In this document: piece by piece, positions 1 to 49,513 of the stretch
Position numbering within the stretch: position 1 is the stretch's first letter
Layout of the letters: the number at the start of each line of letters is the position of its first letter
NCBI GenBank assembly: GCA_016873315.1
Contig: VGXL01000005.1
Span: 1-49,513 of the forward strand
Origin: Phycisphaerae bacterium
Lineage (GTDB): Bacteria > Planctomycetota > Phycisphaerae > Phycisphaerales > SM1A02
Reading direction: 5' to 3'
DNA: 49,513 bases
Position numbers and translations under genes: made by a program
Notes under the pieces: model-generated
Databases searched by the model: none
The model's input: the letters and a program-made list of their open reading frames with translations, nothing else
Told to the model about the DNA's origin: nothing

Positions 1-3000
1 TGTACGCGGCCGTCGAATCCACGAGCACCGACCCTGCCTGATCATCGAGCCGCCGCACGACCATGGGCGCCGAGATCGCCTTATGACGCGGCGACAACGC
101 TCCAACCTGCATGATGCCGTGGCCGGCTGCTGCAGCCAGCGTGGCCTCTTGGTTCGGGTACGAGTAGTCGCTGCCGCAATCGATCAGGATCGGACGATCG
201 CCGGAATACACCGAGACCTGCCCCTGGTCGCGGTGCGCGTGACCATCGAGCAGTGCACCACCGCGCACCCACACGCCGAACGCGCGACTCGGTTCCGACG
301 GACGCTCCCATGCACTGCGCCATGTCGCGACCTGCTGCGACGGGAAGTACGCGAAGGTCGGCAGCGTCATCGATGCTGGTCCGCCTAGGCCCGCGACGGC
401 CGATGCGTAGCGCAAGCCGGGCAGATCGCCACGGCCCTGCGGGAACATCCACGCCATGTTGCTCAGCGCCTCGAGATTGGAACCCGCGGCCACGATGCCA
501 AAGTGCGGCATCGGTGCGGCGCGACCCCAATCCGGAAGCGCAGAACGGCCGCTGTCGTAGCAGTTCACGACCTGACCACCGGGCATGACCGTGTGCATGA
601 GCCAGCGCCAGTTGTTGGCGGTGAAGCCGAACTCCGAGCAGCGTTGATCGCCCATCGCGCGCATGTCGTCGATGATGTCGAAGACCGTGCCGAGCGACTG
701 CGCCGCGTACGAGAACCCTTCCAGGTACGCGCCGTCGGAGCCATGGACGGAGAGCGACGCCGCAAGGCTCTCGACACCGAGGTTGTAGGCAGGCAGGAGT
801 GCTGGATCGCCAAGGAAAAGACACGCCTTGATGAGGGCGGCCGCCGGCTCCATCCACTGGTTGCTGTTGAAGGCACGCATGCGCACGAACCATGGGCGTT
901 GGTCAGCCCAGTCCGCGCAGATGGTGCGCACTTCGCGGCGCAGCAACACTTCAAGATCAGCTCGCAGATCAGCGGGAACGCGATCACCGAGCGCCGACAT
1001 CATGCCGACGATTCCATCGATGCCCCACGCCGTGGCCAGCCACACACCATCACCGCCCTCGGGCATGACCATCGCCGAAGAGGTGAGCGTTGTCCCGGGT
1101 CGCTGGAGCGGATTGTGCCCCACGAAGGCGCGCAGCATGTCCACGGCACGGGCGACGAGCGCCGGATCACCGGTCTGCGCCGCCGCGATCGCCAGGATCA
1201 CGCCGCGCTGCTGCAGGAGCGCCGACTGATTGACGTCGGCGTACGCGAGCGCGCACGCCACTTGGTTCTGACCCGCCCCAGCCGCGCGTGCGTCGAGCAA
1301 CTGCGGGTGGATCTCTTCCAAGGTCTGCGGTCGGATGTAGAGCGCAGGGTCGATCAGCAGGACCTTGGCGCCCTCCGCGTTCACTTCCGCTAGGTACGAC
1401 GACAGCGAACTGGTCGACGCCGCCTGCTGCAGCATCGAGGCCCAACGATTCTGTCGGTAGGACAATCCGCCTGCCCAGTCCGATGTACGACGGCTCGTGA
1501 AGAGCGTGCCCATCGCCTCGGCCGCGCGCTGGCGCGTCTCCGACGTGAGTTGCGCAATCAGCACCGCGCGAGCGGACTCGAGTGTGTTGCCGGCTGAACC
1601 CGATGCGGATGATCCCGTCGCGCCCGTTGACGCGTCGGTTGCACCGTTCGAACCTGAGCCCGAGGCGAGCGCGCCACTGCCGACCGTTGAGCCGGAGGAG
1701 CCAGTCGTGCCTCCAGATGAACTGCTCGAACCACTCGTCGCAACGGTCGAACCGGTGCCCGCGCCGCGGTTCGCTCCGGTCGATGCGTCGGCGCCAAGGT
1801 CCGACGCTCCACTGGGTGACTTCGTTGCGGTGCTCGTCGTGCCGCTCGTGCCAGAGGCGCGGGCAGCGACGATCTCGAACACGGGCGCGGTGTTGTCGGC
1901 GTCAAACACCAGCGACTTGGTCTTGGGATGGGCGATCCACGCACCCGGGCGGTCCTTCTCGCGGTTCACCACGAGCGATGTGCCATCCGTGAAGAACACA
2001 CGCGCGCTCTCGATGCCCGGATCGAATGTGAAGCGCCACACGATGGACTCGCCGTCGTCGCGACCGGTCGCAAGGATCCGGTCGTCGAAGCCCGGCTGCT
2101 CGCGATACACGCTGTTGCCAGGTTGTTGCCCGAGCGTGCGGTTGAGTTCCTCGAGCAGTCCATCAAAGATCTGGTGATCGCCTGGAAGCGCCGCGACGGA
2201 AGCCTGCGGAGCCAGTGCACCCTCGGGATTCCAGTAGAGGAAATCTTCGGCACCATGAAGGCCAAGCTGCAGCACCATCTCGTCCCAGTAGGGCGTGCTG
2301 CGCATGGGTGCGGCGGTACCGGGCGCGGCCTGAGCGACGACGGTGCCGACATCCAAACTTCGAGGCGCGATCCACGGCATCTGCGCACGGCCTGCGGACC
2401 GGCGCATCGCGCGCGAACGGTGGAGTTCAAGTCGCGCGGCCGCGAACGCATCCTGACCGATTGGGTTGACGCCGTCCAAACGCTGCTGAGCCGTCCTCGG
2501 CAGCAACACTCCGAAGAAAGGCGACGAATCGTGCGATCCGAGCCCGATGAGCGCGCCGTTTCGATCGGTCACCGAGGCACGAAGGAACGGCGTGCCATCG
2601 CTTCCAAGGACCGGTGCCATCGGCGTGCTGGCGAACGAGTCGAAGTTGGCCAGGCGTGCGCCGGGGAAGAACGACTGCAGCGGACCATCGGTGCTCCGCG
2701 AGATCGCATCATCGAAGTATCGGCCCATCACCTCGTTCCATCGCGCAATGCGTGCCGCGTCCATGCCGCGCAAGTCGCTGAAACCGAGTTCGCGGGCTAG
2801 GCCGATCCAGCGAGGATCGTTGTCGAGCGATCCGAATCGCGGATCCCATGTGAAGCCGCGCTCATAGTCGAGCACGAGCACATCGACCGTCGCGCCCGCG
2901 CGCTTGATCCCCGCGAGGATGGTGTTCACGCGCTGCGTCGTAGCCTCGATGCCGTTGTCCATGAATGGGCTGCGGATCTCGGTGGGCTTGCCATCGGGAG

Positions 3001-4294
3001 TTTGGATCCGATCGCGCGGGTGATCGGCAAGTTCATAGAGCACATCCCAGAAGCACAGCACGCGCTGACCTTGGGGCCGTTGCAGCAACTGCTTTGCGAT
3101 CGCCGCAGGATCACTCGCGACCGGGCTGCCAGGCAAGCCAGCCCAGACGAATGGCGCCACAAAGTCCACACCGTCGACCGACACCGGCGACCACGCGAGC
3201 GCGCGGAACCGCGCCGACTTGGGATCGCTGGGCACGGCTTTGGGGCGAACCGCAAACGACACTGGCGCTGGCACCTTGGTGCCGACGACCGTCGATCCCG
3301 TTGTGCCAGATGAACCCTTCGATCCGCTCGATCCGCTCGATCCGCTCGAACCGCTCGATCCACCGACGGTGCCGCTCGATGTTGAGGTGCCCGTGGCCAC
3401 CGTGGTCGTGCCCGTCGATGTCGTGGCAGGCTTGGTTGCGGTGCCACCGCTGACGGTCATGCTGGGCTTCGACGCGCCGGTCGTCGTGCCGGAAACGACG
3501 GGTTTGGCAACACCATTGGGGTCCGTCACGCGATTGGTCGCTCCGCCGCTGGATGTCGAGGTGCTCGTCGGTGCGGTGGCGAGCGTCGTGCCGACGGTCT
3601 TGGCGGTCACCGGTCGGCGAACGCTGGAGTTCTTGGAGTCAACTGGCGTGGGAGGCGTCGGAGCTGCGCCGTTCGGCAAGGCCGTGCTCCCCGAACCCTG
3701 CGCATTCAGACCTGCCGCGAGGACGCTCGCGTCCGGAGCCGTCGGTGCATTCGGTGCGATCGGCAACTTCGGAGTCGATGCCGCTGCTGCGGGTGCGGTG
3801 GCCGGCGGAACCACTGGAGCCGTCGGTGCATTCGGTGCGATCGGCAACTTCGGAGTCGGTGCCGCTGCTGCGGGTGCGGTGGCCGTCGGAACCACTGGAG
3901 CCGTCGGTGCATTCGGTGCGATCGGCGACTTCGGCGTCGATGCCGCCGCTGCGGGCGTCAAGGCTTTGGGCACTGGAAGCGCCTTGGGCACTGGAAGCGC
4001 CTTGGGCACTGGAAGCGCCTTGGGCACTGGAAGCGCCTTGCCACTGCTCGGTACCGAGGTCGGCGTGGTGTTGTCAGGCGCCTCGACTGGCGGCAAGGGC
4101 TTCGTCCCGCCGGCCGATCCATCCGCTGCCTGCACGGGTGCTGACTGCTTCACCAAACTCCGCTTGGCCTTGCCCTTGTGCATGGTCGGTGTGCGCGTGG
4201 CTTGCTGCGCGCTTGCCGCGCTGGTCGCCATGTGGCCCGCCACGAATGCGAGCACGGTCATCACGACACTCCAGCGGATGGTCATTCGTTGCAT
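1..4294 (-). CDS. Very large exported protein with low-complexity repeats and a C-terminal heparinase II/III-like domain (partial)
   Basis: The frame is open from the ATG at 4294 to the window edge, giving about 1431 residues with the C-terminus missing. Residues 1-30 look like a Sec signal peptide (MQRMTIRW..., hydrophobic core, cleavage near SAAS-AQ). Residues about 86-110 are four perfect 6-residue repeats (ALPVPK) and about 106-187 three 27-residue Pro/Ala-rich repeats. A Ser/Thr/Gly linker follows, then an unrecognised globular region at about 360-800 (contains VLVLDYERG). A second Ser/Gly/Thr linker (about 811-903) leads to the last domain. This has EGFSYAAQ and GHAHRDQG (His at about 1352 and 1354), the pattern of heparinase II/III-type polysaccharide lyases, preceded by an alpha/alpha-toroid-like helical stretch. 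By family it would cleave an acidic polysaccharide outside the cell; the substrate cannot be read from sequence. It lies 128 bases downstream of the NagB/PIG-L fusion gene on the same strand. Confidence 0.85.
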   Translation of the reverse strand, partial: MQRMTIRWSVVMTVLAFVAGHMATSAASAQQATRTPTMHKGKAKRSLVKQSAPVQAADGSAGGTKPLPPVEAPDNTTPTSVPSSGKALPVPKALPVPKALPVPKALPVPKALTPAAAASTPKSPIAPNAPTAPVVPTATAPAAAAPTPKLPIAPNAPTAPVVPPATAPAAAASTPKLPIAPNAPTAPDASVLAAGLNAQGSGSTALPNGAAPTPPTPVDSKNSSVRRPVTAKTVGTTLATAPTSTSTSSGGATNRVTDPNGVAKPVVSGTTTGASKPSMTVSGGTATKPATTSTGTTTVATGTSTSSGTVGGSSGSSGSSGSSGSKGSSGTTGSTVVGTKVPAPVSFAVRPKAVPSDPKSARFRALAWSPVSVDGVDFVAPFVWAGLPGSPVASDPAAIAKQLLQRPQGQRVLCFWDVLYELADHPRDRIQTPDGKPTEIRSPFMDNGIEATTQRVNTILAGIKRAGATVDVLVLDYERGFTWDPRFGSLDNDPRWIGLARELGFSDLRGMDAARIARWNEVMGRYFDDAISRSTDGPLQSFFPGARLANFDSFASTPMAPVLGSDGTPFLRASVTDRNGALIGLGSHDSSPFFGVLLPRTAQQRLDGVNPIGQDAFAAARLELHRSRAMRRSAGRAQMPWIAPRSLDVGTVVAQAAPGTAAPMRSTPYWDEMVLQLGLHGAEDFLYWNPEGALAPQASVAALPGDHQIFDGLLEELNRTLGQQPGNSVYREQPGFDDRILATGRDDGESIVWRFTFDPGIESARVFFTDGTSLVVNREKDRPGAWIAHPKTKSLVFDADNTAPVFEIVAARASGTSGTTSTATKSPSGASDLGADASTGANRGAGTGSTVATSGSSSSSGGTTGSSGSTVGSGALASGSGSNGATDASTGATGSSASGSAGNTLESARAVLIAQLTSETRQRAAEAMGTLFTSRRTSDWAGGLSYRQNRWASMLQQAASTSSLSSYLAEVNAEGAKVLLIDPALYIRPQTLEEIHPQLLDARAAGAGQNQVACALAYADVNQSALLQQRGVILAIAAAQTGDPALVARAVDMLRAFVGHNPLQRPGTTLTSSAMVMPEGGDGVWLATAWGIDGIVGMMSALGDRVPADLRADLEVLLRREVRTICADWADQRPWFVRMRAFNSNQWMEPAAALIKACLFLGDPALLPAYNLGVESLAASLSVHGSDGAYLEGFSYAAQSLGTVFDIIDDMRAMGDQRCSEFGFTANNWRWLMHTVMPGGQVVNCYDSGRSALPDWGRAAPMPHFGIVAAGSNLEALSNMAWMFPQGRGDLPGLRYASAVAGLGGPASMTLPTFAYFPSQQVATWRSAWERPSEPSRAFGVWVRGGALLDGHAHRDQGQVSVYSGDRPILIDCGSDYSYPNQEATLAAAAGHGIMQVGALSPRHKAISAPMVVRRLDDQAGSVLVDSTAAY
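3735..3977 (-). repeat. Three 81-bp tandem repeats (27 residues each) inside the large lyase gene
   Basis: Copies begin at 3735, 3816 and 3897, with a period of exactly 81 bases. Copies 1 and 2 are nearly identical, while copy 3 diverges at its far end. Each encodes a Pro/Ala-rich segment with the core LPIAPNAPTAP. The repeats extend the low-complexity stalk that follows the signal peptide. Confidence 0.9.
3966..4037 (-). repeat. Four perfect 18-bp tandem copies inside the large lyase gene
   Basis: The 18-base unit TTGGGCACTGGAAGCGCC (plus strand) occurs four times without a mismatch at 3966, 3984, 4002 and 4020. It encodes Ala-Leu-Pro-Val-Pro-Lys on the minus strand. The unit is a multiple of three, so copy-number change would alter the length of the Pro-rich stalk without breaking the frame. 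Confidence 0.95.
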
Positions 4295-4422
4295 GCAGGA
4301 ATCCCCAGTGGCGCAATCCGCGGCCCGTGAGCCGTCCGAAGATTGTCCTATGGCGTCGCCCCCCGGTCAAAGGCCGGAACGAGCCAAATCCAGATTCAGC
4401 CGAAGATCGCTGCGGAGACCCC

Positions 4423-6414
4423 TCAGAACTCGAGCGAACCGTCCCAGATCCTGAACGCTTCCATGGCCGTGTATTCCGGCAATCCGAGGGCGTCGTACCG
4501 TGCTGCGGTCGCGGCGTTGCGTTGTTCGGCGCGCTGCCAAAACTCACGCTCATCGGCACCCGGGAACGGGGCGCGATCCTTCTGAGATTGGTGCTTGAAG
4601 ATCGCTTGACGCTTGCGCATGACTTCGTCGGGCGAGAGTGGCACGGCCATGTCGATGTCCTCCAGATCCCACTCCTGCCACGCTCCGCGGTACAGCAGCA
4701 CCTCGCAGTCGGCCATCCATGGGCGGTCGCGCAGGCGATGGAGCGCGCCCAGCACCGCACCAAGGCAGACCCGGTGCGTGCCATGCGGATCGCTGAGATC
4801 GCCCGCCGCATAGATCTGATGCGGCTTGAGCCGATCCAAGAACTCCGCGGTGAGCCGGATGTCTTCCTCGCCCAGCGGCCGCTTGCGCACGCGACCAGTC
4901 TCGTAGAACGGCAGATCCATGAAGTGCAGATGATCGTGCGCGAGACCGCACGCCACGCCAGCAGCGCGCGCTTCGCCGCGACGGATCATGCCCTTGAGCA
5001 ACTGAACTTCCGGCGGATCCACTTCGCCGGGACGCTTGGCGCGCAGGCGATCCGCGAGCGCGTCCTCTAGTCGCTCGGTGTTCGCTCCATCGAAGCCAAA
5101 GCGCGCATTGAACTCGCTTGCGAAGTCGAGGAAACGCATGGCATCCGCATCGAAGACGGCGATGTTGCCGCTGGTCTGGTACGCCACATGGACATCGTGG
5201 CCCTGGTCGACGAGCCGAATGAGCGTGCCGCCCATCGAGATCGCGTCGTCATCGGGATGGGGGCTGAACACCACCACGCGCTTGGGGTGGACACGATCGC
5301 GCGGCCGATCAATGTCACCCGCGAGTTTGTGGTCGCGCGGTTTCCCGCCGGGCCAGCCCGTGATCGTCTCCTGCAACTCGCGGAAGACGCGCAGGTTGAG
5401 GTCGTACGCGCGACCGTGCATCGCCAACAGGTCCTGCAAGTGGTGCTCGTTGTAGTCCTCGTTGGTGAGCTTCAGGATGGGCTTGCTCGTCGTCTCGCAA
5501 AGCCAGAGCACGGCCTTGCGCACCATGGGCTCGTCCCAACGCACCGATCGCACCGACCACGGGCAACGCTCACGCGTGAGCCGACCCGCCGCGGCGCGAT
5601 CAAGGACCACCAACGCATCAGGATGCCCTTGCAGAAAGGTGGCGGGCACGCTGACGGACACATCACCTTCGACGAAGCGCTCGATGATCGGCGCCTTGCC
5701 CTCGCCAAGCGCCATGAGCACGATGCGACGGGCCTCGACGATCGTGGCGATACCCATCGTCACGGCGCGCAGCGGCACATGTTCCTCGCCGAAGAAGTCG
5801 CTTGCGGCATCCTGGCGCGTCACGCGGTCGAGCGTGATCAGTCGCGTGCGGCTCGCGCGTCCGGATCCAGGCTCATTGAAGCCCACATGACCGGTCCGGC
5901 CGATCCCCAGGAGTTGCAGGTCGATTCCACCATGTTCACGAATCGTGCGTTCGTACTCCTCGCAGTGCGCGTGCACGGCATTCGCAGAAACGGTGCCGCA
6001 CGGAAGGTGCGCGTTGGCGGGATCGATGTCGATGTGGTCGAAAAGATGCTCCCGCATGAAACGGTGGTAGCTCTGCAACTCGTGCGGCTGCATGGGCCAG
6101 TACTCATCGAGATTGAAGGTGACGACATTGGCGAACGAGAGTCCCTCGTCTTGGTGCAGGCGGATGAGTTCGTTGTAGACGCTCATCGGCGTGCTGCCGG
6201 TGGCCAGCCCAAGCACGCATCGTTCGCCCTTCGCCGCCTTGGCACGCACGAGCGCGGCAATCTCGGCGGCGACGGCGGCGCTCGCCGCTGCCGGCCGTTG
6301 GTACACCGCCACCGGAATGCGTTCACGCGAACTCGCGCCTTCTCGTGCGCTGTTCACACCATCGATGCACCGATTGGAAACCATCGTGGTCATGCACGGA
6401 AGATAGCCGTGCAT
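4423..6414 (-). CDS. Glucosamine-6-phosphate deaminase-like / PIG-L deacetylase fusion protein
   Basis: This 663-residue protein has two domains. Residues about 35-300 are NagB/6-phosphogluconolactonase-type, with LATGSTP (70-76), FNLDEYWPM (100-108) and GIGRTGHVGFNEPGS (170-184) in the sugar-phosphate isomerase/deaminase site. Residues about 378-610 are a PIG-L (LmbE-like) zinc deacetylase domain with HPDDD at 386-390. Fusions of this length are a known NagB-like family. The deaminase half would convert glucosamine-6-phosphate to fructose-6-phosphate and ammonia, and the second half would remove an N-acetyl group from an amino-sugar compound. ATGs at 6414, 6393 and 6384 are possible starts and none has a clear Shine-Dalgarno, so the N-terminus is uncertain. 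It follows aroC by 15 bases and is probably cotranscribed with it. Confidence 0.93.
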   Translation of the reverse strand: MHGYLPCMTTMVSNRCIDGVNSAREGASSRERIPVAVYQRPAAASAAVAAEIAALVRAKAAKGERCVLGLATGSTPMSVYNELIRLHQDEGLSFANVVTFNLDEYWPMQPHELQSYHRFMREHLFDHIDIDPANAHLPCGTVSANAVHAHCEEYERTIREHGGIDLQLLGIGRTGHVGFNEPGSGRASRTRLITLDRVTRQDAASDFFGEEHVPLRAVTMGIATIVEARRIVLMALGEGKAPIIERFVEGDVSVSVPATFLQGHPDALVVLDRAAAGRLTRERCPWSVRSVRWDEPMVRKAVLWLCETTSKPILKLTNEDYNEHHLQDLLAMHGRAYDLNLRVFRELQETITGWPGGKPRDHKLAGDIDRPRDRVHPKRVVVFSPHPDDDAISMGGTLIRLVDQGHDVHVAYQTSGNIAVFDADAMRFLDFASEFNARFGFDGANTERLEDALADRLRAKRPGEVDPPEVQLLKGMIRRGEARAAGVACGLAHDHLHFMDLPFYETGRVRKRPLGEEDIRLTAEFLDRLKPHQIYAAGDLSDPHGTHRVCLGAVLGALHRLRDRPWMADCEVLLYRGAWQEWDLEDIDMAVPLSPDEVMRKRQAIFKHQSQKDRAPFPGADEREFWQRAEQRNAATAARYDALGLPEYTAMEAFRIWDGSLEF

Positions 6415-6429
6415 GCACCTGCGGCCGAA

Positions 6430-7590
6430 TCACAAGGTGCGGGCAGCCGAGAGAAAACGGTCGTGCGACGCTCGCACCTGATCCCAGGTGTCGCCGCCGA
6501 ACTTCTCAAGGAACGCCCGGGCGATCTCGAACCCCACCGCATGCTCCATGACGACGCTCGCTGCGGCCACGGCGCTGATGTCGCTGCGTTCGTACTGGCT
6601 GCGCGTGGCGGCCTTCGTGCGCAGGTCCACGCTCGGCAGGCCCTGAAGCAGCGTGGCGATCGGCTTCATGGTCCCGGTCACGACCACGGGCATGCCGTTG
6701 GTCATGCCGCCCTCAAGGCCGCCGGCATGGTTGGTCGGTCGCAGATAGCCAAGATGTGGTTCGCCCGATCGCGATGCATCGAACGCGATCGGATCATGCA
6801 CCTGACTTCCGAAGCGCAGCGCACACTCGCGCCCCAAGCCGATCTCCACGGCCTTGAAGGCCTGGATTCCCATGACGGCCATGGCGAGGCGCGCATCGAG
6901 ACGCTCGTCCGCAGCGACGCACGAGCCAAGTCCGATCGGACAACCGAGAACATGCACGCGACAGAGTCCGCCGACTGTGTCCTGAGCCACCTTCGCAGCG
7001 TGAATGTGTTCGACCAAGCGTGCATCGGTCGTCGGGCACGGACACGCCACCTGCGCTCCATCACGCGCCGCACGCAACGCCGCAAGCGACGCCGCCTCGA
7101 CTTCGATGTTCGCAAACGCATCGATCGCACCGAGCACGAAACCGAACGCCTCGATACCGACCTCGCGCAGCATGCAGCCCGCGAGCGCCCCGGCCGCCAC
7201 GCGCGCGGCAGTCTCGCGCGCGCTCGCGCGCTCAAGTGTTCCGCGGCAATCGTTGGTGAGCCACTTCACGCTGCCAGCCAAGTCCGCGTGGCCTGGCCGC
7301 GGCTGGTGAACGGGCGGCGTCCGCACCGGATCATCGATCCGGCTGTCGGCATTCACGATCTCCAGCGCGATCGGCGAGCCGAGTGTGATCCCCTGCCGCA
7401 CACCCGACAGAATCCGCACGCGGTCAGTCTCGATGCGCTGACGCGCACCGCGACCGTAGCCGCCCTGCCGACGCGCGAGTTCCGCATCAATCCAATCGGT
7501 GTCAACGCGCAGTCCGGCCGGCAGCCCCTCGACCAAAGCGATGAGCGCGGGACCATGAGACTCGCCAGCAGTGCGGTAGCGAAGCGGCAT
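6430..7590 (-). CDS. aroC: Chorismate synthase
   Basis: The 386-residue protein matches the family in length. Family signatures are visible: GESHG at residues 9-13, RPGHAD at 98-103, RASARETAARVAAGA, and ERSDISAVAAASV near the C-terminus. It uses reduced FMN to convert 5-enolpyruvylshikimate-3-phosphate to chorismate, the last step of the shikimate pathway, in the cytoplasm. The aroDE fusion gene lies about 0.5 kb upstream on the same strand, separated by a small ORF and a terminator, so aroC probably has its own promoter. No clear Shine-Dalgarno precedes the ATG at 7590. The stop is 15 bases before the NagB/PIG-L gene. Confidence 0.97.
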   Translation of the reverse strand: MPLRYRTAGESHGPALIALVEGLPAGLRVDTDWIDAELARRQGGYGRGARQRIETDRVRILSGVRQGITLGSPIALEIVNADSRIDDPVRTPPVHQPRPGHADLAGSVKWLTNDCRGTLERASARETAARVAAGALAGCMLREVGIEAFGFVLGAIDAFANIEVEAASLAALRAARDGAQVACPCPTTDARLVEHIHAAKVAQDTVGGLCRVHVLGCPIGLGSCVAADERLDARLAMAVMGIQAFKAVEIGLGRECALRFGSQVHDPIAFDASRSGEPHLGYLRPTNHAGGLEGGMTNGMPVVVTGTMKPIATLLQGLPSVDLRTKAATRSQYERSDISAVAAASVVMEHAVGFEIARAFLEKFGGDTWDQVRASHDRFLSAARTL

Positions 7591-7611
7591 GGATGGATCG
7601 TACGCATGTCA

Positions 7612-7652
7612 AAAAGTGTTGGACGCCCGGGCCGAGATCGGGCCGGGCGTCC
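7612..7652 (-). terminator. Rho-independent terminator of the small membrane peptide gene
   Basis: A perfect 10-bp inverted repeat (GGACGCCCGG at 7621-7630 with CCGGGCGTCC at 7643-7652) has extra internal pairing. On the minus strand the hairpin is followed by AACAC and then TTTTT. It lies between the 80-residue ORF (7719-7961) and aroC, so it would separate transcription of the two. Confidence 0.7.
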
Positions 7653-7718
7653 ATGCCGCCGAGGGCGGCTCGCGGGAGGCGTATCACGCCGTCTCCCCGC
7701 CGTAGTTCGGGTGTTCCT

Positions 7719-7961
7719 TCAGGGACCGCGTGGCGCAAGGCACGCGCGGTCCCTGGCGCAAGCGCGCTCCGACGAGCGCTCGCGCCCAATCCCCTCCTCG
7801 CAGGAGTCCTTCGAAAAGGCCTCGGCTGCGCTTCCGACTACGGCGACGGCGAACACGAGCGCCGCCAGCTTGCCCAATCCTCGGCTCCTTCGCTCCCCAC
7901 GAGGCGCCTGCTCCATTTCCATTCCTCCGACAGTGTTGGGCATGTGCTGGTGACCGGTCAT
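7719..7961 (-). CDS. Small single-span membrane or exported peptide, unknown function
   Basis: The ATG at 7961 is preceded by a near-perfect Shine-Dalgarno (AAGGAGG, 6 bases upstream), which is the strongest evidence that this short frame is translated. The 80-residue product begins MTGHQHMPNT, has a basic stretch (RGERRSRGLGK) and one hydrophobic segment at about 32-48 (LAALVFAVAVVGSAAEAF). It ends in a charged tail with three cysteines. The layout fits either a tail outside the membrane after one transmembrane helix, or an unusual long-n-region signal peptide. I do not recognise a family. A hairpin/T-run terminator lies downstream. It is 118 bases after the aroDE stop. Confidence 0.65.
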   Translation of the reverse strand: MTGHQHMPNTVGGMEMEQAPRGERRSRGLGKLAALVFAVAVVGSAAEAFSKDSCEEGIGRERSSERACARDRACLAPRGP

Positions 7962-8079
7962 GTGAGCCTCCTTCGCGCAGGCCACACGACTCGGCCATCG
8001 AACACCACAACCGTATGTTTCGGTGCGGGGCCGCCAAGGAAGACGAAGAGAATTCGGCGCGAATGTCGCCGTCGCCGTT

Positions 8080-9672
8080 TCAGGATTCTTGCACCGAAAT
8101 CGTGGACGGTCGCGTGCCTGTCCACAGTTCGCATTGCAGGGCGGCCTGCCGCAGGAACATGCCCGAGCCGGTGACGACGCGCGCACCGCGTGATGTCGCC
8201 TGCTGAACGAGCGGTGTGCGCTCGGGCACATAGACGGTGTCCATGACGATGACGCCGTCGAGCGCGACCTCGTCGGGGATCGGGCTCTCATCGGGAGCAG
8301 GTCCGTCTTGCATGCCCATCGGCGTTGCGTTGATGAACGCATGGAAGCAGCCGCAACGGATCGATGCCCCCTCGCCCACTTCAACACGCATCGGCCCGCG
8401 CTCGCCGGACCGACCATCGAGCGTCGCAGCGAGCGCAACCGCGCGTTCATGCGTGCGATTGATGACGACCACATGTGCGCCCGCATTCGCGCAGGCCCAG
8501 GCCATCGCACGAGCCACGCCGCCGGCTCCCAGGATCGCCACGCGCAAGCCGCGCAGGTCATCGCTCGCTCGGCCGAGTGCCTCGGCCAGCGACTCGATCC
8601 CAGCGAGCGCATCGGTGTTGCACGCGCGCAGCGCTCGCGAAACTGGATCGATCACGAGCGTGTTCGCCGCGCCAATCGCCAAGCTCGCATCATCCAGGGC
8701 CCCGCCGCGCTCCTGCACGAACCGCACCAAGTGCTCCTTGTGCGGCAAGGTCACGCTGACGCCAGCGAGCCCGAGCACCGGATGCTCCACCAACTCAGCA
8801 AGGCTGGCCTTGAACGACTCCCAGGTCGGTCCCATCGGCAACGCGAGGTAGCGGGCATCGAGTCCAAGCTGATCGAACCACGCGTTGTGCACGATCGGTC
8901 CGCGGCTGTGCGAAACCGGCCAGCCCACGACGCCGTAGACACGCGTGTGGTGCGTGATCGCCTTGATGCGGTATCGGTCGACGAGTTCACGCACGGTCGG
9001 CTGACCAGGCGCCGTGCCTTCTTCATCGTCGAGCCTCGCGAAGGTCAAGAACGCGCCGAACTTCGCGCCCATCACGCGCGAGAGCACGCCTTGTTCGCCC
9101 ATGCAGAGCGCGATCGTCGGGCCTTGGCGGCTGCCGAGCACCTCGAACGCCTCGAGATTGTCGCGCAGCGTGCGTGCGGTCCACGCCACTTTGGCGACAT
9201 GGCACGCCGGATCCGACCACATCCGCTCGAGTTCAGACCACAACGCCTTGGGGCGACCAGCCAGATCGTGCAGGCTCACGACGAGTGAAGGTCGCTGCGA
9301 CTCCTCAAGCGCCGCGAGCGCGGCGTGCACCACATCGCTGGCTCGACGATCTCGCAAGAGCGACGCCTCGACATCGACGAAGTGCGGTGGCGCGCCGCAC
9401 GCGATGGCCGCAGCGAGCACCCGCGCGGCTTCGATCGGCGATCCGTCGAACGCACCGCCCTCGGATTCGCTGCGGATCGTGAGAATCGTCGGCAGTGGAC
9501 TGTCACGAAGGAGCCTCTGGATCGCGCCGCTCGCGTCGGGCAGCATGGCCAAGAGGTCGATCCGCCACTCCACCAGATCGGCGCCGTCGGCCTTGGCGTT
9601 CAGCGCACGATCAAGCGCAGGCGACACGAGATCCGGTCGATCGACGGTCACACTGCAGGCCACCAAGGTCAT
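8080..9672 (-). CDS. aroDE: Bifunctional type I 3-dehydroquinate dehydratase / shikimate dehydrogenase
   Basis: The 530-residue protein joins two consecutive shikimate-pathway enzymes. Residues about 1-225 are a type I dehydroquinase: LVEWRIDLL near the start, the catalytic His in VVSLHDLAG (about 135), and the Schiff-base Lys in HVAKVAW (about 161). Residues about 245-530 are shikimate dehydrogenase: GWPVSHSRGP (250 onward), GVSVTLPHKEHL with its Lys, AANTLV, NTDALAG, the NADP-binding GAGGVARAMAW, and GSGMFLRQAALQ. It converts 3-dehydroquinate to shikimate in the cytoplasm. AroDE fusions are known in plants and some bacteria, including planctomycetes and chlamydiae. A TTG at 9678 is in frame, but ATG 9672 is the more likely start. 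The gene diverges from the DUF2470-type gene at 9762. Confidence 0.95.
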   Translation of the reverse strand: MTLVACSVTVDRPDLVSPALDRALNAKADGADLVEWRIDLLAMLPDASGAIQRLLRDSPLPTILTIRSESEGGAFDGSPIEAARVLAAAIACGAPPHFVDVEASLLRDRRASDVVHAALAALEESQRPSLVVSLHDLAGRPKALWSELERMWSDPACHVAKVAWTARTLRDNLEAFEVLGSRQGPTIALCMGEQGVLSRVMGAKFGAFLTFARLDDEEGTAPGQPTVRELVDRYRIKAITHHTRVYGVVGWPVSHSRGPIVHNAWFDQLGLDARYLALPMGPTWESFKASLAELVEHPVLGLAGVSVTLPHKEHLVRFVQERGGALDDASLAIGAANTLVIDPVSRALRACNTDALAGIESLAEALGRASDDLRGLRVAILGAGGVARAMAWACANAGAHVVVINRTHERAVALAATLDGRSGERGPMRVEVGEGASIRCGCFHAFINATPMGMQDGPAPDESPIPDEVALDGVIVMDTVYVPERTPLVQQATSRGARVVTGSGMFLRQAALQCELWTGTRPSTISVQES

Positions 9673-9761
9673 GGACAAAGCGTATCGCGTCGCATCGGGC
9701 GACCGTCGGTGTTCTTCGCGATGGGATCACAGCACCCGTCGGCCCGCGTACCGTGCGCGCC

Positions 9762-10382
9762 ATGATCGATGATCCTGATGGCATCGCTGACGAGGCCTAC
9801 CTGTGGCTTCGCGGCCACCTCGAGGGACACCTGTGCTTCGACGGCGAGCGTCGACAGGTGAAGATCGTGATCGCACCCGACGGGCGCATCGTGGCTCCGG
9901 TCATGGTGGCCGTGCTCGCGTGCGGTGATGTTGTGCTCGAGTTGCCGGATGGCGAGCCTGACTCGATGCAGTTGTCGGTCACCCCAGAGCGATTCGTCGA
10001 GCGCGGCGAGGATGCGGCGCTCTGCGATCGGTGGCGCATCTATCACGGCGATGCGCCCGATGTGAACTGGGCGCGCTTGGCGATCGATGCCTGCCGCCAC
10101 GCGGGCTACTACGTCGACGCCGAGGCCGTGGTCGTGCCCAACTCGCTCGCGGCGATTGAGCCCGCAGCGTGCAAGGCGCTCAACGCGGATCCAGCGTCAC
10201 TGCTGCGCGTGATGCCCGGCTCCGCACGCACGAGCGCCAAGGATGTGCGCGTGGTTGGGATCGACCCCGATGGCATGGATGTCCGGCGCGCCTTCGATGT
10301 GGTGCGTGTGCCGTGGCCGGATGGCGTCGAGGTCACAAGCGTCGACAGCGCGCTCGCCGCCATTCGTGCGATGGCTGGTTGA
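9762..10382 (+). CDS. DUF2470-type protein with a split-barrel-like N-terminal half
   Basis: The product has 206 residues, starting at ATG 9762. The C-terminal third (VRVVGIDPDGMDVR, then VRVPWP and a terminal helix) matches the DUF2470 pattern, a domain usually found after pyridoxamine-phosphate-oxidase-like FMN- or heme-binding domains. The N-terminal half (KIVIAPDGRIVAPVMVAVL, then VVLELP) has the look of such a split-barrel strand pattern but is short. By family it may handle heme or a flavin. No partner gene nearby supports a specific substrate. It stands alone between the divergent aroDE and convergent phenylalanine hydroxylase genes. Confidence 0.7.
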   Translation: MIDDPDGIADEAYLWLRGHLEGHLCFDGERRQVKIVIAPDGRIVAPVMVAVLACGDVVLELPDGEPDSMQLSVTPERFVERGEDAALCDRWRIYHGDAPDVNWARLAIDACRHAGYYVDAEAVVVPNSLAAIEPAACKALNADPASLLRVMPGSARTSAKDVRVVGIDPDGMDVRRAFDVVRVPWPDGVEVTSVDSALAAIRAMAG

Positions 10383-10407
10383 GCGCGGAGGGTCGAGGGC
10401 TCGTCGG

Positions 10408-11274
10408 TCAGACCGTCGCCGCAGCAGGTGCTTCGTTCAGCAAGCGCTCCGCGTAGCTGTTCATGGCATCGCGCAACTGATCGAAACTCTCAAGCACATA
10501 GAGGATCGGCTGGTAGTGGTCGATCTCGAAGCTCATCGCGCACACCGTTTCAAGATCGAACGGCCGACGATCGACTTCATTCGATTGCAACGCGTGACGG
10601 CTCTCGCCCGGGCTGCTGATGAGTCCCGAGCCGTACAGCTTGACCTGTCCGTCCTCGCGGATCAGACCGAACTCGACCGTGAACCAGAAGAGCCGCGCCA
10701 AGCGTTCGGTGTGCACTGGGTCATTCGTGAGTAGCGCGGCCTTGCCGTAGGTCTGGAGGAAGTCCGCGAAGGTCGGATCGGCGTGCAGTGGCACATGGCC
10801 AAAGACATCATGGAAGATGTCCGGCTCGGGCAGATAGTCGATGGACTCCTTCGGGCGGATGACGATCGTTGTCGGAAACTCGCGGCGCGCAAGGCAGGCG
10901 AAGAAAGCCTTCGCAGGCAGGTAGCCCGGCACTGCACGACTCTGCCAGCCAGTCAGTCGTTGCAGGAAGATGTTGACGCTCTTTGGACCCTCGAGATACG
11001 GGATGTGATCGCGCACGAGATTGATGCTCCGCGCACCTGACAAGTACACATTGCTCGCGTGATCGGCCAGGTAGTCCATCTGGCGGTCGTACAGGATGCG
11101 CCAGGTCTCTTGGTTCTCCTCGGTGTACCCCGCGTAGTTCTGCCCGATGTAGACCTTGGTGATGTCGCCGTAGCCGGGTTCGCCGAAGTGATCGACCACG
11201 GCTTGCGCGGCCTTGGCCTCGGCGCCGTCGATCATTGCGTGGTTCAGGCTTCCGGACATCTTGTTGCTTGCCAT
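10408..11274 (-). CDS. phhA: Phenylalanine-4-hydroxylase (aromatic amino acid hydroxylase)
   Basis: The 288-residue catalytic domain carries the iron ligands of the tetrahydropterin-dependent hydroxylases: EPDIFHDVFGHVP (His 155 and 160) and Glu 201 in FWFTVEFGL. The bacterial type lacks the regulatory ACT domain, as here. It converts phenylalanine to tyrosine using Fe(II), O2 and a reduced pterin. ATG 11274 is chosen because GAGGA lies 6 bases upstream and the family similarity begins just after it; the frame is open further upstream. No pterin carbinolamine dehydratase (phhB) is visible in the window, so cofactor recycling must be encoded elsewhere. It is divergent from the aminopeptidase P-like gene. 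Confidence 0.93.
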   Translation of the reverse strand: MASNKMSGSLNHAMIDGAEAKAAQAVVDHFGEPGYGDITKVYIGQNYAGYTEENQETWRILYDRQMDYLADHASNVYLSGARSINLVRDHIPYLEGPKSVNIFLQRLTGWQSRAVPGYLPAKAFFACLARREFPTTIVIRPKESIDYLPEPDIFHDVFGHVPLHADPTFADFLQTYGKAALLTNDPVHTERLARLFWFTVEFGLIREDGQVKLYGSGLISSPGESRHALQSNEVDRRPFDLETVCAMSFEIDHYQPILYVLESFDQLRDAMNSYAERLLNEAPAAATV

Positions 11275-11327
11275 GGTCGGTCCTCGTCGGGCGATGGTAC
11301 GCGGCGGCGCGCATCTACCATAGTCCC

Positions 11328-12605
11328 ATGGCCAAACGCACCATGACGACCCGGTCTCCACGCATCAGCTCCGCTCGCACGGGCGCGGCGCCCACGGCGG
11401 TTCCCGTCACCGAACATGCGGCGCGGCGTGACCGTGTGATGAAGGAACTCGGCTCGAGCGTGGCCGTGGTCTTTGCGGGCAACGATCAAGGCGGGCACTT
11501 CAGCCACTTCCGCGCGCATCCCCACTTCGAGTGGCTCACCGGAATCTCGGACGAACCTGGCGCGATGCTCCTGCTCGATCCTGGGAACCCTGTCGCGAAT
11601 CGACGCGTTCAGCTCTTCCTCAAGCCCATCGATCCCGAACTCGAGAAGTGGGACGGACTGCGTGAGGAGATCGCGAGCCCCTTGAAGGATCGCTACGGCA
11701 TCGCGACGATTTTTCGCACCAACGCGTTTCCCCGCTGGATGCTCGACAGCGCCAGGCGCGCGAAGAGCCTGACGTGTCTGCATCCCTTCTCGGCGCACAC
11801 CGCGCCAGTGTCGCCGGATCTTTCGGTCTATCGCGAGGTCGCCTCGCGGATTCCGTCCTGCGCGATCCATGATGGCACCGAGATCATCGCTCGGATGCGC
11901 GCGACCAAGAGTCCGACCGAGCAGGCGCTCATGCAACGAGCGATCGACATCACGGCCGAGGGCTACAAGGCTGTGCTCTCCACGATCCGTCCCGGCATCA
12001 CGGAGTTCGAGATCCAACAGGCAGCTGAGAACGCGTATCGAAGCCACGGTTCGCGCGGACCTGCCTATGGCACGATCGCGGGCACAGGCATGAACGGCAC
12101 GGTGCTGCACTATCGCGCCAACAGTGCGCCGCTCGTCGCGGGCGAAGTGGTCGTGCTCGACTCGGGCGCGCAGTTCGCCGGCTACGCAGCGGACATCACG
12201 CGCACCTATCCCGTCGACGGTCGCTTCACGAAGCGGCAGCGTCAGGTCTACGACATCGTGCTGAAGGCGCAACTTGCGGCGATCGCTGCCGTGCGCCCTG
12301 GTGCGACCTTCGCGCAGATCGACGAGGCAGCGCGAGAGGTCATCACGAAGGCGGGCTTCGGCGACTTCTTCATTCACGGCATCGGGCACCATCTGGGCCT
12401 TGAAGTGCACGACATCGCGCCCAATGAGCCGCTCAAAGCCGGCGCCGTGCTCACGATCGAGCCCGGCATCTACTTGCCGGCCGAGCGATTCGGCGTGCGG
12501 ATCGAGGACGACATCCTCGTCACACCGTCTGGCCGCGCGAACCTGAGCGCGCACATCGAGAAGGACGCCGACGCGATCGAGCGTGAAATCCAGCGCCGAC
12601 GGTGA
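11328..12605 (+). CDS. Aminopeptidase P-family metallopeptidase (M24, Xaa-Pro aminopeptidase-like)
   Basis: The product has 425 residues. An N-terminal creatinase/prolidase-type domain (about 20-185, FRAHPHFEWLTG) precedes a pita-bread catalytic domain. All five metal ligands are visible: Asp in VVLDSGAQ, Asp in AADITRT, His in HGIGHHLGLEVHD, Glu in TIEPGIYL and Glu in RIEDDILV. The two-domain layout and ligand set fit Xaa-Pro aminopeptidase, which removes N-terminal residues before proline; Xaa-Pro dipeptidase activity cannot be excluded. The ATG at 11328 is used, and ATG 11343 is an alternative. The gene is divergent from phhA (53 bases between starts) and convergent with the sulfatase gene. 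Confidence 0.93.
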   Translation: MAKRTMTTRSPRISSARTGAAPTAVPVTEHAARRDRVMKELGSSVAVVFAGNDQGGHFSHFRAHPHFEWLTGISDEPGAMLLLDPGNPVANRRVQLFLKPIDPELEKWDGLREEIASPLKDRYGIATIFRTNAFPRWMLDSARRAKSLTCLHPFSAHTAPVSPDLSVYREVASRIPSCAIHDGTEIIARMRATKSPTEQALMQRAIDITAEGYKAVLSTIRPGITEFEIQQAAENAYRSHGSRGPAYGTIAGTGMNGTVLHYRANSAPLVAGEVVVLDSGAQFAGYAADITRTYPVDGRFTKRQRQVYDIVLKAQLAAIAAVRPGATFAQIDEAAREVITKAGFGDFFIHGIGHHLGLEVHDIAPNEPLKAGAVLTIEPGIYLPAERFGVRIEDDILVTPSGRANLSAHIEKDADAIEREIQRRR

Positions 12606-12641
12606 TTCGTCAGCGGCGCGCCGAGTCGCCCCCACGGAAGA

Positions 12642-14444
12642 TCACTCGTGGGCTGGCGAGTTGTTGGCTGGACCCCACGGAAGGTCGCACGACGGATCGC
12701 GAGCTGTGGTCCGCGCGCGCATCATGCGCTGCCTGAAGTCCTCGACCAGTTCGGCATGCGCTGAAGCGACATCGGTCGTCTCCGTCGGATCGTTCGCCAG
12801 GTCATACAGCGCGATTGGAGCCAAGGGATCCTTGCGCGCGCCTTTCTGCAGCGCCTTCCATGAACCGATGCGCATCGCGCGCTGACCACCGCTGCTCGCG
12901 AACTCCCAGTAGAGCTCGCGCTCCGGTGGTTGCGGCGCATCCACCCTGCCCGCAGACGCCAACCATCGACGCAAGTCGATTCCATCGACGCTTCCCGGCG
13001 CAGGTGCGACTCCGGCTGCATCGCAGAGCGTGGGCACGAGATCCCACCCCGTCACCGGCATGTCCAGCACGGTGCCCGCAGGGACGACACCGGGCCAGCG
13101 CAGGATCCACGGAACGCGGATGCCGCCCTCGTAGAGATTCGTCTTGTGTCCTCGAAGTCCACCGGTGCCGTCGAACCACTCAGGGTCGTAGCCACCGATC
13201 TCGAAAGTGCTGCCGTTGTCGCTCGTGAACACGACGATCGTGTCCTCCCACTGCCCCGATCGACGCAGCGCCTGGTCAAGTCGCGCCACATGATCATCGA
13301 GCTTGTTCACCATGGCGGCGTAGGTCGCACGCGGCGCCGCGCACGGCAAGTAGCCCTTGCCGCCCTGGTAAGCAGGATCATCCGCGACGGCGTGGCGAGC
13401 GACGGCTTCTGCAGGTGCTTGCAGTGCCAAGTGCGGCAGCGGGCTCGCGAAGACAAGCAGGAACGGCACATCACGAGGCGACATGATGAAGGATGCCGCT
13501 TCATCCGCCATCAGGTCCGGCGCGTAGAGCGACTCGCTGCGCGACGACGGATCGTTCCCCGGCAACTCCACGCGCTCTCGGTCGCGGATGAGATGCGTGG
13601 GATACAAGTTGTGCGCGTGTCGTTGGCAGAGATAGCCGTAGAAGCGATCGAATCCCTGCGTCAGAGGATCGCCCTCGGTGCCCGAGTTGCCGAGCCCCCA
13701 CTTGCCGACGAACGCCGTCTCGTAGCCCGCGCGCTGCAGGCGTTCGCCGAGCGTCACGGCCGAAGCAGCGAGCGGCGCTTGTCCGCCAAACTCGCCCTGC
13801 GACGGATTGGGACGCTCGACGTTGTCACGCACATCCGCATGACCCATGTGCAGTCCGGTCAAAATCGCGCAGCGGCTCGGCGCGCACACCGTGCTGCCGG
13901 AGTAGCCGTTCGTGCAGCGGACGCCCGCAGCCGCCAACGCATCGATCGCCGGAGTGCTGAAGCGTCGCTGTCCCTGACAGGAGAGCTCACCCCAGCCGAG
14001 ATCATCGGCCAGGATGACGACGATGTTGGGCTGCGATCGTCGCTCGCGCGGCTCTGCCACACCCAACTCAAGGGACGACACATGTTCGGCGCGATCGATG
14101 GCGTGTCGCGCCAGCAAGACGCCGGACCATACGACCGGCGATGCCGACACCAGCACCGACGCCATCGCCAGGATCCGACCCGTCCGCGGCCTGATGCGCG
14201 AGATGACCTCGCACAGCACGATGACGAAGAGCGTCAGACTGAATTTGAAGCCGATCGCGCCGGGCAGTCCCCAGTCACGGATGACGACCGCCGCCACCGG
14301 ATTCACTTCCGCGCCGCCCTTGCGGAGAATGACCCAGGTCAGCGCGATGTCGCAACACGAGAAGAAGACAAACGCGATGTACGCGTTCTCGTGGAGCATG
14401 GCCGGAAGACTGAAGAAGCCCGGCCGCCTCGCCTGTGGGTCCAT
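12642..14444 (-). CDS. Membrane-anchored sulfatase with N-terminal DUF5658-like three-helix domain
   Basis: The product has 600 residues. Residues about 15-115 contain three hydrophobic helices (about 21-40, 62-82, 91-112) and the motif AEVNPVA typical of DUF5658-type small membrane domains. Residues about 138-595 are an arylsulfatase-type alkaline phosphatase fold, with NIVVILADDLGWGE (metal-binding Asp 147-148) and CAPSR at 187-191, whose Cys would be oxidised to formylglycine. TSDNGSTFE follows with a further metal-site Asp-Asn pair. With three helices and an internal N-terminus, the sulfatase domain would face the periplasm. It would hydrolyse sulfate esters on an external or envelope polysaccharide. 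There is no cleavable signal peptide. The start (ATG 14444) lacks a clear ribosome binding site; ATG at residue 16 is an alternative. Confidence 0.9.
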   Translation of the reverse strand: MDPQARRPGFFSLPAMLHENAYIAFVFFSCCDIALTWVILRKGGAEVNPVAAVVIRDWGLPGAIGFKFSLTLFVIVLCEVISRIRPRTGRILAMASVLVSASPVVWSGVLLARHAIDRAEHVSSLELGVAEPRERRSQPNIVVILADDLGWGELSCQGQRRFSTPAIDALAAAGVRCTNGYSGSTVCAPSRCAILTGLHMGHADVRDNVERPNPSQGEFGGQAPLAASAVTLGERLQRAGYETAFVGKWGLGNSGTEGDPLTQGFDRFYGYLCQRHAHNLYPTHLIRDRERVELPGNDPSSRSESLYAPDLMADEAASFIMSPRDVPFLLVFASPLPHLALQAPAEAVARHAVADDPAYQGGKGYLPCAAPRATYAAMVNKLDDHVARLDQALRRSGQWEDTIVVFTSDNGSTFEIGGYDPEWFDGTGGLRGHKTNLYEGGIRVPWILRWPGVVPAGTVLDMPVTGWDLVPTLCDAAGVAPAPGSVDGIDLRRWLASAGRVDAPQPPERELYWEFASSGGQRAMRIGSWKALQKGARKDPLAPIALYDLANDPTETTDVASAHAELVEDFRQRMMRARTTARDPSCDLPWGPANNSPAHE

Positions 14445-14473
14445 CGCCGCATTGAACCACGCCGCGCCGCGAC

Positions 14474-14615
14474 CCGCGCTCGCGGTCCGCGCATCCCATC
14501 CGCGCTCGTGGTCCGCGCATCCGGAATCGCCGCCGCGTCGTGCTCTTCGCGCTCGTCCTCACGCGACCTCGGGCGCGTACTGCGTTGCCCGCGCTCGTCC
14601 TCACGCGACCTCGGG
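14474..14615. repeat. Short direct repeats: 23-bp pair (period 26) and 26-bp pair (period 42)
   Basis: CCGCGCTCGyGGTCCGCGCA, followed by TCC, occurs at 14474 and 14500 with one difference. A second pair with core CGCGCTCGTCCTCACGCGAC lies at 14548 and 14590 and is identical over 26 bases. Both pairs share the CGCGCTCG start, so they may derive from one ancestral unit. Confidence 0.85.
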
Positions 14616-14811
14616 TCCCTGCTGCGCGGACGCGCGCGCTGCACCCGGCTTCGCGCGCGCTCTTCGTCCGTCGCTCGGCGGGGCGAGCACCCGCCATCAA
14701 GGGTGATCGTTCGTGCCGCCTTCGCGACTCCCGGAGCCGCGCAGCATGGGACCGCTCGGTCGCTCCGGACGAGCGCGCGTGCATCGTCATGCGGCCGTCG
14801 CGGAAAAGGGG

Positions 14812-14947
14812 CGCGGCATGCCTCGCAGAGCGAGTTCCGCAGCCTGCGAGGAAAGCTGGCGCGCAGTGCCAGTCAGTGACCAAAGTGTGACATCCGCGCC
14901 AGTTTCTGAGCAGGCGAGGACTGTCTGAGCGAACGAGGCATGCCGCG
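14812..14947. repeat. 14-bp perfect inverted repeat
   Basis: CGCGGCATGCCTCG at 14812-14825 is the exact reverse complement of CGAGGCATGCCGCG at 14934-14947. About 108 bases lie between the arms. The right arm runs directly into the 44-bp tandem repeat array at 14945. Confidence 0.85.
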
Positions 14948-15059
14948 ACCAAAGGGAGCGACGGCCGCAGGCGCAAAGCGCACCGGACGCGACCAAAGGG
15001 AGCGACGGCCGCAGGCGCAAAGCGCACCGGACGCGGCCAAAGGGAGCGACGGCCGCAGA
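14945..15059. repeat. 44-bp tandem repeat, about 2.6 copies
   Basis: Copies start at 14945, 14989 and 15033 with an exact period of 44. The core reads GCGACCAAAGGGAGCGACGG and continues CCGCAGGCGCAAAG. The first two copies are identical, and the third has one early substitution and is truncated. The array lies about 70 bases beyond the thiC stop codon. Confidence 0.93.
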
Positions 15060-15130
15060 TGCAAGATGCGAACGCAACGCGAACCCAGGCGTCCACAGGG
15101 ATCCACGGCCGCCGAGAAGGGCCTCCGCGC

Positions 15131-17032
15131 TCAGAGCAGCGGGTCGTGCGACGGCAAGTTGTGCGCCGGCGCGGTGTTCAGTTGCACGAGCTGTTGACCC
15201 TGCACGCGTTGCGCCGTCTGGGGATCGACGAAGTCGCTGTGGCAGCTTGCCTTACCGGCCTCGGCACCCACGGCCTTCTTCGTCTTGCTCGCCAGACGAT
15301 GGATCTCGTCAGGACTCAGCACGCCGCGCTTGGCCAGGATCTCCTGCTGCTCGGCCGTCAGCGCCGCGCTGCGCACGGGCTTGCCGCGTTGGTACTCCTC
15401 GTCTTTGCCGCTGGCGAACTCCTGGATCTCCTTGGAGATGCGCACGCTGCACCAGTCGTGCCCGCACATCGCGCAGAAGTCGGTGTCCACATCCAGATCC
15501 TCGTCGTGATACGCGCGTGCCGTGTCGGGATCGAAGCTCAGTTCGAAGTGCTTCTCCCAGTTCAGCGCCGCGCGAGCCTTCGTGAGTTCATCGTCGCGGT
15601 CGCGCGTGCCGGGAATGCCCAGCGCCACATCGGCCGCGTGGGCGGCAATCTTGTAAGCGATGCACCCCTGCTTGACATCGTCCTTCTTCGGCAGACCCAA
15701 GTGCTCCTTGGGCGTCACGTAGCAGAGCATGCTCGCGCCGTGATACGCCGCGGCCGTCGCGCCGATGCAACTGGTGATGTGGTCGTAGCCCGGGAAGATG
15801 TCGGTCACGAGCGGACCGAGCACATAGAACGGCGCGCCGTGGCAAAGCGTGCGCTGCACCTTCATGTTGAACTCGATCTGATCGAAGGGCACATGACCGG
15901 GGCCCTCGATCATGACCTGCACGCCCTTGCGCCAAGCGCGTTCGGTGAGTTCGCCAAGCGTCTCGAGTTCGGCCAGCTGCGCGCGGTCGCTCGCGTCGGC
16001 CAAGCCACCCGGACGAAGCCCATCACCGATCGAGAAGGTCACGTCGTACTCGCGCATCACGTCGCAGATCTGCTCCCACGCCGTGTACATCAGGTTCTGT
16101 CGACTGTGCACGAGCATCCACTTGGCCAAGAGCGATCCGCCGCGGCTCACGATTCCAATCAGACGCTTCTTGATGAATGGCAGATGCTCACGCAACACGC
16201 CGGCGTGGATCGTGAAGTAGTCGACCCCTTGTCGCGCCTGATGCCGCAGCGTGTCCAGCACAATCGTCTCATCCAGGTCCTCGATCTTGCGACCGATGAT
16301 CATGCTGTAGATGGGAACGGTCCCGATGGGCACGGTCGCGTTGCGGCAAATCGCATCGCGGCACTCATCGAGATTGCCGCCGGTCGACAGGTCCATGACC
16401 GTGTCCGCGCCCCAACGCTCGGCCCACTGCAGCTTCTCCACTTCCTCGTGGGTGCCGCTCGACACCGGGCTCGCGCCCATGTTCGCGTTGATCTTGGTCT
16501 TGCTCGCGCGACCGATCGCCATCGGATCGAGCTTGTGCGCAAGGTGCACCGTGTTCGCAGGGATCACCATGCGCCCGGCAGCGATCTCGTCGCGCACCTC
16601 AATCGGCGTCAGGTGGCCCTCGCGCTCTGCGACGCGGACCATCTGCTTCGTCACGAGGCCAAGTCGCGCCGACTCAAGCTGCGTGATCGGCACGAAGCCC
16701 TTGGGATGCACCACGCGCATCCATGATCCGCGCGCCGTCTGGAACTCGACGGCCGATCGCGTGTCCCCGCAACACGTCGCGCATGGAGCTCCTGCCGGAG
16801 CCTGCGCAAGCGTGACCACCGTCCAACCGTCGGGAAGAAAGTCCCACGCAGTCTTGCTGCTCGGGCCGGGCATTCCGGGCGTGTCGGGGCTGCTGAAGGA
16901 GAGCGGACCACCGATGTCGGGCGCGTTCGCGAAGCAGCCTGGGTTGGTGCCCTGAGCCTGTGATGATGGATTCCGCGCGCCAACGAGCGGCAGGCCGGAG
17001 TGAGTCAGTGCTTCAGAAACTGTGGTGATCAT
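15131..17032 (-). CDS. thiC: Phosphomethylpyrimidine synthase ThiC
   Basis: The 633-residue radical-SAM enzyme converts 5-aminoimidazole ribotide to hydroxymethylpyrimidine phosphate in thiamine synthesis. Visible features are [33 protein letters not shown] and the C-terminal iron-sulfur motif CAMCGHDWC. The long N-terminal part (DFLPDGW..., [11 protein letters not shown]) fits the full-length bacterial form. Its leader contains a TPP riboswitch (17085-17157), so expression should fall when thiamine pyrophosphate is plentiful. A GAAGG lies 8 bases before the ATG at 17032. No other thiamine gene is visible in the window. Confidence 0.97.
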
Positions 17033-17084
17033 GGGCGGAACCTTCGTCGACGAGGCCCCGCTGAAGGCGCCAACGCGCCCTGTC
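17033..17084 (-). promoter_or_regulatory. Putative expression platform between TPP aptamer and thiC start
   Basis: Between aptamer and ATG, the minus strand can form a GGCGC/GCGCC hairpin and then a near-palindrome, CCTCGTCGACGAAGG. The latter would pair the GAAGG ribosome binding site with an upstream CCT-CG arm. No T-run is seen, which favours control of translation over termination. This is an inference from base pairing only. Confidence 0.4.
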
Positions 17085-17157
17085 GCATCCCTACGCCGGC
17101 ATGATCCGGATCAGGTTCAGCGGGTGCTTCTCAGTCCCGAAGGACGCCCCGAGCGAC
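17085..17157 (-). ncRNA. TPP riboswitch (THI element) aptamer
   Basis: Read on the minus strand, the leader of thiC contains the conserved aptamer blocks in order: GGGGCGTCC, GGGACTGAGA, the ACCCGC... strand, CTGAACCTGATCCGGATCAT, and GCCGGCGTAGGGA. These are the universal THI-box motifs (CTGAGA, ACCTGAT, GCGTAGGGA). It binds thiamine pyrophosphate and controls thiC just downstream. Confidence 0.95.
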
Positions 17158-17216
17158 CGTCGGAGCATAAGCGAGCCGGGTAGCATCGCCACACCAGTCT
17201 TCGTAAAGGAGCACAC

Positions 17217-17288
17217 ATGGGCGTCGCACGAACGATGTCCGGGGGGCTCCGGGGGCAATCAAGTTCACGCGAGGCAGCGACATGCTGA
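17217..17288 (+). CDS. Short leader ORF (23 codons) coupled to the Lrp-like regulator
   Basis: The ATG at 17217 has a strong ribosome binding site (AAAGGAG with 5-6 bases spacing). The frame runs 23 codons (MGVARTMSGG...) and its TGA (17286-17288) lies just after the regulator's ATG (17282) in the sequence ATGCTGA. The peptide is Gly/Arg/Ser-rich with no repeated amino acid that would suggest attenuation. It could be a translational-coupling leader, or, less likely, the true N-terminus of the regulator separated by a frameshift. Confidence 0.5.
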   Translation: MGVARTMSGGLRGQSSSREAATC

Positions 17289-18244
17289 CCCGCACTGTGT
17301 TCAACGAGGGCTGTCTTCCAGATCTGGAGCCAGCCGATCGGGCGCTGATCGATCAGCTTGTGGTCGACCCCCGCGCTTCGGGCCGCGATCTCGCCAAGGC
17401 GCTGGACTGTTCCGAAGCCAACATCAGCCGACGACTGAACAGGCTGGTGGCCGAACACGCCGTCCGCATTCGGGCGGTCATGTCATTCGACCGAGCTGGT
17501 CTTTCCGCGAGCGCCATCATGATCGTCGAGAGCCGTGATCCCGCCACGCTCGGCGAGCGGCTGGCCGCGCACGAGTGGATTCACTTCATCGCCACGACGG
17601 GACCGATGAACGGACCGCCCCACGCGCTGATCTTGCATGGGTCTGCCACCAACGGAGCCGCGTTTCGCGCGTTGCTCGATCGCGATCTTCGCACGCACGC
17701 TGATGTCACGGTCGTGGATGCGCGCATGGTCCTGGACAACTTCGACGCACCCGAGTCGACCGACGCACAGGGGCACAATTGGCGTGGTGGTCGACCGCTC
17801 GACCGCGTGAACCGCGCGATCATTCGCGAACTGCAGCGCGACGGCCGCGCGACCTTCGCCACGCTCGGCGAGGTCGCTGGGATTTCGTCGACTGCTGCAG
17901 CCGAGCGCTTCCGTCATCTGATCGACGATCAACTCATCACGATGTTGGCGTTCGCTGAGCCATCGCGCCTCGGTCGCCGCGCGGCGGGGCTGTTGCTCGT
18001 GCGTCCCCGCATCGGCACCGACGAAGCGCTCGTCGCTGCACGGTCCGTGGTCGACCCGCGCTGGATCGCCATGGTCTCGGGACCGAGCCCGATCGCGCTC
18101 GAGTGCAGCGCGGCCGACGGTCAGGACCTGCTCGCCGTCGCTGGCCGCGTGGCGGCGTTGCCGGGCATTTCGGATGTCGCGCTCCACCCATATCACGCGA
18201 TTCTCAAGGAATCGTTCGTCTGGTGCTCCGCTGACGAGGAGTAA
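17282..18244 (+). CDS. Tandem Lrp/AsnC-type transcriptional regulator
   Basis: The 320-residue protein contains two copies of the AsnC-type unit. The first winged helix-turn-helix is at about 15-65 (DRALIDQLVVDPRASGRDLA, then CSEANISRRLNRL) with a beta-alpha sandwich after it. The second helix-turn-helix is at about 174-225 (DRVNRAIIRELQRDGRATFA, then ISSTAAAERFRHL) followed by a second sandwich. Single-unit Lrp proteins are about 150-160 residues, so this is a duplication within one chain, resembling the double-domain AhbA/NirD-like or archaeal regulators in length. Such proteins sense amino acids or other small ligands. It sits next to a threonine/serine PLP enzyme, a plausible target. GAGG 7 bases upstream supports ATG 17282. 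Confidence 0.82.
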   Translation: MLTRTVFNEGCLPDLEPADRALIDQLVVDPRASGRDLAKALDCSEANISRRLNRLVAEHAVRIRAVMSFDRAGLSASAIMIVESRDPATLGERLAAHEWIHFIATTGPMNGPPHALILHGSATNGAAFRALLDRDLRTHADVTVVDARMVLDNFDAPESTDAQGHNWRGGRPLDRVNRAIIRELQRDGRATFATLGEVAGISSTAAAERFRHLIDDQLITMLAFAEPSRLGRRAAGLLLVRPRIGTDEALVAARSVVDPRWIAMVSGPSPIALECSAADGQDLLAVAGRVAALPGISDVALHPYHAILKESFVWCSADEE

Positions 18245-18299
18245 TCGCGCACGAGGGTCCGCTCTCGACGCTTCATCGCAGCCGACTAGCCTGCGCGGC

Positions 18300-19256
18300 A
18301 TGCATGCGGCCAGTTTGAGCGACATTCAGGATGCCTGGAGACGCATCGGACCCTTCGTGCATCGCACGCCGGTCATGACATGTCGCACGCTCGATGCGAT
18401 GTCCGGTCGGCCGCTGCACTTCAAGTGCGAATCCATGCAACGCACCGGCTCGTTCAAGCTCCGCGGCGCGACGAATGCCGTGCTTCGCCTGCCTGAAGAT
18501 CGTGCAACACATGGCGTCGTCACACATTCGTCCGGCAACCATGGCCAAGCTCTGGCGCTCGCGGCGCGCACGCGTGGAATCCCCTGCACGGTCGTGATGC
18601 CACACGACTCGGCGCGCGTGAAGAAGGACGCGGTCCGCTCGCACGGCGCCACGATCATCGAGTGCGAGCCCAACGCGGCAGCCCGCGCGGCAGCGGCCGC
18701 TCGTGTCGTGCAGGACACAGGTGCCACGCTCATCCCGCCCTTCGATCATCCTCACATCATCGCGGGCCAGGGAACGGTGGCGCTCGAGTTCCTGGAGCAG
18801 TGTCCACAGCTCAGCGCGATCATCGTGCCCATCGGTGGTGGCGGGCTCATCAGCGGCGTCGCCATCGCCGCAAAGGCGCTCCGGCCAGAGCTGCGCGTCA
18901 TCGCCGCCGAACCGCTCAACGCCGGCGATGCGGCGATCGCCAAACGCACCGGACGCATCGAACCCGTACCGCCCACGCGCACGATCGCCGACGGACTGCG
19001 CACGCCGCTGGGCGAACTCACGCTGCCGGTCGTGCGCGACCTCGTCGACGAGGTCATCACCGTGACCGAAGACGAGATCGTCTCGGCCATGCGTTTGGTT
19101 TGGGAACGCATGAAGATCGTCATCGAGCCCAGCAGTGCAGTCGGCGTCGCAGTCGCGGTGCAGGCAGCGTTCCGCGAACGGCCGCCCCTCGAGACTGGCG
19201 TCGTGCTCTGTGGCGGCAATGTCGATCTTGATGCGCTCCCGTGGATGCGCGGCTGA
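18300..19256 (+). CDS. Threonine dehydratase / serine racemase-family PLP enzyme
   Basis: The 318-residue fold-type II PLP protein has the lysine in TGSFKLRGA, the phosphate- and substrate-binding loops SSGNHGQALA and GGGGLISG, and the C-terminal EPSSAVG. It lacks the ACT-like regulatory domain of biosynthetic IlvA, so it is the short catabolic threonine/serine dehydratase or serine racemase type. Sequence alone does not separate deamination to 2-oxobutyrate/pyruvate from racemisation. The ATG at 18300 is 55 bases after the Lrp-type regulator and matches the family N-terminus. The frame is open further upstream, but that part overlaps the regulator. Confidence 0.88.
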   Translation: MHAASLSDIQDAWRRIGPFVHRTPVMTCRTLDAMSGRPLHFKCESMQRTGSFKLRGATNAVLRLPEDRATHGVVTHSSGNHGQALALAARTRGIPCTVVMPHDSARVKKDAVRSHGATIIECEPNAAARAAAAARVVQDTGATLIPPFDHPHIIAGQGTVALEFLEQCPQLSAIIVPIGGGGLISGVAIAAKALRPELRVIAAEPLNAGDAAIAKRTGRIEPVPPTRTIADGLRTPLGELTLPVVRDLVDEVITVTEDEIVSAMRLVWERMKIVIEPSSAVGVAVAVQAAFRERPPLETGVVLCGGNVDLDALPWMRG

Positions 19257-19279
19257 GCCGATTGCCGACCTGCGGCGCG

Positions 19280-21880
19280 TCAGGGCGCGTTCGCGATCAT
19301 TTCGTCCAAGCGTGCCAACCGTCGTCGATGTTGCTCGCGCGTTGGTTCAAGGACGCCGAGCGCCGCAACATGCACGCGCGCAGCGGCCAGGTTGCCGGCC
19401 TCAAGTTGCGTGGCGGCTGCGAGCTCGCGCAGCGAAGGATCGAATGGATTGATGCGAACCGCGCGTTCGATGTGCGCGCCAGCGCGGGCGCCATCGCCGG
19501 CCGCGCGAGCGATGCGTGACAGTTCGATCGCGTAGGAGTTCTCACGGTCGGTGACCGCGTCCAACCGCTCAAGGTGCGGCACGGCGTCAGCATCGCGCCC
19601 TGCGATGAGGGCAACCTCGGCGAGCTTGCGATGCGGGAAAGGATCCACCGGCCGCGTGCGGCTGTATCGATCGAGTAGCGCGATCACCTCCGGCGCATCA
19701 CCCTCGCCACGCTCGGTGCGCCGTCGAATGGCGAGCTCAAGCAAGTCAGGATGGTCCGGATGCGCGCGCAGCAGAAGATCGAGTTCCTTGTCGCTCACCG
19801 GGTCGACGCGGTCCTTGCCCAAGAGCGCATCAGCCGGCGGCTCCGGCGCAAGCCCCCATGCCTTGACTTGCGCGCTCGCCCACGGCGTGAACCGCTGCAG
19901 AAACTCTTCCTTGGACACCTCGAGCACTTGCGCAAGAACCTGCGACTCCGTGGCGCCCTCTGCGAAAAGCGGAAGCATGCGACGCAACGCCTCGTCGCCC
20001 CATGTCGCGCGGATGAACTCGACCCACCAGTGCCCCTGCGCATACGCCTGGGCTCGGTCGGTGGGCTTCGCCGGTCGCACAAACGCGAGCAGGATCGAAT
20101 CGAAATCGAAGAGCGTTCCGCCCTCGAGCGCCGCCGCGAGCATCTGGCAGTCCTTGTACTCACGACGCTTGTGCTGCAGATCGACGGCAATCGCTTCGGT
20201 CATCCAGTGCGGGATGCGATTGCGCGTTTGCGAGAGCGTGACCGTGTGCACATACTCATGGCGCACGACATCGAGCCAGTCGAAGAGCCCAAGGTGCTTC
20301 TTGCGGCTGCCCTCGCGCGAGACCTCCATCGCGATCACGGGTCCCGTGCACGCGGCGATCGTGTGAATCGCGGGCATCCCCGTGAGCCGCACGCCAAACC
20401 ACTCGTGGTCTGGCATGAGTTCGATGCGCGTTCGCCGCGATGGTTCGTGACCGAGCCGCGCGCAGACCTCGTCGTGCATGGCATCGAGCTGCGAGAGCAT
20501 CCCATCGGCCATCGCATCATCGATGCCTGGTTGCGAACGCAGCGTGAAGTGCTTTCCTTCTCGCACGGGCCACGGCGCCATGTCCTTGAGCAGACGAAGG
20601 CTCAGCGTGGCGCTGACATTGAACGGATCGCGCTCGACGGCCGCGCCGAGCGCTTCGAGCGCGCGAGCATCCTCGCCTGACTGCATGTCCATCAGGCCCA
20701 GTTCCATCGGTGGTTCGCTCCACTCCGGGGCGCGATCCCACGCTCGGCGCAGCAACACCGCAGCGTCCTCGTACTGGCGGCGCCGCGAGAGCATGCGACC
20801 CACCTCAAGCGGAGCATGCGGGCTGCCGGGCGCGGCGCGATCAGCATCGGCGAGGGCTTGTTCCATCGCTTCGGGGCGAAACCGCACCGCATGCATCGCA
20901 GCGAGATAGGCCAGCGCATCGGGTTGCGCGGGTGCGAGCGCCAACACCTGGCGCAGCATCGGCTCTGCACCGTCAGCATCGTCCAACATGAGCGCTGTGC
21001 GCGCACGGAGCAGCGCGGCGGCGGAACATGCCGGCGAGAACGCGTCGATCGCATCGGCGATCGCCTTGGCATCAGCGCTCTCCATCGCGCCCGCGGTGAG
21101 TTCTCCGCGCAGGCGCCACGCTTCGGCCAGTCGCGGGTGCTGTGCCAGCGCATCGGCGAGCGCCTTCCACGCATCGCCACGGTTGTGACGAGCCGCAAGG
21201 ATGCGCGCCTCGATCAGCATCGCTTCCCAATCCGTTCGGTCCAAGGCGCGCGCGGCGCCAAGCGCTGCCATCACGGCCTCGAAGAGTTGCGGCTCCACGC
21301 GGCCAGTCATCGACCAGGCCTCGAGCGCTTCGGCTTTGGCGAGCACCAGATCGCGCTGACCCTGCGTGCGCACGACCGCCGGCATCGGTTCGGCCATCAG
21401 CGGCTCGAGCGCCTTCCGCGACTCGGCGAGTTTGCCGGCACCTGCAAGGGCGATCCCCTTCAACGCCGTGGCGCGCGGCGAGGCATCATCGGCGAGCGCG
21501 GCGAGCGCACGATCCCATGCCCCCTGCTGCACGAGGGCGCGAGCGCGGATCACCGCCGGCACCGTGGGATCGGCGAGCGCAGGCTCATCCCAACGCCACG
21601 CCCACACGGCCGCCTCGGCGGCGCGCAGCGGCGTGTCGAGATCGCCCTGCTCCCACGCGCCGTACCGCACGCGCAGATCCTTGAGCGCATCAGGTGTGGC
21701 AGCCTTCGAATCGAGCGCCGCTCGGCTTGCTGCCGAACGCGGAATCACGGTCGGGTCTTGGCGCCGAGCGGGTGCAGCCGCGTCTTGAGCATTGGCCACC
21801 GCCGTCACGATGGGCGCTGCGAGCAACAGCGCAAGCGCAGTGACGAGGACAGAGCGAGGCACGATGCGGTCGCGCGTCAT
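19280..21880 (-). CDS. Exported TPR protein with gluzincin-type (peptidase MA-like) metallopeptidase domain
   Basis: The 866-residue protein begins at ATG 21880, which overlaps the upstream gene's stop in ATGA. From there residues 1-32 are a good signal peptide (MTRDRIVPRSVLVTALALLL... then VANAQ). Ala-rich helical TPR-like repeats fill residues about 45-440. Residues about 470-665 hold HEYVH (541-545) and a downstream Glu in PHWMTEA (562), the HExxH...E zinc site of gluzincins. More TPR-like helices follow (about 710-866). It probably acts in the periplasm or at the outer membrane. The substrate is unknown. It is the last gene of a four-gene operon. Confidence 0.83.
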   Translation of the reverse strand: MTRDRIVPRSVLVTALALLLAAPIVTAVANAQDAAAPARRQDPTVIPRSAASRAALDSKAATPDALKDLRVRYGAWEQGDLDTPLRAAEAAVWAWRWDEPALADPTVPAVIRARALVQQGAWDRALAALADDASPRATALKGIALAGAGKLAESRKALEPLMAEPMPAVVRTQGQRDLVLAKAEALEAWSMTGRVEPQLFEAVMAALGAARALDRTDWEAMLIEARILAARHNRGDAWKALADALAQHPRLAEAWRLRGELTAGAMESADAKAIADAIDAFSPACSAAALLRARTALMLDDADGAEPMLRQVLALAPAQPDALAYLAAMHAVRFRPEAMEQALADADRAAPGSPHAPLEVGRMLSRRRQYEDAAVLLRRAWDRAPEWSEPPMELGLMDMQSGEDARALEALGAAVERDPFNVSATLSLRLLKDMAPWPVREGKHFTLRSQPGIDDAMADGMLSQLDAMHDEVCARLGHEPSRRTRIELMPDHEWFGVRLTGMPAIHTIAACTGPVIAMEVSREGSRKKHLGLFDWLDVVRHEYVHTVTLSQTRNRIPHWMTEAIAVDLQHKRREYKDCQMLAAALEGGTLFDFDSILLAFVRPAKPTDRAQAYAQGHWWVEFIRATWGDEALRRMLPLFAEGATESQVLAQVLEVSKEEFLQRFTPWASAQVKAWGLAPEPPADALLGKDRVDPVSDKELDLLLRAHPDHPDLLELAIRRRTERGEGDAPEVIALLDRYSRTRPVDPFPHRKLAEVALIAGRDADAVPHLERLDAVTDRENSYAIELSRIARAAGDGARAGAHIERAVRINPFDPSLRELAAATQLEAGNLAAARVHVAALGVLEPTREQHRRRLARLDEMIANAP

Positions 21881-22707
21881 GGAGCGAGCGGACGGCGATC
21901 GACCGTCCATCCTTCTGGTGCTGCCTTGACCTCCACCAGTGCGCGGTCAGCGTCGCTGAGTGGTCCGACCTCCACGGCACGCAGTCGCGCGATCGTGCGA
22001 TCGCCCTCGGTCGAGTCGCGCACGACGGCGATCGGCAGCGCCGTCGCTCGGTCCCACGCCACGATGAGCTGCTTCGAATCGCGTGCGGCGGGCGTGGATG
22101 CGCGCGGCACCAGACGCAGCACATCGCTCGCCGGCAGGTCCTTCCAAAGCGGACTCTCGGGAAGGCTGTCGGGCGTCACGATGTAGTTGGCCAGAACTTC
22201 GCTGCGACGCGCGCCCACCGGGAGCGCTAGCGGACCCTCGCCCGGTTGCAGCGGATCCATGCTCGCGCCCTCGGCCACGAGCTGACGCTCGACTTGCTGC
22301 TTGCGCGCGTCATCGCGCTCGATCAACCATCCATCGCGATAGACGAACACGCGACGGTCCTCGCTCGCGCGGCCTGAACCGTCGATGAACTGATCGATGC
22401 GCAGCGCGATCCGTCGCGTGGGACCGGCCGAACCCTGCAGGACGAGTCGTCCGCGGCGACGCTCGACATCATCCGTCAGCGCATCACGCTTCTCGATGAT
22501 CACCGTGCACGCCATCGACTCCAGACGCGCGCCTGCTGCCTCGGCTGCATCAAGAATTCGCTCGATGTCCGTGCTCGCGGTCGCAGCCTGCGCGCCGTCG
22601 GCCTGCGTGCCATCGACCGGCGCCTGCCCCACCGCCACGACCGAATGGTTCGGCTGCGCGGAGCACGCCACGGCGAGCGCAAGCACCGCGAGCGCGTGCG
22701 TCGTCAC
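21877..22707 (-). CDS. LolA-like exported protein (possible lipoprotein)
   Basis: The 276-residue protein starts with GTG 22707, overlapping the upstream stop as GTGA, and ends overlapping the next start as ATGA. The N-terminus is a hydrophobic segment followed by ACSAQP, a borderline lipobox. The rest shows alternating beta strands (RRGRLVLQGSAG, RIALRIDQFIDG, VFVYRDGWLIERD), then KQLIVAWDRATALPIAVVRD, which resembles the half-barrel of LolA-like carriers of lipoproteins or hydrophobic ligands. Assignment to this fold is by pattern only. Tight coupling on both sides suggests that it works with the membrane protein and the metallopeptidase. Confidence 0.65.
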   Translation of the reverse strand: MTTHALAVLALAVACSAQPNHSVVAVGQAPVDGTQADGAQAATASTDIERILDAAEAAGARLESMACTVIIEKRDALTDDVERRRGRLVLQGSAGPTRRIALRIDQFIDGSGRASEDRRVFVYRDGWLIERDDARKQQVERQLVAEGASMDPLQPGEGPLALPVGARRSEVLANYIVTPDSLPESPLWKDLPASDVLRLVPRASTPAARDSKQLIVAWDRATALPIAVVRDSTEGDRTIARLRAVEVGPLSDADRALVEVKAAPEGWTVDRRPLAP

Positions 22708-23750
22708 TTCGACTCCTCGAACATGTCCATCATGGGATCACTGCCCGAAGCGCCGCCATCTGTGTCGTCACCGTCAACGCCTTGGCTCACGGCGTTGGCG
22801 AGCGTGGCCAGCACCACGACCAGGCACAAGCCCGAGCGCCAAGCCACACCGACGATCGGTTTGGCCCCGCGCAAGCATGGCTTGCAGACCAGAAGCGCGA
22901 AGAACGGTGAGAGCAGGATCACGGCCCAGTGTCCGGGCCGAACATCGCCGTAGTTGTATGCATGCCCGCAGAACGCAAGCACGCACGCGATCGCGGCGAG
23001 CGTCGTCACGCCGGCCGCGGTCCACGGCACGAGTTCGCACATTGCCTCGGCCGGGCACTCCGCGCCACTGGCGACAGCCTTCACCATGGTGTCGGCGCCG
23101 GGCTCGGGAACTGGTGCCGCCGCGCGCAGGCGCGTTGCCTCGCGCAGATTGAGCACGCCGCTGACCATGCCGACCCCTGCGAGCGCCGCGGCCACGGCGA
23201 AGGCAATCACCCCAAGACTCGCGAAGTTCGCCAGCACCATCAAGACGCCGAGTCCTGCGAAGACGATCGCCGACATCATCGCCATGCCCACGCTGCACGC
23301 ATCGCGCGACACGGCGGACCAGAGCAGGCCCACAAGGATGATCGCGACGAGGAGCCCCGCCTGGATGTACGGGTTGCTCGCGGGGAACACCACGTACTTC
23401 CATGCGAAGCCGCCAAGGATCGCCGCCACGATCGACCACTGCGCCCACCACGCCGAGTGCTTTCGCGACACGATCGCACCCACGATCGCCGCCGCGCCGA
23501 CCGCGTACGGCAGGACGTGCCATCGTTCCGCAGGCGGAAGACCGACGGGACCGGCCTCGAGCAAGAAGCTCGCGATGAAGGCGAATGGAGCCGCCAGGGT
23601 CTGACCGAACTGTGCCCAACGAACCACCGGTGCGCGATCAGCTTCAGCGCATCGCGCCACCATCAGCACGCCGATGCCGCCCACCGACAGCCCCAGCAGG
23701 GCTGGCAGCAGCAAGACCTTCACGACATAGAACACGACATCCGAAGACAT
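22704..23750 (-). CDS. Polytopic membrane protein, unknown function
   Basis: The 348-residue protein has about nine or ten hydrophobic segments across its length. A soluble loop at about 205-245 (acidic, with CPAEAMC) follows the seventh, and CKPC lies near the C-terminal end. The C-terminus is acidic (DGDDTDGG..., MMDMFEESK). I do not recognise a family. It starts 3 bases after the YceI-like gene's stop and its own stop overlaps the next start (GTGA), so it is translated from the same message. Confidence 0.78.
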   Translation of the reverse strand: MSSDVVFYVVKVLLLPALLGLSVGGIGVLMVARCAEADRAPVVRWAQFGQTLAAPFAFIASFLLEAGPVGLPPAERWHVLPYAVGAAAIVGAIVSRKHSAWWAQWSIVAAILGGFAWKYVVFPASNPYIQAGLLVAIILVGLLWSAVSRDACSVGMAMMSAIVFAGLGVLMVLANFASLGVIAFAVAAALAGVGMVSGVLNLREATRLRAAAPVPEPGADTMVKAVASGAECPAEAMCELVPWTAAGVTTLAAIACVLAFCGHAYNYGDVRPGHWAVILLSPFFALLVCKPCLRGAKPIVGVAWRSGLCLVVVLATLANAVSQGVDGDDTDGGASGSDPMMDMFEESK

Positions 23751-23753
23751 GCG

Positions 23754-24389
23754 TCACTCGGCCTTCGTCTCGTCGCCCTCGAGCCCGATCACCAGACGCA
23801 CCTCGTCGCCGATCGCCTTCGGCGGCTTCTGGATGCCCCAAGTCATGCCGAACTCGCTGCGCAGGATCGTGAGCGTGCACTCGAATCCGACCTTCTTCCC
23901 ACCGGGCCCCTTGCCCACGCCGGTGACGACGCAGTCGACCGTCACGGGCTTGGTCACGCCGTGCAACGACAGGTCGCCCGTCAGCGTCCAGTGGCGCTCG
24001 GCCACGCGGGTGCCGCCCGTCGACGTGAAGGTGATCGACGGAAACTCCTTCTCATTGAAAAAGTTCGGTCCCTTTAGATTGTTGTCGAGCTTTTCGCTGC
24101 CGGTGTCGATGTTCTTGATCTCGGCGGTGGCCTTGATCACGGGTGCCGCTGAGTCGTCCGCCGGCCACGCCGCGGTGCCCGCGATCGCGTTGAAGCGACC
24201 CCAGAACTGCCCCGCTTCCAAGTGCTGGATCCGGAAGAGCGCCATGCAGTGGACCGGGTCGAGCGTGAGCTCGCCCTCTGCGGCGCGCACGCTCGCAGCG
24301 GCCGCCGTGGGCGCAGCCGGCATGGGCCGCGACACAGCGGCGAACAACGGAATCGCAAGCAACGATGAAACGACGATCAGAGTGCGCAT
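23754..24389 (-). CDS. YceI-like periplasmic protein
   Basis: The 211-residue protein has a signal peptide (MRTLIVVSSLLAIPLFAAVS). The mature part carries the YceI lipocalin-like pattern: LDPVHCMALFRIQHL near the start, IKATAEIKNIDTG, NEKEFPSITFTST, and LTGDLSLHGVTKPVTV. YceI proteins bind isoprenoid or amphiphilic ligands in a beta barrel. GGAGGA 4 bases before ATG 24389 is a strong ribosome binding site, and this is the first gene of the four-gene envelope operon. The usual YceI length is about 190 residues, so it is full length. Confidence 0.93.
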   Translation of the reverse strand: MRTLIVVSSLLAIPLFAAVSRPMPAAPTAAAASVRAAEGELTLDPVHCMALFRIQHLEAGQFWGRFNAIAGTAAWPADDSAAPVIKATAEIKNIDTGSEKLDNNLKGPNFFNEKEFPSITFTSTGGTRVAERHWTLTGDLSLHGVTKPVTVDCVVTGVGKGPGGKKVGFECTLTILRSEFGMTWGIQKPPKAIGDEVRLVIGLEGDETKAE

Positions 24390-24440
24390 GCAATCCTCCG
24401 TGGGATCGTCGGATGATACGGAGCGCAGCCGACGAAATCG

Positions 24441-25643
24441 TCAGGGCGCGAGCGATTGATGACCCACGATGTCCAGGCCGAACCCGTGCAATCCCGGCAG
24501 GGCGCGCGGATGATCGGTGAGCAAGCGCAGTCGCGACAGCCCAAGATCGCGCAGGATCTGACCGCCGATGCCGTACTCGCGCTCGCCCATCGGCTGAGCC
24601 TTGCCGCCGATGCCCGACGGTCGAGTGAGGTCGGGCGCATTCACATCGTCGCCAGCTGCGCGACGGATCGCGTGCAGTCGCGATCGAAGGCTGTCATCGG
24701 TCTCCTCGGGCCGCAGATAGACCAGCGCGCCGCGACCAGCGGCACGGATCGCGCGAAGCGAAGCGCGAATCGTCTCTTGCCCGCTGCGATCACCGGCTGC
24801 CGTGGCACCGAAGATGTCGCCGAGCACATCGCGGCGATGCATGCGCACCAAGACTGGATCAGCGATCGGCGAGACCGTGCCATCCGCGCCTGGAATCCCG
24901 ATGCCGCCAATCGTCAGGGCCAGGTGCGGCTGCGGATCGATCGTGCTGTGCCACGCGAGCACTGTGAACTCCCCCTCGGGCGTCATCACGAGTTCGCCCG
25001 TCACGGGCTCGATGCGTCGCACCAGGCTCTCGCGTCGCAGGCGCCACTCGATCACCTGCTCGACTGAGCACATCTTGAGCCCATGCTGCGCGCAGAGTCG
25101 TTCAAGGTCGGGCACGCGGGCCATCTCGCCATCCTCGCGCACCACTTCGATGATGCAGGCCGCGGGTCGCAGGCCGGCGAGCCGACACAGATCCACGCTG
25201 CCCTCGGTCTGGCCGGTGCGCACGAGCACGCCACCATCGCGCGCACGAAGCGGATTGATGTGACCGGGGCGCACGAAGTCATCCGGCCGCGAAGTCGGAT
25301 CGCACATGAGGTGGATCGTCTTGACGCGGTCGCGCGCGCTGATGCCGGTGCCGACGCCGTGCCGCGGGTGACCATCCACGCTCACCGTAAAGGGTGTCGC
25401 ACGCAGGCTTGTGTTGATCGCCGCCTGCGGGACCAGATCCAGCCGCTCACACGACGCACCGTCGAGCGCCACACACAGGTAGCCGGCGCCCACGCGCGTC
25501 ATGAAGTTCACCTGCTCGACCGTGAGCGACTCGGCTGCGCACACGAAGTCGCCCTCGTTCTCCCGGTTCTCGTCGTCCACCATGACCACGATGCGGCCCG
25601 CGCGGAGTTCGTCGAGGATCTCGGGGATGGGACAGAGCGGCAT
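24441..25643 (-). CDS. ribB: RibBA homologue: 3,4-dihydroxy-2-butanone-4-phosphate synthase with degenerate GTP cyclohydrolase II domain
   Basis: The 400-residue protein has the length of RibBA. Residues 1-205 are a full DHBP synthase: DDENRENEGDF (23-33), GTGISARDR and RPGHINPL (125-132). This half makes the four-carbon unit of riboflavin from ribulose-5-phosphate. Residues about 210-400 align with GTP cyclohydrolase II (LRPEE and YGIGGQILRDLGL are recognisable), but the zinc motif C-x10-C-x-C is replaced around 269-290 (MHRRDVLGDIFGATAAGDRS) and contains no cysteine. GRGIG after the LRxEE motif is also lost. The second half is therefore probably inactive as cyclohydrolase, as in the RibBX variants known elsewhere. 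The ATG at 25643 fits the family N-terminus. It diverges from the M42-type gene. Confidence 0.92.
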   Translation of the reverse strand: MPLCPIPEILDELRAGRIVVMVDDENRENEGDFVCAAESLTVEQVNFMTRVGAGYLCVALDGASCERLDLVPQAAINTSLRATPFTVSVDGHPRHGVGTGISARDRVKTIHLMCDPTSRPDDFVRPGHINPLRARDGGVLVRTGQTEGSVDLCRLAGLRPAACIIEVVREDGEMARVPDLERLCAQHGLKMCSVEQVIEWRLRRESLVRRIEPVTGELVMTPEGEFTVLAWHSTIDPQPHLALTIGGIGIPGADGTVSPIADPVLVRMHRRDVLGDIFGATAAGDRSGQETIRASLRAIRAAGRGALVYLRPEETDDSLRSRLHAIRRAAGDDVNAPDLTRPSGIGGKAQPMGEREYGIGGQILRDLGLSRLRLLTDHPRALPGLHGFGLDIVGHQSLAP

Positions 25644-25683
25644 GGGAGGGAAAGCGTAGCCGCGAGCGTCGTACGATCGCGCC

Positions 25684-26997
25684 ATGCCCACGCCAGCTCG
25701 TCGCACCAGCACCCGATCCACGTCGTCAAAGCGGGTCACGAAGCCCGCGCTCGCAACGCGCGCACCGACGCTCAGCCCTTCGCAACGCGCCACAATGCAG
25801 CGTTGGTTACTGGAACTCACCGACCTGCCCACCGCTGCAGGCCGTGAGCACCGCGTGATGGCGTGGGTGGATCAGTGGCTTGCCGCGCGTGCAGACCGGC
25901 TCGCCGTGGCTCGTGATGATGCGGGCAATTACCTGATCACGCGGCGCGATCTGCCACGCGGCGCGCAGCAGGTGCTCATGACGGCGCATCTGGATCATCC
26001 GGCGTTCGTCATCACGCGCATCGAGCGCGGCCGCGTGCATCTGGAGTTTCGGGGCGGCGTGCTCGACGCGTACTTCGCGGGCGCACGGCTCGACGCGATC
26101 GATGCAGGCGATGCGCACCATGCGTTGCGCATCGATCGCGCCGACCTCAAGGCGACGCCCTTCAAGACTGTGATCGCCGTGCCCACGGGCACCGCTGCTG
26201 CCAAGGCTCGAGCGCTGCGTGACCTTGCCGTGGGCGACATCGCCCGCTGGCGTTGGTCAGGTTCGCGCGGTCCCGAGCGGGCGCATGTGGCGACGCACCC
26301 CTTGCCGGCACTCATGCCGGGTGGGCGCACGAGGCGTGCATCCGTCCTGCGCACCCACGCGTGCGATGACCTGGCCGCCGCAGCCATCGCACTCGCGGTG
26401 CTCGACGCAACGCTCGCGCGCAAGGACATGGCGCATCTGGGCCTTGTGCTGACCGTGGCCGAGGAAGTGGGCTTCATCGGCGCGATCCATGCCGCACGCC
26501 ATGGCTTCATTCCAAAGCGCGCGCTGCTCCTGAACCTCGAGAATTCTCGCAGCTATCCGCACGATTCGCCGATCGGTGCTGGCGCGATTCTGCGCATCGG
26601 CGACCGAGCCACCGTCTTCGACGCGGGCATCGTCAATGCGCTGTCCGCCGAGTTCGGGCGACTCACCAAGGCCGATCCGGCGTTCCGTTGCCAACGCAAG
26701 CTCATGCCTGGCGGGTGGTGTGAGACCACCGCCTTCGGTTGCTACGGCTACCGCAGCGTGTGCCTGTGCCTGCCGCTGGGGAACTACCACAACATGGAGC
26801 GACTCGAGCGCGTGGAGACTGGCTCGGGTCCGGCGCGCATGGGTCCGGAGTTCGTCTCGATGGACGACTGCGCGAGTCTGGCCGCCATGCTGCTCGTCGC
26901 TGCGTCCATCCTCGCCCGGCCCATCGCCTGGGATGGCAAGAAGACCATGGAATCTCTGTACGCCCAGAAGAAGCGGGTGCTCGCCCCGCAGCCCTGA
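25684..26997 (+). CDS. M42-type zinc aminopeptidase / endoglucanase-like peptidase
   Basis: The product has 437 residues. Metal ligands of the M42/M28 co-catalytic fold are visible in order: LMTAHLDHPAF (His), HACDDLAAAA (Asp), VAEEVGFIGA (Glu-Glu), NLENS, and a late His in LGNYHNMERL. Between the first and second ligand lies a longer insertion, as in the PDZ-like dimerisation insert of M42 enzymes. It probably removes N-terminal residues from peptides in the cytoplasm. The first 35 residues are Ser/Thr/Arg-rich and not conserved in the family. An internal ATG (25795) could be the true start. Confidence 0.82.
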   Translation: MPTPARRTSTRSTSSKRVTKPALATRAPTLSPSQRATMQRWLLELTDLPTAAGREHRVMAWVDQWLAARADRLAVARDDAGNYLITRRDLPRGAQQVLMTAHLDHPAFVITRIERGRVHLEFRGGVLDAYFAGARLDAIDAGDAHHALRIDRADLKATPFKTVIAVPTGTAAAKARALRDLAVGDIARWRWSGSRGPERAHVATHPLPALMPGGRTRRASVLRTHACDDLAAAAIALAVLDATLARKDMAHLGLVLTVAEEVGFIGAIHAARHGFIPKRALLLNLENSRSYPHDSPIGAGAILRIGDRATVFDAGIVNALSAEFGRLTKADPAFRCQRKLMPGGWCETTAFGCYGYRSVCLCLPLGNYHNMERLERVETGSGPARMGPEFVSMDDCASLAAMLLVAASILARPIAWDGKKTMESLYAQKKRVLAPQP

Positions 26998-27068
26998 GCG
27001 CTGTCTGAGAGCCGCCTGCGCGCCAGACACCGTCCGCCAATTGCCATTGGGTCCCGCGGTCTCCGACT

Positions 27069-28367
27069 ATGGTGGAGCCCATGCCCACGCCGTTCCAACC
27101 CGGCGACGCGTTGAGCGACGAAGACCTCGCGCTCGCCATCGAGCTCGATGCGCGTGGACTCGCGGGCATGGCAGCGGCGGCGATGCTGCAGCGTTGGATC
27201 CCATCCATCGGCTCCCCAGGCGATCGACCGATGGCGGCGCTGGCGGCCGCAGAAGTTTGCATCGCCTGCGCGATTCGTGATGGCGGCGAGCCGTTGGAGG
27301 CGGCGCAGCAACTTGCCGCAGCGCACCCCGCGTTCGCGGATGACTTCATGGCCGCGGCGCTCGGATTCGGGATGCCGGAAGGCGACCTGCCGGGCGACCT
27401 CGTTCCTGGCGCGATCGTGCTCGGTCGATGGCGCGTCGACCGCGTCGTCGGAAGCGGCGCGACAGGAACCGTGGCGTTGGCCGTCGATGCGTTGCTGGGC
27501 TCGCCAGCGCAGCCTCGACACGTTGCGCTCAAACGCTTTGAATCCGACGCCACCGGACTGGCTCTGCGCCATGCCCGGCACGAACTGTCCACTTTGCTGT
27601 CACTTCCTGAAGGTTGTGGGCCCAAAGTCATTGGGTTCCACGCCGATCGTGCGGGGAGCGCCGTCCTCGTCACGGCATGGGAACCATCGTCACCGCCGAA
27701 TCACCTTGCCGCACTGCCCGAAGCGCTCTGGACCATGGACCGCATCCACGCGTGCGGCATCGCGCACGGTGATCTCAAGCCCGATCATCTGCGGCTGCGC
27801 GACGACGGCTCCGTCTTCCTGATCGACTGGGGGAGCGCGGGTCCTGCAGACCATGCAGGCAGGACGCTGGATGCCGATCGACTGGCGAGCATCGTGCGCA
27901 CGATCGGCAGTTCCACCGGCACCGCACCGTGGATCGTTGCACCAGCGGCGTGGCTCTGCACGCGCGACCAACTCGGTCTGGCAGCGACCTGGCTCGCTGC
28001 GTGCGCTCCACGGCGCCACGCACGGCGCTTGCTTCGACCGATCGTTCCTGCAGCAGCCGCCATCCTGATCGCTGCTCTGTTCGTCTGGTTGAGCGGTCCA
28101 TGGAACCGCACGCCCGCTGAAGCGGCGATCGATCGTCTTCGAGCTCGCGGCAACTTGATCGAGGTCGTGCAAGGGCCCGACGGCGCACCGGCTGGCGCGT
28201 GGCTCGCGTGGCCACGGTTCGATCCCGCGGTTCCCGCGCGCGAACGACTGGTGTTCTGGATCGACTTCAAGGACGGTCTCGAAGTGATTTCACGCAAATC
28301 TCCGGGAAGCCTGTCACCGGCAACATGGCCCGAGTCATCCTCCCAAAGTCCCGCAGCACCCCAATGA
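27069..28367 (+). CDS. Membrane-anchored Ser/Thr kinase-like protein
   Basis: The 432-residue protein has an Ala-rich helical N-terminus (about 12-105) and a compact kinase-like domain (about 115-320). The glycine loop is VVGSGATGTVALAVD (Gly 128, 130, 133), the ATP Lys is in HVALKRF (155), and the catalytic loop is HGDLKPDH (233-240). The metal-binding motif is DWG (253-255). Deviations from the usual HRDLKxxN/DFG are Arg to Gly, Asn to His and Phe to Trp, and no APE motif is seen, so activity is uncertain. One transmembrane helix (about 323-343) leads to a roughly 90-residue outer part. The stop overlaps the next start as ATGA. Start may be ATG 27069 or 27081. It heads a three-gene operon with an ECF-like sigma factor. 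Confidence 0.8.
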   Translation: MVEPMPTPFQPGDALSDEDLALAIELDARGLAGMAAAAMLQRWIPSIGSPGDRPMAALAAAEVCIACAIRDGGEPLEAAQQLAAAHPAFADDFMAAALGFGMPEGDLPGDLVPGAIVLGRWRVDRVVGSGATGTVALAVDALLGSPAQPRHVALKRFESDATGLALRHARHELSTLLSLPEGCGPKVIGFHADRAGSAVLVTAWEPSSPPNHLAALPEALWTMDRIHACGIAHGDLKPDHLRLRDDGSVFLIDWGSAGPADHAGRTLDADRLASIVRTIGSSTGTAPWIVAPAAWLCTRDQLGLAATWLAACAPRRHARRLLRPIVPAAAAILIAALFVWLSGPWNRTPAEAAIDRLRARGNLIEVVQGPDGAPAGAWLAWPRFDPAVPARERLVFWIDFKDGLEVISRKSPGSLSPATWPESSSQSPAAPQ

Positions 28368-28873
28368 TCCACGAACGACCAGCTCGATCGATTCGCCCCT
28401 TCACGATGGCAGCCCTGCTCGTGGGTGCCGTGCTCACCGCGATCGTGCTCCTTGTGCCACGCGCGACCGTGACGGCCGATGCACCGCAGCTCATCGTCGG
28501 CAGTCAGACATTCCGCGCCGAGCCCAGCACGGTCGAGTTCATGGATTGGCTCGCCACGCGCGAGATGCTGCGCGGCGGCTTGGGCTCCAGCGACGGTTCG
28601 CTTCGCGCCCTCCTCATCGACCGCCGGCTCGGACCATCGATCCAGATCCCGGCAGGTGGACTCCGAGCGCGCCGGTTCCAGGTCAATCAGGACGGCACCA
28701 TCCTTCTCCATGAGGAGCCCGTAGACGACGCGTGCTCCGTGGTGCTCGTTCCCGACGAGCGCGATCCCAACCTGCTCATGGTGCTCTGCGAAGGGCCGTG
28801 CTCCAGTCCGTCGGGTCGATGCGTTCTGCGGTTCGATCCGGAAGCGCTGCGATTCGAATGCGCGTGCCCATGA
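28364..28873 (+). CDS. Small single-span membrane protein between kinase and sigma factor
   Basis: The 169-residue protein starts at ATG 28364, overlapping the kinase stop, and ends overlapping the sigma factor start (ATGA both times). A short basic N-terminus (MIHERPARSIRPF) precedes one hydrophobic helix (about 14-36), so the rest should be outside the cytoplasm. That part is a strand-rich domain ending with a cysteine cluster (LCEGPCSSPSGRC..., then ECACP, five Cys). No family is recognised. Its position suggests a sensor or anti-sigma-like partner, but it lacks a cytoplasmic domain large enough for a classical anti-sigma factor. Confidence 0.75.
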   Translation: MIHERPARSIRPFTMAALLVGAVLTAIVLLVPRATVTADAPQLIVGSQTFRAEPSTVEFMDWLATREMLRGGLGSSDGSLRALLIDRRLGPSIQIPAGGLRARRFQVNQDGTILLHEEPVDDACSVVLVPDERDPNLLMVLCEGPCSSPSGRCVLRFDPEALRFECACP

Positions 28874-29406
28874 GCCAGTCGCAGGAGCACCAAGGTCCGG
28901 CGGGCGATGCGGCGCGCCGCGCGCTGGCCGATCGCCTGATGACTGCGCGCACGCTCATGCTCGCGCGCATTCGCCAACGGCTCGTGCGAGCTGGTCTGAG
29001 TTCGACCCAGGCCGAGGACATCTTCTCGACCACGCTGCGCCGGGCCGATGCCGCCGCAGCGGCCGGGCGATTGGTCGCGGAAATCGATGACCAGCATCTG
29101 CTCGCCCTCGCCACCGCGATCAGCCGCAATGCCGTGCGCGAAGAGATCCGGCGGGAACGACGCAATCGAGAGCGTCAAGATGGCGCCGCCCGTCAGGGAT
29201 CAGCGGGTTCCGAACCACCGCAGCCCACAGCCGACGATGCGCCCGAGGATCCGTTTCTGATCCTGAATGGGATCGATGTCGACGTAGTGCAACTGCGCCT
29301 GCGCGGAGCGAGTTGGAGCGTGATCGCGGAGCAACTCGGCATGACGGCCTCGGCGGCGCACCGTCGCTACTTCCGTGCCATGCAGCGCCTTGCCGCAGGC
29401 GGGTGA
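28870..29406 (+). CDS. ECF-like RNA polymerase sigma factor
   Basis: The 178-residue protein has an N-terminal helical part (about 15-100) resembling sigma region 2. An Asp/Ser/Pro-rich linker follows (about 105-130), then a clear region 4 helix-turn-helix at about 138-175 (DVVQLRLRGASWSVIAEQLG, then TASAAHRRYFRAMQRLA). Region 2 is weakly conserved: the usual aromatic -10 recognition motif is not obvious, so the protein could also be a sigma-like regulator. ATG 28870 is fixed by the ATGA overlap with the preceding gene. It would redirect RNA polymerase to an unknown gene set under control of the upstream membrane proteins. Confidence 0.75.
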   Translation: MSQSQEHQGPAGDAARRALADRLMTARTLMLARIRQRLVRAGLSSTQAEDIFSTTLRRADAAAAAGRLVAEIDDQHLLALATAISRNAVREEIRRERRNRERQDGAARQGSAGSEPPQPTADDAPEDPFLILNGIDVDVVQLRLRGASWSVIAEQLGMTASAAHRRYFRAMQRLAAGG

Positions 29407-29448
29407 CGGCGACAGCCGCCTGCGGCCTTGGCCTACGATCCGCGCCCC

Positions 29449-31311
29449 ATGACTTGCGACCCAGCCGAACCCGTCGCGCGCGCATTGCGCGCGGCGATCG
29501 CCGCCGAGTGCGGCATTGATCCTGCGAACGCGGACCCCCGCGTGCAGCCTGCCGCGAATCCGACCTTCGGCGACCTGCAAGCGAACTTCGCGATGGCGCT
29601 CGCCAAGCAGTGCGGTCGCAATCCGCGCGATCTGGCGCAGGCGGTGATCGCGCGCTTGGGCGATGGACTCTCCGACCGCTGCGAACCGCTGCAGGTCGCA
29701 GGACCGGGCTTCATCAACATCACGCTGCGGCCCGCTGCGCTCGGCGGCGCACTTCAGGCGTTCGATGCGCCAAACCTTGGCATCGAGCCCCCTGCCGACA
29801 CGCACACCTGCGCGGTTGACCTGTGCGGTGTGAATGTGGCCAAGCAGATGCACGTCGGCCACCTGCGCGCCACGATCATCGGCGACACGATCGCACGCAC
29901 CTATGAACGCCTGGGCTGGCGCGTCTTCCGGCAGAATCACTTGGGCGACTGGGGCTTGCCGATCGCGATGACGCTCGCCAGCCTTCGTCGGCGCGGGACG
30001 GATCTGGCCACACTCACACTGGACGACCTCAACGCCGCATATCGCTCAGCGCAGGCCGAAGGCCGCGACGACGAGGCCGGCCTTGCGGCCGTGCACGCGT
30101 GTGGCTGCGGTCCACATCGGCTCGCCGAACTCGAGACTCAACACGACGGCGCCTCGGCAGCGATCGCCGATGCGAAGTCGACGCTCGTGCGGTTGCAGGG
30201 CGGCGATGCGTCGCTCGTGCGCGACTGGGAGCGCATCATCGATGTCACCATGCGCGAGGTCTACGCCGCGGCGGCACTCCTCAATGTGCGACTTGACCAG
30301 GCGAGCGAAAAGGGCGAGAGCAGTTTCCGCGATGAGCTCGCACCGGTCGCTGAATCGTTCGAACGCGCGGGCCTGGCGAGCATCGATCAAGGCGCGCTGG
30401 TCGTGCGCTATCCAGACCGCGAGCGGCCGATGCTCATCCGCAAGTCCGACGGCGCGTTCCTGTACGCGACTACGGATTTGGCAGCACTGCGCTTCCGCAT
30501 TCAGGGTCTGGGTGCCGAACGCGTCATCTATTGCGTCGATGCGCGCCAGCGCGATCACTTCAAAGATGTCTTCGATGCCGTGCGCATGATCGGCTGGACC
30601 AAGCTCACGCGCCGCCGCGACGGACGCGACACAGCGGTCGAGTGCCAACTCGTCCATGTCCCCTTCGGCACGGTGCTCGGTGCGGACAAGAAACCGCTGA
30701 AGACGCGCAGCGGCGAGAACTTCACGCTCAAGGCGCTGCTCGACGAGGCGATCGACCGCGGTGTGCGCGAAGTGACCGCCCGCGCGGCCGATCCGGCCAG
30801 CCCCACGCACGGCATGAGTGCTGACGAGCTTCGCGCCATTGGCCAAGCGGTCGGCATCGCTGCCGTGAAGTACGCAGACCTTGGCGGCGAAGTCTCGCGC
30901 GATTATGTGTTCGACCTCGACCGCATGGTCGCGTTCGAGGGCGACACTGGTCCGTACTTGCAGTACGCGCACGCACGCATCGCGAGCATGCTCGCGAAGG
31001 CCGGCGATGCTGCTGCGTGGACCGACGCGCCGATCGATCCCGCAGCGCCCGAAGAAAAGGCGCTGGGCTTTGCGATCCTGCGCTACCCCGCCGCGGTGCG
31101 CAGCGCTGCGGATCACTGCGCGCCAAGCACGATCTGCGCCTACCTCTACGCACTGTCAAACGCGTTCAACGCGTTTTACCAAGCGTGTCCGGTGCTCAAG
31201 TGCGACGACGCGCGGATCCGCGCGAGCCGACTGCGCCTGGCGCATCTCACGCGTCGCACGCTCGCCGACGGCCTGTCGCTTCTGGGAATCGAAGCCCCTT
31301 CGCGCATGTAG
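29449..31311 (+). CDS. argS: Arginyl-tRNA synthetase
   Basis: The 620-residue class I synthetase charges tRNA-Arg. The N-terminal Add-1 domain (1-115) is followed by the signature AKQMHVGHLRATIIGD with HVGH at 135-138. The KMSKS-equivalent loop is modified to DKKPLKTRSGENFTL, as is usual in bacterial ArgS. A C-terminal DALR-type anticodon-binding domain (YDLGGEVSRDYVFD region onward, QYAHARI) completes the protein. ATG 29449 fits the family; the frame is open slightly upstream. It is convergent with upp, with 11 bases between the stops. Confidence 0.97.
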   Translation: MTCDPAEPVARALRAAIAAECGIDPANADPRVQPAANPTFGDLQANFAMALAKQCGRNPRDLAQAVIARLGDGLSDRCEPLQVAGPGFINITLRPAALGGALQAFDAPNLGIEPPADTHTCAVDLCGVNVAKQMHVGHLRATIIGDTIARTYERLGWRVFRQNHLGDWGLPIAMTLASLRRRGTDLATLTLDDLNAAYRSAQAEGRDDEAGLAAVHACGCGPHRLAELETQHDGASAAIADAKSTLVRLQGGDASLVRDWERIIDVTMREVYAAAALLNVRLDQASEKGESSFRDELAPVAESFERAGLASIDQGALVVRYPDRERPMLIRKSDGAFLYATTDLAALRFRIQGLGAERVIYCVDARQRDHFKDVFDAVRMIGWTKLTRRRDGRDTAVECQLVHVPFGTVLGADKKPLKTRSGENFTLKALLDEAIDRGVREVTARAADPASPTHGMSADELRAIGQAVGIAAVKYADLGGEVSRDYVFDLDRMVAFEGDTGPYLQYAHARIASMLAKAGDAAAWTDAPIDPAAPEEKALGFAILRYPAAVRSAADHCAPSTICAYLYALSNAFNAFYQACPVLKCDDARIRASRLRLAHLTRRTLADGLSLLGIEAPSRM

Positions 31312-31322
31312 TCGCCGCGCGC

Positions 31323-31964
31323 TCAGGTGCCGAAGCACCGATCGCCGGCATCGCCCAAGCCTGGGCAGATGAAGAAGCGCTCGTTCAAGCACCGATCGAG
31401 CGCCGCCGCGTACACGCGCACATCAGGGTGCGCGGCCTGCAACGCGGCCAGCCCCTCGGGCACGACCACCAGGCAGACGACGCAGATGTCGCGCGCACCA
31501 GCGCGCTTGACCTCGTCGACGGCGCGTGCCGCGCTTCCGCCAGTGGCGAGCATCGGATCGACGACGAGCACTGGCCCATCTTGCACATCGGGTGGAAGCC
31601 GCAGGTAGTAGCCCTCAGGCTGAGCGGTGCACTCATTGCGGCGGATGCCGATGTGCCCCACGCGCGCTTCAGTGAAGAGCGCAAGGATGCCGTCGGTCAT
31701 GCCCAGACCCGCGCGCAGCACCGGCACGAGCGTGGGCGCGCATCGAAGTCGCTGCGCGTGCATGCGCTCCATCGGTGTGTGGATCTCGACCGGCTCCGTC
31801 TCGAAGCGCCGGCTCACTTCATAGGTCATCAAGCCGGCGATCTCGCCAAGCAACCTGCGGAAGTCACTGCTCGGCGTCGTGCGCTCGCGCAGCACGCTGA
31901 GCTTGTGTTGGATCAGCGGATGATCGACCAACCACAGGTTTGGATGCTGCGGGTGAGCCTGCAT
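31323..31964 (-). CDS. upp: Uracil phosphoribosyltransferase
   Basis: The 213-residue protein matches the family length. It shows HPLIQHKLSVLRE near the N-terminus, VPVLRAGLGM, and the PRPP-binding loop VLVVDPMLATGGSA. The uracil-binding C-terminus has FFICPGLGDAGDRCFGT. It salvages uracil to UMP with phosphoribosyl pyrophosphate. It lies 52 bases downstream of the cob(I)alamin adenosyltransferase gene on the same strand and could be cotranscribed with it. No strong Shine-Dalgarno is visible. Confidence 0.97.
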   Translation of the reverse strand: MQAHPQHPNLWLVDHPLIQHKLSVLRERTTPSSDFRRLLGEIAGLMTYEVSRRFETEPVEIHTPMERMHAQRLRCAPTLVPVLRAGLGMTDGILALFTEARVGHIGIRRNECTAQPEGYYLRLPPDVQDGPVLVVDPMLATGGSAARAVDEVKRAGARDICVVCLVVVPEGLAALQAAHPDVRVYAAALDRCLNERFFICPGLGDAGDRCFGT

Positions 31965-32016
31965 GCACAGTGTTGTACCCGCGCGATGGACGCACGGTCC
32001 GGCCCAGCGGCCATCG

Positions 32017-32583
32017 TCACGCGCCAGGAATCCACGGCGTGTCGGGCACGCCGCGCTCCTTGTTCGCTCGCCGGGCCATCGCGAAGAAGAGATCGCTCAA
32101 GCGATTCAGATAGATCAGGATCGCTTCGCCCACCGGCTCCGCGCGATGGAGACTTACGACCAGGCGTTCCGCACGACGGCACACGGTGCGGGCCAGGTGC
32201 ACGCGCGCGGCAAGGTCACTGCCCCCAGGCATCACGAAGGCGCGGATCGGGTCGTTGCCGGCCTCGACCTCGTCGATCCAGCCCTCCGCCTCGCGAACAT
32301 GGGCGTCGTTGATCCGGACGATCTTGGACTGCTGCCGAGCCCCCTCTGGGGTCGCTAGGTCAGCGCCGATGTCGAAGAGACGGGACTGGATTTGGCCAAA
32401 CATGACCAGGAGCCGGGCGTCGAAGCTCCTGGCCGGCTCACAGGCGCTTGCGCACAGGCCGACCACGGCGTTCAGCTCATCGACCGTGCCGTACGCCTCG
32501 ATCCGGGGGTGGTCCTTGCCGACCCGCGCCCCACTGAAAAGGCCCGTCGTGCCGTCGTCTCCGGTCTTGGTGTAGAGCTTCAT
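32017..32583 (-). CDS. Cob(I)alamin adenosyltransferase (PduO/MMAB type)
   Basis: The 188-residue protein has the PduO-type signatures: KLYTKTGDDGTTGLFSG at the N-terminus (ATP site), VDELNAVVGL, FVMPGGSDLAARVHLARTVCR and ERLV, and LNRLSDLFFAMAR. It transfers the adenosyl group of ATP to reduced cobalamin, forming adenosylcobalamin. GAGGA 6-7 bases upstream of ATG 32583 supports the start. It is transcribed away from the prepilin cluster. No B12-dependent enzyme lies in the window. Confidence 0.96.
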   Translation of the reverse strand: MKLYTKTGDDGTTGLFSGARVGKDHPRIEAYGTVDELNAVVGLCASACEPARSFDARLLVMFGQIQSRLFDIGADLATPEGARQQSKIVRINDAHVREAEGWIDEVEAGNDPIRAFVMPGGSDLAARVHLARTVCRRAERLVVSLHRAEPVGEAILIYLNRLSDLFFAMARRANKERGVPDTPWIPGA

Positions 32584-32937
32584 GCGGTCGTCCTCGATGA
32601 TCGGGTCGCCGAGCAGCCGACACCCAAGAGCAGGTTATCGATGCCCGCGCATGCCCAGTCATCGGTCCGTTCAGTTCCACAGACAGAAACACGGATTTTG
32701 GCGAAATCGCCCGCAACTTGCCGTATAGTCCCAATGCGGCTCCGCCATGGTCCTTGCCAAGGGTCCATGTCGGGTGGGTTCGCAGGTCAGCCGTCCACTT
32801 CTCACGACCTGCAGCACCGAAGGATCGCCCCACGATCCAAACCATGCGTGCACCGAGCATCATGCCCGGTCCACGCTTGCGGTGTCCCGACAGTCGGCAA
32901 TACCGGCCTCGTCGGCTGGTCCAGCAAGGAGCCTCCC
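32584..32937. other. 354-base intergenic region upstream of the prepilin cluster
   Basis: This divergent spacer must hold the promoters of the adenosyltransferase (minus) and of the first prepilin gene (plus). A TATAGT at 32724-32729 is a good -10 hexamer, but the best upstream match (TTGGCG at 32698) is 20 bases away, so a standard promoter is only suggested. If it is used, the prepilin message would have a leader of about 200 bases. I see no ORF with a credible ribosome binding site. Confidence 0.4.
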
Positions 32938-34032
32938 TTGAAGCAACGCAACGCATTCACCATCGTCGAACTGCTCGTCGTCGTGGCGATCATCGCTCTG
33001 TTGATCGCCATCCTGCTGCCTGCTCTCGGTCGCGCGCGCGATGCCGCGCTCGTCACCCAGAGCTTGGGCAATCTCCGAAACCTCGCAGCTGCCAACGCCA
33101 CCTACGGCGCTGACTACGCGGACCGCCAGTTCACGCTCTCCGGCGATGACTTCGGTCTCGCGGCTGGCAACTGCGGTACCTACCTCAACACCATCGGTTG
33201 CCCCGGCCAAGCGATCCTCGGCTGGGATGACTCGGGTGGCCTGTGGGGCTACTGGCTCGGCGGCGGCCAATGCCCGACGAACTACCCCGGCAACTGCGGC
33301 AACTGGATCGTGAACTGGCCCAACGAGTGGAACTTCACGAACGGCTTCTTCGGGTACTACCGCCTGCCGAACTGCAAGCCCTTCAACACCTATGTCAACG
33401 GTCGTTTCTATGACCGCGCGTTCGTGGCCCCGAAGGACAAGCTCACCATGGAGCGCGCCGAAGAAGGCATGGGCGACCCCGGAGAATTCACCATTCTTCC
33501 GCTGGCACCCGGTCAGGTCGTCTTCTCGACCTATGTCTGGAGCCCCGCCGCGCTGTGGAGCCCCGATGTGATGTCGCGCAATGGCTTCAAGCAGCCGAGC
33601 ACGCTGCCCGGTGCATGGAAGTGCCCGTCGCAGGGCCAGGCCAAGTACTCGGAACTCAAGACCCGCATGATTGAGCTGTACTGGCTGCAGAATCAAGACG
33701 GCGGTCCGACCAACCCGGGCTTCTCGGGCGGTTACACCCCGTGGTACTTCAACCAGGGCAACTCCAGCACGCCAAACGCCATGTTCTACGACGGCCACGT
33801 CGCTGGCATCGCCGTTTCGGAAGTCATGGACGCCGACCGCCGCGCTCGCGCGGGCTGGAACGGCGTTGTTGGCGCGCCGCCGACGAGCGGCCGCGGCCTG
33901 TGGCACACCGGCACCCCGCTGGGCGCGAACGGCTTCTATCAGCAGCTCTCGTTCGACATGCTTGCTGATACTTCGTTCCACATGCTCACGACCGACGGCA
34001 TCCTCGGTCGCGATGTCATGGGTGCCAAGTAA
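32938..34032 (+). CDS. Prepilin-type (pseudopilin-like) protein, paralogue 1 of 3
   Basis: The start is TTG 32938, with AAGGAG 6 bases upstream; no ATG fits. The 364-residue product has a type IV/II prepilin signal RNA^FTIVELLVVVAI (cleavage before Phe, Glu at +5 of the mature protein) and the long hydrophobic helix. The body is Cys/Trp/Gly-rich (GGGQCPTNYPGNCGNW). PNAMFYDGHVAGI is the DG motif of the planctomycete H-X9-DG prepilin family, with Asn in place of the His. The C-terminus (LWHTGTPLGANGF...) is almost identical in the next two genes. It is probably processed by a prepilin peptidase and assembled at or through the envelope. A strong terminator follows. Confidence 0.9.
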   Translation: MKQRNAFTIVELLVVVAIIALLIAILLPALGRARDAALVTQSLGNLRNLAAANATYGADYADRQFTLSGDDFGLAAGNCGTYLNTIGCPGQAILGWDDSGGLWGYWLGGGQCPTNYPGNCGNWIVNWPNEWNFTNGFFGYYRLPNCKPFNTYVNGRFYDRAFVAPKDKLTMERAEEGMGDPGEFTILPLAPGQVVFSTYVWSPAALWSPDVMSRNGFKQPSTLPGAWKCPSQGQAKYSELKTRMIELYWLQNQDGGPTNPGFSGGYTPWYFNQGNSSTPNAMFYDGHVAGIAVSEVMDADRRARAGWNGVVGAPPTSGRGLWHTGTPLGANGFYQQLSFDMLADTSFHMLTTDGILGRDVMGAK

Positions 34033-34054
34033 TCCGATCCTGAAAGCACCTTCC

Positions 34055-34087
34055 AACGGGCCCCCTTGTGGGGCCCGTTGTGTTTTT
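34055..34087 (+). terminator. Rho-independent terminator between prepilin genes 1 and 2
   Basis: AACGGGCCCC and GGGGCCCGTT form a perfect 10-bp stem with a CTTGT loop, followed by GTGTTTTT. It begins 22 bases after the stop of the first prepilin gene. It should end most transcripts there, making the first paralogue the most abundant unless genes 2 and 3 have their own promoter. Confidence 0.9.
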
Positions 34088-34195
34088 GCACGCTTCGGCG
34101 CGATTTTCGACGAAATCCGGCGAAGCACCGCGGCGAACGCGAGGTGTCGTGTGGCACCCGGATTACTCTCCCCTGATCCGAATGGAGATCGCCTG

Positions 34196-35284
34196 ATGCC
34201 TACTCTGCGCAACCGTGCCTTCACGATCGTTGAGCTTCTCGTGGTCGTCGCCATCATCAGTTTGCTGATCGCCATCCTGCTGCCGGCGCTCGGTCGCGCG
34301 CGCGATGCGGCGCTGATCACGCAGAGTTTGGGCAATCTCCGCAACCTTGCTGCTGCCAACGCCACCTACGGCGCCGACTACGCGGACCGCCAATTCACCG
34401 CATCGGCCGATGACTTCGGCGTCGTGCAAGGCAACTGCGGCACCTACATCAACACAGTCACATGCCCACCGCAGCAGATCGCCGGCTGGGACATGAATGG
34501 TGGTTTGTGGGGCTTCTGGCTTGGCGGCGGCATGTGCCCGGCCAATTACCCCGGCAACTGCGGCAACTGGATCGTCTATTGGCCCAATGAGTGGAGCTTC
34601 GCCAATGGCATGTTCGGCTACTGGCGCCTGCCGAACTACAAGGCATTCAACACCTATGTCAACGGTCGCTACTACGACCCGGTCTTCTGGGCGCCCAAGG
34701 ACAAGATCCTGACTGAACAAGCGCATCCGGGCTTCCAGTACCCGGGCGAGTTCATTCCGCCTTCGGCCGTGGGTGGAACGAGCATCCGCAGCACCTATGT
34801 TTGGAGCCCGGCCGCGTGCTGGAATCCCGATGTCATGTCGCGCAACGGATTCAAGCAGCCCTCGACGCTGCCGGCCGCATGGAAGTGCCCCACTGCCGGT
34901 CAGGCGAAGTACACCGAGCTCAAGACCCGCATGATCGAGCACTACTGGCTGCAGAACCAAGACGGCGGCGCAACGAATCCTGGATTCGCCGGCGGCTCCA
35001 CGCCTTGGCTCTTCAACCAGGGCAACTCCAGCACGCCCAACGCCATGTTCTTCGACGGCCATGTCGCTGGCATCGCCGTCTCCGAGGTCATGGACGCCGA
35101 TCGGCGCGTCAGATTCCAGAACTCATCCGCTCCGTACCCACAGAAGGGTCTTTGGCACACCGGAACCCCGCTGGGCGCCAATGGCTACTACCAGCAACTC
35201 TCGTTCGACATGCTCGCCGACACGAGTTTCCATGTGCTCACGACCGACGGCATCCTCGGTCGCGACATCCTCGGTGCCAAGTAG
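34196..35284 (+). CDS. Prepilin-type protein, paralogue 2 of 3
   Basis: The 362-residue protein starts at ATG 34196 with GGAG 8 bases upstream. It has the prepilin motif NRA^FTIVELLVVVAI and is nearly identical to paralogue 1 over the first 65 mature residues and the last 60. Differences concentrate in the middle, although the Cys pattern (GNCGTYINTVTCP, GGGMCPANYPGNCGNW) is kept. The DG motif reads PNAMFFDGHVAGI. It is probably a product of tandem gene duplication. The third copy begins 12 bases after its stop, so genes 2 and 3 form one transcript. Confidence 0.9.
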   Translation: MPTLRNRAFTIVELLVVVAIISLLIAILLPALGRARDAALITQSLGNLRNLAAANATYGADYADRQFTASADDFGVVQGNCGTYINTVTCPPQQIAGWDMNGGLWGFWLGGGMCPANYPGNCGNWIVYWPNEWSFANGMFGYWRLPNYKAFNTYVNGRYYDPVFWAPKDKILTEQAHPGFQYPGEFIPPSAVGGTSIRSTYVWSPAACWNPDVMSRNGFKQPSTLPAAWKCPTAGQAKYTELKTRMIEHYWLQNQDGGATNPGFAGGSTPWLFNQGNSSTPNAMFFDGHVAGIAVSEVMDADRRVRFQNSSAPYPQKGLWHTGTPLGANGYYQQLSFDMLADTSFHVLTTDGILGRDILGAK

Positions 35285-35296
35285 GAATCTCTCTCG

Positions 35297-36397
35297 ATGG
35301 CTGACGCCGAACGAAGATCGCCCAAGCAGCGGGCCTTCACCATCGTCGAACTCCTCGTGGTCGTGGCGATCATCAGCCTGCTGATCGCGATCCTGTTGCC
35401 CGCGCTCGGTCGCGCGCGGGATGCGGCGCTGATCACCCAGAGCTTGGGCAATCTGCGCAACCTTGCTGCGGCCAACGCCACCTACGGCGCGGACTACGCG
35501 GACCGACAGTTCCAAGCCACGCCCGATGATGTCGGCGTTGCCGGCAGTTGCCAGAACTACTTGCAGACCGCGTGCCTGCCGCCTTTGGTCTTGGGATGGC
35601 AAGGTCAAACCCAGTGGGCCATCTCGGTCGGCCCTGGACCAGTGGCCTGCCCTGGCCTGTTGGGTTGCGACAACTTCTTCCTGCTCGAGCCGGCCACGTT
35701 CGACACCGCCCGAAATCTGTTCGGCGCATGGCGTGCCCCAGGTGTGCAGGGTTTCTCGAACTACCTGAGTGGCCGCTACTACGACCGGGTGTTCTTCGCG
35801 CCGAAGGATCTCATCAATCTTGAGCTCGCGGATCCGTACATCAACTCGCCCGACAGCTTCAGTTACACCGATTCGGTCGGCATCGTGTTCCCGTCCTACT
35901 GCTTCAGTCCTGCGGCGATGTGGAGCCCCGAGGTGCTGTCGCGGAACGGCTACAAGAATCCGCGCGTCATGCCCGCGGGATATCGAGGCCCCGCCGCGGG
36001 GCAGGCTGCATACCCTGAGCTCAAGACTCGCATGATCGAGCACCAATGGCTGCAGAACCAGGATGGCGGACCCACGAATCCCGCCTTCGAGGGTGGTTCA
36101 CAGCCGTGGATCTTCAACCAGGGCATCAACAGCAATCCCAACGCGCACTTCTTCGACGGACATGTCGCCTCGATCGCGTGCTCCGAAGTCATGGATGCTG
36201 ATCGCCGCATGCGCGCGAGTTGGAACGGCGTGCCCAGTGCGCCGCCAGTCACCGGCCGTGGCCTGTGGCACACCGGTACGCCCTACGGCACCAACGGCTA
36301 CTACCAGCAGTTCTCGTTCGACATGCTCGTCGACACGAGTTTCCATGTGCTGACCACCGACGGCATTCGCGGGCGCGATGTCCTCGGCGCGAAGTGA
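35297..36397 (+). CDS. Prepilin-type protein, paralogue 3 of 3
   Basis: The 366-residue protein has a slightly longer leader (MADAERRSPKQRA) before FTIVELLVVVAI. The N-terminal helix and following QSLGNLRNLAAANATYGADY are the same as in copies 1 and 2. The middle has diverged most: other Cys positions, and the GGG-CP-NYPGNCGNW block is missing. DG motif PNAHFFDGHVASI and the C-terminal LWHTGTPYGTNGY are retained. The stop codon is the first unit of a 14-bp tandem repeat. A weak AGGA lies upstream, consistent with coupling to gene 2. Confidence 0.9.
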   Translation: MADAERRSPKQRAFTIVELLVVVAIISLLIAILLPALGRARDAALITQSLGNLRNLAAANATYGADYADRQFQATPDDVGVAGSCQNYLQTACLPPLVLGWQGQTQWAISVGPGPVACPGLLGCDNFFLLEPATFDTARNLFGAWRAPGVQGFSNYLSGRYYDRVFFAPKDLINLELADPYINSPDSFSYTDSVGIVFPSYCFSPAAMWSPEVLSRNGYKNPRVMPAGYRGPAAGQAAYPELKTRMIEHQWLQNQDGGPTNPAFEGGSQPWIFNQGINSNPNAHFFDGHVASIACSEVMDADRRMRASWNGVPSAPPVTGRGLWHTGTPYGTNGYYQQFSFDMLVDTSFHVLTTDGIRGRDVLGAK

Positions 36398-36478
36398 TCG
36401 ATCACGCGTGATCGAACAGGCTCGATCGAGCAGGCTTGATCGAGCAGGCTTGATCGAGCACGACTGATCGAAAAGGCC
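36395..36478 (+). repeat. Six 14-bp tandem repeats starting at the stop codon of prepilin gene 3
   Basis: Units begin at 36395, 36409, 36423, 36437, 36451 and 36465, with consensus TGATCGAGCAGGCT. The first three bases of unit 1 are the TGA stop codon of the prepilin gene. Five of six units begin with TGA, giving stops in all three frames. Units vary at one to five positions. Confidence 0.9.
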
Positions 36479-36512
36479 CCACGCGTCGGTCCGCGACGCA
36501 AGCTCACCAATG

Positions 36513-36541
36513 AAAAAGGCCCCGGCAGATGCCGGGGCCTT
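36513..36541 (-). terminator. Rho-independent terminator of the groE operon
   Basis: An 11-bp perfect stem, AAGGCCCCGGC/GCCGGGGCCTT with a 4-base loop, is followed on the minus strand by TTTTTC. It lies about 115 bases downstream of the groEL stop. On the plus strand there is no T-run, so it serves mainly groEL. Confidence 0.88.
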
Positions 36542-36580
36542 GTCACATGCGCAAGATGTGGGGCGGGGAGGATCTGTCGT

Positions 36581-36655
36581 CCCCGATCGGCGGATGCCGA
36601 TCAGTCATCCCCGATCGGCGGATGCCGATCAATAGTCCCCGATCGGCGGAGCCGA

Positions 36656-36658
<3 letters not shown>
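36581..36658 (-). repeat. Three 27-28 bp tandem repeats containing hairpins, starting at the groEL stop codon
   Basis: Copies of CCCCGATCGGCGGATGCCGA (then TCA) lie at 36581, 36609 and 36637 on the plus strand. Each has a 7-bp self-complementary stem (GATCGGC/GCCGATC). On the minus strand the first copy begins with TGA, the stop codon of groEL. The array is between the stop codon and the operon terminator. Confidence 0.88.
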
Positions 36659-38296
<1,638 letters not shown>

Positions 38297-38344
38297 GGTG
38301 TGGTTCCTTGTCTGGTTGAGTGTGGTGTGGTGCCGGGTCCGCTG

Positions 38345-38548
38345 TCAGCCGATCTCGATCCACGCGACGCGTTCGGCGTCGAAAACGTAGATGTGCGAAC
38401 CGTCCGTGACTTTCACAAGTCCATCGGATTCCTGAGGCACGAGCAACGCGCGCTTGACGATGCACGGGTGCGCGCCTGCGAACTCGATGCGCAGGTCGCG
38501 TTGGCCGTTCAGTTCCTTGAGCGCGGTGCGGAGTGCTGTGGAATCCAT
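38345..38548 (-). CDS. 67-residue protein encoded between groES and groEL
   Basis: The ORF starts at ATG 38548, 18 bases after groES, and ends 48 bases before groEL, in the same direction. The product ([20 protein letters not shown]...) has a helical start, then strands ([36 protein letters not shown]), giving a small alpha/beta or SH3/Sm-like pattern. No signal peptide or membrane segment is visible. The ribosome binding site (GGGA) is weak. Its composition matches real proteins rather than random high-GC frames, so I believe it is a gene. Function is unknown; chaperonin-related or RNA-binding roles are guesses. Confidence 0.7.
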
Positions 38549-38566
38549 GGTGGTCCCGGCGTTGAA

Positions 38567-38857
38567 TCAGTCGATGACGCCGAGGATGTCTTCCTCGGTC
38601 ATGATGAGGAAGGTTTCGCTGTCGATCTTGACTTCGGTGCCGCTGTAGGCGCTGAAGATGACCGTGTCGCCCTTCTTGACGCTGAACGGCAGCCAGGTGC
38701 CCTTGTCCTTGTTGAGCACGCCGTTGCCGAGCGCGATGACCTTGCCGGTCTTCGGCTTTTCCTTGGCGGTTTCGGGCAGGAAGATGCCGCTGTCGGTCTT
38801 GGTTTGTGCTTCCTCGCGCTTGACGAGGATCTTGTCTCCGAGGGGACGAACCTTCAT
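38567..38857 (-). CDS. groES: 10-kDa co-chaperonin GroES
   Basis: The 96-residue protein is a typical GroES. It begins MKVRPLGDKILVKREEAQTK, has a mobile-loop region TKTDSGIFLPETAKEKP, and ends with the strand pattern GDTVIFSAYSGTEVKID and EEDILGVID. It caps the GroEL ring. AAAGGAG 9 bases before ATG 38857 is a strong ribosome binding site. A receiver-like gene ends 46 bases upstream. Confidence 0.97.
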   Translation of the reverse strand: MKVRPLGDKILVKREEAQTKTDSGIFLPETAKEKPKTGKVIALGNGVLNKDKGTWLPFSVKKGDTVIFSAYSGTEVKIDSETFLIMTEEDILGVID

Positions 38858-38903
38858 GTGTGAATCTCCTTTGGGTCGTGTGAAACGGAAGGTGAGCGCG
38901 CGC

Positions 38904-39461
38904 TCACCTGGGGAAATGCCCGCCGTGGGGGAAGCCCCCGGCGGGCGAGTGAGGCCAGTAGCCGGCGTAGTGGCGTTGCACCACGCGGCGAAGGGTGTCG
39001 AGGAAGGTCTCGAGCGAGCAGCTGCGTTCGAGGACGGCGAAGGCGCCATCGTGCAGGGCATTGCGCAAGGAACGCCCATAGTCACGCATGGACGGCTGGG
39101 GCGGACGCACCACCACCGTGGGCGGCGGCGCATCGAGGCGGCGCAGGATCTGGAGGACGCGAACACCGGCGGGTTCGCCGGCACCGTCGTCGACCGGAAG
39201 GCCGATGTCGACCACGGCAATGTGGACGCGAACCTTGCGAACGAGCACATCGCTTTCTCTCAGGCTGCGGGCGCGAAGGCATCGGATGCCCTGCGGCTCA
39301 AGCAGCCGAGGCAGCAAGTCGGCGAAGGTGTCATCCCGCCAGCCGCCGTACGAAAGAAGTAGATTGAGGTTCGTTCTGCTGCCATCATGCTTTGAACACA
39401 CGGGATCGCGCGGGCTCATCGAGCCCGAATCCGTGCTGTAGAAACGAAGCGGCCAATGCAT
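38904..39461 (-). CDS. Degenerate receiver-domain (response regulator-like) protein upstream of groES
   Basis: The 185-residue protein has one receiver-like fold at about 30-170. The predicted phospho-acceptor Asp is in HIAVVDIGLPVDDG. Against this, the acidic pair of strand 1 is replaced (LLLSYGGWRDD), and the switch Lys is replaced by Glu (AFAVLERSCS). There is no output domain, and a Gly/His/Pro-rich tail ends the protein (PAGGFPHGGHFPR). It is probably a pseudo-receiver that works by protein contact. AGAGG 9 bases upstream supports ATG 39461. It is the first gene of the groE operon, which suggests a role in its control, but nothing in the sequence proves this. Confidence 0.65.
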   Translation of the reverse strand: MHWPLRFYSTDSGSMSPRDPVCSKHDGSRTNLNLLLSYGGWRDDTFADLLPRLLEPQGIRCLRARSLRESDVLVRKVRVHIAVVDIGLPVDDGAGEPAGVRVLQILRRLDAPPPTVVVRPPQPSMRDYGRSLRNALHDGAFAVLERSCSLETFLDTLRRVVQRHYAGYWPHSPAGGFPHGGHFPR

Positions 39462-39511
39462 GACGGCGAACCTCTAGCAAAGGGTGTGCCGAAAGCTGGC
39501 CAAATCGGGTG

Positions 39512-39540
39512 TTGCTCAGACTTGGCGGTGTGTTTATAGG
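39512..39540 (+). promoter_or_regulatory. Putative sigma-70 promoter of asnS
   Basis: TTGCTC at 39512-39517 and TATAGG at 39535-39540 are separated by 17 bases. The -10 box lies about 70 bases before the asnS ATG. The same spacer (39462-39610) must also contain the divergent groE operon promoter, for which I see no good match. Confidence 0.5.
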
Positions 39541-39610
39541 ACTCACTAGCACCCGCCCCGCTGCACTCGCCCCGCTGCACGCACGCCGACTCTGCCCTAG
39601 CGTCACGCGA

Positions 39611-41029
<1,419 letters not shown>

Positions 41030-41046
41030 GACGCAACTTGGCGTGG

Positions 41047-41087
41047 GGTGTCCAGTGTGCCGGCGCCAACAGCGTGTGATGGACACC
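41047..41087. repeat. 8-bp inverted repeat downstream of asnS
   Basis: GGTGTCCA at 41047 pairs with TGGACACC at 41080, with about 25 bases between. There is no T-run after it, so it may be a weak terminator or an operator of the following gene. Confidence 0.35.
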
Positions 41088-41175
41088 GCGTGGAGTGACC
41101 TCGGATTCTGACGGATCGCCTTGAAATGCGGAGTTCCGCGGTCCGCTCCAGACTCCACGAGACAAGTTGAGTCGC

Positions 41176-42534
41176 ATGGATTGTGTTGCCATCATCGGCG
41201 GCGGTCCCGGTGGACTGTTCACTGCCTACGAGCTCCAGCGCATCGTCGACCGTCCGTTGCGCGTGACGATCTTCGAGGCATCGGAGCGCCTTGGCGGGAA
41301 GGTTCAGACGGGACAGTTCGGATCGGCACTGGTGCGATATGAAATTGGTGCTGCGGAGTTCTACGACTATGAGCGACACGGCCGCGATCCCCTCAAGGAC
41401 CTTGCGCTTGAGTTGGGCTTGCCGATCCGTCCCTTGAGCGGCCCGGTCGTCATGGTGAGGGGTCAGCCAATTGCCAATCTCGATGATGTCCGTGATCGCC
41501 TTGGCGCAGCATCGGCGAACGCTCTGCTCGCGTTCGATCGACAGGCTCGCGACCGGATGACCCCGCGCGAGTTCTACGCATCCGGCCGTTTGGACGGCGC
41601 GGCGTCGTCTGACCACGAGCGTTTCGATGCAACCATTGCAGGCATTCCAGATCCGCAGGCGCGCCGATTCGTGACGCACCTCATCCATAGCGATCTTGCA
41701 GCGGAGTCCGCACAGACCAATGTGGGGTACGGACTTCAGAACTACCTGATGAATGACCCCAAGTACATGCAGCTGTACGCGATCGATGGGGGGAACGAGC
41801 GTCTGATGACCTCGCTGGCTGAGCGACTTGACGCCCAGGTGCGTCTGGGTTGCCGCGCGACGCAGGTCGCACGATCGCCCAGTGGCCGGCTACGCGTTCG
41901 GGTTCAGGAAGGTGATGCATCGACCGAGCAGGAGTTCGATGCGGTCGTTGCCGCTCTTCCGCACAGCGCACTGGCGCAACTTGAGTTTGTCGGGCCGCGG
42001 CTGTCGACGGCGATGGCAAGCCATGTGGCCCATCACAACCATCCAGCACACTATCTGCGCGTGACGATCCTGTACGAACGACCCTTCTGGCGAAACCGAG
42101 TTCTCGGTTCGTTCTGGATGCTGGACTGTTTCGAAGGTTGCTGCCTTTACGACGAATCACTCCGCGATCCCACGGTGACTCACGGCGTTCTTGGATGGCT
42201 GCTCGGCGGCGATGCGGCGCGCGATCTGGCAGCTTCCCCGGATGAGGAGATCGTTCGCCAAGTTCTGGCGTCGCTTCCTGATTCGTTGAAGGAAGACGGC
42301 ATCGAACCGGTGGAGATCCGTGTTCATCGGTGGGTGGGGTCCGTCAGCGCTATGCCCGGCGGCACACATCCCATGCCGATCGACCGTCGCCATTGCCCAG
42401 AGCCCATCGACCATCCAACCTTGTTCGTCGTTGGGGACTATCTCTACGATTCGACACTGAATGGTGTCCTCGACGCTGCCGAGTATGTCGCTGCATGGAT
42501 CGCTGCGAGAGTGACTGAGCGATCTTCTCCATAA
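41176..42534 (+). CDS. FAD-dependent amine oxidase/desaturase-like oxidoreductase
   Basis: The 452-residue protein has the dinucleotide-binding fingerprint VAIIGGGPGGLFTAYELQ at the N-terminus and the second FAD contact EASERLGGKV. The C-terminal FAD motif is LFVVGDYLYDSTLNGVLDAA. This three-part pattern fits flavin amine oxidases, protoporphyrinogen oxidases and carotenoid/squalene desaturases. Substrate residues cannot be read. ATG 41176 is used; a TTG at 41167 is in frame. It starts a run of three co-directional genes (RMD1-like, DUF1624-type). Confidence 0.83.
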   Translation: MDCVAIIGGGPGGLFTAYELQRIVDRPLRVTIFEASERLGGKVQTGQFGSALVRYEIGAAEFYDYERHGRDPLKDLALELGLPIRPLSGPVVMVRGQPIANLDDVRDRLGAASANALLAFDRQARDRMTPREFYASGRLDGAASSDHERFDATIAGIPDPQARRFVTHLIHSDLAAESAQTNVGYGLQNYLMNDPKYMQLYAIDGGNERLMTSLAERLDAQVRLGCRATQVARSPSGRLRVRVQEGDASTEQEFDAVVAALPHSALAQLEFVGPRLSTAMASHVAHHNHPAHYLRVTILYERPFWRNRVLGSFWMLDCFEGCCLYDESLRDPTVTHGVLGWLLGGDAARDLAASPDEEIVRQVLASLPDSLKEDGIEPVEIRVHRWVGSVSAMPGGTHPMPIDRRHCPEPIDHPTLFVVGDYLYDSTLNGVLDAAEYVAAWIAARVTERSSP

Positions 42535-42538
42535 GTCA

Positions 42539-42570
42539 TCACCGACATGAGCCTTGACCGACATGAGCCT
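42539..42570 (+). repeat. Two 16-bp tandem copies between the oxidoreductase and RMD1-like genes
   Basis: TCACCGACATGAGCCT at 42539 is followed directly by TGACCGACATGAGCCT at 42555, with one difference. The repeat begins 4 bases after the TAA stop of the oxidoreductase gene. Confidence 0.8.
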
Positions 42571-42587
42571 TCACAGAGCACCATGAC

Positions 42588-43361
42588 ATGACCACGACCA
42601 TCCAAACCTTGATCGCTGGCACCGCACCATCGCAGGACCATGCTGACCTGAACTCCATCGGCGCAACGCTCGAGGAAGGCGTGCCCATCGGCGACGATGG
42701 GGCCAGCCTGTCGTTGGCGTGTCTCCCGACATCGGACGGCGAGCTTCCATCAGCGGTGCGGCAATGGGTCGATGCAGATCCATCGGCCGACGGCCGCGCT
42801 GCGCTGTGGACGGCGTTCCAAGGCACGCACATCTACTGGTCGACCGGGCGTTGCGCGATTCTCGCGCCGGCCGAGCGTCTTGGGGCGCTGCGGAAGGTCA
42901 TTCATGAGGCCGCTCGGAACGAACGGGAACTCCGGTCGATTGAACAGAGCATCGCTCAAAGCTGGTCCGCCCTCGAGTTGGACGCACCGTTGGCGTTTGA
43001 GTTCAACGAACGATCGGTCGCGCGCCGGGCCCAGCTGCAAGGGCGTCTGGCGCAGGCCGTCGTCCTTCGGTCGCGGTTGGCTCGACTTTCAACCTATCTG
43101 CTCTCGCCCCTTGAACATCCGCCGACGCTGGCGAGCCAAGTCGCCGAGCGCATGCGCGAGCGACTGTGCATGGCTTCGCGTTACGAAGCCGCCGACGCAC
43201 AACTGGATGTGATTCGCGACACCTACGACATGTGCGGCCAGCGCGCGAGCGAGTTCTTCCTCGCGCGGACTGGGCATCATCTGGAGATCGTGATCATCGT
43301 GCTCCTCGCTGCAGAGTTGCTTCTGTGGGCAGTCGAGACTCTGGCGGCCACGGCCCCGTGA
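42588..43361 (+). CDS. RMD1/DUF155-like protein with C-terminal membrane anchor
   Basis: The product has 257 residues. A soluble N-terminal half (WTAFQGTHIYWSTGRCAILA) is followed by a helical region (about 105-225, NERELRSIEQSIAQSWSALE then RYEAADAQLDVIRDTYDM). The C-terminal segment HHLEIVIIVLLAAELLLWAV matches the terminal LE-x-IIIxLIxxE transmembrane pattern of the RMD1/DUF155 family. In eukaryotes that family is mitochondrial; the bacterial role is not known to me. The stop overlaps the next gene's start as GTGA. Family assignment rests on the C-terminus and overall layout. Confidence 0.6.
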   Translation: MTTTIQTLIAGTAPSQDHADLNSIGATLEEGVPIGDDGASLSLACLPTSDGELPSAVRQWVDADPSADGRAALWTAFQGTHIYWSTGRCAILAPAERLGALRKVIHEAARNERELRSIEQSIAQSWSALELDAPLAFEFNERSVARRAQLQGRLAQAVVLRSRLARLSTYLLSPLEHPPTLASQVAERMRERLCMASRYEAADAQLDVIRDTYDMCGQRASEFFLARTGHHLEIVIIVLLAAELLLWAVETLAATAP

Positions 43362-44455
43362 CGACGCGCTATTCGTCCATTGATGTGCTGCGAACCATCG
43401 CGATCATCGTGATGGTGGTTGTGCACTTCAGCGAAAACCTTGCCGGCTATACGCCGGGAGTTGCGGGACTTGGCGCGCCGCTCTTCGTGTTTCTCTCCGG
43501 CGCAAGCTACTTCCTCTGGTCGGATGGAAAGGGTGCACGCCAATCGAGTTCGCAGGAGGTCTCGAAAGTCTCTGTGCGCCGTGGACTGTTCGTCTTCGGC
43601 GCAGGCATCGCCTTCACTGTCTTGGTCTGGCTTCCGGAGGATGTGTTCAACTGGGATGTGCTGACCTTCATCGGCTCGGCGCTCTTGGTTCTCAATGTCC
43701 TGCGCTGCGTGCCGAAGTCGATCTGTGTGTTGGTCGCGTGTCTTGCCGTGATCTTGTCGCCTGTACTTCAGCACATCGCCGACTATCCAGCATTCTGGGA
43801 GCAGGGCTACTTTGATTACGACTGGACACTCTCCGATGTCGTGCTCGGGTATCTGGTCGCGGGCTACTTCCCCATCTTCCCGTGGATCGCGTTGTCGATC
43901 GCCGGCTACCTGTGCGCATCCCACCTCTTCACGCGCGACGGCGCGGAGTGCGATCGCGCTCGCGCCTCGAAGCGCATGGCGCTCCTGGGGCTCTCACTCG
44001 CCGCCGCGTCCGCCATCCTCGTCATTGCGCGGCCCATGATGACGAATGTGGTGGCCTCCCGCTTCTTCGGCGGATGGGATCTCTATCCGCCGAGTCTTGA
44101 GTATGTGATGGGCACGCTTGGCATGGCGATCGTGCTGTTTTCGGTCTTACATCGGTTTCTCGATCTTCAACCGGTTCCAAAGTCCTGGAACGGACCGCTC
44201 GCCGTGGCCGAGATGTTCAGCAGGTATTCGCTGACGATCTATGTGCTGCACCACATCGTGCACATCTGGCCGCTCTGGATGGTCGGGTACTCACAGACCG
44301 GCGAACCGACCGCGTTCTGGCAGCAGGCGTTGACGCTCGACTGGGCGTGCGTGCTCGCGGCTGGGTTCCTTGTGGCCTGCTGGCTCGTCTTTCACAAGCT
44401 CGGTGCGCGCCGCATCTGGGGCTTGGAGCACTGCATGCGCTGGGTGTGTGACTGA
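43358..44455 (+). CDS. DUF1624/HGSNAT-like membrane acyltransferase
   Basis: The 365-residue polytopic protein (about ten hydrophobic segments) starts at GTG 43358, overlapping the upstream stop as GTGA. The N-terminus SSIDVLRTIAIIVMVVVHF is the signature of the DUF1624 / heparan-alpha-glucosaminide N-acetyltransferase-like family, with the conserved His in transmembrane helix 1. SRYSLTIYVLHHIVHI near the C-terminus is also typical. By family it would transfer an acyl or acetyl group across the membrane to an external sugar. The acceptor is unknown. Confidence 0.8.
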   Translation: MTTRYSSIDVLRTIAIIVMVVVHFSENLAGYTPGVAGLGAPLFVFLSGASYFLWSDGKGARQSSSQEVSKVSVRRGLFVFGAGIAFTVLVWLPEDVFNWDVLTFIGSALLVLNVLRCVPKSICVLVACLAVILSPVLQHIADYPAFWEQGYFDYDWTLSDVVLGYLVAGYFPIFPWIALSIAGYLCASHLFTRDGAECDRARASKRMALLGLSLAAASAILVIARPMMTNVVASRFFGGWDLYPPSLEYVMGTLGMAIVLFSVLHRFLDLQPVPKSWNGPLAVAEMFSRYSLTIYVLHHIVHIWPLWMVGYSQTGEPTAFWQQALTLDWACVLAAGFLVACWLVFHKLGARRIWGLEHCMRWVCD

Positions 44456-44490
44456 TCCAGCGCGGACTGCGTCGATCCGGTGCCACGCGC

Positions 44491-45384
44491 TCAGGGCGTG
44501 GGGTTCGGCAGGTTCCCGGGTAGGCAACGAATGCGGAAGTGGTACCAGTCGCGACGCGCGCGCCAACCGGTGCCGTTCACGGGCGCTTCGTAGTACCAGT
44601 GCCCAAAGGTCTGGATCAGTCCAGGCAGTTCCGGCCGCGACATCTCATAGCGCTCTGTGCTGCCATCGACCATCGCATAGGTCACATTCTGCGGATCCCA
44701 GAAGGCCGGCCAGTCAATCCAGTTGGAGTTGGTCGGATCGATGATCCAGCCCTGATTGTTGAAGTTGTAGCCGTCGTTGTCGTCTTCAGTGATGCAGGCG
44801 ATCGTCTTCGCAGGCTGCTGGATGCGCGACATCGCGGTGGTGTTCAGATTCTGGCAGTTCTCGGGTTCGTAGAACTGTTCCCAGTTGATGTAGCCAAGGT
44901 ACTCATCGGGCACATGGCAGCCGATGAATGCGCTCAGTGAGTAGCTGCGTAGGCGGGATCCGGGATCGAGGGGACTCTTGTAGACCGGCACCGAGCCGAC
45001 ATACGGATAGAGCGCACCGCGCGTGATGGCGGTCTCGAGTTCGGTGTTGCCAGTCATGTTGGGCGCGAATGACGCCGTCCAAGAGTGGAAGTCGTTGTTG
45101 CTCGTGCCGGTGGGGTACGAGATCATGGGACAACCCGGAGGGGTCAGGCTGGCTGTCCCGGGTGCCGAGGTTCGCGGACTGACCAATCGACCGGCGTTGC
45201 TCGTGCCGTAGGACGCGCAAGCCAGCGCGATCTGGCGCTGGTTGCTCAAGCACTTGGTGACCCGGCCGGTGCGTTGCACGGCTGCGATGCCAGTGATCAA
45301 GAGCGCAATCAGCAGGGCCAGGATCGCCACGACCACGAGCAGTTCGGTGAGCGAGAAGGCACGCGGAACCGTGGGCTTGCGCAT
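44491..45384 (-). CDS. Prepilin-type N-terminal methylation-motif protein
   Basis: The 297-residue protein has the prepilin signal RKPTVPRA^FSLTELLVVVAI followed by the usual hydrophobic helix. The body is unrelated to the three tandem prepilin genes except for general features (CLSNQRQIALACASYGTSNAG, Trp-rich patches). It contains AKTIACITEDDNDGYNF and a VDGSTERYE motif near the end, the DG position of planctomycete prepilin-like proteins. AGGA 8 bases upstream supports ATG 45384. It is a single gene between two unrelated plus-strand units and is probably a minor pseudopilin. Confidence 0.88.
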   Translation of the reverse strand: MRKPTVPRAFSLTELLVVVAILALLIALLITGIAAVQRTGRVTKCLSNQRQIALACASYGTSNAGRLVSPRTSAPGTASLTPPGCPMISYPTGTSNNDFHSWTASFAPNMTGNTELETAITRGALYPYVGSVPVYKSPLDPGSRLRSYSLSAFIGCHVPDEYLGYINWEQFYEPENCQNLNTTAMSRIQQPAKTIACITEDDNDGYNFNNQGWIIDPTNSNWIDWPAFWDPQNVTYAMVDGSTERYEMSRPELPGLIQTFGHWYYEAPVNGTGWRARRDWYHFRIRCLPGNLPNPTP

Positions 45385-45433
45385 GATGAGATCCTAGCGC
45401 GCCGACCGCGAGATTCTCCGACTCGACCCTAGA

Positions 45434-46141
45434 ATGAGCCACATGATGCGCCACCTGGCCTTGACCGTCCTCCTCGTTGCGGCGTGCAGCGACGATCCCA
45501 CTCCGCCATCGCCGGCGCCCACAAGCGTTCCTGGAAGCAGCGGGACGACAACAACCAGTGGTCGCGACAACGCGGAGACATCCGATATCGCCATGGGTGG
45601 CACCACGGCCGATGGCACCCAGACCAACGGCGAGTCCGGTGCGCGCGCGAACGGCGCCGCTGGCGGCGCGAAGATGCGCCGCGACCCGAATGCCGCGCCG
45701 AGCTCCACGGTTGGCGAACCCGAGCCCGCGCAGGCGCCGAGTGCCGAAGGCCTGACGCTGAGTAGCGATGCTCCTGCCTCGGGCAGCGGTGGAACTGCCG
45801 GGGACGGATCCTCTGCGAGTGGACAAGCCGAGGATGCCGCCACCTCCGCGCTCCGCGCGCGCGCGCGCGAGGCAAAGTGGAATGAGTTCCGATCGATCGT
45901 GCAGAAGCAGGCGGACCTCATGGTGAAGGCCGGTCTTGCTCGCAAGAAGTCGCGCCAAGATCCGACGCCAGAGAACCGAGCGGCCTACGACAGCATCTGG
46001 GGTGGAATCGCGCCCCTTGCCCAAAGGGTGACCGAATACATGTCGCAGCCCCGCTTCAAAGAAGATGATCGCGTGATCATGTCGATGATCGTCGACGAGA
46101 TTCAGGCGAAGGCGATGGCGCAGGTCGAGGCTGCACCGTGA
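45434..46141 (+). CDS. Lipoprotein with Ser/Gly/Thr-rich linker
   Basis: The 235-residue protein has a lipoprotein signal (HLALTVLLVAAC, lipidated Cys followed by SDD). A long low-complexity linker (about 22-140, Ser/Gly/Thr/Ala) leads to a small helical C-terminal domain (about 145-235, REAKWNEFRSIVQKQADLMV onward). No family is recognised. Asp at positions +2 and +3 after Cys would, by the E. coli rule, keep it at the inner membrane, though this rule may not apply here. Its stop overlaps the next start (GTGA). ATGs at 45443 and 45446 are alternative starts. Confidence 0.75.
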   Translation: MSHMMRHLALTVLLVAACSDDPTPPSPAPTSVPGSSGTTTTSGRDNAETSDIAMGGTTADGTQTNGESGARANGAAGGAKMRRDPNAAPSSTVGEPEPAQAPSAEGLTLSSDAPASGSGGTAGDGSSASGQAEDAATSALRARAREAKWNEFRSIVQKQADLMVKAGLARKKSRQDPTPENRAAYDSIWGGIAPLAQRVTEYMSQPRFKEDDRVIMSMIVDEIQAKAMAQVEAAP

Positions 46142-46365
46142 GACGCAACATCGACGAGACCGGGCGGAAGGCGCGCATGATTGCGGGCGCGCTCATCGAG
46201 GCACCTGGCCTTTTCTTGGTCGCCATGCGATTCACAGGCACGGTCGACGGCACATGGCCGTGGATCGTTGGCGTTTCGCTCATCCTCGCCGGGCAGGTCA
46301 TGCTGCTCGAGGGGGTCTTTGGCTGGTGCGCGCTCCGCGCCTGCGGCGTGAAGACGCCTCTGTGA
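46138..46365 (+). CDS. DUF2892 (YgaP-like) two-helix membrane protein
   Basis: The 75-residue protein starts with GTG in a GTGA overlap. It shows the DUF2892 pattern: NIDETGRKARMIAGALI, two hydrophobic helices, and GWCALRACGVKTPL at the end, where the usual motif is C-P-x-Y-x-x-x-G-x-x-T. In other bacteria the domain often accompanies rhodaneses or metal and sulfur transport genes. Its stop overlaps the start of the P-type ATPase (GTGA), so the two are translated together. Two cysteines at the C-terminal end could bind metal or form a disulfide. Confidence 0.8.
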   Translation: MRRNIDETGRKARMIAGALIEAPGLFLVAMRFTGTVDGTWPWIVGVSLILAGQVMLLEGVFGWCALRACGVKTPL

Positions 46366-48296
46366 CCGGCACGGCCTGCTGTGCACCGCGGCGCGCTGCG
46401 AGGCGCGACTCGTTCTTGGGCGCGATGATCGCCGACGGCGATGTGCGTCGGTCGCTCGTCGCTGGTGCGCTGTTGATCGCGCACTGGGTGATTGGTGCGA
46501 CGGTCGATCCCGAGCCGTCTTGGGTGTGGATGCTGGCGGGCTTGGCGTGCGTGATCGCAGGCTGGCATCCTGTTGAAACTTCAATCCGCCAGATCGCGGC
46601 GCGCACGCTCGACATCGATGTGCTCATGGTGGTCGCAGCCATCGGAGCCTGTGCGATCGGCCAGTGGGATGATGCGGGCATCCTGCTCTTCCTCTTTTCC
46701 CTGAGCCACGGACTCGAGGGACTAGCGACCGAGCGAGCATCGAGCGCGATCTCCGCGTTGGCCGAACTTGCACCGACCGAGGCGACGAGGGTGCTTGATG
46801 GCATCGAAGAACGCGTGGCTGTGAGTTCACTCGCGATCGGCGACATGGTGATCGTGCGACCGGGTGAACGGTTTCCCATCGATGGGGTCGTCGCCGAAGG
46901 CACGAGCAGCGTCGACCAGAGTCCGATGACCGGTGAGAGCGTGCCGGTCCGCAAGGAACCCAACGACGAGTGCTTCGCTGGCACGCTCAACGGTGAAGGG
47001 CTGCTTCGCGTGCGCGCACGCCGGGCGGCGGGCGAAACGATGATGGCTCGCATGGCCCGGCTCGTCGAGGAAGGACAGGCCAATCGCGGCGAGGCTCAGC
47101 GCCTGACTGCACGATTCACGCGCCTCTACACGCCGATCGTGCTGTTGGCGGTGCCAGCCGTGGTTGGCGGCCTGATGCTCGCAGGACACGGCTTCGACGA
47201 TGCTTTCCTGCGTGGCATGGCCGTGCTCATCGGGGCCAGTCCATGTGCACTGGCGATCAGCACGCCGAGCGCCGTGCTCGCGGGCATCGCGCGGGCGGCC
47301 CGCGGCGGCGTGCTGGTGAAGGGTGGCGCGCACCTCGAAACACTCGGCTCGCTGCGCTGCATGGCGTTCGACAAGACCGGAACGCTCACGACCGGACGCG
47401 CGACCGTGCGATCGATCGAGTGTTTCAACGGCGCGAGCAGCGCGCGCACGCTCGCGATCGCCGAGGCACTGGACCGACACAGCTCGCACCCCTATGCCCA
47501 CGCCGTGCGTGATGCAGCTCGTGCAGCCAACGCCCCGCGCGTGGAGCCGACGCAGGTCACCGATGTTCCAGGCATGGGTGTTCGCGCGTTCATCGATGGC
47601 CGCGCGTGCGCTCTCGGTTCGCCACGGATCATCGATGGCACTCCCTTGCCCGAATCGGTGCAGGCTCGCATCGACGCGCTCCGCGCCAAAGGACAGGCTG
47701 TGGCGCTCGTGGTCGAGGAGGACCGCGTGCTCGCGGTGCTGTCTTTCGAGGACCTTCCCCGCAACGGTGCAGCGGAGGTCATGGCCGACCTTGGCCGGTC
47801 CGGGATCGTGCGCATCGCCATGCTGACCGGCGATGCTCCCGCGGTCGCCGATCGGATCGGCGCGGCTGTTGGCATCACCGAGATCGCAGCCGGTCTGATG
47901 CCCGAACAGAAGATCGAGTGCGTTCGCGACATGCGCGCCACGGGACGGACAGGGATGGTCGGCGACGGCATCAACGACGCGCCGGCGCTCGCTTGCGCTG
48001 ACCTCGGCATCGCGATGGGAGCGCGTGGCAGCGATGTCGCCCTGGAAGCCGCCGATGTCGCACTCATGGGCGATGATCTCGCTCGCCTGCCGTGGGCGAT
48101 CGCGCTCGCGCGCCAGACGCGGCGCACGATCACGCAGAATGTGGTGATCGCCATGGGCGTGATGGCGATCTTGGTGACGCTGGCCTCCTTCGGCCACATC
48201 GGGCTCGGCGGTGCCGTCGTGCTCCACGAAGGCAGCACGGTGATCGTGGCGTTCAATGCGCTGCGGCTGCTGGTGTGGGATCGACGCGCGACCTGA
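46362..48296 (+). CDS. P1B-4-type heavy-metal-transporting ATPase
   Basis: The 644-residue protein starts at GTG 46362 (overlap with the DUF2892 gene). P-type motifs are TGES (190-193), DKTGTLT (337-343), SSHPYAHAV and GDGINDAP. The metal-site motif in the sixth helix is SPC (293-295) rather than CPC, and HEGST (622-626) occurs in the last helix. Both are characteristic of P1B-4 ATPases, which export Co(II), Fe(II), Zn(II) or Cd(II). There is no N-terminal heavy-metal-associated domain; only a Cys-Cys pair at residues 6-7. It probably exports a divalent metal from the cytoplasm. The last codons and stop are in a 12-bp tandem repeat. Confidence 0.93.
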   Translation: MTGTACCAPRRAARRDSFLGAMIADGDVRRSLVAGALLIAHWVIGATVDPEPSWVWMLAGLACVIAGWHPVETSIRQIAARTLDIDVLMVVAAIGACAIGQWDDAGILLFLFSLSHGLEGLATERASSAISALAELAPTEATRVLDGIEERVAVSSLAIGDMVIVRPGERFPIDGVVAEGTSSVDQSPMTGESVPVRKEPNDECFAGTLNGEGLLRVRARRAAGETMMARMARLVEEGQANRGEAQRLTARFTRLYTPIVLLAVPAVVGGLMLAGHGFDDAFLRGMAVLIGASPCALAISTPSAVLAGIARAARGGVLVKGGAHLETLGSLRCMAFDKTGTLTTGRATVRSIECFNGASSARTLAIAEALDRHSSHPYAHAVRDAARAANAPRVEPTQVTDVPGMGVRAFIDGRACALGSPRIIDGTPLPESVQARIDALRAKGQAVALVVEEDRVLAVLSFEDLPRNGAAEVMADLGRSGIVRIAMLTGDAPAVADRIGAAVGITEIAAGLMPEQKIECVRDMRATGRTGMVGDGINDAPALACADLGIAMGARGSDVALEAADVALMGDDLARLPWAIALARQTRRTITQNVVIAMGVMAILVTLASFGHIGLGGAVVLHEGSTVIVAFNALRLLVWDRRAT

Positions 48297-48317
48297 CGCG
48301 CGACCTGACGCGCGACC
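48282..48317 (+). repeat. Three 12-bp tandem copies across the P1B ATPase stop codon
   Basis: CGACGCGCGACC (48282), TGACGCGCGACC (48294) and TGACGCGCGACC (48306) follow each other. The second copy begins with the TGA stop of the ATPase, and the third carries another TGA in the same frame 12 bases later. Confidence 0.85.
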
Positions 48318-48347
48318 GGACTCGCGAGTCCACACCGCCAACGCCGC

Positions 48348-49343
48348 TCAGCGCACGAACCGCTGCATCAGGCGTCGCACGCGCCGTGCGGCCTCGTGCA
48401 CTCGAGCAGGATCGAGCGCGCCGCTCTCGGCGGCACGCACGAGCGATTCATGCACTTCGACCTGTCGTGCGTGCTCATGGCAGACGAGCGCCACATCCAC
48501 GCCCGCGCCAAGCGCGAGCACGGCCGCTTCACCGAGCGGCCATCGATCGGCCACAGCCTTCATCTCAAGGTCATCGGTGAAGACCACGCCGTCATAGCCA
48601 AGCTCGCCCCGGAGCATCCCCTGCACCACGCGGTGGCTCAGCGTGGCTGGCACGCCCGGATCAAGTGCCTCGAAGAGGACATGGGCCGTCATGATGCTCG
48701 CGACGCCGGCTTGGATCGATGCCGCGAACGGAGGAAGCTCGGTCAGGCCGAGTCGTTCCATCGTGTGCGGCAGGACCGGAAGATCGTGATGGCTGTCCTT
48801 GTTCGTATCGCCGTGGCCCGGGAAGTGCTTCGCGCACGCGCCCACGCCCATGAGTTGCATCATCTGGATGAACTCGACCGCACACGCGGACACGGTGCCA
48901 GGATCGGTCCCGAACGATCGTTCGCCGATCACGGGATTGGCGGGATTGCTGTCGACATCGACCACCGGCGCGAAATCGAGATCGATGTGCACGCTGCGCA
49001 ATTCACGCGCGATGGCGCGACCCCATCGGCCTGCGGCTGCGGGGCCATCACGACCGACGGACCGCATCGGAGGGATCGCCGTGAAGCCATCCACCAGCCG
49101 CTGCACGCGCCCGCCTTCCTGATCGACGCCGACATAGACGAGTCCACGCGCGCGGCGCTTGATGTCCAGGCAGAGTTCGCGGACTTGTTCACGCGACTGC
49201 ACATTGCGCGCAAAGAGGATGACGCCGCCAGCACCGCGATCAAGCATGTCTGACAAGGCGTCGTCGACATGATGTCCATGGAACCCCACGCACATGCATC
49301 GTGCACAGGCCAGGCGCAGATCCGTTGCGTCCATGTTCGTCAT
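48348..49343 (-). CDS. nagZ: Beta-N-acetylhexosaminidase NagZ (glycoside hydrolase family 3)
   Basis: The 331-residue single-domain protein matches NagZ in length. It has GAGGVILFARNV, YVGVDQEGGRVQRL, and the signature CAKHFPGHGDTNKDSHHDLP with the His-Asp catalytic dyad on a flexible loop. VVFTDDLEM contains the nucleophile Asp. It removes N-acetylglucosamine from muropeptides in cell-wall recycling. The start at ATG 49343 has GAAGG 5 bases upstream; the frame is open further upstream. No signal peptide is seen, consistent with a cytoplasmic enzyme. It is divergent from the transporter gene at the window edge. Confidence 0.96.
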   Translation of the reverse strand: MTNMDATDLRLACARCMCVGFHGHHVDDALSDMLDRGAGGVILFARNVQSREQVRELCLDIKRRARGLVYVGVDQEGGRVQRLVDGFTAIPPMRSVGRDGPAAAGRWGRAIARELRSVHIDLDFAPVVDVDSNPANPVIGERSFGTDPGTVSACAVEFIQMMQLMGVGACAKHFPGHGDTNKDSHHDLPVLPHTMERLGLTELPPFAASIQAGVASIMTAHVLFEALDPGVPATLSHRVVQGMLRGELGYDGVVFTDDLEMKAVADRWPLGEAAVLALGAGVDVALVCHEHARQVEVHESLVRAAESGALDPARVHEAARRVRRLMQRFVR

Positions 49344-49388
49344 GCTAGCCTTCGTCACGCGCCACGGCCGCAGGCCTGACGCTCCCCC

Positions 49389-49513
49389 ATGCCTCACGAT
49401 GCATTCCAGGCGTTGCAGCACGCCAACTACAGGCGCTTCGCTGCGGGCTTCATGCTCAACAGTTTGGGACTGCATGTGCTCACGACCGCGGTGCTGTGGG
49501 ATGTGTGGGAGCG
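49389..49513 (+). CDS. Major facilitator superfamily transporter, N-terminal fragment
   Basis: The first 41 residues are present and the window then ends. The sequence MPHDAFQALQHANYRRFAAG continues with a hydrophobic helix (FMLNSLGLHVLTTAVLWDVW). The ALxxxNYRRFxxG opening followed by TM1 is typical of EntS-like (MFS_3) exporters. The substrate cannot be judged. Confidence 0.7.
   Translation, partial: MPHDAFQALQHANYRRFAAGFMLNSLGLHVLTTAVLWDVWE

Follow-up and report, generated by a model that had tools for sequence, protein, structure and literature searches.

A divergent LolA homolog encoded beside a TPR metallopeptidase in a four-gene envelope operon of a Phycisphaerae bacterium

Introduction

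Do four tightly coupled envelope genes of a planctomycete encode one machine, or parts with separate histories? The question is raised by an operon at 24389-19280, all on the minus strand, that was recognized from the sequence and open reading frame (ORF) list of a 49,513-nucleotide stretch of a Phycisphaerae genome (GCA_016873315.1, contig VGXL01000005.1, positions 1 to 49,513; referred to here as the window). An earlier note on this DNA had proposed that its YceI-like, membrane, LolA-like and TPR metallopeptidase proteins handle lipids or lipoproteins together in the envelope. Planctomycetes are held to be diderm.

Results

The operon opens with a gene for a YceI-like lipocalin with a signal peptide (23754..24389, minus strand), preceded by GGAGG at 24399-24395. 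The YceI label given from the sequence is borne out by PF04264 (125.2 bits, against a cut-off of 23.7). After a gap of 3 bases (CGC) comes MEM (22704..23750, minus strand), a polytopic membrane protein with about 10 predicted transmembrane (TM) segments, characterized by its hydropathy count and its recurrent pairing with YceI. A GTGA stop/start overlap (22704..22707, minus strand) couples MEM to LOLA (21877..22707, minus strand), which encodes a divergent LolA homolog, and an ATGA overlap (21877..21880, minus strand) couples LOLA to the gene of the TPR protein (19280..21880, minus strand), which has a signal peptide and a Peptidase MA (gluzincin-like) domain; gap and overlaps are as the earlier note had read them on this strand. 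For the TPR protein the ORF list gives a start at 21910, and we prefer 21880 because this start yields a signal peptide and fits the alignment. A promoter and terminator scan was uninformative (0 promoters, and 2 terminator-like sites where 3.1 were expected).

All four genes follow one another in seven of the nine genus genomes, in some of which the TPR gene runs past the contig end, and the other two are interrupted by contig ends, so the arrangement is more than chance. The four-gene operon is real, and the outcome that would have spoken against it in the earlier note, genes never found together in relatives, was not seen.

Two flanking genes deserve mention. The RibBA-type gene (24441..25832, minus strand) is context outside the module and is the usual upstream neighbor of LOLA in relatives without the YceI-MEM insertion. 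Its GTP cyclohydrolase II half lacks C-x10-C-x-C, which we take to be the zinc cysteine motif of that enzyme, as do the 74 copies in loci L033-L192 (75/75 in all, some contigs being shared); because the motif is missing throughout, this half is probably not a functional GTP cyclohydrolase II in this family. On the other side, a PLP-dependent dehydratase gene (18174-19256) scored best with beta-hydroxyaspartate dehydratase BhcB, at 398 of the 550 bits needed; its true start probably lies further downstream, since the listed one overlaps an AsnC-type gene by 71 bases.

Structure and profile comparisons show that LOLA is homologous to canonical LolA. The AF2 model (alignment of 58 sequences) reached a pLDDT of 88.0 and a pTM of 0.80, and its top Foldseek matches were LolA structures. 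With VIA-align, the model matched LolA of F. tularensis at Z 17.9 (2.7 A over 183 residues), LolA of E. coli at Z 17.0, RseB at Z 14.2 and LolB at Z 10-12.5; the fold is common to LOLA, RseB, MucB, LprG and LppX. A LOLA profile aligned with that of 20 planctomycete PF03548 LolAs at an hhalign probability of 98.3% (E 1.7e-14, 187 columns), against 0.1-0.4% in control comparisons with the YceI, TPR and MEM profiles. In a Pfam scan the window LOLA had no PF03548 match, and the model weakly matched two of the 58 LOLA members (best E 0.0047). Because PF03548 fails to recognize the window protein, we file LOLA as a divergent homolog and not as a member of that family. The earlier LolA-like label therefore stands on structure and profile comparison, where the window protein has no Pfam match, and the fold is that of LolA (Z 17.9) and not another one. 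The statement that neither the membrane protein nor the LolA-like protein is described by a Pfam family was also correct.

LOLA is widespread. Single-sequence searches of 101 genomes (own, genus, family and order) found 92 with LOLA, 88 with the TPR protein, 76 with YceI and 12 with MEM. Among 294 sampled genomes of the phylum, all 22 class members were matched by the LOLA profile (E <= 2.3e-14), as were, weakly, 17 genomes outside the class (best E 9.2e-9), with 13 of these weak matches falling on the same ORF as a PF03548 match when compared by hand. PF03548 itself matched 76 of the 294 genomes and none of the 22 class members. The own genome has a single LOLA, with two further matches at E about 0.17 only, and profile searches of it returned neither PF03548 nor PF17131. 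Since PF17131 LolA-like proteins occur in 73 of 198 class genomes, some class members possess another LolA-like protein. The own genome also encodes a LolC/E/F-like permease (TIGR02212, 145.6 bits, below the cut-off of 362), directly followed by the start of an ABC ATPase, a LolF-LolD-like pair. In a review, the lolF-lolD arrangement is given as typical, a LolF-LolD-LolA form without LolB is described, and LolB is said to be recognizable in two proteobacterial classes only (PMC11784454). LOLA is probably the overlooked LolA of the class, a function that we infer: it resembles PF03548 LolA in fold, profile homology, single copy and the LolF-LolD-like pair in the genome, but differs in being missed by the PF03548 model, in often carrying a lipobox-like motif and in being co-encoded, and twice fused, with a TPR metallopeptidase.

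For that partner, the description as a TPR metallopeptidase holds in large part. TPRs were confirmed on either side of the peptidase domain, and H541, E542, H545 and E562 (HExxH...E) are invariant in 24/24 aligned TPR proteins; the part that fell short is the Peptidase_MA_2 match (PF13485), which in the window protein stays under its cut-off (26.2 against 32.4 bits), while 24/24 family members are matched at E <= 0.001. The zinc-site motif HEYVH (residues 541-545) lies at 20246..20260 and Glu562 at 20195..20197, both on the minus strand; by analogy with gluzincins, Glu562 is presumed to be the third zinc ligand. Matches of the 24 members comprised Peptidase_MA_2 and TPRs only, with the M48 model absent. 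BepA is a secreted M48 TPR metallopeptidase thought to act in outer-membrane quality control (PMC8423444); the TPR protein is likewise a secreted zinc-peptidase-like protein with TPRs, but it has a Peptidase MA in place of an M48 domain, TPRs on both sides and a LolA-fold partner. Relatives are widespread in the phylum (201/294 genomes at E <= 1e-30), and none were found in viral contigs. The class members outside the order (7/7) lack such relatives but do have LOLA, so some role of LOLA needs no TPR peptidase.

Adjacency of LOLA and TPR was read by hand over the 101 genomes. In 48 of the 51 own-family genomes that have both genes, no more than about 1.1 kb separates them (G029 and G035, with weak or fragmentary TPR matches, being excluded). 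The same holds for 15 of the 30 genomes that represent the order's other families (excluding G064, with a weak TPR match), the remaining 15 comprising three within about 3 kb, one that is untestable at contig ends (G086) and 11 with the genes apart. A second view came from the named TPR loci, which are the best 80 of 404 relatives and of which 71 have enough upstream DNA: LOLA is near TPR in 65 of the 71, upstream on the same strand in 57, on the opposite strand in 6, fused in 2 and not found in 6. Of the 57 same-strand loci, 21 permit a 4-base overlap, although choosing the start codon nearest the stop favors overlaps. Six loci of one clade keep LOLA between RibBA and TPR but in inverted orientation (L139, L145, L153, L161, L167, L177). 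In eight others LOLA and TPR are separated by an opposite-strand gene, by eye a cysteine dioxygenase-type cupin (L141, L146, L160, L165, L166, L047, L049, L056), and other genes intervene in L171 and L192. The planctomycete locus is also present in contigs titled Bacteroidia (L119) and Vicinamibacteraceae (L164), metagenome-assembled genomes that are probably mislabeled or mixed.

In two genera (L140 and L169), a single open frame encodes both LOLA and the TPR protein. The first joins them directly and the second through a proline-rich linker, with an internal signal peptide in neither by eye. The two are not sisters on the TPR tree (2 changes), and they could nonetheless have one shared origin; the fusion genomes, G009 and G050, have one LOLA match each.

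These data bear on the reading that LOLA and TPR are neighbors through slow rearrangement only, without a functional link. It draws on the metabolic genes (RibBA, M42, dehydratase) kept in the same block, on the unrelated genes between LOLA and TPR in some clades and on the split of the pair in 11 of the 30 genomes of other families. We nevertheless regard it as improbable in view of the two in-frame fusions of different architecture and of adjacency that is kept even where the stretch lacks RibBA: in such fetched stretches, some of them shortened by contig ends, LOLA and TPR lie within 300 bases in 29 cases and within 1 kb in 6 (set A), and in 11 and 6 (set B), so the pair is not merely carried by the ribBA block. 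Locus sets L033-L109 and L113-L192 have contigs in common (e.g., L040 = L140, L074 = L169). Adjacency recurs in one genome outside the class (L244), where a LOLA-like ORF (49 bits) lies just upstream of a TPR-peptidase match. LOLA-TPR is an old pair, older than the four-gene operon. It is not obligate, as the 7 class members outside the order and some order members have LOLA without TPR, which weakens an obligate-complex reading. Where TPR is not adjacent, the class and order neighbors of LOLA (LysR, HAD, flavodoxin, integrase, kinase, RuvC/RuvX) gave no functional hint.

A lipobox-like motif was scored in 28 of 65 LOLAs with a PROSITE-like pattern, and the N-terminal signal of the window LOLA reads LAVAC. 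Together with the fusions, this counts against a simple soluble shuttle. It also feeds an alternative in which LOLA would be an RseB/MucB-like or LppX-like lipid sensor or carrier, and the TPR metallopeptidase its protease effector, or a scaffold, in a pathway of envelope stress or lipid handling. RseB/MucB, in the sigma-E pathway, is tied to a periplasmic protease pathway; RseB (Z 14.2), MucB, LprG and LppX have the fold of LOLA, the 28 LOLAs look lipid-anchored, and fusion to a protease would suit a sensor-protease unit. LolA structures, however, are clearly ahead of the others in their match to LOLA (Z 17.9 and 17.0), and LOLA is directly homologous to planctomycete PF03548 LolA and is both single-copy and present throughout the class where PF03548 LolA is missing. 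Moreover, for all the LolA-type fold that they have in common, LOLA differs from RseB/MucB in its lower structural match and in having no second domain, and no anti-sigma neighbor was noticed among the LOLA neighbors scanned. We consider a sensor doubtful and favor the LolA-type carrier.

The usual gene order in relatives is M42 <- RibBA -> LOLA -> TPR, with the dehydratase and AsnC genes facing it, and in the wider family RibBA mostly precedes LOLA with no YceI pair between them. In the genus, codirectional YceI-MEM separates RibBA from LOLA; the sister genus (L122, L126) carries the pair in the same slot, but inverted. As the TPR tree unites the two genera (SH-aLRT 97), one insertion and one inversion are enough, and a single insertion of YceI-MEM in their common ancestor can, from gene order and this tree, explain the arrangement. 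Elsewhere LOLA-TPR and YceI-MEM are separate two-gene units at different loci. The synteny comparison suggested by the earlier note thus found the set of four kept in the genus but divided into two units beyond it. A different clade has a distant YceI gene, without MEM, next to LOLA and divergent in orientation (L088, L090, L094, L095, L101, L147, L162, L183, L189), with PF04264 scores of 46-77 bits in the seven scanned of the nine, a second, weaker link between YceI and LOLA. At L162:2820-6057 there are three tandem matches to the YceI model divergent beside LOLA, one of the three having been Pfam-scanned.

The proposal of a single lipid- or lipoprotein-handling machine made up of all four proteins could appeal to the tight gene coupling in the genus, to the inverted YceI-MEM in the same slot of the sister genus and to the distant YceI genes just described. 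As a contiguous set, however, the four are confined to the genus and its sister, where YceI-MEM is inverted; YceI-MEM is apart from LOLA-TPR in most genomes, wider-family genomes keep LOLA-TPR without it, and G043 has YceI-MEM with no LOLA or TPR match. On this synteny we rejected a four-part machine, which appears very unlikely. The operon is best read as a composite of two older modules.

The YceI-MEM pair is recurrent in its own right. In 20 YceI loci, fetched mainly as best matches rather than at random and scored with a MEM model built from 7 sequences, MEM lies directly 3' of YceI in 16, or in 15 of 18 when the loci outside the genus are taken together with the own genome's second copy; a further locus shows a multi-TM ORF that the model does not match, and in two there is none. 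All 19 MEM matches among 9193 ORFs (L033-L192 plus the window, most being training members) adjoin YceI. This second YceI of the own genome also has a MEM-like gene behind it (L215: contig 44, 8000-18506). MEM is highly divergent: most members are 16-26% identical to the window MEM, no residue is common to all 22 proteins, and strong single-sequence matches within the 101 genomes are confined to the genus. The hydropathy TM count was 10 in the MEM of a genus-mate (L223). No credible Pfam or PDB match to MEM was obtained; short aquaporin or kelch matches in the PDB (E 0.01-0.5) and weak matches to FUSC and DUF4191, each in 1/22 members, were taken as chance. Of the single-protein structure predictions that the earlier note had envisaged, that of LOLA succeeded (pLDDT 88) but that of MEM was unusable (pLDDT 50.4).

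YceI-b561 pairs protect Burkholderia against lipid peroxidation (PMC9113575). In the LcoA-BcnA system treated there (cytochrome b561 plus a YceI lipocalin), a YceI gene is likewise coupled to a multi-TM gene (PMC9113575), but MEM follows YceI instead of preceding it, and the b561 model was absent among the matches of the 22 MEM proteins. We read YceI-MEM as most probably a module of its own for lipid protection; the pair adds a second, apparently undescribed kind of YceI partner.

Discussion

Taken as a whole, the reading that we prefer is of a LolA-type carrier with a TPR metallopeptidase, to which a YceI-MEM lipid module has been added; we put its probability at roughly 0.45. The LOLA-TPR partnership is supported by the pairing, the fusions and the zinc motif. 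The lipobox-like motif in 28/65 LOLAs, the two fusions, the missing PF03548 match of the window protein, the LOLAs without a TPR protein and the PF17131 proteins of other class members count against the reading, and much of the conserved LOLA-TPR neighborhood consists of metabolic genes.

Under this composite reading, LOLA would receive its cargo, acylated lipoproteins or else different acyl lipids, from an inner-membrane transporter of the LolF-LolD type and would carry or present it. The co-translated, secreted TPR metallopeptidase would bind LOLA or the cargo through its TPRs and may trim, mature or degrade envelope proteins that arrive or stall at LOLA, the two acting as a carrier-protease pair. 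YceI and MEM would most likely be a carrier of prenyl/quinone-type lipids and its membrane station, protecting envelope lipids; inserted upstream once, the pair would now be co-expressed with LOLA-TPR. We infer the cargo, the proteolytic substrate, the physical complex and the role of YceI-MEM. A bolder version, tentative and somewhat unlikely, is a Phycisphaerales variant of the Lol pathway with a built-in protease, in which cargo would be inspected or processed on the carrier, as a single chain in two lineages.

The class-wide divergent LolA with a metallopeptidase partner is the more interesting part of the operon. A limited literature search found no description of a LolA paired or fused with a zinc-peptidase-like protein, and such a pairing would connect trafficking with quality control. 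The standard LolA model is blank in the 22 sampled genomes of the class, and the divergent LOLA, present in all 22, closes this gap and opens the trafficking of lipoproteins in Phycisphaerae to testing.

Follow-up and report, generated by a model that had tools for sequence, protein, structure and literature searches.

An ECF sigma factor encoded together with a membrane kinase and a small membrane protein in Phycisphaerae: a variant of kinase-linked sigma signalling

Kinase-linked ECF sigma factors

The closest described relatives of the locus reported here are ECF sigma factors that work with a Ser/Thr kinase. EcfP/PknT of Vibrio parahaemolyticus and EcfK/PknS of Xanthomonas citri both belong to group ECF43, in which the sigma factor becomes active only once a threonine in its region 2.2 has been phosphorylated by the partner kinase (PMC8999054; PMC13147305). 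In the literature consulted, the kinase-activated ECF sigma factors with a mapped phosphosite belong to this group. The sequence DxxDxxQE has been named as the polymerase-contact motif (PMC13147305), and in the other kinase-linked groups the acidic motif is kept, with Ser or Thr found in or around it (PMC8999054). A more distant point of reference is WaaP, an active kinase whose His168, located five positions beyond Asp163 of the HRD motif, is needed for growth (PMC6147952). The reviews of kinase-linked ECF groups that were consulted do not mention a reduced kinase or a small membrane protein of the kind described below.

Gene organization

The window is the whole 49,513-nucleotide stretch that was analysed, from a contig belonging to the 2.4 Mb genome of a Phycisphaerae bacterium. 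It contains three consecutive genes on the same strand, which encode a membrane kinase, a 169-residue membrane protein (the middle protein) and a 178-residue sigma factor.

27081..28367, +, membrane kinase gene, 428 aa (Pkinase match; AF2 model resembles PknB)
28364..28367, +, ATGA overlap of kinase stop and middle-protein start
28364..28873, +, small membrane (middle) protein gene, 169 aa (no Pfam family)
28870..28873, +, ATGA overlap of middle-protein stop and sigma start
28870..29406, +, ECF sigma factor gene, 178 aa (TIGR02937, E 2.4e-6; hhalign to ordinary ECFs)

An alternative in-frame ATG for the kinase lies at 27069, but comparison with relatives favors 27081. The trio is flanked upstream by a peptidase gene (25684-26997), which we take to be M42-like, and downstream by argS, whose start we place at 29449. 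A scan of the locus for promoters and terminators gave nothing above chance, and an upstream block around ATTGCC is conserved in four congeners. Further along, the ORF at 32392-34032 contains the prepilin-type N-terminal motif FTIVELLVVVAIIALLIAILLPAL, of a kind that is typical of planctomycete pseudopilin-like proteins.

Both ATGA junctions, as originally described, are present and are conserved in the four trio-bearing congeners (G002, G004, G007 and G008). The accompanying proposal that overlap fixes the ratio of the proteins over-reads them, since in a second genus (G052) gaps of about 37 and 107 nt stand where the first genus has overlaps, with AAAGGAGG before the middle gene. All three genes are under purifying selection, with dN/dS of 0.14-0.27 between G000 and its relatives (0.14-0.26 for the kinase).

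Distribution of the trio

The gene order recurs in related genomes, both in congeners and in a second genus, as the original prediction required. The same kinase-middle-sigma order is found in the four congeners just named, although in G002 the kinase runs past the contig end; argS adjoins in all four, as does the peptidase wherever the contig extends far enough. In G006 only the sigma end is seen, at a contig edge. The site is empty in G003, where 40 bp separate the peptidase stop from the argS start, compared with 2451 bp in the window; this empty interval lies at L059:1935-1980. The peptidase-argS interval is variable in other respects, with other sequence beside the peptidase in G004, G005 and G006 (L043, L060 and L061) and a fragment of a middle-type protein within it in G004 (L043:9690-10160).

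In the second genus the order is kept in G052 (L044) and G858 (L156). It is also seen in L072 and L073, and in L071 with the kinase start off the contig; all three most closely resemble G052. The order in G850 (L154) is kinase-sigma-middle, and in G945 and G844 a kinase is present near the contig end. The named relative records are metagenome-assembled genomes, several of them lake-derived, judging by their titles.

Among 397 genomes of the class, profile searches at E 0.01 detect the middle protein in 6, four of these convincingly; among 392 genomes of the phylum, searches at E 0.001 detect it in 2. It was found in two genera only. A class-wide match in G236 falls in a long unrelated frame and was discarded. 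Given this distribution, the module is young, mobile or frequently lost.

Gene number also varies within the trio. In G008 the interval between sigma and argS encodes two additional membrane proteins of the middle type, each with a Cys tail (L042:5983-6465 and 6459-6965); the middle-protein family thus expands in place. In L073 the kinase and middle protein are followed by two tandem sigma genes of the trio family (2429-2950 and 3088-3612).

The sigma factor

The third protein was originally called sigma-like, with a clear region 4 and a weak region 2. The first part of that description stands, and the second holds only against Pfam, which detects region 4 alone in the window protein.

29008..29043, +, region 2.2 motif QAEDIFSTTLRR, aa 47-58
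29029..29031, +, Thr54, proposed phosphorylation site, at the acidic place of the QE pair
29275..29394, +, region 4, aa 136-175

TIGR02937 aligns to residues 29-175 at E=2.4e-6, with a score of 27.3 bits that is below the NCBI cut-off of 42.9, and it matches 25 of the 29 sigma relatives gathered. When the alignment of these 29 proteins (mean column identity 38%) is matched by hhalign to six ordinary ECFs encoded in the same genome, the score is 80.4 over 161 columns. Region 2 on its own gives 38.9, whereas none of 40 shuffles exceeds 13.0, and region 2 is thus found by profile comparison, as the original prediction also required. The NCBI model TIGR02984 scores 17.6 bits over region 4 only, and no PDB sequence was found with the sigma profile at E 0.1. 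With regions 2 and 4, no region 3 and a length of 178 residues, the protein is a genuine ECF (group 4 sigma-70) factor.

A link to kinases extends well beyond the trio. A Ser/Thr kinase gene lies beside 18 of the 21 non-trio sigma relatives, on the same strand in 16. In the trio itself a kinase gene adjoins the sigma factor and there is no recognizable anti-sigma factor, which is the arrangement of a kinase-linked ECF; the predicted unit of kinase, small membrane protein and ECF sigma factor is in this sense conserved and real.

Within region 2.2, AEDIFSTT of the window protein aligns to ADDVFQDT of an ordinary ECF, so that Ser53 and Thr54 occupy the place of the Q-D/E pair. Five other ECFs of the same genome have Q followed by D or E there (AADDVFQDTW, EAEDAAQDVF, DAEDACQEAF, DAEDIVQDAL and DAEDVVQDLC), and two further trio sigma factors read DADDIFSTTLRR and LADDIFSTTIRR. 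The position of Thr54 is near-invariant: it is Thr in 27 of the 29 sigma factors, which were gathered by similarity and hence are not independent, Ser in one and Ala in one. The sole Ala belongs to the sigma factor of L107, near which no kinase was found. The neighboring Ser53 is Ser in 26 of the 29. A near-invariant Thr in place of the acidic residue of QE suggests activation by phosphorylation. Conservation alone is no proof of a phosphosite, since Arg57, Arg58 and Asp60 nearby are equally conserved. Moreover, the window sigma factor keeps the acidic pair E49 and D50 in its QAED, and it may for that reason bind polymerase without being phosphorylated.

The kinase

The kinase consists of an N-terminal helical domain, a reduced catalytic domain, one transmembrane helix and a small outer part.

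27081..27380, +, N-terminal helical domain, aa 1-100 (common to full-length sigma-linked kinases)
27393..28010, +, reduced kinase domain, aa 105-310 (Gly loop, VALKRF with K151, E168, HGDLKPDH, DWG; no APE)
27765..27788, +, catalytic loop HGDLKPDH, aa 229-236 (His236 stands where Asn is usual)
27825..27833, +, DWG metal-binding motif, aa 249-251
28044..28094, +, transmembrane helix, aa 322-338 (AF2 helix; hydropathy)
28116..28292, +, ectodomain, aa 346-404 (homologous to that of the middle protein by hhalign)

The single transmembrane helix and the altered motifs, namely HGDLKPDH, DWG and a missing APE, were all read correctly at the outset. The protein has a kinase fold: its AF2 model (mean pLDDT 77) matches PknB with Z 15.4 and rmsd 2.8 over 196 residues, and all nine trio kinases match Pkinase of Pfam (best E 9.5e-10). 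The core of a Hanks-type Ser/Thr kinase is in place, with the Gly loop, the Lys of VAIK, the alpha-C Glu, the HRD Asp and the DFG Asp; the catalytic-loop Asn and APE of that class are missing. His stands at the Asn position in all nine trio kinases and in four further relatives, and this change could alter metal binding, whereas the non-trio sigma-linked kinases compared retain Asn. The DWG of the window is DFG in the second genus.

An HMM of the N-terminal domain matches full-length sigma-linked kinases with E down to 4.4e-12, and on this comparison the trio kinase is related to the full-length sigma-linked kinases of Phycisphaerae, of which it is a reduced form. Relative to them it has no APE, a short C-lobe, and about half of the stretch between DxG and the membrane missing (59-64 residues in the trio, 118-158 in the full-length kinases where measured). 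Shortened kinases also occur outside the trio, since two sigma-near kinases, at L122:4768-6703 (G050) and L123:3022-5553 (G052), also lack APE. Both keep the catalytic Asn and are possible intermediates.

The middle protein

The middle protein has, as predicted, a tiny cytoplasmic end and a Cys-rich outer part. Its AF2 model places about 12 residues inside, followed by one transmembrane helix, an outer domain of the order helix-strand-strand-strand-strand, and a Cys tail.

28400..28453, +, transmembrane helix, aa 13-30 (AF2 helix)
28523..28714, +, ectodomain, aa 54-117 (AF2 model; hhalign to the kinase ectodomain)
28733..28867, +, C-terminal Cys box (Cys124, 142, 146, 153, 166 and 168)

The six cysteines are invariant in a first alignment of eight members. 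In a larger one of 11 members, each is found in at least 10, L071 and L073 being the exceptions. In L071 (709-1203) most of the Cys box is absent, yet kinase and sigma factor are present, and in L073 the box is partly damaged. No Pfam family matches the protein. Foldseek and VIA-align searches with its model found no match above Z 2.7, which is not proof of a new fold. Lufaxin, a weak match of the Cys tail in the PDB sequence search (E 0.014), was set aside. A lipoprotein-like protein of G339 (L065:1207-1959) shows weak similarity to the middle protein (E 1e-3); neither a sigma factor nor a kinase adjoins it in the available stretch.

The outer domains of the middle protein and the kinase are homologous. 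Their profiles give an hhalign score of 30.9, and the best of 60 column shuffles reaches 14.0. When more sequences are included, the score is 31.9 and the best of 100 shuffles 17.9; control profiles from the kinase N-domain, kinase lobe and sigma factor score 11-16. This homology rests on the combined profiles, since group-by-group comparisons are weaker: 24.2 versus 19.1 in the second genus, and not detectable in the first. The AF2 models of both ectodomains show the same order of structural elements. A role as a membrane anti-sigma factor was considered for the middle protein and rejected because its cytoplasmic tail is only some 12 residues long, and Pfam offers nothing in its support. With an outer domain homologous to that of the kinase and a six-Cys tail, the protein is, by sequence, probably a co-receptor.

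Proposed mechanism and its alternatives

Our preferred reading is a kinase-controlled ECF sigma switch, in which an active kinase phosphorylates the sigma factor and the middle protein serves as a second receptor subunit; we regard its chances as evenly balanced. The kinase and the middle protein would sit in the membrane with their homologous outer domains in the periplasm, probably paired, the middle protein contributing a disulphide-type Cys tail. A signal from outside would alter this pairing and so switch on the cytoplasmic kinase. The reduced Hanks-like domain would then phosphorylate region 2.2 of the sigma factor, most likely at Thr54, where the phosphate would restore the negative charge of the ordinary QE pair, needed to hold the beta' subunit of RNA polymerase. 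Thus modified, the sigma factor would transcribe its regulon. An active kinase acting on Thr54 is favored because the trio fits the kinase-linked groups whose acidic motif contains or adjoins a Ser or Thr. Against such a switch stand the loss of the activation segment and APE, the peptide-holding parts of protein kinases, and the damage to the Cys box in L071 and L073.

The original prediction was instead that the kinase may be a pseudokinase that holds the sigma factor; on this reading it would bind the sigma factor at the membrane without phosphorylating it, until a signal frees the sigma factor. Its altered motifs, with DWG, His for Asn, no APE and a short C-lobe, speak for this, as do co-expression through gene overlap and the acidic QAED, with which phosphorylation might be unneeded. 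However, a pseudokinase is marked by loss of the Lys, the HRD Asp or the DFG Asp, and all of these are retained: wherever a trio kinase sequence extends over them, K151, E168, H229, D231, K233, D249 and G251 are conserved, at identities down to 32%, and H229, D231, K233 and H236 are invariant in all nine. WaaP, moreover, is active with His in that place and with a replaced GHI subdomain (PMC6147952), and Thr54 is near-invariant. Given invariant catalytic residues in a kinase under purifying selection, a pseudokinase appears the less likely reading, and as an anti-sigma device we think it improbable.

Two further schemes keep an active enzyme. The kinase might, like WaaP or the kinases of lanthipeptide synthetases, act on a small molecule or another protein, the sigma factor being governed by its amount or by another route. 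Eight of the nine trio kinases match the Pfam Kdo/WaaP family (best E 3.6e-7; these are E-values rather than gathering scores, and the window kinase is the one without a match), the lanthipeptide-synthetase kinase CurKC is among the best Foldseek matches of the model, and peptide-holding elements are absent. The N-terminal domain and the genomic setting nevertheless place the enzyme among sigma-linked protein kinases, and adjacency of a kinase to this type of sigma factor is a general rule in the class; a substrate other than the sigma factor thus seems to us unlikely. Alternatively, as a variant of the preferred switch, the middle protein may inhibit the kinase ectodomain, or act as a decoy, its loss turning the sigma factor on. 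Homologous ectodomains suit a competitor as well as a partner, and the middle gene differs in copy number at its own locus, with two extra in G008; all the same, we rate inhibition as having little probability.

If the kinase-controlled switch operates through Thr54, a class-wide set of kinase-linked ECFs in Phycisphaerae would use a position of region 2.2 other than that of ECF43. A reduced kinase active on the sigma factor would show a minimal protein kinase for one dedicated substrate, and the middle protein would be a receptor subunit with the same outer domain as the kinase itself, perhaps acquired by copying. The fullest form of the proposal, a minimal WaaP-like protein kinase that lacks an activation segment and acts on the Thr in the polymerase-contact QE pair, a receptor split into two homologous membrane subunits of which one carries the kinase and the other senses redox or disulphide state through its Cys tail, and a Thr-for-acid switch general in a large set of Phycisphaerae ECFs, is offered tentatively, and is more doubtful than the switch itself.

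Comparison with known systems

The trio resembles EcfP/PknT and EcfK/PknS in that an ECF lies beside a membrane Ser/Thr kinase, no anti-sigma factor is present, and a Thr of region 2.2 is the proposed switch. ECF43, however, is defined by replacement of DAED with an uncharged QTTA or STTA that carries the phospho-Thr, whereas the trio keeps an acidic QAED and has its Thr further along the motif, in place of the acidic residue of QE. It also differs in having a kinase without APE and with Asn changed to His, an extra membrane protein, and the kinase gene first. Compared by description, ECF59, the former ECF60, ECF61, ECF62 and ECF217 are similar in that they are from the same phylum and have a sigma factor beside a membrane kinase, with an acidic motif of region 2.2 that contains or adjoins Ser or Thr.

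With WaaP, the lipopolysaccharide heptose kinase, the trio kinase shares a replaced GHI subdomain and a His (H168 of WaaP) where Asn is usual, but WaaP is a sugar kinase and has no sigma factor partner. The full-length pairs of Phycisphaerae (among them L108, L110, L114 and L119) have the same sigma family, S-T in region 2.2 and the same N-terminal domain in the kinase. In contrast to the trio, they have APE, a large periplasmic part, the catalytic Asn and, mostly, sigma before kinase. The trio is therefore less distinct than first proposed, being a reduced derivative of the Phycisphaerae ECF and kinase pair. That pair is common, and what is new in the trio is a stripped-down kinase together with a middle protein that resembles a co-receptor; the trio is a variant of kinase-linked sigma signalling, built without a new principle.
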